In this document: in pieces, positions 1-64,000 of the stretch | Position numbering within the stretch: position 1 is the first letter of the stretch | Layout: each line of letters opens with the position of its first letter | Source of the DNA: Sphingomonas sp. | GTDB lineage: Bacteria > Pseudomonadota > Alphaproteobacteria > Sphingomonadales > Sphingomonadaceae | Direction: 5' to 3' | Assembly (NCBI RefSeq): GCF_017745215.1 | Contig: NZ_JAGHZV010000011.1 | Span: forward strand, 62,001-126,000 | Length of the DNA: 64,000 nucleotides | The notes under the pieces: generated by a model | What the model was told of the DNA's origin: nothing | The model's database searches: none | Seen by the model: only the letters and a program-made list of their open reading frames with translations | Translations under genes and position numbers: made by a program

Positions 1-2055
1 CATATCCTGCTCGCGGGCGTTGCGCTCGCCCTCTCCGCCGCCGCGGTGCCTGCCTCGGCTCGTGACCTCACCATCGAAGACGTGATCCGCCTCTCGCGCG
101 TCTCCGCGCCGGCGGTGTCGCCCGACGGCCATTGGCTCGTCTGGCAGCAGCGCGAGACCGATGTCGACGCCAACCGCGGCCGCTACGACCTCTGGCGGCT
201 CGACCTCACGGTGAAGGGCGCCAAGCCCGAGAAGCTGGTTGCCGACGCCGACGTCAATGAGACCAGCCCGCTGTTCTCGAGCGTCGACAGCGCGACGGTC
301 TATTTCCAGTCGGACAAGGGCGGCGATGATGCCGTCTGGTCAGTGCCCGTCGCGGGCGGCGCGGCAACGAAGCTCACCGACTTCGCCGGCGGCATGGGCG
401 GGTTCAAGATCTCGCCCGCGGGCGACAAGCTGCTCGTCTGGGCCGACCGCAAGCCCGGCGCGCCGAGCCTCGAGCCGGCGATGGTCAAGAAGGACGCGAT
501 GGCCGGATCGGGCCGCGTCTATGAGCAGCTGTTCGTCCGCCACTGGGACACCTGGGCCGACGGCACGCGCTCGCAGCTGTTCGTGATCCCGGTGAGCGGC
601 GGCGCGGCCAAGGGCAATGGCGTCGCGATCGAGGGTGGCCTTGTCGGTGATTCGCCCTCGAAGCCCTTCGGCGGCGGCGAGGAAGTATCCTGGTCGGCCG
701 ATGGCAAGACCGTGTTCTTCGCGCTGCGCGAGGCCGGGCGGATCGAAGCCAAGTCTACCAACCTCGACATCTTCGCGGCGCCTGCCGACGGCTCGGCCAA
801 GCCGGTCAACCTCACCGACGCCAACGACGGCATGGACAATCTCCCCACGCCCTCGCCCGATGGCAAGTGGCTCGCCTATTTCGCGATGAAGCGGCCGACC
901 TACGAAGCCGATCGCCAAGTGATGATGCTCCGCAACCTCGCCACGGGCGAGACGCGCGCAGTGACGGAAGGCTGGGATCGCTCGGTCGGCTCGATCGCCT
1001 GGTCGCCCGATTCGAAGACGATCTACGTCACTGCCGAGGACACGCAGGACGTGCCGATCTGGTCGGTCGATCCCGGGACCGGCAAGGTGATCCGCCTGAC
1101 CGAGCTCGGCGCCGCCTCGGCCGTTGTGCCGACCAAGGGCGGGCTGGTCTATTCGATGAACAGCCTCACCGCGCCCGACGATTTCTACTGGCTCGGCACG
1201 GGCAAGAAGCGCAACGACTGGCGGCAGCTGACGTCGGTCAATGCCGACAAGCTCGCCGGCATCGCGATGCCGCAGATCATCCGCTTCAGCTTCACCGGCG
1301 CGAACGGCGACACGGTGTGGGGCTATACCGCCAAGCCGGCCTCGCTCGCGGAAGGGGCGAAGGCGCCGGTAGCGTTCATCGTCCATGGCGGCCCGCAGGG
1401 CAGCATGAACGACAGCTGGTCGTACCGCTGGAATCCCGCGGTGTTCGCCGGGGCGGGCTATGCGGTGGTCGCGGTCGATTTCCATGGCTCGACCGGTTAC
1501 GGCCAGGGCTTCACCGACGCGATCCGCAACAATTGGGGCGGCTGGCCGCTCGAGGATCTGCAGAAGGGCTTCGCCGCGGCGACCGAGAAATTCCCCTGGC
1601 TCGACGGCGACAACGCCTGCGCGCTCGGCGCCTCCTACGGCGGCTATATGATGAACTGGATCGAGGGCAACTGGCCCGATCGGTTCAAGTGCATCGTCCA
1701 GCACGACGGCGTGTTCGACGCGCGCGCGATGGCGTACGAAACCGAGGAGCTGTGGTTCGACGAGTGGGAGCACGGCGGCAAGGCCTATTATGAGGACCCC
1801 GCCGCGTTCGAGAAGTGGAACCCGGTCAATCACGTCGCCGCCTGGAAGACCCCGCAGCTGGTGATCACCAGCGAGCGTGACTTCCGCATCCCCTACAGCC
1901 AGGGTCTCGCGGCGTTCACGGCGCTCCAGCGCAAGGACATCCCCTCCAAGCTCCTCGTCTTCCCCGACGAGAACCACTGGGTCCTCAAGCCGAAGAACTC
2001 GCGCCAATGGTATGGCGAAGTGCTCGGCTGGCTGAACCGCTGGACCGCGAAGTAA
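1..2055 (+). CDS. S9 family peptidase (dipeptidyl/acylaminoacyl peptidase), 5' end truncated by window
   Basis: Frame is open from base 1 with a signal-peptide-like HILLAGVALALSAAAVPASA; WD40-like beta-propeller repeats (SPDGKWLAYF); catalytic GASYGGYMMNW and C-terminal HWVL. Confidence 0.92.
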   Translation, partial: HILLAGVALALSAAAVPASARDLTIEDVIRLSRVSAPAVSPDGHWLVWQQRETDVDANRGRYDLWRLDLTVKGAKPEKLVADADVNETSPLFSSVDSATVYFQSDKGGDDAVWSVPVAGGAATKLTDFAGGMGGFKISPAGDKLLVWADRKPGAPSLEPAMVKKDAMAGSGRVYEQLFVRHWDTWADGTRSQLFVIPVSGGAAKGNGVAIEGGLVGDSPSKPFGGGEEVSWSADGKTVFFALREAGRIEAKSTNLDIFAAPADGSAKPVNLTDANDGMDNLPTPSPDGKWLAYFAMKRPTYEADRQVMMLRNLATGETRAVTEGWDRSVGSIAWSPDSKTIYVTAEDTQDVPIWSVDPGTGKVIRLTELGAASAVVPTKGGLVYSMNSLTAPDDFYWLGTGKKRNDWRQLTSVNADKLAGIAMPQIIRFSFTGANGDTVWGYTAKPASLAEGAKAPVAFIVHGGPQGSMNDSWSYRWNPAVFAGAGYAVVAVDFHGSTGYGQGFTDAIRNNWGGWPLEDLQKGFAAATEKFPWLDGDNACALGASYGGYMMNWIEGNWPDRFKCIVQHDGVFDARAMAYETEELWFDEWEHGGKAYYEDPAAFEKWNPVNHVAAWKTPQLVITSERDFRIPYSQGLAAFTALQRKDIPSKLLVFPDENHWVLKPKNSRQWYGEVLGWLNRWTAK

Positions 2056-2146
2056 CGATCGTTCGAAAGTGGAATGAATAGGCCTGGCAAGCGGGCAGGG
2101 CGCCGATAGGATCATTCCCCGACATCTTCTGTGGGGGAGGAATTCG

Positions 2147-3064
2147 ATGCGGCACCTGTTCGCCTTGCTGGCCTTGCTGACGGTCGCAGCCGCGCCGGTT
2201 CAGACCGCTGCGGCGCTCGACAACACGACGGTGGCGCCGGTGGTCCAGCCGGCGGCGTCCGCGACCAACCTGCCCGCCGTGATCCCGCCGCAACAGCAGC
2301 AGGGCGGGGCAGTCGCCGCGAACCAGCAGTCCGGAGCGGTCACGACTTCCGGCGACAACAACCAGCCGCAGGTGATCCTCGATTCGGGCGCGGTGCTGCT
2401 CAAGCTCTTCGTCCTCTCGGCGATCCTCGAATCGGCGCTCGCGCTGTTCTTCAACTGGCGCCCGGTCGCGCGGCTGTTCAACCGCAAGGGACTGAAGCCG
2501 GTCCTGTCCTTCGCGCTGGCGCTCGCGGTGACGACGGGATTCAAGTCGCACCTCTTCGCCACGCTGTTCGCTTCCTATGGCTATGACACCACCGGCGCGA
2601 CGGCGCTGCTGATGTGCCAGCTGCTCGAGGCCGCGGTGCTCGCGGGCGGGAGCAGCGGCGTGAACCGGCTGCTGCGCAACCTCGGCATCCGTCCGATCGA
2701 CCCGGTGGCCGAGCAGAACCCCCAGCCGCGCCCGCAGGAGGCCTGGCTGTCGGTCAGCCACCGCCGCGTCAACGCCGAGGGCACCGCGCAGGTCGAGTTC
2801 GCCCAGGGCGTCGATCCGCTCGCGGCGCAATGGGAGATCGCCGGCCAGGTCACCGGCACGCGGCCGATCGGCGCGTTGGCGCGCTGGCTGATCCAGGACC
2901 CGTCGCGCTTCCCGCCGAGCGGGGGGCATAGCGTCACCCCGGGCGTGAGCTACATGGTCCGGCTCACCGGCATGGATGGCGGCGGCAAGCCGATCGCTTC
3001 GCAGGTCTGGGGCCCCAACGCGCTTGCCGACCGCGCGATCGTGGACATCGAACTCTCGCTCTAG
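2147..3064 (+). CDS. hypothetical protein with signal peptide and membrane segments
   Basis: ATG after gggggagg SD; hydrophobic N-terminus; no family recognised. Confidence 0.7.
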   Translation: MRHLFALLALLTVAAAPVQTAAALDNTTVAPVVQPAASATNLPAVIPPQQQQGGAVAANQQSGAVTTSGDNNQPQVILDSGAVLLKLFVLSAILESALALFFNWRPVARLFNRKGLKPVLSFALALAVTTGFKSHLFATLFASYGYDTTGATALLMCQLLEAAVLAGGSSGVNRLLRNLGIRPIDPVAEQNPQPRPQEAWLSVSHRRVNAEGTAQVEFAQGVDPLAAQWEIAGQVTGTRPIGALARWLIQDPSRFPPSGGHSVTPGVSYMVRLTGMDGGGKPIASQVWGPNALADRAIVDIELSL

Positions 3065-3100
3065 CTTGGCTTTTCGCGCGGGCGGACTAAGGCGGGCGGC

Positions 3101-5779
3101 ATGACCGAGCTGCCCAAGACCTTCGACCCCGCCGAGATCGAATCCCGCTGGTACCAGCATTGGGAGGCGAACGGCCTGTTCGCGCCCGAACGCCCCGGCG
3201 CCGAACCCTGGACGCTGGTGAACCCGCCGCCCAACGTCACCGGCAGCCTCCATATCGGCCATGCGCTCGACAACACGCTGCAGGACATCCTCGTTCGCCA
3301 CGCGCGGCTGAAGGGCAAGGATGCGCGCTGGGTGGTCGGCACCGATCATGCCGGCATCGCCACGCAGATGGTGGTCGAGCGCCAGCTCAACCAGCAGCAG
3401 CGGAAGCGCACCGACTTCACCCGCGACGGGTTCGTCGCCAAGGTCTGGGAATGGAAGGCCGAGAGCGGCGGGCAGATCACCCGCCAGCTGCGCCGGCTCG
3501 GCTGCTCGATGGACTGGGCGAACGAGCGCTTCACCATGGACCCCGGCTTTTCCAAGGCCGTGCTCAAGGTGTTCGTCGACCTCTACCGCCAGGGGCTGCT
3601 CTACCGCGACAAGCGGCTGGTGAACTGGGACCCGGGCCTGGGCACCGCGATCTCGGACCTCGAGGTCGAGACGACCGATGTGAAGGGCAGCTTCTGGCAG
3701 CTCCGCTATCCGCTCGAGGACGGCAGCGGCTTCATCCACGTTGCGACGACCCGGCCCGAGACGATGCTCGCCGATATGGCGGTGGCGGTTCACCCGGGCG
3801 ACGAGCGCTATGCCGCGCTGGTGGGCAAGAAGGTGCGGCTGCCGATCACCGGGCGATTGATCCCGATCGTGACCGACGAGCATGCCGACCCGGCGCTCGG
3901 CTCGGGCGCGGTGAAGATCACGCCGGGGCATGACTTCAACGACTTCGAGGTGGGCAAGCGCGCCGGCTTCAAGCCCGGCGAGATGCTCAACATGCTCGAC
4001 GCCAAGGCGGCCGTCGCGCAGACCGCCGACGGGCTGATCCCCGCCGAGCTGATCGGGCTCGACCGGTTCGAGGCGCGCAAGGCCGTGGTCGCGCTGCTCA
4101 GGGAACAGGACTTCCTGGTGCCCTTCGTCGACAAGGAGGGCAATGAGCACGAGGCCGAGCCGCGCACGATCGCGACGCCCTTCGGCGATCGCTCGGGCGT
4201 GGTGATCGAGCCCTGGCTGACCGACCAATGGTATGTCGACGCCGCGACGCTGGCCAAGCCGGCGATAGAAGCGGTGCGCTCGGGCGCGACCAAGGTCGTG
4301 CCGAAGAGCTGGGAGAAGACCTATTTCAACTGGATGGAGAACATCCAGCCCTGGTGCGTGAGCCGCCAGCTCTGGTGGGGGCACCGGATCCCGGCTTGGT
4401 TCGCCGAGGACGGCAGCGTCTTCGTTGCCGAGAGCGAGGCCGAGGCGCAGGCGCAGGCGGGCGAGGGCGTTGCGCTCACGCAGGACCCCGACGTCCTCGA
4501 CACCTGGTTCTCCTCCGCGCTCTGGCCGTTCGCGACGATGGGCTGGCCCGAGGAGACGAGCCCGACGCTCCACGGCCGCTATCCCAACGACGTGCTGATC
4601 TCGGGGTTCGACATCCTGTTCTTCTGGGATGCGCGGATGATGATGCAGGGCCTGCACTTCATGAAGCAAGTGCCGTTCAAGACGCTGTATCTCCACGGCC
4701 TCGTGCGCGCCGCGGACGGGCAGAAGATGTCCAAGTCCAAGGGCAACACCGTCGATCCGCTCGGGCTGATCGACCAGTATGGCGCCGACGCGCTGCGCTT
4801 CTTCATGGCGGCGATGGAGAGCCAGGGCCGCGACATCAAGATGGATGGGCAGCGGATCGTCGGCTACCGCAACTTCGCGACCAAGCTGTGGAACGCCGCG
4901 CGCTTCTGCCAGTCGAACGGGATCGGCGCCTCGGCGACGCTCGAGCCGCCCGGAGCGGCGCTGGCGGTCAACCGCTGGATCGTCGCCGAGACGGTCGCGA
5001 CGGTGCAGGCGGTCGACCTGGCGCTCGCCGAGCTGCGCTTCGACGAAGCCGCGAACGCGATCTACCAGTTCACCTGGAGCCGCTTCTGCGACTGGTATCT
5101 CGAGCTGATCAAGCCTGTCATCCAGGGCGAGGGCGGCGAAGGCGCCGACGAGACGCGCGCGGTGGCGGGCTGGGTGCTCGACCAGATCCTGGTGATCCTC
5201 CATCCGTTCATGCCCTTCATCACCGAGGAGCTCTGGTCGAAGATGGGCGCGCGCGAGCACGAGTTGATCGTCGCGAAGTGGCCGATGGCCGACGCCCGCG
5301 CGCTCGATCCCGAGGCGGCGAAGGAGATCGACTGGCTGATCCGGCTGGTGAGCGAGATCCGGGCGGCGCGGACCGAACTCAACGTGCCGCCGGGCGCGCG
5401 CCTGCCGATCCATGTCCGCGAGGCTTCGGCCGCGACGGGCGAGCGGCTGGCTCGTCAGGACGCGGCGCTGGCCCGTCTCGCACGAGTTGACCGCGCCGAA
5501 GGCGATGCGCCGGCGGGCGGTGCGCTCCAGATCGTCGTCGATGAAGCGACCTTCGTGGTGCCGCTGGGTGACGTCATCGACCTCGAGTCCGAACGCGCCC
5601 GCCTCGCCAAGGCGATCGCCGCGGCCGAGAAGGAGCGCGACGGGCTCGCCGGTCGCCTCGCCAACCCGAGCTTCGTCGAGCGCGCCAAGCCCGAGGCGGT
5701 CGATAAGGCCCGCGCCGACCATGAAGAAAAGGCCGCGGAGGCCGAGCGGCTGTCGGCGGCGCTCGCCCGGCTGGGGTGA
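3101..5779 (+). CDS. valS: valyl-tRNA synthetase
   Basis: [14 protein letters not shown] (HIGH motif), KMSKSKGN (KMSKS), C-terminal coiled coil. Confidence 0.98.
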
Positions 5780-6549
5780 GCTCGACACCGCCCGAGCGCG
5801 TCCGTGTCCGCGGACTGCTCAAGCGCGGCGGAACCGGGCTGGTGCAGTCGCGGCGCGACGACGGGCGCTGGGACGTGCCCGAGATCGTCCAGCACCTCCG
5901 TCCATGGCGGCGTTCGGGCGGGCCGATCGAGGCCACTGAGCTCTATGTCTTCAAGCCGACGCGGCTGCCGCACGGCTTCTGGTCCTGGCTGTTCGGTCTC
6001 GCGCCCGCGGTCGAGCTGATCGTCGAGATCGATCCCGCGCGGCCCGATCGCGGCCGGATCGTCCGCTACCTCGGGCCACGGCGCGACCCGGCGCTGGCGG
6101 AGGCGCGAGGCGAGTGGCTCGCGGGCCGCAAGCTCGAGGACGCGCGCTTCGGCCGCTTCGCCTTCGACGAGCGAGTCAACCAGTTCGAGGCCGGGACCGA
6201 ATGGCTCGGCAAGCCGGTCACGCTGTCGCTCGAGGCCGTCGACGGGCAGGCGCCGGCGCTCGCCGAGGCGCGTGCGCTGTTCGACGCGGCGGAAGCCTGG
6301 GACAAGCGCATCCGTCAGGCGATGCTCGACTCGCTCCTCGCGCTCCGGAACGAGACCTGGCGCGACGAGGACGAGCCGGAGCTCGACGCCCAGGCGTTCC
6401 TCGATCGCGTCACGCTCGAGGCGATCACGATCGGCAGCGAGCGCTTCGTCGAATTCCACCACGACGACGGCGATCTGTTCGCAGGGCATACGATCATCGT
6501 CACCTACGACGGCGAGACCGACACGATCGACGCGCAGATCGCCGGCTGA
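5776..6549 (+). CDS. DUF2262-like domain protein
   Basis: GTG start overlaps the val[33 protein letters not shown] resembles DUF2262. Confidence 0.7.
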
Positions 6550-6611
6550 GCGCATCGCTTGCGCCGCCCGCGCGTTCCAGCCAATAGCACCAGCCATCGA
6601 GGGGGATCGAC

Positions 6612-8066
6612 ATGGCATCACAGGCAATCAAGCGCGACCTCACCACCGGGCCGATCGGCCCGGCGCTGTTCCAGTTCGCGATCCCGACGCTGATCTCGTC
6701 GATCGTCCAGTCGCTCCAGGGGTCGGTCAACTCGATCTGGGTCGGCCGCTTCCTCGGCGAGAACGCGCTTGCAGCGACTTCGAGCGCGAACCTGGTCCTG
6801 TTTCTCACCATGTCGTTCGTCTTCGGCTTCGGCATGGCGGCGACGATCCTGATCGGCCAGGCCTCGGGCCGGAAGGACCTCGACCAGGTGCGCCGCGTGT
6901 TCGGCACGATCGTCGGCAGCTTCTTCGTGATCGTGGCGATCGTCTCGGCGCTGGGCTGGATCTTCACCCCGCAGCTGCTCGGCCTGCTCCACATGCCGCC
7001 CGAGGCGGTAGCGCCGGCGCTCGCCTATCTGCGCGTGATCTTCCTCGTTCTCCCGCCGGCACTGACGCTCGCGATCATCACCATGACCCTGCGCGGCACG
7101 GGCGACGCCATGACGCCGCTGTGGTTCATGCTCGGGGTGGTGGTGATCGACTGCGGGCTCAACCCGCTGCTGATCCTCGGCGTCGGGCCCTTCCCGCGGA
7201 TGGGCATCGCCGGCTCGGCGACCGCGACGCTGGTCGCGAACCTGCTCGCGTTGGTGGTCATGGTCGTCGCCATCTACTGGCGCGACATGCCGATCCGGCT
7301 GCGCGGCGCGGAGCTCGGCTATCTCCGGCCCGATCCCGCGCTGCTGAAGCGCATCGTCGCGATGGGCTTTCCGATGGGGCTTCAGATGATCGTGCTGAGC
7401 CTCGCCGGCATCGCAATGGTCAGGCTGGTCAACCGTGAGGGTGTCGACACCGCCGCGGCTTACGGCGTGGCGCTCCAGCTGTGGACCTATGTCCAGATGC
7501 CCGCGGTGGCGGTGAGCGCGGCGGTGAGCGCGATGGCGGCGCAGAACATCGGCGCGGGCAAATGGGACCGGATCGGCGCGATTACCCGCTCGGGCATCCT
7601 GTTCAACCTCGCGATGACCGGCGGGCTCGTCGTGTTGCTCGCGATCGCCGATCGGCCCGCGCTCGCGCTGTTCCTCGGCGGGGACAGCCCCGCCCTGCCG
7701 ATCGCGCAGCACATCCAGCTGATCGTCACCTGGAGTTTCCTCCTCGCCGGCGGCACGATGGTGCTGTTCGGCACGATGCGCGCGAACGGGGTGGTGTGGG
7801 TGCCGCTGTGCGTCTTCGCGTTCACCATGCTGCCGCTGCGGCTCGGCATCGCGACCTTCGGCCGCGGCGTACTGGGGCACGACGCGCTGTGGATCTCCTT
7901 CCCGATCAGCTCGGTGACCAGCCTCGCGCTCGCCATAGCCTTCTATCGCTGGGGCAATTGGCGCAAGCCGCGCGCGCCGATGATGCAGCGGCCGAGCCCC
8001 GAGGCAGCGGCGGAGGAAGCACTTGCCGCGGCCGAACCCGAAGGGCGGATGACGCCGGGCGGCTGA
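6612..8066 (+). CDS. MATE family efflux transporter
   Basis: Twelve-TM-like hydrophobicity; MATE-type features (PTLISSIVQSLQGSVNSIWVGRFLGENALAA). Confidence 0.92.
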   Translation: MASQAIKRDLTTGPIGPALFQFAIPTLISSIVQSLQGSVNSIWVGRFLGENALAATSSANLVLFLTMSFVFGFGMAATILIGQASGRKDLDQVRRVFGTIVGSFFVIVAIVSALGWIFTPQLLGLLHMPPEAVAPALAYLRVIFLVLPPALTLAIITMTLRGTGDAMTPLWFMLGVVVIDCGLNPLLILGVGPFPRMGIAGSATATLVANLLALVVMVVAIYWRDMPIRLRGAELGYLRPDPALLKRIVAMGFPMGLQMIVLSLAGIAMVRLVNREGVDTAAAYGVALQLWTYVQMPAVAVSAAVSAMAAQNIGAGKWDRIGAITRSGILFNLAMTGGLVVLLAIADRPALALFLGGDSPALPIAQHIQLIVTWSFLLAGGTMVLFGTMRANGVVWVPLCVFAFTMLPLRLGIATFGRGVLGHDALWISFPISSVTSLALAIAFYRWGNWRKPRAPMMQRPSPEAAAEEALAAAEPEGRMTPGG

Positions 8067-8099
8067 GCGCTTGCGCGGACGGGGGGAAGGGACCAATAG

Positions 8100-9615
<1,516 letters not shown>

Positions 9616-9619
<4 letters not shown>

Positions 9620-10149
9620 TCGAGAGTGAACGCTTGATCCTCCGCGGCTGGCGCGAGGACGATCTCGAGCCCTTCGCGGTGATGTGCGCCGATCCGCAGG
9701 TGATGGCGACGCTCGGCCCGCTGATGAGCCGCGAGGAGACGCGGGCGCTGATCGCGCGGGTCGAGACGCTGCGCGCCGAGCACGGCTTCACCTTCTGGGC
9801 GATGGAGCGCAGGGCCGACGGCGCGTTCCTCGGCTGGTGCGGCGTGAAGCCGGGGGCGGCGAACACGCCGATCGAGGGGCAGATCGAGATCGGCTGGCGG
9901 ATCGCCGCGGACCATTGGGGGCAAGGCTATGCCCGCGAAGCGGCGGCGGCGACGCTGGCCTGGGTCTGGGCCAATCTCGATGCGCCGCTGGTTGCCGCGA
10001 TCACCACGCCCGGGAATGTCCGCAGCTGGGGACTGATGGAGCGGCTGGGGATGGTGCGTGCGCCCGAGGATGATTTCGATCACCCCAACCTGCCCGACGA
10101 CAGCCCGCTCAAGGCGCACGTCACGTATCGGATCAGGCGACCCGGTTAA
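9616..10149 (+). CDS. GNAT family N-acetyltransferase (tandem paralogue)
   Basis: SERLILRGWREDDL; GWRIAADHWGQGYAREAA; start overlaps stop of preceding GNAT gene. Confidence 0.9.
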
Positions 10150-10204
10150 TCGAAGCGCAAGCGGCCGGCGTTATGGCGTCGGATTCCGGGGAGAGAGAGC
10201 GCCG

Positions 10205-12454
10205 ATGGAGGCTGTGACGGCAGAGGGCGGAACCGCAGCGGCGGCGGAAAGCGGCGCGCGGGCGCATTGGCTGTTCGTCGCGGCGATCCTCACCGGATCC
10301 TTCCTGCTGTTCCTCGTCCAGCCGATGGTCGCGCGGATGGCGCTGCCGCGGCTCGGCGGCGCGCCTGCCGTCTGGAACTCGGCGATGCTCGTCTACCAGG
10401 CGCTGCTGCTCGGCGGTTACGCCTATGCGCATTGGCTGGGGCGGGTAAGGCCGCGGACGCAGGCGTGGATCCACCTCGGCGTGCTCGCCGTGGCAGCGCT
10501 GTGGCTGCCGATCGGGCTGAGCGCGATGCAGCTTCCCGCCGATGCCCAGCCGGCGATCTGGGTGCCCTGGCTGCTCGGCGCATCGATCGGCCCCCTGTTC
10601 TTCGCGATCGCCGCGCAGGCGCCGCTGCTCCAGCGCTGGTACAGCCTGGTGACCCACGGCCGCGACCCCTACGCGCTCTACGCCGCCTCGAACATCGGCA
10701 GCTTCGGCGGGCTGCTGGCCTATCCGCTGCTCGTCGAGCCGGGCCTCGCGCTCAAGGCGCAGAGCTGGCTGTGGACCAGCGGTTACATCCTTGTCGTCGC
10801 GCTGGTCGCCGGTTGCGGGCTGCTGCTCCCGCGCAAGGCCGAGGGGGTGCCGCACGTCGCGCACCACAGCGTCGCGCCCGAGTGGCGACGCGTGCTCCAC
10901 TGGGTGGTGCTCGCCTTCGTCCCTTCGGGGCTGATGCTCGCGACGACGACCTTCCTCACCACCGACATCGTCGCAGTGCCGATGCTCTGGGTGCTGCCGC
11001 TGGGCCTCTACCTGCTGAGTTTCAGCGTCGCGTTCAGCGGCAACCGGCTGCTCGTCGAGCTGCTCCCGCGCGTCGTCCCGCTGTTCGTGCTGATCTTCGG
11101 CGCGACCCTCATCGCCGGCGACCAGCGCTACGCCTATCTCAACGCCTTCATCGGGCTGCTGCTGCTGTTCCTCGTCGCGGTCGCGCTCCATGCCCGCATG
11201 TATGCGCTGCGGCCCGCGCCCGACCGGCTGACAGGCTTCTACCTCGCCATGTCGGTGGGCGGGGCGCTGGGCGGCGTCTTCTCGGGGCTGGTCGCGCCGA
11301 TCGTGTTCGACTGGACCTATGAATATCCCCTGCTGATCCTCGCCGCCGGCGCGCTGCTGCCCGAAGCCTTCCTCTTCGGCTTCACCGCCGATTACTGGAG
11401 CGCGAGCGACCCGCAGTGGCGCCGCATCCGCCTGCTCGCGGTGATCCTGGGGATCGTGCTCTTCACCTACCTCGGCCTCGCCAACCCCGGCGGGCTGCTG
11501 GGGTGGAAGCCCGAGAACGTCGCCTTCATCGTCGTCGCGCTGCTCGGCGTGCTCGCTGTCGGCAAGCGGCTGCCGTTCGTGCTCGCGCTTGCCGGCGGGA
11601 TCATCCTGTTCGGCGGCTACCGCTCGATCCAGGCCTCGGTCGACGGCTCGCGGACGCGCAGCTATTTCGGCGTCTACACGATCACCGACCTGCCGCACGA
11701 GCGTCGCCTCGCCCATGGCACCACGCTCCACGGCATCCAGCTCAAGGGGCTGCACGCGCTCCAGCCGACCACCTATTACGTCCCGCGCTCGGGGGTCGGC
11801 CGGGCGATGAACGCGCTCGAAGCGCTGTACGGCAAGCAGGCGCGGGTCGGCGTGGTCGGGCTCGGGACGGGGACGCTCGCCTGCTATGCGGTACCCGGCC
11901 AGCATTGGCGCTTCTTCGAGATCGACCCCGCCATCGTCCGGATCGCGCGCGATCCGGGCAAGTTCAGCTTCCTCTCCGAATGCCAGCCGCACCCAGACAT
12001 CGTGATCGGCGACGCGCGCGTGCGGCTCGGCGAACAGCCGTCGGCGAGCTTCGACCTGCTCGCGCTCGATGCCTTCTCCTCGGACGCGGTACCGATGCAC
12101 CTGATGACCGCCGAGGCCTTCGCCACCTATGCGCGCGTGCTGGCGCCCAACGGCCTGCTCATGGTCCACATCTCGAACCGCTTCCTCGACCTGGCGCCCG
12201 TGGTGGCGGCAGCGGCGCAGCGCGGCGGCTGGAGCGCGGCGATGCTCGACTACAAGCCGAGCACGATCGAGCTCGCGCAGGACGCGGGTGCGTCCGAATG
12301 GATCGCGCTCTCGAAGGACCCGGCGATGCTCAGGCTGCTCGAGTTGCGCGGCGGCGAGTGGCGCCCGCTCGAGCCGCGCCCGGGCTTCTCGGGCTGGACC
12401 GACGATTATGCGTCGATCGTGCCGGTGCTCCGCCCGCCGAGTTGGACGCGCTGA
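10205..12454 (+). CDS. fused MFS-like/spermidine synthase-like protein
   Basis: N-terminal multi-TM region (FLLFLVQPMVARMALPRLGGAPAVWNSAMLVYQALLLGGYAYAH), C-terminal methyltransferase/spermidine-synthase fold (VGVVGLGTGTLACY, FFEIDPAIVRIA, LLALDAFSSDAVPMHL). ATG after ggagagagagcgcc preferred to the upstream ORF start at 10058. Confidence 0.88.
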   Translation: MEAVTAEGGTAAAAESGARAHWLFVAAILTGSFLLFLVQPMVARMALPRLGGAPAVWNSAMLVYQALLLGGYAYAHWLGRVRPRTQAWIHLGVLAVAALWLPIGLSAMQLPADAQPAIWVPWLLGASIGPLFFAIAAQAPLLQRWYSLVTHGRDPYALYAASNIGSFGGLLAYPLLVEPGLALKAQSWLWTSGYILVVALVAGCGLLLPRKAEGVPHVAHHSVAPEWRRVLHWVVLAFVPSGLMLATTTFLTTDIVAVPMLWVLPLGLYLLSFSVAFSGNRLLVELLPRVVPLFVLIFGATLIAGDQRYAYLNAFIGLLLLFLVAVALHARMYALRPAPDRLTGFYLAMSVGGALGGVFSGLVAPIVFDWTYEYPLLILAAGALLPEAFLFGFTADYWSASDPQWRRIRLLAVILGIVLFTYLGLANPGGLLGWKPENVAFIVVALLGVLAVGKRLPFVLALAGGIILFGGYRSIQASVDGSRTRSYFGVYTITDLPHERRLAHGTTLHGIQLKGLHALQPTTYYVPRSGVGRAMNALEALYGKQARVGVVGLGTGTLACYAVPGQHWRFFEIDPAIVRIARDPGKFSFLSECQPHPDIVIGDARVRLGEQPSASFDLLALDAFSSDAVPMHLMTAEAFATYARVLAPNGLLMVHISNRFLDLAPVVAAAAQRGGWSAAMLDYKPSTIELAQDAGASEWIALSKDPAMLRLLELRGGEWRPLEPRPGFSGWTDDYASIVPVLRPPSWTR

Positions 12455-12526
12455 CGCTCTGATCGGAAAAATCGATATCGGTTGACACGGTTGACACCAG
12501 TCATGGGTGCACCCGTCGATCCATCG

Positions 12527-12547
12527 TTGATCGATTCAGTCGATCAA
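12527..12547. repeat. perfect 8-bp inverted repeat TTGATCGA-ttcag-TCGATCAA
   Basis: Read directly in the gap between convergent genes. Confidence 0.85.
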
Positions 12548-12623
12548 TCGGGTTGTTGCAGGGACCACGACGAGAAAGAGCGCCGCCGACGCTCGCAGCC
12601 CAAATCCTACATTGCAACCGGGC

Positions 12624-13133
12624 CTAGTGGCTGAGCGCCGCGTTGAGGCTGGTGATCCGCGCCGACTGCTGCCTGGCGAGCGCATCGACGCGCGCGATCA
12701 GCGCTTCGAGCGCGGGATAGGGCGGCTGGCCGGCGAGACCGCGCTCGGTCGAGCGTTCCTGCAATCCGGTGAGCAGCGCATTGGCTGCCTCGCGCCGCTG
12801 GTCGAGCTCGCCGAGCGCGACCTGGGCGTCGAGCCAGGCGTCGCTCCCCGCCGGCACGCCGCGCGCGACCGCGACGAGCGCTTCGGCGCGCTGGGCGGCG
12901 GCGGTGAAGTCCTTGGTCGCCGAATCGAGCTGGGCGTCGGCGTCCGCCATCGCCTTGTCGAGCGCGGCATCGGGCGCGACCGGCTGGGGCGGCGGCGGCG
13001 TGGGTTCGTCGAACCCCTGCGATTCGATCGGCCGCGGCAGCAGCGACGGATAGCGATCGGAGTTGCCGTCCATGCAGCCGGCGAGGCCGGAGGCGAGAAG
13101 GACGGGCAGGGCGAGGCTCAGGGTACGGCGCAT
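12624..13133 (-). CDS. hypothetical lipoprotein with coiled-coil-like C-terminus
   Basis: MRRTLSLALPVLLASGLAGCMD lipobox; helical Ala/Gln/Arg-rich C-terminus. Confidence 0.75.
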   Translation of the reverse strand: MRRTLSLALPVLLASGLAGCMDGNSDRYPSLLPRPIESQGFDEPTPPPPQPVAPDAALDKAMADADAQLDSATKDFTAAAQRAEALVAVARGVPAGSDAWLDAQVALGELDQRREAANALLTGLQERSTERGLAGQPPYPALEALIARVDALARQQSARITSLNAALSH

Positions 13134-13216
13134 CGACAAATCCTCTATGCGCGCAATAAACCCTTCGCAACGGGGTTGCGCTCCACGAATCCCGCTTCTA
13201 TAGGCGCCTCTCCCAA

Positions 13217-13293
13217 GCGCCCGTAGCTCAGCTGGATAGAGCATCAGACTACGAATCTGAGGGTCGGACGTTCGAATCGTTCCGGGCGCGCCA
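13217..13293 (+). tRNA. tRNA-Arg (anticodon ACG)
   Basis: GCGCCCG...CGGGCGC acceptor, anticodon arm TCAGA-CTACGAA-TCTGA, T-loop GTTCGAATC, encoded CCA. Confidence 0.97.
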
Positions 13294-13419
13294 TTTTCCA
13301 AATCGCTGATTCCCTTGCCAGGGGCGCCGTCCGCCGGGCTGTTTCGTGGCGCCGGCGATCGGACTTGCGGCGCCTCCGGGCCGGCAATAGCATCGCCTTC
13401 GCCGAGCAGGAGCCGAGAC

Positions 13420-15219
13420 TTGAGCCGATCCAGGAGCCATCCCCCGCGCCCTGCGCTCAACCTCTCGATCGGCATTACCGGCCATCGTCCGCCCGTCCTC
13501 GACACCGAGGCGGCGGCCGCGGCGGCACCGCGGCTGCTCGAGCTGTTCAAGGCACTGGCGCGCGAGGCGGAGGGGGTGAAGTCGCGATACCCGGAGTTGT
13601 TCGACCCCGCGCCCTTCCGGCCGCGCCTCGTCTCGCCGCTCGCGGAGGGTGCCGACCAGATCGCGGCCGAAGCGGCGATCGAGACGGGTTATGCGCTGCA
13701 GGTGATCCTGCCGCTGCCGCGCGACGATTACCGCACCGACTTCCCCGCCGCCGCCTTCGCCCGGTTCGAATCGCTGATCGAGCGCGCCACCGGCGTGCTC
13801 GAACTGCCCGTGCAGCCGTTGGGGCGGGACGAAGGCTATGCGCTCGCCGGCCGCGCGACGGTGGCGCATTGCGACATCCTCGTCGCGCTTTGGGACGGCG
13901 AGCCGTCGCGCGGACTGGGGGGCACCGCCGACATCGTCGCGCTCGCGCTCCGGCGCGGCATTCCGGTGATCCATGTGCCGATCGACGCGGCGCATCCCGT
14001 CCGCGTGCTGTGGACGAGCTTCGGCGAGTTCATCGACGCCTCGATGATCAGCGCCGTGCCCGCGCGCGAGGTGAGTGCCGCGCTGATCGCCGAAGTGGTG
14101 AACGACGTGCTCGGCCCGCCCGAGGACCCCACCGAAGCCGCGCACCTCGCCGACTATCTCCGCGAGCGCGAACGGCTGTTGCGCCCGCGGCTCGAATATC
14201 CGCTCCTGCTTGCGACCATGGGCGTGAAGCGGATGCGCGCCTCGGCCTTCGCCAGCGCGCGCTATGCCGAAGCGACGCGGCGCGAATGGGCACCGTTCCA
14301 CGCCAGCGTCGGCGGCGGCCGGCATGGGGTCGAGGCGCCGCTGGACGCCGTCGAGCAAGCATTCGGCTGGGCCGACCGGCTCGCCCAGCACTTCGCCCAG
14401 ATCTACCGCTCGGGCCATGTGCTCAACTTCACGCTGGGCGCGCTCGCGGTGTTGATCGCGCTGACCGGGCTGCTCTTCCCCCAGATCAAATTCTGGGGAG
14501 CGGTGCTCGAGGCGTTCGCGATCGGCGGCTTCGTGCTCAACACCTGGGTGGGCACCAAGCGCGGCTGGCACCGGCGCTGGCTCGAATATCGCCAGCTCGC
14601 CGAGCGCATCCGGCCGATGCGCAGCCTCAAGCTTCTCGGCACCGCGGCGCCGCCGCCGGGCCATGGCGGCGTCGGCCAGCCGCAGCGCTGGATCGACTGG
14701 TACGCCCGAGCGCAATGGCGTGCGACCGGCTGCCCGGCGGGGCGCATCCTCGACAGCCATGCGCTGGTCGCGGCGATCGTCGCTGAGGAGATCAAGCCGC
14801 AGATGGACTATCACCACAGCAGCGCGCACCAGATGCACCAGCTGGACCACCGGCTCCACACCATCGGCATGGTGCTGTTCTTCCTGTCGATCATCGGCTG
14901 TTTCTCGTCGATCTTCATCAAGCTGCTCGACCATCATTTCGCCGAGCTGCACGGGGTGTGGTTCGTGGCGTTCGCGGCGGGACTGCCGGCGCTGGGCGCG
15001 GCCATCTTCGGCATCCGCATGCAGGGCGACTTCGGGGCGAGCGCCGAACGGTCCGAGATCACCGCGCACAATCTCGCACGGATCGAAGCGGCGATCGAAG
15101 ATTCCGCGATCGGCCTCAGGCGCCAGACCGATCTCGCCGAGGCCGCGGCGGCGACGATGCTCTCGGAACTCGGCGACTGGCACCAGGCCTATGCCCAGCG
15201 GCGGCTGGAGCTGCCTTAG
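13420..15219 (+). CDS. SLOG-like Rossmann domain fused to two SLATT-like 2TM modules
   Basis: SIGITGHRPP, PRLVSPLAEGADQIAAEAAI, VAHCDILVALWDGEPSRGLGGTADIVALA; then TM pair FTLGALAVLIALTGLLF / VLEAFAIGGFVLNTWV plus WLEYRQLAERIRPM, and second TM pair MVLFFLSIIGCFSSIFI / FVAFAAGLPALGAAIFGI. TTG start with AGGAG SD suggested at 13420; ATG ORF begins at 13315. Confidence 0.75.
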   Translation: MSRSRSHPPRPALNLSIGITGHRPPVLDTEAAAAAAPRLLELFKALAREAEGVKSRYPELFDPAPFRPRLVSPLAEGADQIAAEAAIETGYALQVILPLPRDDYRTDFPAAAFARFESLIERATGVLELPVQPLGRDEGYALAGRATVAHCDILVALWDGEPSRGLGGTADIVALALRRGIPVIHVPIDAAHPVRVLWTSFGEFIDASMISAVPAREVSAALIAEVVNDVLGPPEDPTEAAHLADYLRERERLLRPRLEYPLLLATMGVKRMRASAFASARYAEATRREWAPFHASVGGGRHGVEAPLDAVEQAFGWADRLAQHFAQIYRSGHVLNFTLGALAVLIALTGLLFPQIKFWGAVLEAFAIGGFVLNTWVGTKRGWHRRWLEYRQLAERIRPMRSLKLLGTAAPPPGHGGVGQPQRWIDWYARAQWRATGCPAGRILDSHALVAAIVAEEIKPQMDYHHSSAHQMHQLDHRLHTIGMVLFFLSIIGCFSSIFIKLLDHHFAELHGVWFVAFAAGLPALGAAIFGIRMQGDFGASAERSEITAHNLARIEAAIEDSAIGLRRQTDLAEAAAATMLSELGDWHQAYAQRRLELP

Positions 15220-16202
15220 CGCGTCCCCGCCACGGCGAGCAGCGCGAAGGTGGCGAGCCAGTGGCTGCCCATATAGTCGGTCTCGAGGTGCGGCAGGCTG
15301 GCGGCGAGGTGACGCTTGGCGGCGTCGAGCGCAAGCGAGGGATCGGGGAGCGCGTCGGCGAGGCTGCGCCAGCACCAGGCGCGGCTGAGGTTCAGTCCGT
15401 CGAGGTGGGCGATCTTGCCGTCGGTGCGGTCCGAGACGGCCGCGGGCGCGAAGAGCGTCGCGGGCTCGCCCTGCGCGAGGCGGGGCAGGAAGCCCGTGAA
15501 CCAGAGCTCGAAGGCGGGGCCCGGCAATAGCCGGCGCATCAGCAGCGCCTCGCACAGCACGGGGGAGAGGAACTCGTCGCCGCCTGGCTCCCAGGCCTGG
15601 CAATCCTCGTCCGCCGCGAACCAGTCGAGCGCGCGCCGAGTGATCAGCGCGGCGAGCGGCGGGTCGTGGTCGAGCGCCCATTCGCGCGCGAGCAGCAGCG
15701 CGAAGGCGGTGTTGAAGTGCGTGCCGGTGCGGATCGGATAGGTCTGCCTGGGCAGGAAGCCATGGAACCGGTCGGCGAAGGCGCGGGCGAGCGGCTCGAG
15801 CGTGGCGCCCCAGCCGGCGTCATGGCGGCAGAGCTCGGCGTGGAGCATCAGCAGCCACGCCCAGCCATAGGGGCGCTCGAACCCGCCCGACGAGGGCCGC
15901 GCGAGATAGGCGAGCTCGCCGGCCGCCTTCTCGGGCGTGAGCAGGCGATCGGCGCGGGCGCGGATCTCGGGCGCCTCGGGCAGGTCGGGGAAGGCGCGGA
16001 GCAGCCGCATCAGCTGCCACCAGCCGTGGACGCAGCTGTGCCAGTCGAAGCTGCCGTGGAAGATCGGATGCAGCTCGATCGGTGTGCGGACATCCTCGGG
16101 GCCGGTCATCACATGGTCGAGCTTATATGGCCATTGCTGCTCGAGATGGCCGAGGGTGAGCCGGGCGAAGCGGCTGGCGAGGTCAGGGGTGAGGCCGGTC
16201 AT
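15216..16202 (-). CDS. DUF2891 family protein
   Basis: HPIFHGSFDWHSCVHGWWQLMRLLR, RPYGWAWLLMLHAEL, GTHFNTAFALLLAREWA, DYMGSHWLATFALLA. Confidence 0.88.
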   Translation of the reverse strand: MTGLTPDLASRFARLTLGHLEQQWPYKLDHVMTGPEDVRTPIELHPIFHGSFDWHSCVHGWWQLMRLLRAFPDLPEAPEIRARADRLLTPEKAAGELAYLARPSSGGFERPYGWAWLLMLHAELCRHDAGWGATLEPLARAFADRFHGFLPRQTYPIRTGTHFNTAFALLLAREWALDHDPPLAALITRRALDWFAADEDCQAWEPGGDEFLSPVLCEALLMRRLLPGPAFELWFTGFLPRLAQGEPATLFAPAAVSDRTDGKIAHLDGLNLSRAWCWRSLADALPDPSLALDAAKRHLAASLPHLETDYMGSHWLATFALLAVAGTR

Positions 16203-17140
16203 CGGAAACCCAGGAAATAGAGGAGCGCGATGTTGACCGCGAGCAGCGGCAGCGCGGTGCCGACCTGCGCCTTGACCACGGCGTTGCGGTCCCTGAGCTC
16301 GAGAAGTGCTGCGGGGACGAGATTGAAGTTGGCGGCCATCGGCGTCATCAGCGTGCCGCAGAAACCGGCGAGCATGCCCACCGCGGCAATCACCGCGGGG
16401 TCGCCGCCGTACTGGCGGATCAGCAGCGGCACGCCGATCGCGGCGGCCATCACCGGGAAGGCAGCGAAGGCGTTGCCCATCGCCATGGTGAACAGCGCCA
16501 TGCCGATCCCATAGGCGAGCACCGCGCCGAGCACGCTGCCGTGCGGGATCGCCAGGCCGATGAGCCTGCCGACCTCGTCGCCGACGCCGGCGAGCGCGAA
16601 GACGGCGCCGAGGCTCGCGAGCATCTGGGGGAGGAGCAGCGCCCAGCCGACGCCGTCCATCAGCCGCCGCCCCTCGTGGAAGGGCGTCGCCGGGCGCGGG
16701 CGGAGCCAGAGATAGGCGGTGACGAGCGCGAGAATCACGCCGAAGGCGAGCGAGACGAGCGTCGCCTGCCTGGGGTCGACCAGCCCGGGGAAGCGCTTGA
16801 ACAGGAAGGTGCCGGCGAGCGCGGTCACCGGGATGATCAGAGCGACGAGGAAGAGCCTGTCCTTGCGCCGCAGGGCCTCCGCCTGGCGCTCCTCGCGCGA
16901 GGTGGTGGCGGGGTGGCCGCGGCCGATCAGCCCGGTGCCCGCAAGCGCGACCAAGCCGAGCACGAGGATGCCGTTGCCGAGGTCGCCGAGCCGGTCGCCG
17001 GCGAGGAAGCTCAGCGCGATCAGCGCGTAGAAGGCGCCGTTGCCGAAGCGCCTGCGGTGCGCCGTGTCGAGCAGCGTCAGGATCGCGAACGCCGCGAAGG
17101 TGACGCCGGCGACGGCGTAGAGGAAGGGCTGGCCGATCAT
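16199..17140 (-). CDS. DUF979 family membrane protein
   Basis: Multi-TM protein; GNAFAAFPVMAAAIGVPLLI, GFCGTLMTPMAANFNLVPAALLE; overlaps the upstream DUF969 gene. Confidence 0.88.
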   Translation of the reverse strand: MIGQPFLYAVAGVTFAAFAILTLLDTAHRRRFGNGAFYALIALSFLAGDRLGDLGNGILVLGLVALAGTGLIGRGHPATTSREERQAEALRRKDRLFLVALIIPVTALAGTFLFKRFPGLVDPRQATLVSLAFGVILALVTAYLWLRPRPATPFHEGRRLMDGVGWALLLPQMLASLGAVFALAGVGDEVGRLIGLAIPHGSVLGAVLAYGIGMALFTMAMGNAFAAFPVMAAAIGVPLLIRQYGGDPAVIAAVGMLAGFCGTLMTPMAANFNLVPAALLELRDRNAVVKAQVGTALPLLAVNIALLYFLGFR

Positions 17141-17802
17141 CGGCGGCGCCCCAGCCGCCGGTCGAGCAGGAGCAGGCGGGCCGAGTGGATCGCGAAGGCA
17201 GCGATCGCGGTCGGGATCGCCCAGACCGAGAGCTGGAGCGGCTCGAGGCTGATGCCGTAGGTCTCCAGCGCGCCCTTCATCAGCAGGATCGATCCGATCG
17301 CGATGAAGATGTCCTCGCCGAAGAACAGCCCGACATTGTCGGTCGCCGCCGCCATCGCGGGGACGCGCTCGTCGTCCTTGTCGCGCTCGGGCGCCTGGGC
17401 GTCGGCCGCGGCTTCGGCCATCGGTGCGACAAGCGGGCGGACGCTCTGCGCGGGGCCGGCGATCGAAGTGAGGCCGAGCGCGGCGGTGATCTGGCGGAAG
17501 AGGAGGTAGCCGATCAGCAGTCGCCCGACGGTGGCGCCTTTGAGCCGCAGGATCAGGTCGCGCGCGCGCTCCTGCAGGCCGTGGCGCTCGAGCAGCCCGA
17601 TGACGGGCAAAACGATATAGATGATCGTGACGAAGCGGTTGTTGTTGAAAGCCTTTCCGAAGGCCGAGAGCAGCGCGATCGGGTCCATCCTCGCGGCGAA
17701 TCCAGTCGCGAGCGCGGAGGCGACGACGACGAGCAGCGGATTGAAGCGGAGCACGAAGCCGAGGATCAGCACGCCGATCCCGACGAGTACCCAGGCGGTC
17801 AT
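17137..17802 (-). CDS. DUF969 family membrane protein
   Basis: Multi-TM; GLQERARDLILRLKGATVGRLLIGYLLFRQITAALGLTSIAGPAQSVRPLVAPMAEA. Confidence 0.88.
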   Translation of the reverse strand: MTAWVLVGIGVLILGFVLRFNPLLVVVASALATGFAARMDPIALLSAFGKAFNNNRFVTIIYIVLPVIGLLERHGLQERARDLILRLKGATVGRLLIGYLLFRQITAALGLTSIAGPAQSVRPLVAPMAEAAADAQAPERDKDDERVPAMAAATDNVGLFFGEDIFIAIGSILLMKGALETYGISLEPLQLSVWAIPTAIAAFAIHSARLLLLDRRLGRRR

Positions 17803-17823
17803 TGGCCGGGGCCTTTTTCATAG

Positions 17824-17907
17824 CCGTCATCCCGGCGAAAGCCGGGACCCAGGGCAGTAAAGGTCATCGCTCGTGGCCCTGGGTCCCGGCTTTCGCCGGG
17901 ATGACGG
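17824..17907. repeat. palindromic intergenic repeat, copy 1
   Basis: CCGTCATCCCGGCGAAAGCCGGGACCCAGGG...CCCTGGGTCCCGGCTTTCGCCGGGATGACGG. Confidence 0.95.
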
Positions 17908-17920
17908 TGGAAGGGTCCGG

Positions 17921-20900
17921 TCATGCGCCATAGCCTCCGCCGCCCGGCGTCTCGATCGCGAAGACGTCGCCCGGGGCCATCTCGGCCGAGGCCGTGGCGG
18001 GGAGCGTCTCGATCGTGCCGTCGGCGCGTTCGATCCGGTTGATGCCGGGGGCGCCGTCTCCACCGCCGGCGAGACCGAAGGGCGGCACGCGGCGGCGGTT
18101 CGAGAGGATGCCGGCCTGCATCGCCTCGCGGAAGCGGATACGGCGGACCGCGCCGTCCCCGCCGTGCCAATGCCCCGCGCCGCCGGAGCCGCGGCGGATG
18201 GCGAATTGCTCGACGATCACCGGGAAGCGTGCCTCGAGCACTTCGGGATCGGTGAGGCGGCTGTTGGTCATGTGGGTCTGCACCGCGCTGGTGCCGTCGA
18301 AGCCGGGGCCGGCGCCGGAACCGCCGGCGATCGTCTCGTAATATTGGTGGCGGGCGTTGCCGAAGGTGAAGTTGTTCATCGTCCCCTGCGATCCCGCGAG
18401 CGCCCCCAGCGCGCCGAACAGCGCGTCGGTCACCGCCTGGCTGGTCTCGACGTTACCGGCGACCACCGCGGCGGGGTAGCGCGGGTTGAGCATCGAGCCT
18501 TCGGGCACGCGGATGGTGACGGCACGGAGGAAACCGTCGTTGAGCGGCACCGCAACGTCGATCAGCGTGCGCAGGACGTAGAGGACCGCGGCGCGGACCA
18601 CCGAGACGGGGGCGTTGAAATTGTCGGGCTGCTGGGGGCTGGTGCCGGCGAAATCGAAGACCAGCCCCTCGGGTGTGCGCTCGGCGGCAATGCGGATCAC
18701 GGCGCCGCTGTCCATCTCGCAGGCGAAGCTGCCCGGCTCGAGATCGGGGATCAGCCGGCGGACCGCCGCTTCGGCATGGTCCTGGACATGGGCCATATAG
18801 GCCTGGACCACTTCGACGCCGTAATCGGCCGAGACGCCGCGCAGCCCTTCGGCACCGCGCGCGCACGCGGCGATCTGGGCGGCGAGGTCGGCGACATTCT
18901 GGTCGATGTTGCGCGCCGGCCAGGGGCCGGAGGCGAGCAGCGCGCGGAGATCGGTCTCGCGCAGGCGGCCGCCTTCGACGAGGAGGAAATCGTCGAGGAT
19001 GACGCCTTCTTCCTCGATGCTCCGGCTGTTCGGCGGCATCGAGCCGGGGCTGATCCCGCCGATATCGGCATGGTGCCCGCGCGCGGCGACGAAGAAGGCG
19101 GGGGTATTCCCGCCGGCGAAGACCGGTTGGATCACGGTGATGTCGGGCAAATGCGTGCCGCCGCGATAGGGGGCGTTGAGCGCATAGACGTCGCCCGGGC
19201 GGATGCCGCGGCCGTCGGCGGTGCGGTTGGCGAGGACGGTGCGAATGCTCTCGCCCATCGAGCCGAGGTGGACCGGGATGTGCGGCGCGTTGGCGATGAG
19301 GTTGCCCGCGGCGTCGAACAGCGCGCAGGAGAAGTCGAGCCGCTCGCGGATGTTCACCGACGAGGCGGAGTGGCGCAGCGCTGCGCCCATCTCCTCGGCG
19401 ATGCTCATGAACAGGCCGGCGAAGATCTCGAGGCGGACGGGGTCGAGCCCGGTGCCGAGCCGCGCGGCGGTACGGGCAGTGGCGCGGGTTAGGCGGAGGC
19501 TGCCCTCGGCATCGAGCGTCGCCCGCCAGCCGGGTTCGATCACGGTGGTGGAGACGGGATCGCTGATCAGCGCCGGGCCGGTGATCTCGGCGCGTTCGGC
19601 CAGGCCGGCGCGGACGTGGACCGGCGTCTCGTGCCAGGCGCCGGCCATATAGGCGCGGACGGTGGCGAGCGGGGGCCGGGTCTCCGCAGGCGGCGCGGGC
19701 AGCGCGGCGGCGGGTGCGGCTGGGCCGATCGCTTCGGCGCGAAGCATCTCGATCACCGGCTCCGTCGAGGGGGCATAGCCGAAGCGGTGCTGCCAGGCGG
19801 CGGCGAAAGCTTCGCGCATCGTGCCGGGGTCGGCAAAGGGGACTTCGATCGCGCTGTCGCTGCCGGGGAGGCGGAGGTGAGCGGTCGCCTCTATCGCAGC
19901 GGCTTCGCCGAGCGCCGCTTGCGCCTCCGATTCCAGCGACTTGGCGGCGGCTTCTACGCCCGGATCGCCGATCGGGAGCGCCACGGTGCGTTCGCGGACC
20001 TCGCGGCGGCGGGCGATGCCGATGCCATAGGCCGAGAGTACGCCGGCGAGCGGGTGGATGAGCACGGTCTCGATCCCCAGCGCATCGGCGACGAGACAGG
20101 CGTGCTGCCCGCCCGCGCCGCCGAAACAGGCGAGCGCAAAGCGCGTGACGTCATGGCCCCGCGCGATCGAGACCGACTTGATCGCATTGGCCATGCTCGC
20201 CACGGCGATGGCGATCAGTCCCTCGGCTGCGGCTTCGGGCTTGATTCCCGCCTGCGCCGCGAGCTCCGCCAATCGGCCGAGCGACGCGTCGCGATCGAGC
20301 GGCTGGTCGCCCTCGGGCCCGAAGACGGCCGGGAAGAACTCCGGCTGGATCTTGCCCAGCGCGACGTTGCAGTCGGTGACGGTCAGCGGGCCGCCGCGGC
20401 GGTAGCAGGCGGGTCCGGGGACCGCGCCCGCGGACTCGGGCCCCGCGACGAACCGCCCGTCCTCGAACCGGCAGATCGAGCCGCCCCCGGCCGCGACGGT
20501 GTGGATCCTGAGCATCGGCGCGCGGATGCGTGCGCCGGCGACGATCGTCTCATTGTCGCGCTCATAGGCGCCGGCGTAGAGCGAGACGTCGGTCGAGGTG
20601 CCGCCCATGTCGAAGCCGATCACCCGGTCGAACCCCGCCCGCTTCGCGGTCTCGGCCATGCCGACGATCCCACCGGCCGGCCCCGAGAGGATCGCGTCCT
20701 TGCCGCGGAAGCTCCGGCCGGCGGCGAGCCCGCCGTTGGACTGCATGAACAGCGGCGCATTCGCCGCGCCCAGCGCCGCCTCGAGCCCCTCGACATAGCG
20801 GCGCAGCACCGGCGAGAGATAGGCGTCGACGACGCTGGTGTCGCCGCGCCCGACGAGCTTGACCAGCGCGCCGACGTCATGGCTCGCCGAGACCTGCGAG

Positions 20901-21445
20901 AAGCCGACCTCGCGGGCGAGCGCTGCCAGCGCGAGTTCGTGCGCCGGGTGGCGATAGCCGTGCATCAGCACGATCGCGATCGCCCTCAGCCCGCGGGCAT
21001 GGGCCGCCTCGAACGCCGCGCGCGCCGCCTCGAGGTCGAGCGGGCGGAGGGTTTCGCCCTCATGGCTCACCCGCTCGTCGATCTCGACGACTTCGGCATG
21101 GAGCGGCGCCGGGCGGACGATGTGGCGCGCGAAGATGTCGGGCCGGTCCTGCGTGCCGATCACCAGCGCATCGCCGAAGCCGCGGGTGATCGCGAGCAGC
21201 ACCGGCTCGCCCTTGCGCTCGAGCAGCGCATTGGTGGCGATGGTGGTGCCGATGCGGATATCGGCGGGGGGCAGGGGACCTTGTGGCACGCCGGTCAGCT
21301 GACGGATCGCCGCCACGGCGGCATCGTCGTAGCGGCCGGGATCCTCGGAGAGCAGCTTGGCGGTGACGAGCGTCCCCGCGGGATCGATCGCCACGACATC
21401 GGTGAAGGTCCCGCCCCGATCGACCCAGAATTGCCAGCGCCCCAT
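17921..21445 (-). CDS. hydantoinase/5-oxoprolinase, fused HyuA-HyuB type
   Basis: [47 protein letters not shown]-terminal HyuB ([38 protein letters not shown]). Confidence 0.95.
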
Positions 21446-21515
21446 GGCGCCAGCGTTGGGGGATGGGCTGGAGGCGGTCAAGCGTCCAACCCATACTTCA
21501 GCATCATCGACGGGT

Positions 21516-22832
21516 TCAGGCCCGGGGCGGCTCGGCCGGCAGGATCACGGTGACGCGCAGGCCGCCGATCGGCGAATGCCCGGCTTCGATCCGCCCGTGG
21601 TGGGCCTCGACGATCGCGCGCGCGGTGGCGAGGCCGAGGCCCGAGGCACCGGTCTCCTCCGGGCGCTCGGGGCTGCGGTAGAAGGGCTCGAACAGCCGCT
21701 GCGCGAGCATCACGTCGACGCCCGGCGCGCTGTCGTCGATGATCAGCCGCCACGCGTCGCGCGAGCTTTCGAGCCCGAGGACGATCCGCCCGCCCTTGGG
21801 CGTGTACCGGAGGCTGTTGTCGATCAGCGCGCCGAACAGCTGCTCGATGCGGTTGCCGTCCCACTTCACCAGGATGGTGAAGCTGGGGAGCGTGCTGGTC
21901 TCGAGGTTCACGCCCGCGGCCTTGGCGTGCTTGGAATTGGCCCAGATCGCATTGTGGATCAGCGCGCGCGGATCGACCTGCTGGAAATTGACCGGCAGGC
22001 GGCCAAGGTCGGCGAGCGCGACCGCGCTCAGGTCCTCGGCCATCTGGCCGAAGCGACGGCGATCCTCGTCGAGGCCGGCGAGCAGCTCGGCGTCGACCGG
22101 CGGATCGACCCGATTGAGCAGGTCGAGATGCTCGCCCAGCTCGGCCGCAGGGCGCTTGAGGTCGTCGGCGATCGAGACGAGCCAGGTGCGGCGCGCGGTC
22201 TCGAGCCGGCTGAACTGGCTGGCGATGCGGCGCAGGTTGCGCATCGTCGCGACGATCTCGCTGGGGCCGCGCTCCTCGAAGTCGATCTCGTGCTCGCCCT
22301 GCACGACATCGCGAGTCATGCGGTAGAGCTCGACCTGCGGCTTGCTCCAGCGCCGCGCAAACTCATAGGCTGCGATGAGCAGGAGCACGAACAGGCCCAG
22401 CACCACGGCGCCGATCCCGAGATATTGCGTCGCGAGGAAGCGGCGGTCGTCGTCGGTGAGCACGGGGTCGCGGACGATCCGCGCGGTGGCGATTGGCTGG
22501 CCGGCGACGGTGATCGCTTCCTCGGCGCGGGGGGCGCTGCTGGTGGCGGGGCCGGCGAGCGGCGTCCCGTCGGGCCGGACGATCTGGATACGGCCCGCGA
22601 GACGGCCGGAATCGCGCTGGTCGAGCTCGGCGACGATCTGATCGAACGGGCGGCCATGGCTCGCGGCCTCGCCCGCCAGCGTCGCGAAATCGTGCAGCCG
22701 CTCGCGGTCACGCTGGGCGAGCTGGAGCTCCTGGCCCATGTGCATGTTCCACACGAGCAATCCGCCCGGCACGACGGCAGCGAGCAGCGCCTGGCCGGCC
22801 AGCGGCAGAAACATTCCCGGAAATAGCCGCAC
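21516..22832 (-). CDS. membrane sensor histidine kinase (BaeS-like) lacking the canonical H-box His
   Basis: HAMP-like region, dimerisation helix TWLVSIADDLKRPAAELGEHLDLL, ATPase motifs DNSLRYTPKGGRI, DDSAPGVD, ASGLGLATARAIVEAHHGRI. Confidence 0.88.
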   Translation of the reverse strand: MRLFPGMFLPLAGQALLAAVVPGGLLVWNMHMGQELQLAQRDRERLHDFATLAGEAASHGRPFDQIVAELDQRDSGRLAGRIQIVRPDGTPLAGPATSSAPRAEEAITVAGQPIATARIVRDPVLTDDDRRFLATQYLGIGAVVLGLFVLLLIAAYEFARRWSKPQVELYRMTRDVVQGEHEIDFEERGPSEIVATMRNLRRIASQFSRLETARRTWLVSIADDLKRPAAELGEHLDLLNRVDPPVDAELLAGLDEDRRRFGQMAEDLSAVALADLGRLPVNFQQVDPRALIHNAIWANSKHAKAAGVNLETSTLPSFTILVKWDGNRIEQLFGALIDNSLRYTPKGGRIVLGLESSRDAWRLIIDDSAPGVDVMLAQRLFEPFYRSPERPEETGASGLGLATARAIVEAHHGRIEAGHSPIGGLRVTVILPAEPPRA

Positions 22833-22899
22833 GTCCTAGATTCTCCCGCCCCGGGGGCCGTTTCCCAGCCGGTTACCGCTCACCGCGGTGAGACACAAA

Positions 22900-23112
22900 T
22901 CATTCCGCGACATCGAAGCTGTCGAGGATTTTCGCGCCCGCCATGAACACTGCGACCGGGCAGACCGCGAACAGCAGCCAGCCGCCGTACCCGGGGTATT
23001 GCTGCAGATAATGGAGCCCGCGCTCGACCGCCCCGTTGCCGAGCCCGTAGATCACGAGAAATGCCTCGAATTTCGACTTGATGACGAAGAGGCGCGAGAT
23101 CCGGCGAAGCAT
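22900..23112 (-). CDS. hypothetical small membrane protein
   Basis: 70-aa ORF with one clear TM segment (GGWLLFAVCPVAVFMAGAKIL). Confidence 0.6.
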   Translation of the reverse strand: MLRRISRLFVIKSKFEAFLVIYGLGNGAVERGLHYLQQYPGYGGWLLFAVCPVAVFMAGAKILDSFDVAE

Positions 23113-23176
23113 GCGCGAATTAAAGCAAGCGCTGGGCCAACCGCAGAAATGCGTGGGTTCGCCTTAACGGATATGC

Positions 23177-24430
23177 CTAACTGTCAATGAATTCGACAAT
23201 GCCGAGCAGGTCGAGCAGCGCGTGGCGCGCGGCTTCGATCCGGACGACCAGCGCGGGATCGCCGATCCCGTCGAACGGGATCGCTTCGGGCCAGGTCGAT
23301 TCGATCACTGCGGCGATGCGATCGAGCTTGGCGTCGTCGACGAGGAAGCGCCGGTCGATCGTCGCCGGATCGGCGACGACTCGCAGGCGAAGGCACGCCG
23401 GTCCGCCGCCGTTGGACATCGACTGGCGGACGTCGACCACTTCGATCCGGCGGATCGGGCCGTTGCCCTGGACCTGCGTTTCGAGCCAGCGCCAGACGCT
23501 GGGCGTCGCGCGCGTCTCGGTGGGGACGACCAGCGCCATCTCGCCCGAGGGCAGGGTGACCAGCTGGGCGTTGAACAGATAGGAAGCGATCGCGTCCGCG
23601 AGGCTCACCTCGGCGGCGGGGACTTCGAGGATCTCGACCTCGGGCATCACGGCGCGGAGATCGGCGTAGAAACGGTGCCTGTCGGCGAAGGCCTGTTCGT
23701 GCGCGAGCAGCACGCGGCCGTTGGCGACCGCGACGACGTCGTTGTGGAAGGCGCCCGCCGCGATCGCTTCTTCGGACTGCTGGACGAAGAGCGTGTGCCG
23801 CGGATCGAGCCGGTGCGACCGTGCGACGGCACGGCTCGCCTCGGGATGCTGGCGCGCGGGGAAGGGACCGCCCGCGACGCCGTAGACGAAGATCTCGACT
23901 CCCGGCGCGCCATGGTCGGCGGCGAGGCGCATGTGGTTGGCTGCGCCTTCGTCGCCGAAGGTCGGCGGGACGGGCGGATGCACCACGAAGGCGGGGTGCG
24001 CGAAGGCGAGGCTCAGCTGGGCGAAGGTCTCGGGCCATTCGTGGCTGCGGTGCGGCATCGTCACGAGGTTGGCGGGCGTGAGGTGGCAGCGGCCGTCGCT
24101 GGTATCGGGCGCGGGCGAGACGGTCGCGGCATTGGCGGCCCACATCGCCGAGGCGCTCAGCGCCTGCGCCTGGAGGTGCGCATCGGCTTCGGCATAGTGC
24201 GTCGAGAGCGCGGCGAGCCAGCGATGGTCGGGGCGGGCGTGGGGCAGGAGGATGCCCTGGGCGAGCCCGAGCGCGAGGTTCGCGCGCATCTTGGCGATCC
24301 CCTGGAGCGCCGCCTCGCGCGGATGCGAGGTCGCGCCGCGGTTGCGCGTCGCGGCGAGGTTGCCGGGGCTCAGGCCGGCATAATTGTGGCTCGGGCCGAT
24401 GATCCCGTCGAAGTTGATCTCGGTCAGCAT
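23177..24430 (-). CDS. astB: N-succinylarginine dihydrolase
   Basis: EINFDGIIGPSHNYAGLSPGNLAATRNRG, MPHRSHEWPETFAQLSLAF, QSMSNGGGPACLRLRV. Confidence 0.96.
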   Translation of the reverse strand: MLTEINFDGIIGPSHNYAGLSPGNLAATRNRGATSHPREAALQGIAKMRANLALGLAQGILLPHARPDHRWLAALSTHYAEADAHLQAQALSASAMWAANAATVSPAPDTSDGRCHLTPANLVTMPHRSHEWPETFAQLSLAFAHPAFVVHPPVPPTFGDEGAANHMRLAADHGAPGVEIFVYGVAGGPFPARQHPEASRAVARSHRLDPRHTLFVQQSEEAIAAGAFHNDVVAVANGRVLLAHEQAFADRHRFYADLRAVMPEVEILEVPAAEVSLADAIASYLFNAQLVTLPSGEMALVVPTETRATPSVWRWLETQVQGNGPIRRIEVVDVRQSMSNGGGPACLRLRVVADPATIDRRFLVDDAKLDRIAAVIESTWPEAIPFDGIGDPALVVRIEAARHALLDLLGIVEFIDS

Positions 24431-24433
24431 CGC

Positions 24434-25465
24434 TCAGCGCCCCACATGCATGACGTCGTCGCCGGGCGCGACGCCCAGCAGGTCGGCGCAGGCCGGATCG
24501 ATCGCAACCCCGCCGGGAACGTCGCGAACATGGCCCATCGCGCAGCGGAAGTTCGACAATTCCCCGGCGGCGACCAGCGCCGGCTCGCCGCCGCCGTCGA
24601 GCGCGCAGAGCGGCGAGACGCGCGCCTCGCGGATCGACTTCACCTGGTCGGTCCGTGCGGTCATCGTCGGGCCGCCATCGAAGATGTCGAGGTAATTCTC
24701 GAACGCAAAGCCTTCGTTTTCCAGCATTCTCATCGCCGCACGGCCGCTGGGATGCGGCACGCCGATCACCTGGCGCGAGCCTTCGGGGATCAGCGCGACA
24801 TAGATGGGATGCTTGGGCATCAGGTCGGCGATGAACTGATAGCCGTGGACGGCATTGAAGGCGTCGGCATCCTGGAAGTTCATCCCGAAGAAGCGCCCCG
24901 CGACGCCGTCCCAGAAGGGCGAGCCGCCGCCTTCGTCGATCACCCCGCGCAGCTCGGCGAGGATCCGGTCGGAGAAGCGCTCGCGATGGCGCGCGATGAA
25001 CAGGTAGCGGCTGCGCGCGAGCAGCAGCCCGAGCCCGCCGGCGCGCTCGCCAGGGTGGAGGAACAGCCCGCCGACTTCGCTCGATCCCTTGAGGTCGTTG
25101 ACCAGCGTCAGCACCTCGGTGTGGAAGGTGCGGTCGAGCAGCTCGCTGCGCTTGGTCTCGGTCGAGCGGTAATAGCTGTAGAAGGGCACGCGCTGGCCGA
25201 CCGAGGTGAAGACCTGGCAGGTGCCGCGGACCTCGCCGGTGTCGGCATTCTCGAGCATCAGGACGAACAGCTCCTCGGGGATCGCTTCCCCCGGGAGCGG
25301 CGGCTTGACGTCGCGCGTGAAGGCGGTGCGGCTGCGCTCGAGCTTGGCCTTGAGCGTCTTCTTCTCGGGCGGCAGGTTGGTGAAGCCGCCGCCGGTGAGC
25401 TTGGCCATCTCGTAGAGGTGTTGGAGGTCGCCTTCGTTCGCGGCGCGGATGCGGAAGCTGCTCAT
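24434..25465 (-). CDS. astA: arginine N-succinyltransferase
   Basis: RIRAANEGDLQHLYEMAKLTGGGFTNLPPEKKTL, GGLFLHPGERAGGLGLLLARSRYLFIA, FDGGPTMTARTDQVKSIR. Confidence 0.96.
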   Translation of the reverse strand: MSSFRIRAANEGDLQHLYEMAKLTGGGFTNLPPEKKTLKAKLERSRTAFTRDVKPPLPGEAIPEELFVLMLENADTGEVRGTCQVFTSVGQRVPFYSYYRSTETKRSELLDRTFHTEVLTLVNDLKGSSEVGGLFLHPGERAGGLGLLLARSRYLFIARHRERFSDRILAELRGVIDEGGGSPFWDGVAGRFFGMNFQDADAFNAVHGYQFIADLMPKHPIYVALIPEGSRQVIGVPHPSGRAAMRMLENEGFAFENYLDIFDGGPTMTARTDQVKSIREARVSPLCALDGGGEPALVAAGELSNFRCAMGHVRDVPGGVAIDPACADLLGVAPGDDVMHVGR

Positions 25466-26667
25466 GCCAGGCCCCCCTCGGCGAGGCGGAGGATGGCGAG
25501 CGCCGAAAGCGCCGCGCGCTCGCCGAGGCTTTCGGGGATGAGGAACTCTTGCGGAGAGTGGATCGCGCCGCCGCGCACGCCCATCGTGTCGACGACGGGA
25601 ACGCCGCAGGCGGCGATATTGTTGCCGTCGCAGACGCCGCCGGTGGCTTTCCAGGCGATCGGCTGGCCGAGGTCGGCGCCGGCCCGCTTGACCAGCGCGA
25701 AGAGCTTCTCGGCGCCGGGGTCGAGCGGCTTGGGCGGGCGGTTGAAGCTGCCGTGGGTCTCGATGGCGACGTCGTGCGCGGCCGAGACCGTGGCGACGGC
25801 CTGCTCGATCGCGGCGGCAGCGCGGGCGATTGCCTCCGCGTCCTTCGGGCGGAAGTTGACGCGCAGGATCGCGAGGTCGGGGACGACATTGTTGGGCCCG
25901 CCGCCTTCGATCCGCGCGGGGTTCACCGCGAGGCCAGGCTCCTTCGCCGCGGCGAGGCGCAGCGCCAGGTCGGCGGCGGCTACCACGGCGTTGCGGCCTT
26001 CCTCAGGGTTACGCCCGGCATGCGCGCTGCGGCCATGGACGACGAGCGAGAAATTGCCCGTGCCGCCGCGCGCGCCGGCGAGCGTGCCGTCGGGAAGCGC
26101 GGGCTCGTAGGTGAGCGCGGCGAGCTTGCCGCGCGCGGCCTCGGCGATCAGCGCGGCGGAGGAGAAGGAGCCGGTCTCCTCGTCCGAGTTGACCAGCACC
26201 TCATAGCCGATGCGACGCGCCGCCGGGCTCGCCTCGACCGCCTCGAGCGCGGCGAGCATCAGCGACAGGCCGCCCTTCATGTCCGCGGCACCGGGAGCGT
26301 TCCAGCGGCCGTCGTCGAGCCAGCGGCCCTGCTGGAAGGGGTGATCGGCGGGATAGACGGTGTCCATATGGCCGGTGAGCAGGATCTGCACCGGCGCCTC
26401 CGGGCGGACGGTGAGGTGGAGGTGCCGGCCGTGCTCGATCGATTCGACCCGGCCGTCGGCGGTCACCGTCTCGACCGGGGCGGGTTCGGCGAGGACCAGA
26501 TCGCCGGGCAGGGCTGCGAAGGCATCGGCGAGCGCGCCGGCGACGGTCGAGAGGCCGGCGAGGTTGCGCGTGCCGCTGTTGATCGCCACCCAGGCCTCGG
26601 TCCGTGCCAGCATCGGCGCGGCCGCGGCGCGTTCGACGGCGGCGGATTCGATTGCGTTGAGCGTCAT
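25462..26667 (-). CDS. M20 family metallohydrolase
   Basis: ILLTGHMDTVYPADHPFQ, GAADMKGGLSLMLAALEA, NSDEETGSFSS, TGGVCDGNNIAACGVPVVDTMGV. Start at 26667 preferred because the ORF start at 26739 lies inside repeat copy 2. Confidence 0.92.
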   Translation of the reverse strand: MTLNAIESAAVERAAAAPMLARTEAWVAINSGTRNLAGLSTVAGALADAFAALPGDLVLAEPAPVETVTADGRVESIEHGRHLHLTVRPEAPVQILLTGHMDTVYPADHPFQQGRWLDDGRWNAPGAADMKGGLSLMLAALEAVEASPAARRIGYEVLVNSDEETGSFSSAALIAEAARGKLAALTYEPALPDGTLAGARGGTGNFSLVVHGRSAHAGRNPEEGRNAVVAAADLALRLAAAKEPGLAVNPARIEGGGPNNVVPDLAILRVNFRPKDAEAIARAAAAIEQAVATVSAAHDVAIETHGSFNRPPKPLDPGAEKLFALVKRAGADLGQPIAWKATGGVCDGNNIAACGVPVVDTMGVRGGAIHSPQEFLIPESLGERAALSALAILRLAEGGLA

Positions 26668-26733
26668 TTCAGGCTGGTAGCGCGGATGACCGGGCGATTG
26701 CCACCCCTGCGGCGCGTTCGACGCCTCCTCGAT

Positions 26734-26815
26734 CGTCATCCCGGCGAAAGCCGGGACCCAGGATCACGAGCGACGTCGTCCGCAACCCTGGGTCCCGGCT
26801 TTCGCCGGGATGACG
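26734..26815. repeat. palindromic intergenic repeat, copy 2
   Basis: CGTCATCCCGGCGAAAGCCGGGACCCAGG ... CCTGGGTCCCGGCTTTCGCCGGGATGACG. Confidence 0.95.
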
Positions 26816-26849
26816 GCTGAGAGTGGCGATAAGTCCTGGACGATATGTC

Positions 26850-27746
26850 CTAAAAGTCGACCACCAGCGCCGCGCGGCTGGTGGTGTCGGTGGTCTTGCG
26901 GCCGACGGGCGGCATGCTCTCGTACTGGAGCGTGTAGCTCAGCTGCGCCGAGAGCGGTCCGATCACCCGCGCGAGCACGGCCGACTTGCTCGACACGGTC
27001 GAGTTCGCGCTCTGCAGATAGGCCGAGGCGTTCTGGGTGAGCGAAATGCCCTTGGTGAGCTTCCAGCCGAAGTCGATGCTGCCGCGCGCGGCGACATTGG
27101 CTTCGGTATGCTGGTCGGTGAAGCTCGTCTCGCGATAGGCGGGTCCGAGCTCGAGGTCGAGCTTGGTACGCGGCGTCCGAAGCGCGCTGTAGCCCGCACC
27201 GGCCGAGACCGAATAGCGCTGGTTGAAGCCGAGGAACCGGTCGCTCTCGAACTGCGCGGCGCCGTAGATGTAGCCGCGGTCGTCGAACTTCCAATTGGGC
27301 TCATAGGCAGCGAGATAGCGTTCGCGCGTCGTCACCCCCAGGCTGCGCTGGTAATCGGCCTGGAGCCGCAGCTTGTGGCGCCATTCGAGCGCCTCGCGCT
27401 TGAGCTCGATCGAGGCGGTGAGGCCGATGTTGTTGCTGTTGCCGGTGGTGATGTAGCCGCCGAACTCGGCGCGGCCCTTGATCAGCGCGACGAAGCTCGC
27501 CTCGCGCAGGCGCTTCTCGGCCTGCCTGCGGCGAGTCTCCCGCCAGTCGCCGGCGATCCTGGCGATGTCGTTGGCGCTGTCGGGCGCGGCGGACTTGGCA
27601 TATTTGACGATGGTGGCGACGTCGCCCTCGTTGCCCGAGGCCATGGCCGCGTCGAGCATCGCCTTGATCTGCGGGGGAATCGTGCCCGGATCGCCCGTGT
27701 TGGCGAGCAGCAGCGGCACGGCGAGCAGGAGGGCGAGGGCGCGCAT
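26850..27746 (-). CDS. DUF481 domain outer-membrane protein
   Basis: Signal peptide; AEFGGYITTGNSNNIGLTASIELKREALEWRHKLRLQADYQR, C-terminal ALVVDF beta-barrel end. Confidence 0.88.
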   Translation of the reverse strand: MRALALLLAVPLLLANTGDPGTIPPQIKAMLDAAMASGNEGDVATIVKYAKSAAPDSANDIARIAGDWRETRRRQAEKRLREASFVALIKGRAEFGGYITTGNSNNIGLTASIELKREALEWRHKLRLQADYQRSLGVTTRERYLAAYEPNWKFDDRGYIYGAAQFESDRFLGFNQRYSVSAGAGYSALRTPRTKLDLELGPAYRETSFTDQHTEANVAARGSIDFGWKLTKGISLTQNASAYLQSANSTVSSKSAVLARVIGPLSAQLSYTLQYESMPPVGRKTTDTTSRAALVVDF

Positions 27747-27787
27747 GGGCCGGGCTGATAGCGTTACGATCGGGCAGGAAAAAGGCG

Positions 27788-28279
27788 TCAGTCGGCAGAG
27801 GGCCCCAGATATGGGGCGAAAATCTCCAGCAGCTCGGCGTAGAGCGCGCGCTTGAAGGGGACGATCAGCACCGGCAGGTCGGCGGGATCGGACCAGCGCC
27901 AGGCGCGGAACTCGGGATGTTCGGTCTCGATCTTAACGTCGCCGTCCTCGCCGTTGAAGCGGAACAGGAACCAGCGCTGGCGCTGGCCGCGGTATTTGCC
28001 CTTCCAGACCTTGCCGACCAGATCCTCGGGCAAGTCGTAGAACAGGTCGCGCGGCGCTTCGGCGACCAGCTCGACCAGGTCCGCGCCGACGCCGGTCTCT
28101 TCCCAGAGCTCGCGGACGGCCGCGGCATGAGGCTCCTCGCCTTCGTCGATCCCGCCCTGGGGCATCTGCCAGGCCTCGAGCGTCGAATCGATCCGCTGGC
28201 CGACGAAGACGCGGCCCTCGCGGTTCATCAGCATCACGCCCGCGCAGGGGCGGTATCCAAGCGTGGTGGAATCGGCCAT
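27788..28279 (-). CDS. rppH: RNA pyrophosphohydrolase (Nudix)
   Basis: [25 protein letters not shown], Nudix box [23 protein letters not shown]. Confidence 0.94.
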
Positions 28280-28346
28280 GGCGCCGCTCTAGACCGTGGC
28301 GCGCCCGGCGGAAAGTCGAGTCGGGCCGAGCGAGAGCGGAAGATCG

Positions 28347-29393
28347 ATGGCCAAGGCCAACAAGCGGAAACAGGCGCAGCTCCAGCGCGCGACGGCGAGC
28401 GTCGACGATGCGCTGCGCCAGCGGATCGCCGAGGCGCTGATCGACGGCGCCGAGCCCGATGCGATCGTCGAGGCGCTCGTCGTCCCCGGCCTGCCCGAGG
28501 CGGTGGTGCGCGCCGAGATCGCCCGTGCGGCGAAGAGCCCCTATTTCCTCGCGACCGAGCGGCTGCGCAACCGCATCGGCAAGTGGGAATGGGTGATGCA
28601 GAACGGCGCGCGGCTCGCCGCCAATGATCCGCACGGGCTGCAGATCCCGGTGCTCGACAAGCCCGACGCGGCGACTTTCTACCGCGACTATTACCGCGCG
28701 CACCGCCCGGTGGTGCTGCGCGGGATCGTCGACCATTGGCCGGCGCGCGAGCGCTGGTCGCTCGAGCATTTCGCGCAGCTGCTCGGCGACAGGCCGGTGC
28801 GCGTCCAATGGGACCGCGAGGCCGACGCCGATTACGAAGGCAATGCCGACGCGCATGGCGCGCACCAGCGCTTCTCAGAGATCGCGCGGCGCCTGGCCGA
28901 CCCGCAGCCGAGCAACGACTTCTACGTCACGGCGAACAACGCCGACTGGAACCGCCAGGTCTTCGCGCCGCTCTATGGCGAGATCGACGGCATCCCCGGC
29001 ATCCTGCGCGACGGCGGGGCGCAGAACGGCTTCATCTGGATCGGGCCCAAGGGCACGATCACGCCGTGGCACCACGACCTCACCAACAATTTGCTGCTCC
29101 AGATCGTCGGCCGCAAGCGCGTGCGGATGGTCGCGAGCCACGACACGCCGCTGATGCGCAACCACCGCCACTGCTTCAGCAGCTGGAAGACCGAGGAACT
29201 GCTCCCCGGCCCGGCGGGCGAGGGCCGGCCGGCGGTGCTCGAGACGGTGATCGGGCCGGGCGACGCGCTGTTCCTGCCGATCGGCTGGTGGCACCATGTC
29301 GAGGGGCTCGACCAGCATATCGGCATGTCGTTCACCGAGTTCGCCTGGGACAACGACTTCTATTCGAGCTACCGCAGCTTCGGGGCGTTTTGA
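28347..29393 (+). CDS. cupin-like/JmjC-domain protein
   Basis: GFIWIGPKGTITPWHHDLTNNLLLQIVGRKRV, DALFLPIGWWHHVEGLD. Confidence 0.88.
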   Translation: MAKANKRKQAQLQRATASVDDALRQRIAEALIDGAEPDAIVEALVVPGLPEAVVRAEIARAAKSPYFLATERLRNRIGKWEWVMQNGARLAANDPHGLQIPVLDKPDAATFYRDYYRAHRPVVLRGIVDHWPARERWSLEHFAQLLGDRPVRVQWDREADADYEGNADAHGAHQRFSEIARRLADPQPSNDFYVTANNADWNRQVFAPLYGEIDGIPGILRDGGAQNGFIWIGPKGTITPWHHDLTNNLLLQIVGRKRVRMVASHDTPLMRNHRHCFSSWKTEELLPGPAGEGRPAVLETVIGPGDALFLPIGWWHHVEGLDQHIGMSFTEFAWDNDFYSSYRSFGAF

Positions 29394-29409
29394 GGGATTT
29401 CGATCAAGT

Positions 29410-29492
29410 CGTCATCCCGGCGAAAGCCGGGACCCAGGGCCAAGCAGGACGTTGCTCGCGACTCCTGGGTCCCGGCTTTCGCCGGGATGACG
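29410..29492. repeat. palindromic intergenic repeat, copy 3
   Basis: Same arms as copy 1; 17 nt after the JmjC gene stop. Confidence 0.95.
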
Positions 29493-29653
29493 GTTATATA
29501 TTTTGACGCTGGCACGGCCTGTCCCAGTGGGGAAATCGCCGACGGGAAAGCCGTTATTGCAACTTGGGCAGGTTTTTCTACTTTGGGATCAGCGCGCCGA
29601 GGGCATAGAGCGCGACCAGCAAAGCACAATTTGAACGCAGGAACGCTACAAGA

Positions 29654-31597
29654 ATGGCAACAGCCGCCCATCAGCTGACGCCCGAGGAGGCGTCGGCAAA
29701 CCCGCCGCCTGAGGCCATCGTGGTTCGCTTCGCCGGAGACAGCGGCGACGGCATGCAGCTCACCGGGGGGCAGTTCACGCTCTCCACCGCGCTCGCCGGC
29801 AACGATCTCGCGACCTTCCCGGACTTCCCCGCCGAGATCCGCGCGCCACAGGGCACGCTGTTCGGCGTCTCGGCGTTCCAGATCAACTTCGGCTCGACCC
29901 AGATCGACACCGCGGGCGACCAGCCCGACGTGCTGGTGGCGATGAACCCGGCCGCGCTCAAGACCAATGCGCCGTCGCTCAAGCCGGGCGGGCTGATCAT
30001 TGCCGACGAAGGCGAGTTCAACCAGCGCAACCTCGACAAGGCGAAGTACGAGAGCAATCCGCTCGAGGACGGGTCGCTGGGCAAGTGGCAGCTGCTCAAG
30101 CTCAACATCTCGCAGCTCACCCTCGATGCCGTGAAGCCCTTCGGGCTCGGCAACAAGGAAGCGCTGCGCTGCAAGAACATGTGGACGCTGGGGCTGGCGC
30201 TCTGGATGTTCGACCGCGACCGCGAGCCGCTGGTCGACTGGCTCAAGGCCAAGTTCGCCAAGGCGCCGACGCTCGCCGAGGCGAATATCGCCGCGCTCAA
30301 CGCCGGCCATGCCTATGGCGAGACCGCCGAGCTCGGCGCGATGGGGATTTCGCAGCGCCATGTCGCCGCGGCGCCTTCGGAGCCCGGCCTCTACCGCACC
30401 GTAACCGGCGCCGACTCGATCGCGCTGGGGCTCGTCGCGGGGGCGCAGCTGGCGAACCTCGAGATGTTCTACGGCGGCTATCCGATCACGCCGGCGAGCG
30501 CGATCCTCCACGCGCTGTCGCGGCTGAAGGAGTTCGGCGTCACCACCTTCCAGGCCGAGGACGAGATCGCCGCGGTCGCCTCGGCGCTGGGTGCGTCGTA
30601 CGCGGGTTCGCTGGGCGTGACCTGCTCGTCGGGCCCCGGCATCGCGCTCAAGACCGAAGCGATCGGGCTTGCGATCATGACCGAGCTGCCGCTGGTGATC
30701 GTCAACGCCCAGCGCGGCGGCCCCTCGACGGGCTTGCCGACCAAGACCGAGCAGTCGGACCTCTACCAGGCAGTCTACGGCCGTAACGGCGACGCGCCGG
30801 TGCCGGTGATCGCGACGCGCTCGGCGGCGGATTGCTTCGACTGCGCGATCGAAGCGGTGCGGATCGCGACGCAGTATATGACGCCGGTGATGCTGCTGAC
30901 CGACGGCTATCTCCAGAATGCCGCCGAGCCGTGGAAGGTGCCGGACATTTCGGCGTACGAGCCCTTCCCGGTCGCCTTCCGCACCGAGCTGCCGGCCGAG
31001 GGCGAGAAGTTCCTGCCCTATGGCCGTGACGAGACGCTCAAGCGCCCCTGGGTGAAGCCCGGCACGCCGGGACTGATCCACCGCATCGGCGGCATCGAAA
31101 AGGCCCAGGGGACCGGCAACATCGATTACTCGCCCGCCAACCACCAGGCGATGACCGACATCCGCCGTGACAAGGTGGCGGGGATCGCGGTGCCCGACCA
31201 GGTCGTCGAGCAGGGGCAGGCGGGCGGCAAGCTCGTCGTCGTCGGCTGGGGCTCGACCTATGGCCCGATCGCGCAGGCGGTGCGCCGCGCGCGGGCCAAG
31301 GGGCTCGACGTTGCCCACGTCCACATCCGCCACGTCTGGCCGCTGCCGAAGAATCTGGGCGACCTTCTCAGGAGTTACGAGCACATCCTCGTACCCGAGA
31401 TGAACACCGGCCAGCTCAAGACGGTGTTGCGCGACCAGTTCCTCGTCAACGCAGTGCCGCTCAACAAGGTCTCGGGCCAGCCCTTCACCATCGCCGAGAT
31501 CGAGGCCGCGATCGCGCGCCACCTCGGTGGCGACAGGGCGGAGGAGCTGGGTGCGGACGACAGCCAGCTGCCGAGCCCGGAAGCGGTGAATCCGTAA
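29654..31597 (+). CDS. korA: 2-oxoacid:acceptor oxidoreductase subunit alpha (gamma domain fused)
   Basis: VRFAGDSGDGMQLTGGQF, YGGYPITPASAILHALS, TCSSGPGIALKTEAIGLAIMTELPLVIVNAQRGGPSTGLPTKTEQSDL. Confidence 0.95.
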   Translation: MATAAHQLTPEEASANPPPEAIVVRFAGDSGDGMQLTGGQFTLSTALAGNDLATFPDFPAEIRAPQGTLFGVSAFQINFGSTQIDTAGDQPDVLVAMNPAALKTNAPSLKPGGLIIADEGEFNQRNLDKAKYESNPLEDGSLGKWQLLKLNISQLTLDAVKPFGLGNKEALRCKNMWTLGLALWMFDRDREPLVDWLKAKFAKAPTLAEANIAALNAGHAYGETAELGAMGISQRHVAAAPSEPGLYRTVTGADSIALGLVAGAQLANLEMFYGGYPITPASAILHALSRLKEFGVTTFQAEDEIAAVASALGASYAGSLGVTCSSGPGIALKTEAIGLAIMTELPLVIVNAQRGGPSTGLPTKTEQSDLYQAVYGRNGDAPVPVIATRSAADCFDCAIEAVRIATQYMTPVMLLTDGYLQNAAEPWKVPDISAYEPFPVAFRTELPAEGEKFLPYGRDETLKRPWVKPGTPGLIHRIGGIEKAQGTGNIDYSPANHQAMTDIRRDKVAGIAVPDQVVEQGQAGGKLVVVGWGSTYGPIAQAVRRARAKGLDVAHVHIRHVWPLPKNLGDLLRSYEHILVPEMNTGQLKTVLRDQFLVNAVPLNKVSGQPFTIAEIEAAIARHLGGDRAEELGADDSQLPSPEAVNP

Positions 31598-31612
31598 GGC
31601 GGAAGGAAAGAG

Positions 31613-32647
31613 ATGAACGAGATCACCACCATCCGCCCCTCGACTCCCAAGGACTGGGAGACCGACCAGGAGGTCCGCTGGTGCCCGGGCTGCGGCGACT
31701 ATGCGATCCTCAAGGCGGTGCAGCGCACCATGCCCGAGATCGGCGCGACGCCCGAGAACACCGTGTTCGTCAGCGGCATCGGCTGCTCGAGCCGGTTTCC
31801 CTATTACATGGAGACCTACGGCTTCCACACCATCCACGGCCGCGCGCCGGCGGTGGCGACGGGGGTGAAGCTCGCCAATCCCGAGCTCGACGTGTGGATC
31901 ATCACCGGCGACGGCGACGCGCTGTCGATCGGCGGCAACCACACGATGCACCTGCTGCGGCGCAATTTGAACTGCCAGTTCCTGCTGTTCAACAACGAGA
32001 TCTACGGCCTCACCAAGGGGCAATATTCGCCGACCAGCCGCGAAGGCACGCGCTCGCCCTCGACGCCGTTCGGCTCGGTCGACCATCCTGCCAAGCCCTG
32101 CGCCTTCGCGCTCGGCAGCGGTGCGCGCTTCGTGGCGCGCGCGATCGACGTGCACAAGAATCTGCCGAGCGTGCTCAAGGCGGCGCATGCGCACCAGGGC
32201 ACCGCGTTCGTCGAGATCTTCCAGAACTGCATCGTCTACAACGACGAGGTGTTCGAGCCCTTCACTGCCAAGCCCAATGCGGTGGCGAACCAGCTTTGGG
32301 CCGAGGACGGCAAGCCGCTGCTGTTCGCGGGCGGCGCCAAGGGCCTGTCGCTCGACCGCGAGACGCTGACGCTCAAGGTGGTCGAGGTGGTCGACGGCGA
32401 CTGGGAAGCGGCGGGGGTGATCGTCCACAACGTCCGCAACCGGGCGGTGGCGCACATGCTGGTCGAGATGCCGTTCGGCGCGTTCCCGATGGCGCTGGGC
32501 GTGCTGTACGACGATCCGGCGCCGACCTTCGAGAGCGCGGTGGTCGCGCAGAACCGGGCGGCGAGCGAGGGGAAGAAGCCCGACCTGCAGAAGCTGCTCT
32601 CGAAGGGGCAGACGTGGATGGTGGATAAGGAACCTCGGGCGGAATAG
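31613..32647 (+). CDS. korB: 2-oxoacid:ferredoxin oxidoreductase subunit beta
   Basis: RWCPGCGDYAILKAVQRTMPE, GIGCSSRFPYYMETYGFHTIHGRAPAVATGVKLANPELDVWIITGDGDALSIGGNH. Confidence 0.96.
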   Translation: MNEITTIRPSTPKDWETDQEVRWCPGCGDYAILKAVQRTMPEIGATPENTVFVSGIGCSSRFPYYMETYGFHTIHGRAPAVATGVKLANPELDVWIITGDGDALSIGGNHTMHLLRRNLNCQFLLFNNEIYGLTKGQYSPTSREGTRSPSTPFGSVDHPAKPCAFALGSGARFVARAIDVHKNLPSVLKAAHAHQGTAFVEIFQNCIVYNDEVFEPFTAKPNAVANQLWAEDGKPLLFAGGAKGLSLDRETLTLKVVEVVDGDWEAAGVIVHNVRNRAVAHMLVEMPFGAFPMALGVLYDDPAPTFESAVVAQNRAASEGKKPDLQKLLSKGQTWMVDKEPRAE

Positions 32648-32682
32648 GGTTTCGCGCAGAGGGTCATTTGATCGCTATCCCC

Positions 32683-32764
32683 CGTCATCCCGGCGAAAGC
32701 CGGGACCCAGGGTTGCAGAGGGAAACGCTCGCGGCCCTGGGTCCCGGCTTTCGCCGGGATGACG
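32683..32764. repeat. palindromic intergenic repeat, copy 4
   Basis: Same arms; 36 nt after korB stop. Confidence 0.95.
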
Positions 32765-32775
32765 GTTGAAGGCGT

Positions 32776-34164
32776 GTGAAATCCACAGGTGCGATGAAGC
32801 CACCCACGCTCCTCTGGTTCCGCCAGGACCTCCGCCTCTCGGACCAGGCCGCGCTCCTCGCAGCGGCGGGGGAGGGGCCGGTGGTGCCGGTCTATGTCCT
32901 CGACGACGAGACGGCGAAGCACCGCGCGATGGGCGGCGCGTCGCGGTGGTGGCTGCACCATAGCCTCGCGAGCCTCGACGTGGCGCTGCGGGCGAAGGGC
33001 TCGCGGCTGATCCTGCGGCGGGGCAGATGCGACGAGGAACTCGCGAAGCTCGCCGAGGAAGTCGGCACGCGGCGCGTCCATGCGCTCCATCATTACGAGC
33101 CCTGGTGGCGGAATGCCGAGCGCGCGGTGGGGCGCGGGCTCGAGCTTGGCCTTCATGACGGCAATTTCCTCGCCCCGCCGGGCAGCGTGCTGAACGGCTC
33201 GGGCAATCCCTATCGCATCTTCACGCCCTTCTGGCGCTCGCTGCAGGAGCGGATGCCGCCGCCCCAGCCGCATCCGGCGCTGCACGAAATTCCCGCGCCG
33301 CCGTATTGGCCCGGGAGCGACGACCTTGCCGACTGGCGCCTGCTGCCGAGCAAGCCAGACTGGGCCACGGGCTTCGCGGAGGAATGGACGCCGGGCGAGG
33401 CGGGCGCAGTCGAGCGGCTCGACGACTTCGCCGAGATCGCCGCGCGCTATGGCGACCGCCGCGACTTGCCTTCCGAGGAAGCGACCTCGCGCCTGTCGCC
33501 GCATCTCCACTTCGGCGAGATTTCGCCCGCGCGCGTCTGGCATCGCATCGCCGGCAAGGGCGGATCGGCGGGCAAGTTCCTCGCCGAGCTGGGGTGGCGC
33601 GACTATGCGCAGGGCGTCATCCTGCAATTCCCCGACTATGGCGCGCGAAACGGCGTCGAGCGGTTCGACGCGATCGAGTGGCGTTCGGGCCGCGAGGCCA
33701 AGGCGGACCTCGGCGCCTGGCAGCAGGGCCGCACCGGCTATCCGATCGTCGACGCGGGCATGCGCCAGCTCTGGGCCAGCGGCTGGATGCACAATCGCGT
33801 GCGGATGATCGTGGCGAGCTTCCTGGTGAAGCACCTCCTGATCGACTGGCGCGAAGGCGAGCGCTGGTTCTGGGACACGCTGGTCGACGCCGATTATGCC
33901 AGCAACAGCGTCAACTGGCAGTGGAGCGCGGGCACCGGCGTCGACGCCAACCAGTGGGGCCGGGTGATGGCGCCGCTCGTCCAGTCGGAGAAGTTCGACG
34001 CCGCGGGCTATATCCGCCGCTGGGTGCCCGAACTCGCCGCGCTGCCCGACTCGGCGATCCACGATCCCGAGGCGGCGGGCCGGCGGCCGGCGGACTATCC
34101 GCCGAAGATCATTGGCCATCGCGAGGGCCGCGAGCGTGCGCTGGCGGCAATTCGCGCGCGTTAA
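32776..34164 (+). CDS. phrB: deoxyribodipyrimidine photo-lyase
   Basis: LLWFRQDLRLSDQAAL, TSRLSPHLHFGEISPARV, GYPIVDAGMRQLWASGWMHNRVRMIVASFLVKHLLIDWREGERWF. Confidence 0.96.
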   Translation: MKSTGAMKPPTLLWFRQDLRLSDQAALLAAAGEGPVVPVYVLDDETAKHRAMGGASRWWLHHSLASLDVALRAKGSRLILRRGRCDEELAKLAEEVGTRRVHALHHYEPWWRNAERAVGRGLELGLHDGNFLAPPGSVLNGSGNPYRIFTPFWRSLQERMPPPQPHPALHEIPAPPYWPGSDDLADWRLLPSKPDWATGFAEEWTPGEAGAVERLDDFAEIAARYGDRRDLPSEEATSRLSPHLHFGEISPARVWHRIAGKGGSAGKFLAELGWRDYAQGVILQFPDYGARNGVERFDAIEWRSGREAKADLGAWQQGRTGYPIVDAGMRQLWASGWMHNRVRMIVASFLVKHLLIDWREGERWFWDTLVDADYASNSVNWQWSAGTGVDANQWGRVMAPLVQSEKFDAAGYIRRWVPELAALPDSAIHDPEAAGRRPADYPPKIIGHREGRERALAAIRAR

Positions 34165-34196
34165 CGATTGCGCTTGCTCCTGCTGCGGAGAGGTGC

Positions 34197-35468
34197 ATGA
34201 AGGCGCCGATGCACGCGCCAGCCGGGAACCAGGGTCGCGACGGCATGGGGGAACACGCCGCCGCGACCGGCGGGGCGCGGATGGGGTTGCTCGCCCCCCT
34301 GTTGGGACCGTTGCTCAAGCGAATCGATGCGGGGATCGCCGAGGGCAGCCTGATGCTGTGGCTGCCCGGCGGCGGGAAACGGCTGCTCGGCGGCCGCGCG
34401 GCCGGGCCCGCGGCGGAAGTCGACCTCCGGAGCTGGCGCGCGCTGGTCCGGCTGATGACTTCGGGGTCGGGCGGCTGGTACGAGGCCTGGGCGCACGGCG
34501 AATGGGCGAGCCCGGCCCCCGAGGTGCTGTTCGAGCTGTTCGGGCGCAATCGCGCGGGGCTCGCGGCGGGCGCGCGGGCGGGCGGGCTGCCACTCCTCGC
34601 CAAGCGCCTGGTCCACTGGCTTCACCGCAACAGCCGCGGCGGGGCGCGGCGGAACATCCATTTCCACTACGACCTGGGCAACGACTTCTACGCCCAGTGG
34701 CTCGACCCGGGCATGACCTATTCGAGCGCCTTGTTCGAGCGGCCGGAGATGAGCCTGGAGGAAGGCCAGGCGGCCAAGCTCGCCGCGATCCTCGATCGGA
34801 CCGGAACGAAACCTGGCGACACGATCCTCGAGATCGGCTGCGGCTGGGGCTCCTTCGCCGAGGCCGCGGGGCGGGCAGGGCGACGCGTCCATGCGATCAC
34901 GCTGTCGGGCGAGCAGAAGGCCTGGGCCGAGGCGCGCGTCGAGGCGGCCGGGCTCGAGGGCGTGACCTTCGGGCTCACCGATTATCGCGACGTCACCGGC
35001 AGTTATGATGCGGTGGCGAGCATCGAGATGGTCGAGGCAGTGGGGCGCGACTATTGGCCGCATTACCTCTCGACGATCGCGCGCGTGCTCAAGCCCGGCG
35101 GGCGCGCGGCGATCCAGCTGATCAGCTTCGACGATGCGATGTTCGAAGGCTACGCAAGCAACGTCGACTTCATCCAGGCCTATGTCTTCCCCGGCGGGCT
35201 CCTCGTTCGCGAGAGCGAGTTCCGCGCGATCGCCGAAGCGAACGGGCTGGGCTGGCAGGACCGGAAGGGCTTCGGCCTCGACTATGCCGAGACGCTGCTC
35301 GAATGGCGGCTGCGCTTCGAGGCGGCCGCGGCGACGGGGCGGCTGCCCGCGCAATTCGATCGCAAGTTCATCGACTTGTGGCGCTATTATCTGATGTACT
35401 GCGAAGGCGGGTTCCGCGGCGGCGGGATCGACGTGGCGCAGGTCACGCTGGTGAAGGAGGGGGCATGA
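34197..35468 (+). CDS. cfa: cyclopropane-fatty-acyl-phospholipid synthase family protein
   Basis: HYDLGNDFYAQWLDPGMTYSSALFE, ILEIGCGWGSFAEAA, SIEMVEAVGRDYWPHYLSTIARVLKPGGRAAIQ. The longer ORF from 33306 overlaps the photolyase. Confidence 0.93.
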   Translation: MKAPMHAPAGNQGRDGMGEHAAATGGARMGLLAPLLGPLLKRIDAGIAEGSLMLWLPGGGKRLLGGRAAGPAAEVDLRSWRALVRLMTSGSGGWYEAWAHGEWASPAPEVLFELFGRNRAGLAAGARAGGLPLLAKRLVHWLHRNSRGGARRNIHFHYDLGNDFYAQWLDPGMTYSSALFERPEMSLEEGQAAKLAAILDRTGTKPGDTILEIGCGWGSFAEAAGRAGRRVHAITLSGEQKAWAEARVEAAGLEGVTFGLTDYRDVTGSYDAVASIEMVEAVGRDYWPHYLSTIARVLKPGGRAAIQLISFDDAMFEGYASNVDFIQAYVFPGGLLVRESEFRAIAEANGLGWQDRKGFGLDYAETLLEWRLRFEAAAATGRLPAQFDRKFIDLWRYYLMYCEGGFRGGGIDVAQVTLVKEGA

Positions 35469-36643
35469 GATTCTGGCTGATGGCGGGCGCGCTGGCGCTG
35501 GCGCTGGTGGCGGGTTCGGCGACGGCGCAGCAGGCGCCGGTCGCGGCGGGACCCAGGCTCGATCCCAAGGATACCGGGGCGCTGCGCCGCGTGAGCGCGG
35601 AAGTGCTCTTCTGGAGCCAGGCGCAGCGCGACAAGAACTTCCCGGCGATGGAGACGATCTTCCCGTCGCACGTCGTCAAGGCGGGGAGGAAGGTCCGCGC
35701 GCTGCCGCAGGGCAAGCCGCTCGGGGTGCCCGATGCGGATGTCGATGCCTTCATCGCGGCGCAGAACGTCGCGGGGATCCTCGTGCTCCAGGACGGCAGG
35801 GTCCGCCTCGAACGCTATGCGCGCGGCTATGGGCCCGAGGGGCGCTATACCAGCTTCTCGGTAGCCAAATCGTTCACCTCGACGCTGGTCGGCGCCGCGA
35901 TCGAGGACGGCTACATCAAGTCCACCGAGGAGCCGGTGACCAAGTATATCCCCGAGCTCAAGGGGAGCGGCTATGACGGCGTGACGATCGCCCAGCTGCT
36001 CACCATGACCTCGGGCGTGAAGTGGAACGAGGACTACACCGATCCCAAGTCCGACGTGGCGCGGATGTTCCTCGAGCCGACTCCGGCGGGCGAGGACCCG
36101 ACCGTCGCCTATATGCGCAAGCTGCCGAGCGAGGCGAAGCCGGGCACCAGATGGGTCTACAAGACCGGCGAGACCAATCTGATCGGCATCCTGGTGATCC
36201 GCGCGACGGGCAAGCCGCTCGCCAATTATCTGAGCGAGAAGGTGTGGAAGCGCTTCGGGATGGAGCGCGACGCCTTCTGGTCGATCAATCCCGCGGGCAA
36301 CGAGGTCAGCGGTTGCTGCCTCTCGATCAGCCTGCGCGACTATGCGCGGATGGGACAGTTCGTGCTCGAGGGCGGCAAGGGCGTCGTCCCGCCCGGCTGG
36401 TTCGGACTCGCGACTGCAAGCCACGCCGACATCGGCCTGCCGGGCTCGGGCTATGGCTATCAATGGTGGACCTATCCCGAAGGGCGCTTCGGTGCGCGCG
36501 GGATCTTCGGCCAGTCGGTGACGATCGATCCCAAGCGCCACATGGTCGTCGCGATCTCCGGCGCATGGCCCAAGGCCACCGATCCCGAGCTGAGCAAGGC
36601 GCGGATGGCCTTCCTGGAGAAGCTGTTCGCGGCGGGGGAATAG
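35465..36643 (+). CDS. serine hydrolase (beta-lactamase/class C-like)
   Basis: Signal peptide MRFWLMAGALALALVAGSATA; SVAKSFTSTLVGAAIEDGYI (SxxK), LTMTSGVKWNEDY, YGYQWWTYPEGRF. Confidence 0.92.
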   Translation: MRFWLMAGALALALVAGSATAQQAPVAAGPRLDPKDTGALRRVSAEVLFWSQAQRDKNFPAMETIFPSHVVKAGRKVRALPQGKPLGVPDADVDAFIAAQNVAGILVLQDGRVRLERYARGYGPEGRYTSFSVAKSFTSTLVGAAIEDGYIKSTEEPVTKYIPELKGSGYDGVTIAQLLTMTSGVKWNEDYTDPKSDVARMFLEPTPAGEDPTVAYMRKLPSEAKPGTRWVYKTGETNLIGILVIRATGKPLANYLSEKVWKRFGMERDAFWSINPAGNEVSGCCLSISLRDYARMGQFVLEGGKGVVPPGWFGLATASHADIGLPGSGYGYQWWTYPEGRFGARGIFGQSVTIDPKRHMVVAISGAWPKATDPELSKARMAFLEKLFAAGE

Positions 36644-36654
36644 CCAATTCCAGC

Positions 36655-36682
36655 CGTCATCCCGGCGAAAGCCGGGATGACG
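36655..36682. repeat. collapsed copy of the palindromic repeat (28 bp), copy 5
   Basis: CGTCATCCCGGC-GAAA-GCCGGGATGACG, perfect 12-bp stem with GAAA loop. Confidence 0.93.
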
Positions 36683-36709
36683 ATTTATGGTTGGGCGAAG
36701 GCGCGGCCT

Positions 36710-37423
36710 TCAGCCGATCCGCTCGAAATGGCCATGCTCGAACCCGCCCTGGGCGAGCACGGCGATGCGCTCGGCCACGACTTCGGGGGCCTTCAGCGTC
36801 GCGGGATCCTCGCCCGGATAGGCGCGGGCGCGCATCGCGGTGCGGGTGGGGCCGGGGTTGACCAAGGCGACGCGGATGCCGCTGATCTGGCGGACTTCCT
36901 CGCCATAGCTCAGCAGGAGGTTCTCGAACGCGGCCTTGGAGGCGGCGTACATGCCCCAATAGGCGCGCGGGTTGCGAGCGGTGCCCGAGGTCAGTCCGAT
37001 CACGCGCGCGGAGGGTGCCTTGCGCAGCGCCCCGTCGAACGCCGCGAGCAGCGCCGCCTGGGCGCTGACGTTGAGCGTCAGCACGCGCGCAAAGTCCTTG
37101 GGGTCGATCGCGGGGACGGCGCTCAGCGTGCCCAGCGTCGCGGCGCCCAGCACCAGCACGTCGAGCGCCGGCCAGCGGTCCTCGATCGCGGCGGCGAGGC
37201 GCGCGATGCTCTCGTTCTCGGCCAGGTCGACCGGCGCGATCGTCGAGGTGCCGCCGGCAGCGTGGATCGCTTCCTCGGTCTCCTCGAGTCCGCCGACGGT
37301 CCGCGCGGTGAGCACGACATGCGCGCCGAGGCCGGCGAGCGCCTTGGCGGTGGCGGCACCGATGCCGCGGCTGGCGCCGGTGACGAGCGCGGTCTGGCCT
37401 TCGAGGGGCTTGCTGCTTGGCAT
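36710..37423 (-). CDS. SDR family NAD(P)-dependent oxidoreductase
   Basis: TALVTGASRGIGAATAKALAGLGAHVVLTAR, LGAATLG, YWGMYAASKAAFENLLLSYGEE (YxxxK). Confidence 0.93.
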   Translation of the reverse strand: MPSSKPLEGQTALVTGASRGIGAATAKALAGLGAHVVLTARTVGGLEETEEAIHAAGGTSTIAPVDLAENESIARLAAAIEDRWPALDVLVLGAATLGTLSAVPAIDPKDFARVLTLNVSAQAALLAAFDGALRKAPSARVIGLTSGTARNPRAYWGMYAASKAAFENLLLSYGEEVRQISGIRVALVNPGPTRTAMRARAYPGEDPATLKAPEVVAERIAVLAQGGFEHGHFERIG

Positions 37424-37439
37424 GGGTCCGTGGGTCCGC

Positions 37440-38900
37440 TCAGCCGCCGACGCGTTCGCGGAGCAGCGCGAACTGCTCGACGGTGCTCTGCTCGTCATGG
37501 TCGGTCAGCGGCGTCGGATAGTCGCCGGTGAAGCAGGCGTCGCAGTGGCTGGGGCTGTTGTCGGCGCGGCGGGGCTGGCCGAGCGCCTTGTAGAGCCCGT
37601 CGATCGAGACGAAGGCGAGGCTGTCGGCATGGATGAAGCCGGTCATGCCGGTCACGTCGTGCTTGGCGGCGAGCAGCTTCTCGCGCTCGGGCGTGTCGAC
37701 GCCGTAGAAGCAGCTGTGCCGCGTCGGCGGCGAAGCGATGCGCATGTGCACTTCGGAAGCACCCGCCTCGCGCATCATCTCGACGATCTTGAGGCTGGTG
37801 GTGCCGCGCACGATCGAATCGTCGATGAGGACGATGCGCTTGCCGGCGATCAGCTCGCGATTGGCATTGTGCTTGAGCTTGACGCCAAGGCGGCGGACCT
37901 CGGCGGTCGGCTGGATGAAGGTGCGGCCGACATAGTGCGAGCGGATGATGCCGAGCTCGAACGGAATGCCCGACTGTTGCGCATAGCCGATCGCGGCGGG
38001 GACGCCCGAATCGGGAACGGGGACGACGAGGTCGGCCTCGACGGGCGCTTCGATCGCGAGCTGCGCGCCGATCGCCTTGCGTACCGAATAGACCGAGCGG
38101 CCGTCGGCGATCGAATCGGGGCGCGAGAAATAGACATGCTCGAAGATGCACGGCCGCGCGCCGAGCGGCGGAAAGGGGCGGTGCGACTGGATCTCGCTGC
38201 CCTTGACGATCACCAGCTCGCCGGGCTCGACGTCGCGGACGTACTCGGCGTCGACCACGTCGAGCGCCACCGTCTCCGAGGCGAAGATCACCGTGTCGCC
38301 GAGCTTGCCCATCACCAGCGGGCGGATGCCGAGCGGATCGCGGCAGGCGATCATGCCCTCGGCGGTCATGCAGATCAGCGAATAGGCGCCCTCGACCTGC
38401 TTGAGCGCGTCGATGAACTTGTCGATCAGCGAGCGGTAGCTCGACGTGGCGACGAGGTGGATGATCACCTCGGTGTCCGACGTCGACTGGAAGATCGAGC
38501 CGCGGCGGATCAGGTCGCGCCGCAGCCGCATCGCGTTCGAGATGTTGCCGTTGTGCGCCACCGCGAAGCCGCCGCTGACCAGCTCGGCATAGAGCGGCTG
38601 GACGTTGCGCAGCGCGGTCTCGCCCGTGGTCGAGTAGCGGACGTGGCCGCAGGCGGTGGTGCCGCTCAGCGCGCGAATCACTTCGTCCTTGTCGAAGTTG
38701 CCCGCGACATGGCCCATCGCGCGATGCGTGTGGAAGCTGTGGCCGTCGAAGCTGGTGATGCCCGCGGCCTCCTGGCCCCGGTGCTGGAGCGCGTGAAGGC
38801 CCAGCGCGACGAGCGCGGCCGCACCCTGGGCATTGGAGACTCCGAAGATGCCGCACTCCTCGCGCAGCTTGTCGTCGTCATAGGGATGTGTGGTGAGCAT
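37440..38900 (-). CDS. purF: amidophosphoribosyltransferase
   Basis: CGIFGVSNAQGAAALVALGLHALQHRGQEAAGI, ELVSGGFAVAHNGNISNA, IVLIDDSIVRGTTSLKIV. Confidence 0.97.
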   Translation of the reverse strand: MLTTHPYDDDKLREECGIFGVSNAQGAAALVALGLHALQHRGQEAAGITSFDGHSFHTHRAMGHVAGNFDKDEVIRALSGTTACGHVRYSTTGETALRNVQPLYAELVSGGFAVAHNGNISNAMRLRRDLIRRGSIFQSTSDTEVIIHLVATSSYRSLIDKFIDALKQVEGAYSLICMTAEGMIACRDPLGIRPLVMGKLGDTVIFASETVALDVVDAEYVRDVEPGELVIVKGSEIQSHRPFPPLGARPCIFEHVYFSRPDSIADGRSVYSVRKAIGAQLAIEAPVEADLVVPVPDSGVPAAIGYAQQSGIPFELGIIRSHYVGRTFIQPTAEVRRLGVKLKHNANRELIAGKRIVLIDDSIVRGTTSLKIVEMMREAGASEVHMRIASPPTRHSCFYGVDTPEREKLLAAKHDVTGMTGFIHADSLAFVSIDGLYKALGQPRRADNSPSHCDACFTGDYPTPLTDHDEQSTVEQFALLRERVGG

Positions 38901-39018
38901 CGTACCTTTGCGGCCCGGTTGCGTTTGGCGCCATATAGGGGGTTCGGTTCGCTTTGTCGCGGGTTTGTCACACGCTCCGGCGCTTTGGCGAACTTTTGCC
39001 GCGGCTACAGGTTGTTGA

Positions 39019-39035
39019 GGGGGAAAGGAACCCCC
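39019..39035 (+). promoter_or_regulatory. 5'-leader hairpin GGGGG-AAAGGAA-CCCCC with the SD in the loop
   Basis: Five-bp G:C stem directly upstream of the ATG at 39039; the AAGGA Shine-Dalgarno lies in the loop. Confidence 0.4.
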
Positions 39036-39038
39036 GCC

Positions 39039-39290
39039 ATGCCCAAGGGAAAGCACGGACCGCAGATCAAGGACGGCGCGCTCTACGACAAGCTGCGCGA
39101 GGAAGGCGCTTCGGAGGAGAAGGCCGCGCGGATCGCCAACGCCAGGGCGGCCGGCACGCTCGACCATCGCAGCACGCATCTCGAGGACCGGACGAAGGAC
39201 GATCTCGAGGATGAGGCGAAGACGATCGGCATCGATGGCCGGTCGGAGATGGACAAGGACGAGCTGATCGACGCGATTCGGGATCATTAG
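39039..39290 (+). CDS. small hydrophilic protein, Rho-termination-factor-N/SAP-like C-terminus
   Basis: MPKGKHGPQIKDGALYDKLREEGASEEKAARIANARA...TKDDLEDEAKTIGIDGRSEMDKDELIDAIRDH; SD aagga. Confidence 0.8.
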   Translation: MPKGKHGPQIKDGALYDKLREEGASEEKAARIANARAAGTLDHRSTHLEDRTKDDLEDEAKTIGIDGRSEMDKDELIDAIRDH

Positions 39291-39302
39291 GTGCCCCCAA
39301 CC

Positions 39303-39384
39303 CGTCATCCCGGCGAAAGCCGGGACCCAGGGCCACGAGCGATGTCCTCCGCTGCCCTGGGTCCCGGCTTTCGCCGGGATGACG
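39303..39384. repeat. palindromic intergenic repeat, copy 6
   Basis: Same arms; 13 nt after the stop of the 39039 gene. Confidence 0.95.
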
Positions 39385-39413
39385 ACTGGTAGGAGTTGTT
39401 CTAGACCGTCCGC

Positions 39414-39773
39414 GTGGAAAACGATCGCGAGACCGGGCCGACGCTCGACCCCAAATACGACGCCGCCGGCCTGGTGACCGCAGTGGCGACCGACGCCGCC
39501 GGCACGCTGCTGATGGTGGCGCACATGAATGCCGAGGCGCTCGCCCGGACGATCGAGACCGGCGAAGGCTGGTTCTGGTCGCGCAGCCGCGGGCGGCTCT
39601 GGAAGAAGGGCGAGAGTTCGGGGCACGTCCTCAAGGTCCGCGAGATCCGCGTCGACTGCGACCAGGACGCGGTGTGGCTGGTCGTCGATCCGCAGGGGCC
39701 CGCCTGCCACACCGGCGAAGCGAGCTGCTTCTACCGGCGCGTCGAGGGCGATCGGCTGGTGCGAGTCGCATGA
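39414..39773 (+). CDS. hisI: phosphoribosyl-AMP cyclohydrolase
   Basis: [79 protein letters not shown] start. Confidence 0.96.
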
Positions 39774-40273
39774 GGCTCTGGCTGTTGCCGCTGCTGGCGC
39801 TCGCGGCCTGCTCCGGCAAGGCGCCGCAGCCGCAGGGCAATGCCGAGCAGCCGCAGGATCTCGAGAGCGCCGCGATCGAGCGCGGCATGATCCGCGACCC
39901 CGCCGATACCGAGATCGCCGGCCTCTATGCACGCGACACCGACCGGATCTGCGTGGTGCACGACGACCAGGGCTACCGGATCGGCGCCTTCGTCGACTAT
40001 GGCGACCGGATCACCTGCAGCGGCACCGGCACGATGACGCGGGTGGGCGGCAAGCTCCACGTCCAGCTCGGCAAGGATGCCGACGGATGCAGCTTCGACG
40101 CGCGGTTCGACGGCGACAAGATCTACTTCCCCGGCAACATGCCCGACGGCTGCGCGAAGCTCTGCGCGCGGCGGGCGTCGTACGCGGGGCTGGAGGTGTC
40201 GCAGCTCAGCGCGTCGGAGTCCGAGGCGCGGGCGATGCGCGATCCGCAGGGGCGGGCGCTCTGCGGGGGGTGA
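39770..40273 (+). CDS. hypothetical lipoprotein
   Basis: [16 protein letters not shown] lipobox; start overlaps hisI stop. Confidence 0.78.
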
Positions 40274-40289
40274 ATCCTGCACTTCAGGC

Positions 40290-40372
40290 CGTCATCCCGG
40301 CGAAAGCCGGGACCCAGAGCCAAGCAGGACGTCGCTCGTGACCCTGGGTCCCCGGCTTTCGCCGGGATGACG
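40290..40372. repeat. palindromic intergenic repeat, copy 7
   Basis: Same arms; 17 nt after preceding stop. Confidence 0.95.
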
Positions 40373-40400
40373 AAGGATGGCTGTTAGACCAAAGTCTATC

Positions 40401-40416
40401 TTGACGTTAACGTAAA
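40401..40416. promoter_or_regulatory. candidate MerR-family (LiuR-like) operator TTGACGTTAACGTAAA
   Basis: Near-perfect 16-bp palindrome 20 nt upstream of a MerR gene that precedes an acyl-CoA dehydrogenase. Confidence 0.55.
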
Positions 40417-40436
40417 GGTAAACTACGGCGGCCCCC

Positions 40437-40871
40437 ATGTCTGCAGCCGTCTTTCCCATCGAAGCGCTGGCGCGGATCGAACCGCGTACGGATCGCGACT
40501 TCTACACCATCTCCGACCTCGGCAGCGAGTTCGGCGTCACTGCAAGGGCGCTGCGCTTCTACGAGGACGAGGGGCTGATCTCGCCGCAGCGGCGGGGCAC
40601 CTCGCGCGTCTATTCGCACCGCGACCGTGCCCGGCTCGCCTGGATCCTTCGCGGCAAGCGCGTGGGGTTCAGCCTCGCCGAGATCCGCGAGATGATCGAC
40701 CTGTACGACGTCGGCGACGGCCGCCGGGTCCAGCGCCAGGTGACGCTCGACCGCTGCCGCGCGCGGATCGACCTGCTCGAGCAACAAAAGCACGATATCG
40801 ACGCGCACATCGCCGAGCTCCAGCAGTTCGTCGAGCTGCTCCAGCATGTGACCGACGACCAGAACCCCTGA
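40437..40871 (+). CDS. MerR family transcriptional regulator
   Basis: YTISDLGSEFGVTARALRFYEDEGLISPQRRGTSRVYSHRDRARLAWILRGKRVGFSLAEIREMIDLYD. Confidence 0.95.
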   Translation: MSAAVFPIEALARIEPRTDRDFYTISDLGSEFGVTARALRFYEDEGLISPQRRGTSRVYSHRDRARLAWILRGKRVGFSLAEIREMIDLYDVGDGRRVQRQVTLDRCRARIDLLEQQKHDIDAHIAELQQFVELLQHVTDDQNP

Positions 40872-40895
40872 AAAGCCCCCGAGAGGATTGCCCCG

Positions 40896-42698
40896 ATGCC
40901 CAAGTACACGCCGCCGGTGCGCGACACGCGCTTCATCCTCGATCGCGTGATCGGGCTCGATCGCTACGCCAACCTGCCGGGCTTCGCCAACGCGACGCCC
41001 GACGTGGTGACCGCGGTGCTCGAGGAGGGGGGCAGGTTCGTCTCGGAAGTGCTGTTCCCGCTCAACCAGAGCGGCGACCAGGAAGGCTGCACGCGCCACG
41101 AGGACGGCAGCGTGACCACCCCGGCGGGCTATAAGGAAGCGTACAGGCAGTTCGTCGAGAGCGGCTGGGGCACGCTGTCGGCGCCCGAGCAGTTCGGCGG
41201 GCAGGACATGCCGCACGTCGTGGCGACGGCGTTCGAGGAGTATATGATCTCCTCGAACATGGCCTTCGCCATGTATCCCGGCCTCACCCACGGCGCGATC
41301 GCGGCGCTGCTGGTCAAGGGATCGGACGAGCAGAAGGCAAAGTACGTGCCGAAGATGGTGTCGGGCGAGTGGGGCGGCACGATGAACCTCACCGAGCCGC
41401 AGTGCGGCACCGACCTCGGCCTCATCCGGACCCGCGCCGAGCCGCAGGCGGACGGATCGTACAGCATCACCGGCACCAAGATCTTCATCTCGTCGGGCGA
41501 GCACGACCTCACCGACAACATCATCCACCTCGTGCTCGCCAAGACGCCGGGCGCGCCCGAGAGCACCAAGGGCATCTCGCTGTTCGTGGTGCCCAAGGTG
41601 ATGGTGAACGACGACGGGTCGCTGGGCGAGCGCAACGCGGTGAGCTGCGGCTCGATCGAGCACAAGATGGGCATCCACGCCAACTCGACCTGCGTGATGA
41701 ACTATGACGGTGCCAAGGGCTGGCTGGTCGGCGAGGAGATGAAGGGCCTCGCCGCGATGTTCATCATGATGAACGCGGCGCGGCTCGGCGTCGGGCTCCA
41801 GGGGCTCGCGGTGGGCGAGACCGCGTTGCAGAATGCGGTGCAGTACGCCGAGGACCGCCGCCAGGGCCGCGCGCTCACCGGCCCGGCCGAGCCCAATGAG
41901 AAGGCGGACACGCTGTTCGTCCACCCCGACGTGCGCCGCATGCTGATGGAAGCCAAGGCGCAGACCGAGGGCCTGCGCGCGCTGTGCCTGTGGGGGGCGC
42001 TGCTCGTCGACCTCGAGCATGACGCGGCGACCGAGGAGGAGCGCCAGATGGCCGCCGACCTCGTCGGGCTGCTCACCCCGGTGATCAAGGGCCATGGCAC
42101 CGACATCGGCTACAAGACCGCGACCGACAGCCAGCAGGTCTATGGCGGGCACGGCTATATCGCCGAATGGGGGATGGAGCAGTACGTCCGCGATGCGCGC
42201 ATCTCGATGATCTACGAGGGCACCAACGGCATCCAGGCGATGGACCTGGTCGGCCGCAAGCTGCCCGCGAACGGCGGCCGCGCGATCCAGGCCTTCTTCA
42301 AGCTGGTGGCCGAGGAAGCGACGACGGCGAAGAGCGAGGAGAAGCTCGCCGGCATCGCCGAGGCACTCAAGAAGGCGCTGGGCCAGCTCCAGGCGGCGAC
42401 GATGTGGTTCGTCCAGAACGGCTTCACCAACCCGAACCATGTCGGGGCGGGAGCCTATCCGTACATGCAGCTCACCGGCACGGTGGCGCTGGGGCTGATG
42501 TGGCTGCGCATGGCCAGGGCGGCGCTGGCGGCGCTCGGCGAGGGCGCGGAGGACGCGAAATTCTATGAAGCCAAGCTGGTCACCGCGCGCTTCTACGCCG
42601 AGCGCATCCTGCCCGACGCCGGCGCGCTGCGGCGCAAGATCGAGGCGGGGTCGGACGCGGTGATGGCGCTCGAGCCGGAGATGTTCCGCGCGGCTTGA
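40896..42698 (+). CDS. acyl-CoA dehydrogenase (with C-terminal extension domain)
   Basis: [57 protein letters not shown]. Confidence 0.95.
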
Positions 42699-42724
42699 GG
42701 ACTGCGGCCCCCTCAGACCTGAAG

Positions 42725-42806
42725 CGTCAACCCGGCGAAAGCCCGGGCACGGGGTGGCGAGCGAGGTCTTCCAAGGCCCCGGGTCCCGGCTTTCGCCGGG
42801 ATGACG
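42725..42806. repeat. palindromic intergenic repeat, copy 8 (diverged left arm)
   Basis: CGTCAACCCGGCGAAAGCCCGGGCACGGGG ... CCCCGGGTCCCGGCTTTCGCCGGGATGACG. Confidence 0.9.
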
Positions 42807-42921
42807 GTTGAAGGTTTGCGAGGCGACTGCGGCCGTCGTTCGCGACGCATCCTTCTCTCCGTCCGTCAACCCGTGGCGATCCCTGGTTGACCCGACCCGG
42901 CCAACTCCCCAACAGGGCGCC

Positions 42922-45318
42922 ATGGCCACGCTCCATGCGATTCCCGAGCCTCGCCGCAGCCCGCTGCTGCCTCTCGCCGCGGCGGCGCTCGCCGGGTTCG
43001 CCGCCGCGGCGGTGGTGCTGCTGACGCTCGACAATCGCGTGGTCGCGATCGGCTTCGTCGCCGCCGGCATCCTCGCCGCGGGCGCCATCTACGCCGCGCG
43101 CCGGCTGTTCGCGCCTGCCGCCGCCGAAGTCGTCGAGACCGACTGGAGCGTGGCCTACGCCCTCGCCGCCGCCAGCGACGATGCGCTCGCGGTCACCGAT
43201 CGCGCCGGGCGACTCGTCTGCGCCAACAGCCGCTATGAGGCGCTGTTCGCCGGCTTCCCGACGCCGCCCAGCCTGCCGGTGAGCGACGTCGCCAATACCC
43301 GCCTCGCCGATGCCGCACGCGCCGCCTGGCGCGACGGCGAGGGGCGGGTCGACGACCTCCATGTCTTCGGCGCTCCGGTCTCGGCGCGCGTCGCGCGGGT
43401 TGGCGAGGACAGCCTGGTATGGCGCTTCATCGGCGTCCAGGCGCTCGACCTCGCCGCACAGGTCCAGGCGCTGCTCGCGGGCTCGACCGGCGAGCGGATG
43501 GGCGCGGCAGGGATCATGACGGTGATGGTCGGCCCCGACGGGCGCGTCCGCTCGGCCAACCGCGTCTTCACCGTGCGCGCGCTCGGCAACCTCGACCTCT
43601 CGGCCGAGGGGCGCGACTTCGCCCGGCTGCTCGTCACCGATTCGGCCGGGCGCGTCCGCTTCGAGCGCGAGGGCGGCGACGGCACGCCGCTCCGCGTCCT
43701 CCAGATTCCCTTCCTCGAGGGCGAGGACGCGCCGATGCTCGTCGCGCTGCTCGACGAGGAGCCGGCGAACGTCGCCGTCCCGGCGATCGGCGGCAGCGCC
43801 ACGGCGCATGTCCGCTCGCTGATCTCGCTGCTGCCGCTCGGCATGGCGCTGGTCGACCGCGACGGGCGGTTCGTCCACATGAACGACGCCTTCGTCCGCA
43901 CCGCGCGGGTGAACGCCGCGCATCCGCCGCTCTATCCCGGCGACCTGGTGGTTCGCGAGGACAAGGGGGCGCTCGCCGATGCCGTCCGCCGTTTCGCGAG
44001 CGGCGCCCCGCAATCGGCCGAGATGACCGTGCGCATGGCCGACGCGCCCGAGGAACCGGTCGCGATCTCGATCGCCGGCGCGCGCGGGCTGGGCGACGCC
44101 GCGGTGCTGATCAGCCTCAAGGATTCGGGCGAGGAGGGCAAGCTCAAGCGCCAGGTCGCGCAGGCGACCAAGATGCAGGCGGTGGGCCAGCTCGCCGGCG
44201 GCGTCGCGCACGACTTCAACAACATCCTGACCGCGATCATCGGGCACTGCGACCTGATGCTGATGCGCCATTCGCCCGGCGACAGCGACTATGACGACAT
44301 CCAGCAGATCCGCGCCAACTCGAACCGCGCCGCGTCGCTAACCCGACAGCTGCTCGCCTTCTCGCGCCAGCAGACGCTGCGCCCGCAGGTGCTCCAGCTG
44401 CCCGACGTCATCTCCGAAGTCTCCAACCTGCTGAAGCGCCTGCTCGGCGAGACGGTGACGCTCGAGGTCCGCCACGGCCGCAACCTGGCGCCCGTCCGCG
44501 CCGATCCGGGGCAGCTCGAGCAGGTGGTGGTCAACCTCGCGGTCAATGCGCGCGACGCGATGCTCTCGCAGAACCCCAATGGCGGCGGTGTGCTGACGAT
44601 CGAGACGATGGCGGTCACCGCCTCCGAGGTCCGCGAGATGGAAGACGACGTCCTGCCCGTCGGCGATTACACCGCGCTGCGCATCCGCGACACCGGCACC
44701 GGCATCCCGCCCGAGATCCTCGGCAAGATCTGGGAGCCTTTCTTCACCACCAAGGAAGTCGGCAAGGGCACCGGGCTGGGGCTCTCGACCGTCTACGGCA
44801 TCATCAAGCAATCGGGCGGCTATATCTTCGCCGAGAGCGAGCTGGGGCATGGCGCGACCTTCATGATCTACTTCCCGGTCCACGCCCAGGCCGAGGCGAC
44901 GGTCGCGGCCAAGGCGCCGTCGGCGGTCAAGGAGAAGCCCGCCGACCTGTGGGGCAGCGGCAACATCCTGATCGTCGAGGACGAGGACATGGTCCGCGCG
45001 ATCGCCGAGCGCGCGCTTACTCGCCAGGGCTATGCGGTGGCGACCGCGGAGAACGGCGAGGCCGCGCTCGAGCTGCTCTCGACCGGACAATGCCCCGACC
45101 TGCTGATCTCCGACGTGGTGATGCCGGTGATGGACGGCCCGACGATGGCGCGCGAGGCGCGGCGGCGCTTCCCGGACCTGCCGATCCTGTTCATGTCGGG
45201 CTATGCCGAGGAGCAGCTGCGCAAGTCGATCGACCTCGACCACGTCGCCTTCCTCCCCAAGCCCTTCTCGGTCCAGCAACTCGCCGAGGCCGTGCGGGAC
45301 GTGCTGGCCGCGAAATAA
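42922..45318 (+). CDS. cckA: CckA-like hybrid sensor histidine kinase/response regulator
   Basis: Two N-terminal TMs, PAS-like regions, [45 protein letters not shown], receiver [12 protein letters not shown]...[14 protein letters not shown]...FLPKPF. ATG at 42922 preferred over 42808, whose codons begin next to repeat 8. Confidence 0.9.
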
Positions 45319-45357
45319 TTCCTTGGCGGCTGGCGGTTTTCCTGCGAAGCCCGCGCC

Positions 45358-45720
45358 ATGTCCGAGCTCCGTCGCATCCTCATCGTCGAGGACGAACCCC
45401 TGATCGCGATGATGCTCGAGGACTTCCTCGACGCGCTGGATCGCGAGCCTGCGGGCTCGGCGGATTCGGTTGCGAGCGCGATGGAGCTGGTCGAGGCGGG
45501 CGGGTTCGACGCGGCGATCCTCGACGTCAATTTGCGCGGCGGCGAACAGAGCTGGCCGATCGCCGATGCGCTGGCGAGCGCGGGCATTCCCTTCATCCTC
45601 GCCACCGGGGGCGCGGGCGAGGCGATCGCCGAGCATCACCGCAGCCGTCCGGTGCTCGCCAAGCCGTTCACCATCGACGCCGTCGAGCGGGCGCTCGACG
45701 GACTTGCCGCCGAGGCGTGA
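45358..45720 (+). CDS. single-domain response regulator
   Basis: RRILIVEDEPLIAMMLEDFL, AAILDVNLRGG, VLAKPFTID. Confidence 0.92.
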   Translation: MSELRRILIVEDEPLIAMMLEDFLDALDREPAGSADSVASAMELVEAGGFDAAILDVNLRGGEQSWPIADALASAGIPFILATGGAGEAIAEHHRSRPVLAKPFTIDAVERALDGLAAEA

Positions 45721-45858
45721 ATTCCGCGGCGCGGGCTGCAAAACGATCTTCCCAAACCCTCCGGTCTGCTTTTATCGACCGCGCGGATTCGGACCGTTCC
45801 GCAAACGTTGCGGAGACGCGTGGCGAGTCCTACGATGTTCCGCACGAGGATAAGGCCG

Positions 45859-47088
45859 ATGGACGAACCGGGAGCATCGACGGGCGAGGCGCGCATCGGC
45901 GCACCCTATGTCGCGCCCGTTCCGCCCGCCCCGCCGGTGCCGGCCGAAAACCCCGGCGACGGCCAGCGCCGTGACCGGCTGATGGCGGCGATCACGCTGA
46001 TGGGCGGGGTGGGGCTGCTGCTCGCGCTGCCGTTCGCGCTCAAGGCCGGGTCGGAGTTCTTCCTGCCGCTCACCGCGGCCCTGGTGATCGCGATCGCGCT
46101 GGTGCCGCTGCTCGAATGGCTCGAGCGCCACCGCATGCCCGCGCCGCTCGCGGCGTTCCTGTGCGTGCTGCTGTTCCTCACCGCCGCCAACGTCGCGCTC
46201 GCCTCGATCGTGGTGCCGGCGTGGCAATGGGTGCGGCTGCTCCCCGAGCGCGTCGGGCAGATCCAGACCAACCTCGCCCCGCTGATCGATTTCTATTCGA
46301 ACCTGCAGCAATGGGTGAACAAGACGCTGATGAACTTCGCCACCGGCCCGATCCACCAGCCGGTGCAGCAGGCCGCGCAGCCGCCCTCGACGCTGCTCGA
46401 CCTGTTCACCACCACCGCGCCCTCGGCGCTGATCCAGATGTTCTTCGCGATCCTGGTGATCTATTTCTTCCTCTCGGGCTGGACGCGCCTAAGGCGCAAC
46501 GCGATCACCAGCCGGTCGAGCTTCGGCGGCGCGATGGCGACAGCGCGCGTGATCCAGGACGTCGTCGACGACACCTCGGCCTATCTGGGCACGATCACGC
46601 TGATCAACCTCACCCTCGGCCTGATCGTCGCGGGCGCGCTCTGGGCGATCGGCATGCCGACGCCGCTGATGTGGGGCGGCATCGTCGCGCTGCTCAACTA
46701 CATCCCCTATTTCGGGCCGGTGCTCTGCGCGCTGCTGCTCGCGCTCGGCGGGCTGATGACCTTCCCCGAGCTCGGCTGGGCGATCATGCCCGCGATCATC
46801 ATGATCGGCGCGCATTTGATCGAAGCGAATCTGGTGACGCCGCTGGTCGTCGGCCACCGGCTGACGATCAGCCCGATCATGATCCTCGTCTCGCTGAGCT
46901 TCTGGGGATGGGTGTGGGGCACGACGGGCGCGCTGCTCGCGGTGCCGCTGCTCATCATCATCCAGACCGTGCTCAACGCCGCCGGAAAGCCCGATATCGC
47001 GGGATTCCTCTTCGAGCACGGCACGCTGGTGGCCGATCCGTCGCAGCGCCCGGCGCGCGGATTTTCGAGCCGCGACCAATCCGGGTGA
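45859..47088 (+). CDS. AI-2E family transporter (YdiK/PerM-like)
   Basis: Multi-TM; IGMPTPLMWGGIVALLNYIPYFGPVLCALLLALGGL, WGTTGALLAVPLLIIIQTVL. Confidence 0.92.
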   Translation: MDEPGASTGEARIGAPYVAPVPPAPPVPAENPGDGQRRDRLMAAITLMGGVGLLLALPFALKAGSEFFLPLTAALVIAIALVPLLEWLERHRMPAPLAAFLCVLLFLTAANVALASIVVPAWQWVRLLPERVGQIQTNLAPLIDFYSNLQQWVNKTLMNFATGPIHQPVQQAAQPPSTLLDLFTTTAPSALIQMFFAILVIYFFLSGWTRLRRNAITSRSSFGGAMATARVIQDVVDDTSAYLGTITLINLTLGLIVAGALWAIGMPTPLMWGGIVALLNYIPYFGPVLCALLLALGGLMTFPELGWAIMPAIIMIGAHLIEANLVTPLVVGHRLTISPIMILVSLSFWGWVWGTTGALLAVPLLIIIQTVLNAAGKPDIAGFLFEHGTLVADPSQRPARGFSSRDQSG

Positions 47089-47145
47089 TCCGCGGGTTGA
47101 CAGGGGTATGGGGCACGGCTAGTGGCCGCCTCCTCGCTGGTTCAA

Positions 47146-47222
47146 GCGGGTGTAGCTCAGTCGGTTAGAGCGCCGGCCTGTCACGCCGGAGGTCGCGGGT
47201 TCGAGCCCCGTCACTCGCGCCA
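47146..47222 (+). tRNA. tRNA-Asp (anticodon GTC)
   Basis: GCGGGTG/CACTCGC acceptor, anticodon arm CCGGC-CTGTCAC-GCCGG, GGTTCGAGCCC T arm, encoded CCA. Confidence 0.97.
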
Positions 47223-47370
47223 TCGTCGCATCCTTTCATGGACGCACGATGGCGCAATCCCTCCCGAAAATAAGACGAAACGAGACTGGGCGGCCGAACG
47301 CATTCGCGCGTTCCGCGTTGATCCTCTGCAGCCCGCTCGCGGCGGGCATTCACGACAAGGAGGATCCCAG

Positions 47371-47733
47371 ATGGAACTCGGCACCCGCACGTCGCACGAT
47401 CTCGTCCAGTCCGACAAGGTGGAGGGCACCGCCGTGTTCGGCCCCGACGGCGAGCGCCTCGGCTCGGTCGACCACTTCATGGTCGACAAGGTCTCGGGCC
47501 AGGTCGAATATGCCGTGCTCGCCTTCGGCGGGCTCTTCGGGCTCGGCCACAAACATTATCCGCTGCCGTGGAAGACGCTGAGCTACGACACCGAAAAGGG
47601 CGGCTACACGGTCAACGTCACCAAGGAGCAGCTCGAAGGCGCCCCCAGCTATGAGTCGGGCGACGCGCCCGACTACGACAAGGCCTATGGCGACCGCGTC
47701 TACAGCTATTACGGGCTGAGCTACGTGTACTGA
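47371..47733 (+). CDS. PRC-barrel domain protein
   Basis: GTAVFGPDGERLGSVDHFMVDKVSGQVEYAVLAFGGLFGLGHKHYPLPWKTL; SD aaggagg. Confidence 0.9.
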   Translation: MELGTRTSHDLVQSDKVEGTAVFGPDGERLGSVDHFMVDKVSGQVEYAVLAFGGLFGLGHKHYPLPWKTLSYDTEKGGYTVNVTKEQLEGAPSYESGDAPDYDKAYGDRVYSYYGLSYVY

Positions 47734-47883
47734 GGCGAGCAGGATCGGGAAGCGGCGCCGGCATCGGCCGGGCCCGCCGCTTTCCCGTCCGCGCGATTGG
47801 ATCGATTCCGGAACAGAGTTCGAGTGATGCCGGCGCGCGGACGTGGCATGATGACCGCCTGATCCTATCGGGAGCGGGCGATA

Positions 47884-48717
47884 ATGCGCGCGTTGTCTGG
47901 CCTGGCCATGATGTTCCTGCTGGCGAGTTGCGCGGAGCGCGAGACGACGACCAATGCCGTCGATGTCGACAATGTCGTGATCGAGAACACCGAGGCCGAC
48001 ACCAACACCCTCGCGGTGGACAACGCCGCGGCGCCCGCCGACGATTATTGCGAGGCGATCGACGCCTATGTCGGCAAGGTGCAATGCGCGCGGCTGACCG
48101 ACCAGAAGCACCGGCTGTCCGAGGGGATCGCCGCGTTCAATCCGCCGACGAAGATGACCGTCGGCAAGCCGATGGACCTGACCCTGGCGCTCGGCAAGAA
48201 AGCCGATGCCGAGCGGGTCGACGCCGCGCTGAATACGCCGGCGCCGACCACGGTGCGCGTGCACGTCGCCGCCAAGCTGGGCCGCTACATGCGCGCGACG
48301 CTCACGGGCGGCGCGTTCGACATCAAGCCGCTGACCCCCGAGCAGCAGGATCTGGGTGCCGATCGCTTCGGCATCTGGACCTGGCACGTCACGCCGAAGG
48401 AGGCCGGCGACCAGCCGCTTCAGCTGAGCGTCGAGGCCGAGGCGGTCGGGCTCGATGGCCAGCCCACCCGGATCGCGCTCGCGAGCCAGCAGATCACCAT
48501 TCATGTCGGCGTAACCGGTGTGCAGCGCGCCGAGGAGGGAATCGCCAACGGCACGTCGGTGCTGACCGGGCTCGAGGGGCTGCTGCTCAAGCTCGCTGCC
48601 GTGGTCGCGGCGGCGGGCGGCGTCTGGCTGGCGCTCCGCCGCTTCGGCAAGGGAAAGCCGGGGCCCGAAGCCGGGAAGAAGGATGTGGGGGAGAAGGGCG
48701 GGGACGAAGCGGGCTGA
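47884..48717 (+). CDS. hypothetical lipoprotein with C-terminal TM
   Basis: MRALSGLAMMFLLASCAE lipobox; C-terminal LLLKLAAVVAAAGGVWLALRRF. Confidence 0.75.
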   Translation: MRALSGLAMMFLLASCAERETTTNAVDVDNVVIENTEADTNTLAVDNAAAPADDYCEAIDAYVGKVQCARLTDQKHRLSEGIAAFNPPTKMTVGKPMDLTLALGKKADAERVDAALNTPAPTTVRVHVAAKLGRYMRATLTGGAFDIKPLTPEQQDLGADRFGIWTWHVTPKEAGDQPLQLSVEAEAVGLDGQPTRIALASQQITIHVGVTGVQRAEEGIANGTSVLTGLEGLLLKLAAVVAAAGGVWLALRRFGKGKPGPEAGKKDVGEKGGDEAG

Positions 48718-48726
48718 GCGCCCGCC

Positions 48727-48933
48727 TCAGCGCCAGCGCCCGGTCTCCATCCAGCGGAGCAGGGGCTTCAAGGGCGCGATCCAGATGATCCCCAGGAAGA
48801 CATAGACCAAAAGCTGCACCAGGACCGGCAGGCTGCCGATCTCGGCGGAGAAGCTTGCCACCAGGACGATCCAAACCAGGATCAGCCCGACGATCCCCAG
48901 CGCTCCCGCAGGCTTGCGCCAGCTCGGGCTCAT
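48727..48933 (-). CDS. DUF2842-like small membrane protein
   Basis: MSPSWRKPAGALGIVGLILVWIVLVASF...IWIAPLKPLLRWMETGRWR; two TMs. Confidence 0.8.
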   Translation of the reverse strand: MSPSWRKPAGALGIVGLILVWIVLVASFSAEIGSLPVLVQLLVYVFLGIIWIAPLKPLLRWMETGRWR

Positions 48934-49481
48934 GCTTCCGCGTGGCACATCATGCCTTCCTCGGTGATCACGGCGTGGAGCGGCTCGTCCCAGATGTCGG
49001 TCGGGACCGCGGGGACCTGCTGCACCGCCCAGGCGACGCCGACGCGCCACGCCTCGGGATAGCGCGCGAAGGCGCGGTCGTAATGCGCGGCGCCCTGGCC
49101 GAGCCGGTTGAGCCGCGCATCGAAGCCGATGAGCGGGGCCAGGATCACGTCGGGCGCGACTTCCTCGCCCATCGCGGGCTGGCGCAGCCCGAACGGGCCC
49201 TCCTCGAGGGGCTCGTGCGCATTCCACAGCAGGAAGCGGATCGGGCTCGCGCGATCGACGACATGGGGTAGCGCGAGCCTGCACCCCGCCTCGCGCGCCG
49301 CGGCGGCGAGGATCGCGGGATCGGCCTCGGACCCTACCGGCGAATAGCTGGCGACGACCTGTCCAGCCTTGAGACGGTCGACGAAGGCTTCGGGTGCGAC
49401 GACCGCGCCGCCGGTCTCGGCAGCGAATCGATCGCGTTCGGCGCGCAGCCGCGCTCGCAGGGTCAGCTTGTCAGGAACCAC
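48930..49481 (-). CDS. fau: 5-formyltetrahydrofolate cyclo-ligase
   Basis: LRARLRAERDRFA, PDVILAPLIGFDARLNRLGQGAAHYDRAFARYPEAWRVGVAWAVQQV. Confidence 0.93.
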   Translation of the reverse strand: MVPDKLTLRARLRAERDRFAAETGGAVVAPEAFVDRLKAGQVVASYSPVGSEADPAILAAAAREAGCRLALPHVVDRASPIRFLLWNAHEPLEEGPFGLRQPAMGEEVAPDVILAPLIGFDARLNRLGQGAAHYDRAFARYPEAWRVGVAWAVQQVPAVPTDIWDEPLHAVITEEGMMCHAEA

Positions 49482-49499
49482 GGGCAGCCATGAATGTGA

Positions 49500-49655
49500 G
49501 CGGGTGGCGGGACCGCCATGGCCGTTTGCCAGAATATCCTCTGACGCCGTAAACGTCAGGTGGGAACCATGTGTGACAGACCAGGATCTGCACAGGGACA
49601 GCTCCCATGGAAGATGAATCGCCTCAGGGATAATGCCGAGGCTCGTACCGGGCAG
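49500..49655 (-). ncRNA. ssrS: 6S RNA candidate (ends approximate)
   Basis: Structured non-coding interval between zapA and fau on the same strand; complementary strand includes ...TCCATGGGAGCTGTCCCTGTGCAGATCCTGGTCTGTCACACATGGTTCCCACCTGACGTTTACGGCGTCAGAGGATATTCTGGCAAACGGCCATGGCGGTCCCGCC. Confidence 0.72.
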
Positions 49656-49672
49656 TGCCCGCCGCCCCCTAT

Positions 49673-49975
49673 CTAGGCGGTCTGGAGGTCTTCCTCAAGG
49701 GCCGCCGCAACCGCTTCGAGCCGATCCGCGACACGGTCGAGCAGCGTCGGCGACACGCCGGTCGACGGATTGCGCTGCGCCTCGTCGAGCAGGTCGGCGA
49801 GGATCAGCGCGAGATAGAGCAGGGTGCGGTCGCTGCTGATCCCGCCCGAGGCGCGCGCGGCGGTCTCCGCATGCGGGCGCATCAGCGCCTCGAGCTGCTG
49901 GAGGTGCCGCTCCTCGCCGTCGGCGCAGGCGACGACATAGTCGCGGCCGGCGAGCGTGATCGTGACTTCGGCCAT
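49673..49975 (-). CDS. zapA: cell division protein ZapA
   Basis: AEVTITLAGRDYVVACADGEERHLQQLEALMRPHAE...LLYLALILADLLDEAQ. Confidence 0.92.
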   Translation of the reverse strand: MAEVTITLAGRDYVVACADGEERHLQQLEALMRPHAETAARASGGISSDRTLLYLALILADLLDEAQRNPSTGVSPTLLDRVADRLEAVAAALEEDLQTA

Positions 49976-50160
49976 CAGCCGGCGTCCACCCGCGACGCCT
50001 CGGCGGCGATCAGCGCGTCGAGCGAAGCGATCGCGACGCCGATCCGGTCGCGCAGAAGCTGGTGGCGCTTGGCAAGCCGTTCGGCGGCGAAGGCGCGGGC
50101 GCTCGCGGCAGCCTCGATCCGCGCGAGCGCGGCTTCGATCCGGGCAGCGGGTTCAGTCAT
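49975..50160 (-). CDS. small coiled-coil hypothetical protein
   Basis: Ala-rich helical ORF whose stop overlaps the zapA start (TGATG). Confidence 0.65.
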   Translation of the reverse strand: MTEPAARIEAALARIEAAASARAFAAERLAKRHQLLRDRIGVAIASLDALIAAEASRVDAG

Positions 50161-50341
50161 TTGGATGAATTACGCATGGGGGCGCCGGGCGGCAAGGCGG
50201 ATTCATGCTGATGTCATACTCGATTCGCCGCGACGCGGCATGAGCGGGTAGAAGCGCTTTCGCCCCGACAACGATCCCGGTGTTGACGGGCGGGTCCGCG
50301 GCCCCCAAAGGCGTCGCCGAACAGCCAGGGACCCAGACGCC

Positions 50342-52314
<1,973 letters not shown>

Positions 52315-52315
<1 letters not shown>

Positions 52316-53322
52316 TGACGAAGGTTGCGATCAACGGGTTCGGACGCATCGGTCGCCTGGTGGCGCGCGCCATCCTCGAGCGGCCCGACAGCGGGCTCGA
52401 GCTGGTGACGATCAACGACCTCGCCGACGCCAAGTCGAACGCATGGCTGTTCAGCCGCGACAGCGTCCATGGGAAGTATCCCGGCACCGTGACCGCCGAC
52501 GGCACCGACCTCGTCGTCGACGGCAAGCGCATCAAGGTCACTGCCGAGCGCGACCCCGCGAACCTGCCGCATGCCGAGAACGGCGTCGAGCTGGTGCTCG
52601 AGTGCACCGGCTTCTTCACCGATCGCGCGAGCTGCGAGAAGCACCTTTCGGCGGGCGCCAAGAAGGTGCTGATCTCGGCGCCGGGCAAGAATGTCGACCT
52701 CACCGTCGTCTATGGGGTCAACAACGACAAGCTGACCGCCGAGCACACGATCGTCTCGAACGCGTCGTGCACCACCAACTGCCTCGCGCCGGTGGCCAAG
52801 GTGCTCAACGATTCGATCGGCATCGAGCGCGGGCTGATGACCACGGTCCACGCCTATACCAACGACCAGAAGATCCTCGACCAGATCCACCCGGACCTGC
52901 GCCGCGCCCGTGCCGCCGCGATGTCGATGATCCCGACCACCACCGGCGCCGCGCGCGCGGTGGGCGAAGTGCTGCCCGAGCTGAAGGGCAAGCTCGACGG
53001 CTCGGCGATCCGCGTGCCCGTGCCCGACGGCAGCCTCGTCGACCTGACCTTCCAGCCGAAGCGCGACACCACCAAGGAGGAGGTCAACGCGATCCTCAAG
53101 GCAGCGTCGGAGAGTGGTCCCCTCAAGGGCATCCTCGTCTACACCGACGAGCCGCTGGTTTCGGCGGACATCGTCCATACCCCGCAGAGCTCGACGGTCG
53201 ACAGCCTCGAGACCGCGGTGATCGACGGCAAGCTGGTGCGCGTCGTCAGCTGGTACGACAATGAATGGGGCTTCTCGAACCGCATGGTGGACACCGCCGC
53301 GGCGATGGCGAAGTTCCTCTAA
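52315..53322 (+). CDS. gap: glyceraldehyde-3-phosphate dehydrogenase
   Basis: [50 protein letters not shown]. Confidence 0.98.
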
Positions 53323-53331
53323 TATTCTTGC

Positions 53332-53413
53332 CGTCATCCCGGCGGAAGCCGGGACCCAGGGCAGCAGGCCGTGTCGCTCGTGGCCCTGGGTCGCGGCTTT
53401 CGCCGGGATGACG
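53332..53413. repeat. palindromic intergenic repeat, copy 9
   Basis: Same arms; 10 nt after gap stop. Confidence 0.95.
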
Positions 53414-53427
53414 GTTGAAAGGGTCGA

Positions 53428-53868
53428 ATGGGCCGACTTGCGGGAATAGCTCGCCACGCCGAACGGCGCGGGCCGATCGAGACGCTCGAGAGCGTGCTCG
53501 TGACGCCCGAGGCCGGCGTGACGGGGGATCGCAACGGTCCGAAGACCAAGCGCCAGGTCTCGCTCATCGAAGCCAACGACTGGGCCGCGGCGATGGCCGA
53601 GGTTGGCGCGGACCTCCCCTGGTGGATGCGCCGCGCCAACCTGCTCGTCGAGGACTTCGACTTGCCCCATGGCGGCGACGTGCGCATCCGCATCGGCGCC
53701 GAGGTGGTGATCGAGCTCAAGACCGAAATCGATCCGTGCGAGCGGATGGACGAGCTGGTCGAGGGGCTGCGCAGGGCGCTCGAGCCCGATTGGCGCGGCG
53801 GCGCGGGCGGCAAGGTGATAGCGGGTGGCGTCATCACCGTGGGTGACGAGATCAGGATCGAGACATGA
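53428..53868 (+). CDS. MOSC domain-containing protein
   Basis: [47 protein letters not shown]; overlaps pgk start. Confidence 0.85.
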
Positions 53869-55058
53869 CACGCAGCTTCAAGACTCTCGACGACATGGGC
53901 GATGTGGCGGGCAAGCGCGTGCTGGTCCGCGAGGATCTCAACGTGCCGATGGCCGAGGGCAAGGTGACCGACGACACGCGGCTGCGTGCCGCGGTGCCGA
54001 CCGTCGCCGAGCTGGCCGACAAGGGCGCCAGGGTGGTGATCCTCGCGCATTTCGGCCGGCCCAAGGGCCAGCGCAACCCGGAGATGAGCCTCGCGCTCGT
54101 CACGAGGCCGTTCGAGGCGGTGCTCGGCCGCCCGGTGCGCTTCATCGACGACCAGGGCGCCGCGGAGGCGATCGCCTCGATGGCCGAAGGCGAAGTCGGC
54201 ATCCTCGAGAACACGCGCTTCGATGCGGGCGAGGAGACGAACGCGCCCGAGACCATCGATCGCTTGGCCGCGCTCGGCGACCTGTTCGTCAACGACGCCT
54301 TCTCCGCCGCGCACCGTGCGCACGCCTCGACCGAAGGCCTCGCGCACAAGCTCCCCGCCTTCGCCGGTCGCCAGATGGAGGCCGAGCTTGACGCGCTCGA
54401 CAAGGCGCTCGGCAATCCCGAACATCCGGTTGCGGCGGTCGTCGGCGGCGCCAAGGTCTCGACCAAGCTCGACGTGCTCAAGCACCTCGTCGACAAGGTC
54501 GATCACCTGATCATCGGCGGCGGCATGGCCAATACCTTCCTCGCCGCGCGCGGCGTCGATGTCGGCAAGTCGCTGTGCGAGCATGACCTCACCGGCACCG
54601 CCGAGGAGATCCTCGACGCCGCCGACAAGGCGAACTGCACCGTGCATTTGCCGTACGACGTGGTCGTCGCGAAGGAATTCGCCGCCAACCCGCCGAGCTT
54701 GCGCACCTGCAACGTCCACGAAGTGGCGGCGGACGAGATGATCCTCGACATCGGCCCGGCCGCGACCGAGGCGCTGGCCGACGTGCTCAAGACCTGCCGC
54801 ACGCTGGTGTGGAACGGCCCGCTTGGCGCCTTCGAGACCCCGCCCTTCGACACTGCCACCGTCGCGCTGGCCAAGACCGCGGCGGCGCTGACCCGCGAAG
54901 GTTCGCTTGTGTCGGTCGCCGGCGGCGGCGACACGGTCGCGGCGCTCAACCAGGCCGGGGTGGCGGACGACTTCAGCTTCGTCTCGACCGCAGGCGGCGC
55001 GTTCCTCGAGTGGATGGAAGGCAAGGAACTGCCGGGGGTAGCCGCGCTCGCGCGCTGA
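53865..55058 (+). CDS. pgk: phosphoglycerate kinase
   Basis: [76 protein letters not shown]. Confidence 0.97.
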
Positions 55059-55141
55059 CCGCGGGCAAACGCGGGCGTCGTTCAGCCTGGTGAAAGCCGT
55101 TACGACTACGGGCGTAAACGTTCTCTCGCTGGAGTTTTCCG

Positions 55142-55678
55142 ATGCTTCGTTCGCTTTCGTTCGGCCTGCCGCTCGTCCTTCTCGCCACCGTCGCGGCGGC
55201 GCCCGGCGGTCCGGCCATGCTCGATACGCAATGGACCAAGGCCGCGCAGGCGGTGGCGGCGAAGGGCAATGGCAATATCAAGCTGCCCGAGATCCGCGTC
55301 TACGATGCGCGCGGGCGGCTGGTCCTGCGCAGCTTCGACGGCGGGCTGCCCGGCACCATCGTGCCGCGGGTGGCCGCGGCACTACGCAGCGGCAAGGCGG
55401 TCGCCGGCCCGAGCCTCGTACAGACGATGACTGCGCTCGAGACGCGCGACGGCCGCGCGGCGCTGCCCCGGGTCCGCGCCGCCGGGCGGATCACCGTGGT
55501 CGACTATTGGGCGACGTGGTGCGTCGGCTGCAAGGTGGTGAGCCGCGAGCTCGCGGCCTGGGCGGCGGCGCAGGGCGGCAAGGTGCTGCTCGTCCGCGCC
55601 GAGACCGATCCGATGAAGGGCAGGGCGGTCCAGCACCGCTATTTCGACAAGGACGGCAAGGAGCTGAAGGCCGACTGA
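55142..55678 (+). CDS. atypical thioredoxin-fold protein with CVGC motif
   Basis: Signal peptide; VVDYWATWCVGCKVVSRELAAW close to the C-terminus. Confidence 0.72.
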   Translation: MLRSLSFGLPLVLLATVAAAPGGPAMLDTQWTKAAQAVAAKGNGNIKLPEIRVYDARGRLVLRSFDGGLPGTIVPRVAAALRSGKAVAGPSLVQTMTALETRDGRAALPRVRAAGRITVVDYWATWCVGCKVVSRELAAWAAAQGGKVLLVRAETDPMKGRAVQHRYFDKDGKELKAD

Positions 55679-55681
55679 CCG

Positions 55682-56431
55682 TCAGGCGCCGGCAGGAGGA
55701 TCCTCGGCCGCCTGGGTCGAGAAGATCGACTTGCCGCTCTGGGCGATACGCGCGACGATCGCATCGACATCGGCGCATTCCCAGATGCGGACCTGTGGAT
55801 AGCGGCGCGGCAGATTGTTCATCTGCTGCATCAGATAGGGCAGGTCGGCGGCATCGGTGGTCAGGTAGATCGCCGGCTTGCCCATGCCGAGCGCGACGCC
55901 GGCCTCGAACAACACGCTGCTGCGCAGCTTGCCGGGGTAGTGGAGCACGAAATAGCGGCTGTTGCGCAGCGCCTCCATGTCGGTGTCCGCGGCAAAGTCC
56001 TCGGGCTCCCATTTGCCGAACTTGAGCCCGCTCCCGGCATCGTAGATCGTCGTCACTTCGGCGTGCTTGAGCAGCGCGTCCTTGATCTTGCTCACGGCAG
56101 CGCGCTGCTGGTCGAACTCGGCTTCGGTCGTCACCGCGGCCATCGGCGAGGCGAAGAAGACGTCGTACTTGTGCTTGAAGGGACGGCTGGGCCGCGGGTT
56201 GCGCGTGTCGCGGATCACCAGCGCCACGCCAAAGCCGCAGAGCAGCACGCCCGCCACGCCGAGCACGATCCGCCAGACCGGATCGGCGATCGCGACCTGC
56301 TGGCCCATCACCGCGATCTTGCCGGCCGCGCCGAGCAGCAGCGACGCGAGGCCCGCGAGCAGGATGATCAGCGTCGGCTTGTCGAGCAGGCTCTTGAAGA
56401 ATTCCTTCATGCCGCGCCCCCTTACGGACAA
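55682..56431 (-). CDS. 2TM protein with C-terminal TIR/nucleoside 2-deoxyribosyltransferase-like domain
   Basis: Two N-terminal TMs; HKYDVFFASPMAA, EALRNSRYFVLHYPGKLRSSVLFEAGVALGMGKPAIYLT. Confidence 0.7.
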   Translation of the reverse strand: MSVRGRGMKEFFKSLLDKPTLIILLAGLASLLLGAAGKIAVMGQQVAIADPVWRIVLGVAGVLLCGFGVALVIRDTRNPRPSRPFKHKYDVFFASPMAAVTTEAEFDQQRAAVSKIKDALLKHAEVTTIYDAGSGLKFGKWEPEDFAADTDMEALRNSRYFVLHYPGKLRSSVLFEAGVALGMGKPAIYLTTDAADLPYLMQQMNNLPRRYPQVRIWECADVDAIVARIAQSGKSIFSTQAAEDPPAGA

Positions 56432-56631
56432 TATCGCCGAGGCTCCTGCCGGCTCGCGGGCGGGTCAAAGCATTTCGAGTCCGATCCGGTGCGAATGCTC
56501 GGGACGTGCGATTGCGGCTCCGTCCCGCGATGGCACCCGGAAATCGCGCTGCCGCCAGCGTTGTCAGCGGTTTCCCCTCATGTTGCGCTGCGATAGAGCA
56601 CCCGGCATCGGCACCGAATCAGGGGAATTCC

Positions 56632-57546
56632 ATGAGCATCACGCCCGCGGTCAAGGCGATCCTCGCCAATTATGAATCCGACAATCCCGGCGTGAAGGCC
56701 AATCTTGCGCGAATCCTGATGCAGGGCCGGCTCGGCGGCACCGGCAAGCTGATCATCCTGCCGGTCGACCAGGGCTTCGAGCACGGTCCGGCGCGCAGCT
56801 TCGCGGTCAATCCCGATGCCTATGACCCGCACTATCATTTCCAGCTCGCGATCGACGCGGGCCTCTCTGCCTATGCCGCGCCGCTCGGCATGATCGAGGC
56901 GGGGGCGGACAGCTTCGCCGGCCAGATCCCGACGATCCTCAAGGTCAACAGCTCGAACAGCTGGGCGACCAGCGCCAACCAGGCGGTCACCGGTTGCGTC
57001 GACGATGCGCTGCGGCTCGGCTGCGCGGCGATCGGCTTCACCATCTACCCGGGCAGCGACGACGTGTTCGAGATGATGGAGGAGATTCGCGAGCTGCGCG
57101 CCCAGGCGGCGTCGGTCGGTATCGCCACGGTGATCTGGTCGTATCCGCGCGGCGGCAAGCTGCCCAAGTCGGGCGAGCTGGCGCTCGACGTCGGCGCCTA
57201 TGCCGCGCACATGGCGGCGCTGCTCGGCGCACACATCATCAAGGTCAAGCTGCCCAGCGACCATATCGAGCAGGAAGACGCCAAGAAGGCCTACGCCGGC
57301 GCCGACTGGTCGGCGCAGTCGGACCGCGTCCGCCACGTCGTGCAGAGCTGCTTCGCCGGCCGCCGCATCGTCGTCTTCTCGGGCGGCGCGGCGAAGGGCG
57401 CCGACGCGGTCTACCAGGACGCGATCGACATCCGCGACGGCGGCGGCAACGGCTCGATCATCGGCCGCAACACCTTCCAGCGCCCGCGCGCCGACGCGCT
57501 CGCGATGCTCGACAGACTGGTGGCGATCTACAAGGGCGAAGCGTAA
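56632..57546 (+). CDS. class I fructose-bisphosphate aldolase
   Basis: KLIILPVDQGFEHGPARSFAVNPDAYDPHYHFQLAIDAGLSAYAAPLGMIEAG, VIWSYPRGGKLPKSGE, VFSGGAAKGADAVYQDAIDIRDGGGNGSIIGRNTFQRP. Confidence 0.94.
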   Translation: MSITPAVKAILANYESDNPGVKANLARILMQGRLGGTGKLIILPVDQGFEHGPARSFAVNPDAYDPHYHFQLAIDAGLSAYAAPLGMIEAGADSFAGQIPTILKVNSSNSWATSANQAVTGCVDDALRLGCAAIGFTIYPGSDDVFEMMEEIRELRAQAASVGIATVIWSYPRGGKLPKSGELALDVGAYAAHMAALLGAHIIKVKLPSDHIEQEDAKKAYAGADWSAQSDRVRHVVQSCFAGRRIVVFSGGAAKGADAVYQDAIDIRDGGGNGSIIGRNTFQRPRADALAMLDRLVAIYKGEA

Positions 57547-57559
57547 GGCTCTCGGTGCC

Positions 57560-58051
57560 ATGCCGAGCGAGCACCCCTATCACCGGAGCCTGTCGCCGCT
57601 GATGTGGGTGTTCGTCGTGCTGGCGAGCATCGAGCTGGTCGTCGTCCATCTGCTCGCCGGGTTGCTGATGGGCTGGTGGGTCGCGGCCGCGCTCTCGCTG
57701 CTCAGCGTGCTGACGATCACCTGGATCGTCGCGCTGATCCGCTCCTTCGCGCACATGCCCGTGCTCGTCGGCGAGCAGGCGGTGCTGATGCGCGCCGGGC
57801 GGCTCAAGTCGATCAGCGTGCCGTTCGACCGGATCGCGGGCATCCGCCGGGAATGGGAAAGCGGGACGCTCAAGGACCGGTCGGTGCTCAACCTCGCGCT
57901 GATCGCACACCCTAATGTGTTGATCGACCTGACCGAACCGATCGGCAAGGGGAGGCGGCGCATCCGCGCGGTCGCGCACTGCCTTGATGTGCCCGACGCT
58001 TTCGTGGCAGCGGTGTCGGCACGAACCGGCACGGGAGCGCGTGATGGGTGA
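57560..58051 (+). CDS. hypothetical 2TM protein with PH-like domain
   Basis: Two TMs then LMRAGRLKSISVPFDRIAGIRREWESGTLKDRSVLNLALIAHPNVLIDL. Confidence 0.72.
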   Translation: MPSEHPYHRSLSPLMWVFVVLASIELVVVHLLAGLLMGWWVAAALSLLSVLTITWIVALIRSFAHMPVLVGEQAVLMRAGRLKSISVPFDRIAGIRREWESGTLKDRSVLNLALIAHPNVLIDLTEPIGKGRRRIRAVAHCLDVPDAFVAAVSARTGTGARDG

Positions 58052-58096
58052 GGGGATCGGACGACGGGCGCTGCTCGGCGGACTGGCGCGTCGGGG

Positions 58097-58522
58097 ATGA
58101 AGCGCGGCGCGATCCTGGCCGCACTGGCGCTCGCGGGCTGCGGCTCGTCCGTCGATGTGAGCGACGATTTGCTCAACCGCACCGCCGCCGGCGATCCCCA
58201 GGCGATCGAAACCGCCGCCAAGAAGCTCCCCAGGACCGATCCGGGCGAGCACGGCCAGCTCGAGGACGCGCTCGCCCGCGCGATGCAGGTCGCGCCCGCC
58301 AAGGTGCTCGCGCTGGTCGGACGCGACAAGCGACTGAGCGCGCATGCGATCTGCGTGCCCTTCCTCGCGGGCGACGAGGCGCCGCGACGGCTCAAGGAGC
58401 TCGTCGCCAGGTCGCGCGCGGCGATCGAGAGCGTGACTGATCCTGCGCTCGCCCGGGCCAAAACCGATTGCCTCGCCGAAGTCACGGCGGCGGAAACCGC
58501 CCTCGAAAGGAGCGGCGAATGA
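58097..58522 (+). CDS. hypothetical lipoprotein
   Basis: MKRGAILAALALAGCGSS lipobox. Confidence 0.75.
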   Translation: MKRGAILAALALAGCGSSVDVSDDLLNRTAAGDPQAIETAAKKLPRTDPGEHGQLEDALARAMQVAPAKVLALVGRDKRLSAHAICVPFLAGDEAPRRLKELVARSRAAIESVTDPALARAKTDCLAEVTAAETALERSGE

Positions 58523-59187
58523 GCGACACGCGGTGGAAGGTCGTCGACGACTGGATCGCGAGCCGGCTGCTCGGCCCCGATCCGGCACTCGATGCGGCGC
58601 TGGCAGCGAATGCCGCGGGCGGGCTCCCTTCCATCGACGTCGCGCCGGTGCAGGGCAAGCTGCTCCAGCTGCTCGCGCGGATGACCGGCGCACGGCGCAT
58701 CCTCGAGGTCGGCACGCTCGGCGGCTATTCGACGATCTGGCTCGCCCGCGCGCTGCCCGAAGCCGGCCGGCTGGTGACGCTCGAGCTCGAGCCGCACCAT
58801 GGCGCGGTCGCCCAGGCCAACCTCGAGCGCGCCGGCCTCGCCGATCGCTGCGAGATCCGCGTCGGCCCCGCGAGCGCGAGCCTCGATGCGATGGTCGCGG
58901 CGGGCGAGGGACCGTTCGACTTCGTGTTCATCGACGCCGACAAACAGGGCAACGTCGCCTATCTCCGCGCCGCGCTCGCGCTGTCGCGGCCGGGCACGAC
59001 GATCGTCGTCGACAATGTCGTGCGCGAGGGCGGGGTGATCGATTCGTCGAGCGACGACCCACGTATCCACGGGACGCGCGCATTGTTCGAAGCGGTCGCC
59101 GCCGAGCCGCGGCTCAGCGCCACTGCGGTGCAGACCGTGGGCGCCAAGAAATGGGACGGCTTCCTGCTCGCGTTGGTGAACGACTGA
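58519..59187 (+). CDS. O-methyltransferase (CCoAOMT-like)
   Basis: ILEVGTLGGYSTIWLARALPEAGRLVTLELEPHHGAVAQANLERAGL, FDFVFIDADKQGNVAYLRAAL. Confidence 0.94.
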   Translation: MSDTRWKVVDDWIASRLLGPDPALDAALAANAAGGLPSIDVAPVQGKLLQLLARMTGARRILEVGTLGGYSTIWLARALPEAGRLVTLELEPHHGAVAQANLERAGLADRCEIRVGPASASLDAMVAAGEGPFDFVFIDADKQGNVAYLRAALALSRPGTTIVVDNVVREGGVIDSSSDDPRIHGTRALFEAVAAEPRLSATAVQTVGAKKWDGFLLALVND

Positions 59188-59250
59188 CCCCCTCGACGGC
59201 GAAGCCGGACATGGCCTAGGTTGCGGCCGGGGCAATTTCCGGGGGATTTG

Positions 59251-60294
59251 ATGCGTTTCCTGCGTCCGTTGATCGGCGTGCTGCTGCTGCTCGCAGTGCC
59301 GCTGCCCGTGCTCGCCCAGCAGGCGAACAAGGGTCATGCTGCTCCGCCCGACAGCGCGACGCTGCGCGATTACAACGAGCAGATGACCGCCTATGGCCAG
59401 TGGCTGGTGCGGCTCAACGAAGCCTGCGCGATCGCCAACGATGCGCTGACCGGCCTCCAGGCGCAGTGGCGTGCGGCGAGCGCGGCGGGTGCCGGGCCCA
59501 AGGCCGTCGCGCAGTTCCGCCCCGTGCTCGCCGAAGCCAAGGCCAAGGTTGCGGCGGCGCGCGCCAGGCTGCTCACGCTCGACCAGCCGAGCTTCGACCG
59601 GCTCGATCTCACTCCGGACCTGCTTCCGGCCGAACTGGTGCGCCAAGTGGTCAAGGTGCTCGACGCGAGCGATTCGCTGCTCGACACGATGGCTACGATG
59701 CTCGCCGCCGTGGAGAAGGGCGACCAGAAGGCGCAGGAACAGGCCGCCTACAAGCTGTTCGAGGCGGCCGAGATACTGCTCGAGACCCAGGCGATCATGG
59801 CCGATGCCGGCCTCGCCACGGCCGAGAAGGGCACGGTGGACTATTATCCCGTGCTCCTCCAGGCGCGTTTCTTCCGCTCTGGATTGCGCGCCGCGCATGC
59901 GGTCACGCTGCTGATCCACGGCAAGCCCGATCCCGACCTCGCCGTCGACCTTCGCGCACACGCCGATGCGATCACGGAGATCGGCGTGCAGGGCCGCGAT
60001 GTGATCGACCGCGAGACGGGGCGGTGGGAAGCCGCGATCGCGGGCGAGGGCAGCCGGAAGATCGATGCGAATGCCGTCGCGATCCTGCGCAAGGCGATCC
60101 TCGTACTGCGGCTCGAGCGCGGCCTGTTCGATGCGGCGGACCGCTATGCCGGGGTGCTGCGGCTCGGCGCCGACGTGGTCAAGCGCAACGGGCCGCGGCG
60201 CGAAAATCTGACGCCGCTGCTCGCAGCGTTCCGGGCGTTGCGCGACGAGATCCAGCGGACTTCGCAGGAGGAGAGCCGGCTGATGGCACAATAG
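59251..60294 (+). CDS. hypothetical secreted alpha-helical protein
   Basis: Signal peptide MRFLRPLIGVLLLLAVPLPVLAQQ; mostly helical. Confidence 0.78.
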   Translation: MRFLRPLIGVLLLLAVPLPVLAQQANKGHAAPPDSATLRDYNEQMTAYGQWLVRLNEACAIANDALTGLQAQWRAASAAGAGPKAVAQFRPVLAEAKAKVAAARARLLTLDQPSFDRLDLTPDLLPAELVRQVVKVLDASDSLLDTMATMLAAVEKGDQKAQEQAAYKLFEAAEILLETQAIMADAGLATAEKGTVDYYPVLLQARFFRSGLRAAHAVTLLIHGKPDPDLAVDLRAHADAITEIGVQGRDVIDRETGRWEAAIAGEGSRKIDANAVAILRKAILVLRLERGLFDAADRYAGVLRLGADVVKRNGPRRENLTPLLAAFRALRDEIQRTSQEESRLMAQ

Positions 60295-60317
60295 CGCAAC
60301 CCGTGATACCGGGCCGC

Positions 60318-61010
60318 ATGACCGATCCCGACCTCGATCCCAACGGTTGGCTCGATCCGGAATTCGCTGCGCAGTTCGTGCGCGACGACCGGAGGCCGCC
60401 CTGTCAGCTCTACCTGGTCTCGCCACTCGACGTCGGCGGCGCCTTCGCCGACCGGCTCGCCCGCGCGCTCGACGCGGGTCCGGTCGCGGCGTTCCAGTTC
60501 CGCGTGAAGGGCATCGACCAGCACGAGGCCGCGCGCCTCGCCGAGCCGCTCCAGCGCATCTGCGCCGATCGCGAAGTCGCGTTCATCGTCAACGACAGCA
60601 TCAGCCTGGCCAAGCGGCTCGGCGCCGACGGCGTGCACCTCGGGCAGGAGGACGGCGACGCGCGCGAGGCGCGCTCGATCCTCGGGCCCGGCGTGCAGAT
60701 CGGCGTGACCTGCCACGACAGCCGCCACCTCGCGATGGAAGCGGGCGAGGCGGGCGCGGACTATGTCGCGTTCGGCGCCTTCTATCCGACCAACACCAAG
60801 GAGACCCGCCACCGGCCCGATCCCGGAATCCTCAGCTGGTGGTCGGCGCTGTTCGAGCTGCCCTGCGTCGCGATCGGCGGGATCACCCCCCTCAACGCCG
60901 CGCCGCTGGTCGCCGCGGGCGCGGACTTCCTCGCGGTCTCGGGCGCGGTATGGGGTGGCGACGAGGTCGCGGCGGTCAAGGCTTTCGCCGAGGTGATGGC
61001 GCAAGGTTGA
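60318..61010 (+). CDS. thiE: thiamine phosphate synthase
   Basis: FIVNDSISLAKRLGADGVHLGQEDGDAREARSILGPGVQIGVTCHDSRHLAMEAGEAGADYVAFGAFYPTNTKE. Confidence 0.95.
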   Translation: MTDPDLDPNGWLDPEFAAQFVRDDRRPPCQLYLVSPLDVGGAFADRLARALDAGPVAAFQFRVKGIDQHEAARLAEPLQRICADREVAFIVNDSISLAKRLGADGVHLGQEDGDAREARSILGPGVQIGVTCHDSRHLAMEAGEAGADYVAFGAFYPTNTKETRHRPDPGILSWWSALFELPCVAIGGITPLNAAPLVAAGADFLAVSGAVWGGDEVAAVKAFAEVMAQG

Positions 61011-61034
61011 ATCTGCCCGGATGATATAGCCTTC

Positions 61035-61065
61035 AAATCCTCCCCTTCCAGGGGAGGATTTTATT
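61035..61065 (+). terminator. intrinsic terminator-like hairpin after thiE
   Basis: AAATCCTCCCCT-TCC-AGGGGAGGATTT, perfect 12-bp stem followed by a T-rich tail. Confidence 0.85.
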
Positions 61066-61173
61066 GAGTCCAGGGCACTATTCCGACCAAACCTGCCCAA
61101 TCCTGCAGGTGCCGTTGCATTCCGCAGCTCCCCGGTCCAGCCTCGGCATCGTTGGGGTTGGGGAGGAAAGCGA

Positions 61174-61611
61174 ATGCACAGCGAAATCCTGGGTCCGGTG
61201 ATCGCGCTCACGGCGTGGACGCTGATCGTGCTCGTCTGGCTGGTGGTCGTGCGGCTGCCGGCGATGCAGAAGGCGGGGATCGACCTGATGACCGCGCGGG
61301 GCGGCAGGCCCGGCGTGCTCGACGGCGTGGTGCCCGACAAGGCGCAATGGCCTGCGCACAACTACATCCACCTCGTCGAGCAGCCCGTGCTCTTCTACGC
61401 GATCGCGCTCACGCTCGCGCTGATGGGGCAGGGCGACGGACTCAACGCGACGATCGGCTGGGCCTATGTCGGGCTGCGCGTGCTCCACAGCCTCGTGCAG
61501 ATCAGCTTCAACCGGATCATCGTCCGCTTCACGCTGTTCCTGCTCTCGACGCTGGCGCTGCTCGCGCTGATCCTCCACGCGGCGATGGCTTATTGGCGCT
61601 GGCACGGCTGA
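61174..61611 (+). CDS. MAPEG family protein
   Basis: Four TMs; AHNYIHLVEQPVLFYAIALTLALMG, WAYVGLRVLHSLVQISFNRI. Confidence 0.9.
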   Translation: MHSEILGPVIALTAWTLIVLVWLVVVRLPAMQKAGIDLMTARGGRPGVLDGVVPDKAQWPAHNYIHLVEQPVLFYAIALTLALMGQGDGLNATIGWAYVGLRVLHSLVQISFNRIIVRFTLFLLSTLALLALILHAAMAYWRWHG

Positions 61612-61672
61612 ACCGGTTGCCTCCGCCGTCCATGGCCTTATGGTAGCGCTATCAGAACGACGGGAGAGGGTG

Positions 61673-63832
61673 ATGGCGCGACTCGGCTGGCTCCGGCAGG
61701 GGCTATTTGCGCTCGGGCTCGGCGCAGTGGCGTTGAGCGGTGCAATGGCGGCGGGGCCCGATCGCTGGGTGGCGACCTGGGCGACGTCGCAGCAGATTCC
61801 CGAGCCGAACAACGCGCTGCCGGCCGACGCGCTCAAGGACGCGACGCTGCGCCAGGTGGTGCGCATCCGCCTGCCCGGCCAGACATTGCGGGTACGCCTC
61901 ACCAACGCCTATGGCACCCAGCCGCTGCGCATCGGCGCCGCGACGCTCGCCGCCGCCACCGACGCCGCCGGTTCGGCGATCATCCCGGAGAGCCTGCGCA
62001 AGCTTAGCTTCGGCGGATCGGACGGCGTGACGATTCCTGCCGGCGCCGAAGTGTGGAGCGACCCCGTCTCGCTCCCCGTCGCGGCGGGCGCCGACCTGAC
62101 GATCTCGATCTACCTCCCCGAGGCGCCCGCGCAGCAGACCGGCCACCCGGGCTCGCGTGCGACGAGCTATTATGTCCATGGCGAGCAGACCGGCGCCGCA
62201 TCGCTGCCGGACGCCAAGGCGGTCGACCATTGGTACCAGATCGCCGGGATCGAGACACTCTCGGCCAAGGGGAGCGCGGTCGTCACGCTCGGCGATTCGA
62301 TCACCGATGGCTCGGGGGTGAAGCCCAACACCAACCTGCGCTGGCCCGATGCGCTCCAGCGCCGGCTCCAGTCGACCAAGGGCTATGAGACCATGGCGGT
62401 GCTCAACGCCGGCATCGGCGGCAACCGGCTGCTGCTCGACGGGCTTGGTCCCAACGCGCTCGCGCGCTTCGACCGCGAGGTGCTGAGCCCGCCGGGCGTC
62501 ACCCATCTGATCGTGCTCGAAGGCGTCAACGACCTCGGCACCTTCACCCGCGACGCGCCGCAACCGCCCGAAGCGCATGCCGCGCATGTCGAGGCGATGA
62601 TCGGCGCGCTCAGGCAGATCGTCGCGCGCGCCCGCACCCGCGGCATCGTCGCGATCGGCGGCACGATCACGCCCTTCGCCAAGTCGGGCTATTACCACCC
62701 CGACGCCGCGACCGAGGCCGATCGCCAGACGGTCAACGCCTGGATCCGTGCGCCGGGCAATTTCGACGCGGTGATCGACTTCGACGCGGCGCTGCGCGAC
62801 CCCGCCAACCCGGCGCAGCTGCGCGCCGACTATGATTCGGGCGACGGTCTCCACCCCTCGCTCGCCGGCTATCAGGCGATGGCGGGGGTGGTGCCGCTCG
62901 AGCTGCTCAAGCCGATGGCGCTCTGGAAGAAGCGTCCGCCCGCGCCCGGCCCGGTGGCGTCGGCCAAGCCGCTCGCGGTCCCCGCCGAGGGCCCGGCGAT
63001 CGCCTTCACCTTCGACGATCTCCCCGCGCACGCGTCGCTCCCGCCGGGCGTGACGCGGCTCGATGTCGCCGACAGCATCCTCGCCACGCTCAAGGCGGCG
63101 GGGGCGCCGGCGACGGGCTTCATCAACGGCGTCCAGATCGAGCGCGAGCCGGCGTCGGCGCCGGTGCTCGACCATTGGCGCGCCGCGGGGCTGCCGCTCG
63201 GCAATCATGGCTGGGCGCACCTCAACCTCGCCGACATCACCGACGACCAGTTCGCCGACGAGCTGGCCAGGAACGACCCGCTGCTCGCGAAGCTGATGGC
63301 CGGGCAGGACTGGAAGTGGTTCCGCTATCCCTTCCTCTCCGAAGCCTCGAACGACCCCGGCCGCCGTGCGCGCATCCGCAAGCTGCTGGCGGAAAAGGGC
63401 TACAAGGTCGCCGACGTGACGATGAGCTTCGACGACTGGGCGTACAACGACACCTATGCCCGTTGCATGGCGAAGAACGACACGGCCGCGATCGCGATCA
63501 TGGAAAAGGCGTGGCTCGAAGGCGCCGAAGCCTCGATCGGCCGCTATCGAGCCATGGCGAAGGCGCTCTACGGCCGCGACATTCCCTATGTCCTGCTGAT
63601 GCATCTGGGTGCCTTCGACGCGCGGATGCTGCCGAAGCTCATGGATCTCTACAAGCGCTACGGCTTCCGCTTCGTCTCGCTCGCCGAGGCCGAGAAGGAC
63701 CCCTATTACCGCGCCGACATCGATCCTTCGCTGGCGCCCGACCCGCAGGGGCTCGAAGGCGCGCTGATGGCGAAGGGTCTGCCGGTGCCGTCCGCCTACC
63801 AACGCCCGCCGCTCGATACGATGTGCCAATAG
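61673..63832 (+). CDS. bifunctional GDSL/SGNH esterase and polysaccharide deacetylase fusion
   Basis: VVTLGDSITDGSG, GIGGNRLL, GDGLHPSLAGY (SGNH blocks) followed by AIAFTFDDLPAH, GNHGWAHLNL, WFRYPFL (NodB-type motifs). Confidence 0.9.
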   Translation: MARLGWLRQGLFALGLGAVALSGAMAAGPDRWVATWATSQQIPEPNNALPADALKDATLRQVVRIRLPGQTLRVRLTNAYGTQPLRIGAATLAAATDAAGSAIIPESLRKLSFGGSDGVTIPAGAEVWSDPVSLPVAAGADLTISIYLPEAPAQQTGHPGSRATSYYVHGEQTGAASLPDAKAVDHWYQIAGIETLSAKGSAVVTLGDSITDGSGVKPNTNLRWPDALQRRLQSTKGYETMAVLNAGIGGNRLLLDGLGPNALARFDREVLSPPGVTHLIVLEGVNDLGTFTRDAPQPPEAHAAHVEAMIGALRQIVARARTRGIVAIGGTITPFAKSGYYHPDAATEADRQTVNAWIRAPGNFDAVIDFDAALRDPANPAQLRADYDSGDGLHPSLAGYQAMAGVVPLELLKPMALWKKRPPAPGPVASAKPLAVPAEGPAIAFTFDDLPAHASLPPGVTRLDVADSILATLKAAGAPATGFINGVQIEREPASAPVLDHWRAAGLPLGNHGWAHLNLADITDDQFADELARNDPLLAKLMAGQDWKWFRYPFLSEASNDPGRRARIRKLLAEKGYKVADVTMSFDDWAYNDTYARCMAKNDTAAIAIMEKAWLEGAEASIGRYRAMAKALYGRDIPYVLLMHLGAFDARMLPKLMDLYKRYGFRFVSLAEAEKDPYYRADIDPSLAPDPQGLEGALMAKGLPVPSAYQRPPLDTMCQ

Positions 63833-64000
63833 GCGGGGCGCACTTCCCATCGCTTGCCGTCGCCCGGCGCAAGACATGGCTCAGGGGGCACCGCTTGCAA
63901 TGTAGGAATTCGCCTGCTTGGCTGGCGCGGCTGGGAACCTCGGCCGCTCCCCGAGCCTGACAAGGGACCGGCCAGCGGAATCCCGGCGACGGGTTGTGAC

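Follow-up and report, generated by a model that had tools for sequence, protein, structure and literature searches.

An intact slog-slatt gene in Sphingomonas sp. and its possible role as membrane effector in a TIR-coupled, Thoeris-like system

The slog-slatt locus

The window, i.e. the whole stretch of 64,000 nt of Sphingomonas sp. DNA that was analyzed, contains an intact open reading frame, here termed slog-slatt, which is found in one copy in the window genome. The GC contents at its three codon positions (72/50/89%) are as expected for a genuine gene. TTG13420 is preferred as the start over the upstream TTG13315, because it has an AGGAG sequence 7 nt upstream and because close orthologues begin at the equivalent position (VSHPPRP...). 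An earlier interpretation of the locus made from the letters alone (the sequence-only reading) gave the reading frame, strand and coordinates correctly, from the TTG to the stop codon at 15219. The features of the locus are listed in Table 1.

Table 1. Features in and next to slog-slatt (nt positions in the window).
Feature	Position	Strand	Basis
tRNA-Arg(acg)	13217-13293	+	neighbor; 126 bp from tRNA end to slog-slatt start
Ribosome-binding site AGGAG	13408-13412	+	sequence read; 7 nt 5′ of TTG start
slog-slatt gene	13420-15219	+	599 aa, TTG start; ORF plus homologues
SLOG domain (DprA/LOG/YpsA-type Rossmann), residues 16-231	13465-14112	+	AlphaFold2, Foldseek
TGHR motif, loop after strand 1	13477-13488	+	at least 90% conserved in alignment A2
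LAEGAD motif, loop after strand 2	13639-13656	+	G77 and D79 invariant in alignment A2
WDG...GGT, strand end and start of next helix; predicted nucleotide pocket	13891-13926	+	G167 and G168 invariant; model secondary structure
First transmembrane hairpin, SLATT/DUF4231, residues 309-381	14344-14562	+	NCBIfam, Pfam, AlphaFold2
E364 codon; invariant acid within helix 354-381 (second helix, first hairpin)	14509-14511	+	31 sequences
WLEYRQLAERIR helix after first hairpin; R391 and E395 invariant	14566-14610	+	alignment, AlphaFold2
Second transmembrane hairpin (SLATT-like in layout only), residues 446-536	14755-15027	+	Pfam sub-threshold, AlphaFold2, hydropathy

The tRNA-Arg gene is present upstream, at close to the 130 bp given by the sequence-only reading. 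At the other end, a minus-strand gene (positions 15216–16202) that converges on slog-slatt, and that we take to be DUF2891-like, overlaps the final 4 bases of slog-slatt. A genomic island at tRNA-Arg, which the sequence-only reading had raised in noting that tRNA genes are common integration sites, was considered and rejected. A search of the window for a duplicated tRNA-Arg 3′ end, with up to three mismatches allowed, finds only the tRNA itself; few homologues lie near any tRNA, and those tRNAs differ. In relatives tRNA-Arg and the DUF2891-like gene are far apart, e.g. about 60 kb in G247, and the arrangement in the window is therefore a local juxtaposition.

The N-terminal sensor domain

An AlphaFold2 model of the full protein, built from 31 homologues, has a pLDDT of 92.9 and a pTM of 0.91, and the sensor domain modeled alone has a pLDDT of 92.7. 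The model shows an alpha/beta domain at residues 16–231, hairpins at 309–352/354–381 and 446–503/505–536, and a helix at 383–397. When the sensor is compared with solved structures by Foldseek, the neighbors are YpsA (E-value = 2.6e-6), DprA and ShosA (about 1e-4 to 6e-4) and TM1055 (6e-4), and LOG-like and Moco-carrier proteins are also among them. Lower down are the SLOG domain of BcThsA, solved with 3′cADPR (probability 0.98, E-value = 0.03), and TRPM2 (probability 0.6–0.7; for 6pur, probability 0.60 and E-value = 0.045). The SLOG fold of the N-terminal domain is thus shown computationally, and the DprA/LOG-like Rossmann pattern that the sequence-only reading saw there is borne out by both the model and the fold comparison. 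In structure, ThsA is a more distant neighbor of the sensor than YpsA and DprA are, and the ligand of the sensor may therefore differ from that of ThsA.

The fold is found by structure comparison alone. The window protein has no SLOG match in Pfam or NCBIfam, and a search of solved structures by sequence gives no significant match; among relatives, Pfam matches two to DNA_processg_A and two to YAcAr. The motifs that the sequence-only reading had quoted are found in the protein and are conserved across homologues. In the alignment and the model TGHR, LAxGAD, WDG and GGT sit in strand-end loops, where a Rossmann fold normally has its nucleotide pocket.

The C-terminal membrane hairpins

The first two-helix transmembrane (2TM) unit scores 47.5 bits against NCBIfam SLATT_1 (NF033634) and 24.8 bits against Pfam DUF4231 (PF14015), above the respective cut-offs of 41 and 24.7. 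The second unit is a clear helical hairpin with hydropathy peaks at residues 477–505 and 510–534, and it scores 17.9 bits against Pfam SLATT_1 (PF18181), below the cut-off of 26.3. The description "tandem SLATT" in the sequence-only reading is therefore correct for the first unit, whereas the second is SLATT-like in topology only. No homology between the two units is detectable by hhalign (probability 1.4%), thus a recent duplication of the hairpins is unsupported.

E364, R391, E395, P523 and W587 are invariant among homologues. T375 is conserved at 90% or more and is located 11 residues past E364, which places the two on roughly the same helix face. This helix, the second in the first hairpin, is thus inferred to carry a pore-lining face. 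Mean column identity is 43% in the membrane region compared with 36% in the sensor.

Distribution of the family

Relatives were located by whole-genome search; "order" and "genus" refer here to the kinship groups assigned by the search tool. Family matches are present in 68 of 301 genomes of the order, 23 of 151 of the genus and 13 of 399 in a sample of the phylum. No relative is encoded in the phage records searched, and plasmid records contain partial, distant relatives only. The sequence-only reading would have been refuted by homologues that are core genes with no association with defense; instead, the distribution is patchy and the family has conflict genes as neighbors.

The window sequence falls together with three TIR-linked orthologues in the phylogenetic tree, with an SH-aLRT of 99, and copies that lack a TIR neighbor are dispersed among those that have one. 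The TIR label is no more clustered on the phylogeny than in shuffles, and the tree is thus compatible with more than one number of independent gains and losses.

One kind of transposase-like gene (DDE-type, IS6-like by eye) is found near SLOG-SLATT in four genomes of the genus (L087 7047–7763, L088 11130–11846, L091 6242–6958 and L093 15997–16713), a hint of mobility.

Linkage to TIR genes

TIR genes were counted with Pfam TIR_2 in 41 genomes of the order, with 5 kb as the limit for linkage and the linkage flags entered by hand from the search outputs. A TIR gene is located within this distance in 29 of the 41 and is not found nearby in the other 12; 0.69 are expected from each genome's own TIR number if genes are placed at random, so that linked genomes are about 40 times as many as chance would give. 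Counted by genus, 11 of 16 genera are TIR-linked (0.62 expected). Another 16 full-length homologues come from the genus of the window, and 13 of them have a linked TIR gene. Eight of these genomes (G333, G308, G387, G353, G388, G408, G426 and G430) have no TIR_2 match other than the linked one.

Families of TIR-TPR genes recur beside the slog-slatt relatives. Genes in these loci were called by a simple rule of open reading frame and GC3, and the borders are approximate. In L035, L040, L043, L049 and L083 the TIR and SLOG-SLATT genes are spaced as in an operon, at −16 to 27 bp; other pairs are divergent and 42–265 bp apart. A simple pattern search finds the Glu of the WVxxE motif in 42 of the 48 TIR genes. 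Linked TIRs of cluster 1 exceed the cut-off of Pfam ThsB_TIR, the PADLOC ThsB models match linked TIRs weakly or not at all, and the NCBIfam model of type III ThcB4 gives 35 bits with one linked TIR (cut-off 220). From this last match, well short of its cut-off, the system may overlap with a type already named.

Outside of the order, G464 and G642 have TIR-TPR neighbors and G793 a weak TIR neighbor. In G534, from another class of the phylum, nSTAND and SIR2-TIR are directly beside the SLOG-SLATT gene (L117 2373–8518). No TIR is nearby in G438, G492, G694, G577 and G458. A survey of neighborhoods for CD-NTases had been suggested, but none was seen among the family-scanned neighbors and it is the TIR gene that recurs. 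Linkage so far above chance makes a self-contained effector, as proposed by the sequence-only reading, unlikely for the family. It suggests that a partner enzyme probably makes the signal to which the SLOG sensor responds.

The window copy

A TIR_2 search of the contig that carries the window copy gives no match. In each of the three closest orthologues (55–57% identity) a divergent TIR-TPR gene is located 81–121 bp away, and a PEP-CTERM-type gene is carried as well. A search of the window genome for this type of TIR-TPR also gives no match, an empty answer that by itself proves little. The window genome does have five other TIR genes, of a different subgroup, and these might act in trans. Four are TIR-TPR genes on contig C24, in about 8 kb (L098 7834–15300; three in tandem and one convergent), and are possible partners in trans; the fifth is on C34.

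The window copy has retained its frame and all of the residues that are invariant in the family, which argues against decay. The simplest reading of these sequences is that the partner was lost or that the effector relocated.

Proposed function and comparison with known systems

In 2015 Burroughs et al. reportedly defined SLOG and SLATT computationally as a ligand sensor and a predicted pore-forming effector in nucleotide-centered conflict systems. SLOG, SLATT and TIR are all established parts of such systems, and the analysis supports the view of the sequence-only reading that a SLOG sensor is joined here to a SLATT-type membrane effector from such a system. The interpretation that we favor, with somewhat better than even confidence, is that the product of slog-slatt serves as membrane effector in a conflict system that is TIR-coupled and Thoeris-like, and that the window copy is intact but orphaned.

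In relatives TIR-TPR would sense infection through its TPR region, as modeled on Thoeris, and convert NAD+ to an ADP-ribose-type signal (PMC11204291; PMC12948488; PMC12578639). The SLOG domain would bind this putative ligand, and the two hairpins would assemble or open a pore. The inner membrane would then be depolarized or permeabilized, and the infected cell would halt growth or die, by analogy with Thoeris and with the effector role predicted for SLATT (PMC7159879; PMC9503650). The SLOG domain of type I Thoeris senses cADPR isomers (PMC11204291), and in phages TIR genes are neighbors of SLATT (PMC9503650). In this scheme slog-slatt would have an antiphage role.

The protein shares a SLOG-type sensor and a SLATT-type 2TM effector with the SLATT/SLOG conflict systems (PF14015, PF18181 and NF033634), for which TIR-SLATT neighborhoods have been noted previously (PMC7159879; PMC9503650). 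It differs in that one chain holds the sensor, the effector and a second membrane hairpin. Type I Thoeris (ThsB TIR with ThsA SIR2-SLOG) likewise has a TIR gene and a SLOG effector, and the ThsA SLOG is among the fold neighbors. However, the TIR of the relatives has a long TPR region, the effector is a membrane hairpin pair and not a SIR2 NADase (the window protein has no SIR2 match in Pfam), and no TIR gene (ThsB in type I) adjoins the window copy, unlike the TIR-linked genomes of the order. Type II Thoeris (ThsB TIR with TM-macro ThsA) has the same logic of a TIR signal that acts on a membrane effector (PMC11204291; PMC12948488). Here the sensor is SLOG and not macro, with no macro match in Pfam, and four TM helices are predicted compared with two. 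We class slog-slatt as a SLOG-SLATT protein that probably acts in the manner of a Thoeris effector but falls outside of types I and II. The N-terminal ADPR-binding region of TRPM2 is also a SLOG-like cytosolic domain on a membrane channel, with a weak fold match, but the membrane part is unrelated by any test run and the likeness is an analogy only.

It is possible, although we hold this only tentatively, that TIR-TPR and the SLOG-4TM protein, often with a small K+-channel-like or an exported PEP-CTERM/trypsin-like protein, form an undescribed Thoeris-like immune type. A TIR-made nucleotide would there act directly through SLOG to gate a membrane pore, as a bacterial counterpart of ADPR-gated TRPM channels. 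The window copy would then be an orphan effector that responds to the other TIR enzymes of its genome, or that has turned into a stand-alone sensor. No description of a one-chain SLOG-4TM protein with recurrent TIR-TPR and K+-channel-like or PEP-CTERM companions was found in the literature searched; Burroughs et al. (2015) may contain part of it.

There is no PADLOC model for the slog-slatt protein, yet about one in five of the genomes sampled from the order carries the family. If the TIR-coupled interpretation is correct, it adds a TIR to SLOG to membrane branch to TIR immunity and gives bacteria an analogue of the ADPR-gated TRPM channels. As a single chain holds both sensor and pore, the long-standing prediction that SLATT forms nucleotide-gated pores would become directly testable, and the window copy would be an example of an effector that persists after loss of the signal enzyme.

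Alternative explanations

The protein could be a regulated ion pathway of normal physiology, in envelope or ionic homeostasis, with TIR providing a housekeeping NAD signal and the K+-channel-like and PEP-CTERM proteins as working partners. An Ion_trans_2 (K+-channel-like) gene is located within about 0.5 kb in seven of 31 genomes (G131, G257, G096, G292, G233, G217 and G158), which have just about two Ion_trans_2 genes each, and the neighborhood of eight loci includes a gene for an exported protein that carries a PEP-CTERM sorting signal (PEPxxWA-CTERM type). This explanation appears unlikely, however, given the patchy distribution, the lack of a fixed position and the nearby transposase-like gene in four loci, and given that the SIR2-TIR, nSTAND and patatin neighbors outside of the order look like conflict systems.

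A self-contained, TIR-independent effector, which opens the membrane when its SLOG domain directly binds a nucleotide of host or phage origin, would make the partnerless window copy the typical state. It would account for the intact window copy with every invariant residue of the family, and for the approximately 30% of homologue loci that have no TIR within 5 kb. It is nevertheless improbable, since TIR linkage is some 40-fold above chance, the three closest orthologues are TIR-linked, and the TIR-less copies are scattered in the tree as expected from repeated loss or relocation.

The catalytic motif of the LOG family is PGGxGTxxE. A catalytic SLOG (a LOG-type phosphoribohydrolase or nucleosidase) that makes or removes a signal, and whose hairpins only anchor it in the membrane, is very improbable, since this motif is absent (the family has GGT with no invariant acid following) and conservation is no lower in the membrane region than in the sensor (43% vs 36%), unlike in a mere anchor, even though LOG-like and Moco-carrier proteins are fold neighbors and some SLOGs of conflict systems are proposed to act on N-glycosidic bonds (PMC7159879; PMC9503650).

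Other genes near SLOG-SLATT loci

Small Ion_trans_2 genes immediately next to SLOG-SLATT genes are located at L042 10757–11275, L041 8730–9182, L044 8326–8793, L047 8570–9106, L038 8260–8709 and L056 8686–9225. PEP-CTERM genes in the TIR-TPR/SLOG-SLATT cluster are at L090 10655–11812, where the gene overlaps the SLOG-SLATT gene by 4 bp, L092 6615–7742 and L080 6108–7154. A surface component of this type is unexpected in a conflict system. Genes for trypsin-like, CRP-like and TPR-S-SLOG-cyclase proteins are near a few SLOG-SLATT loci. These, like the channel-like and PEP-CTERM companions, are leads as to function.

The TPR-S-SLOG-class III cyclase has a similar SLOG region, with a cyclase in place of the membrane hairpins. 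It is found beside a TIR-FHA gene (L062 8079–11031, L069 8029–11040 and L070 8931–11922) and also near SLOG-SLATT in L057 and L058.

Outside of the order, a patatin-like phospholipase gene adjoins SLOG-SLATT in G438 and G694 (L112 5033–6259, with a 4-bp overlap, and L114 3833–5074), and that of G438 matches the PADLOC phospholipase effector models. A large WD40-propeller protein (L120 10654–15663), whose N-terminus is DUF4062-like by eye, adjoins a distant SLOG-SLATT gene. DUF4062 is a TIR-like NADase family with a reported antiphage role (PMC13174449).
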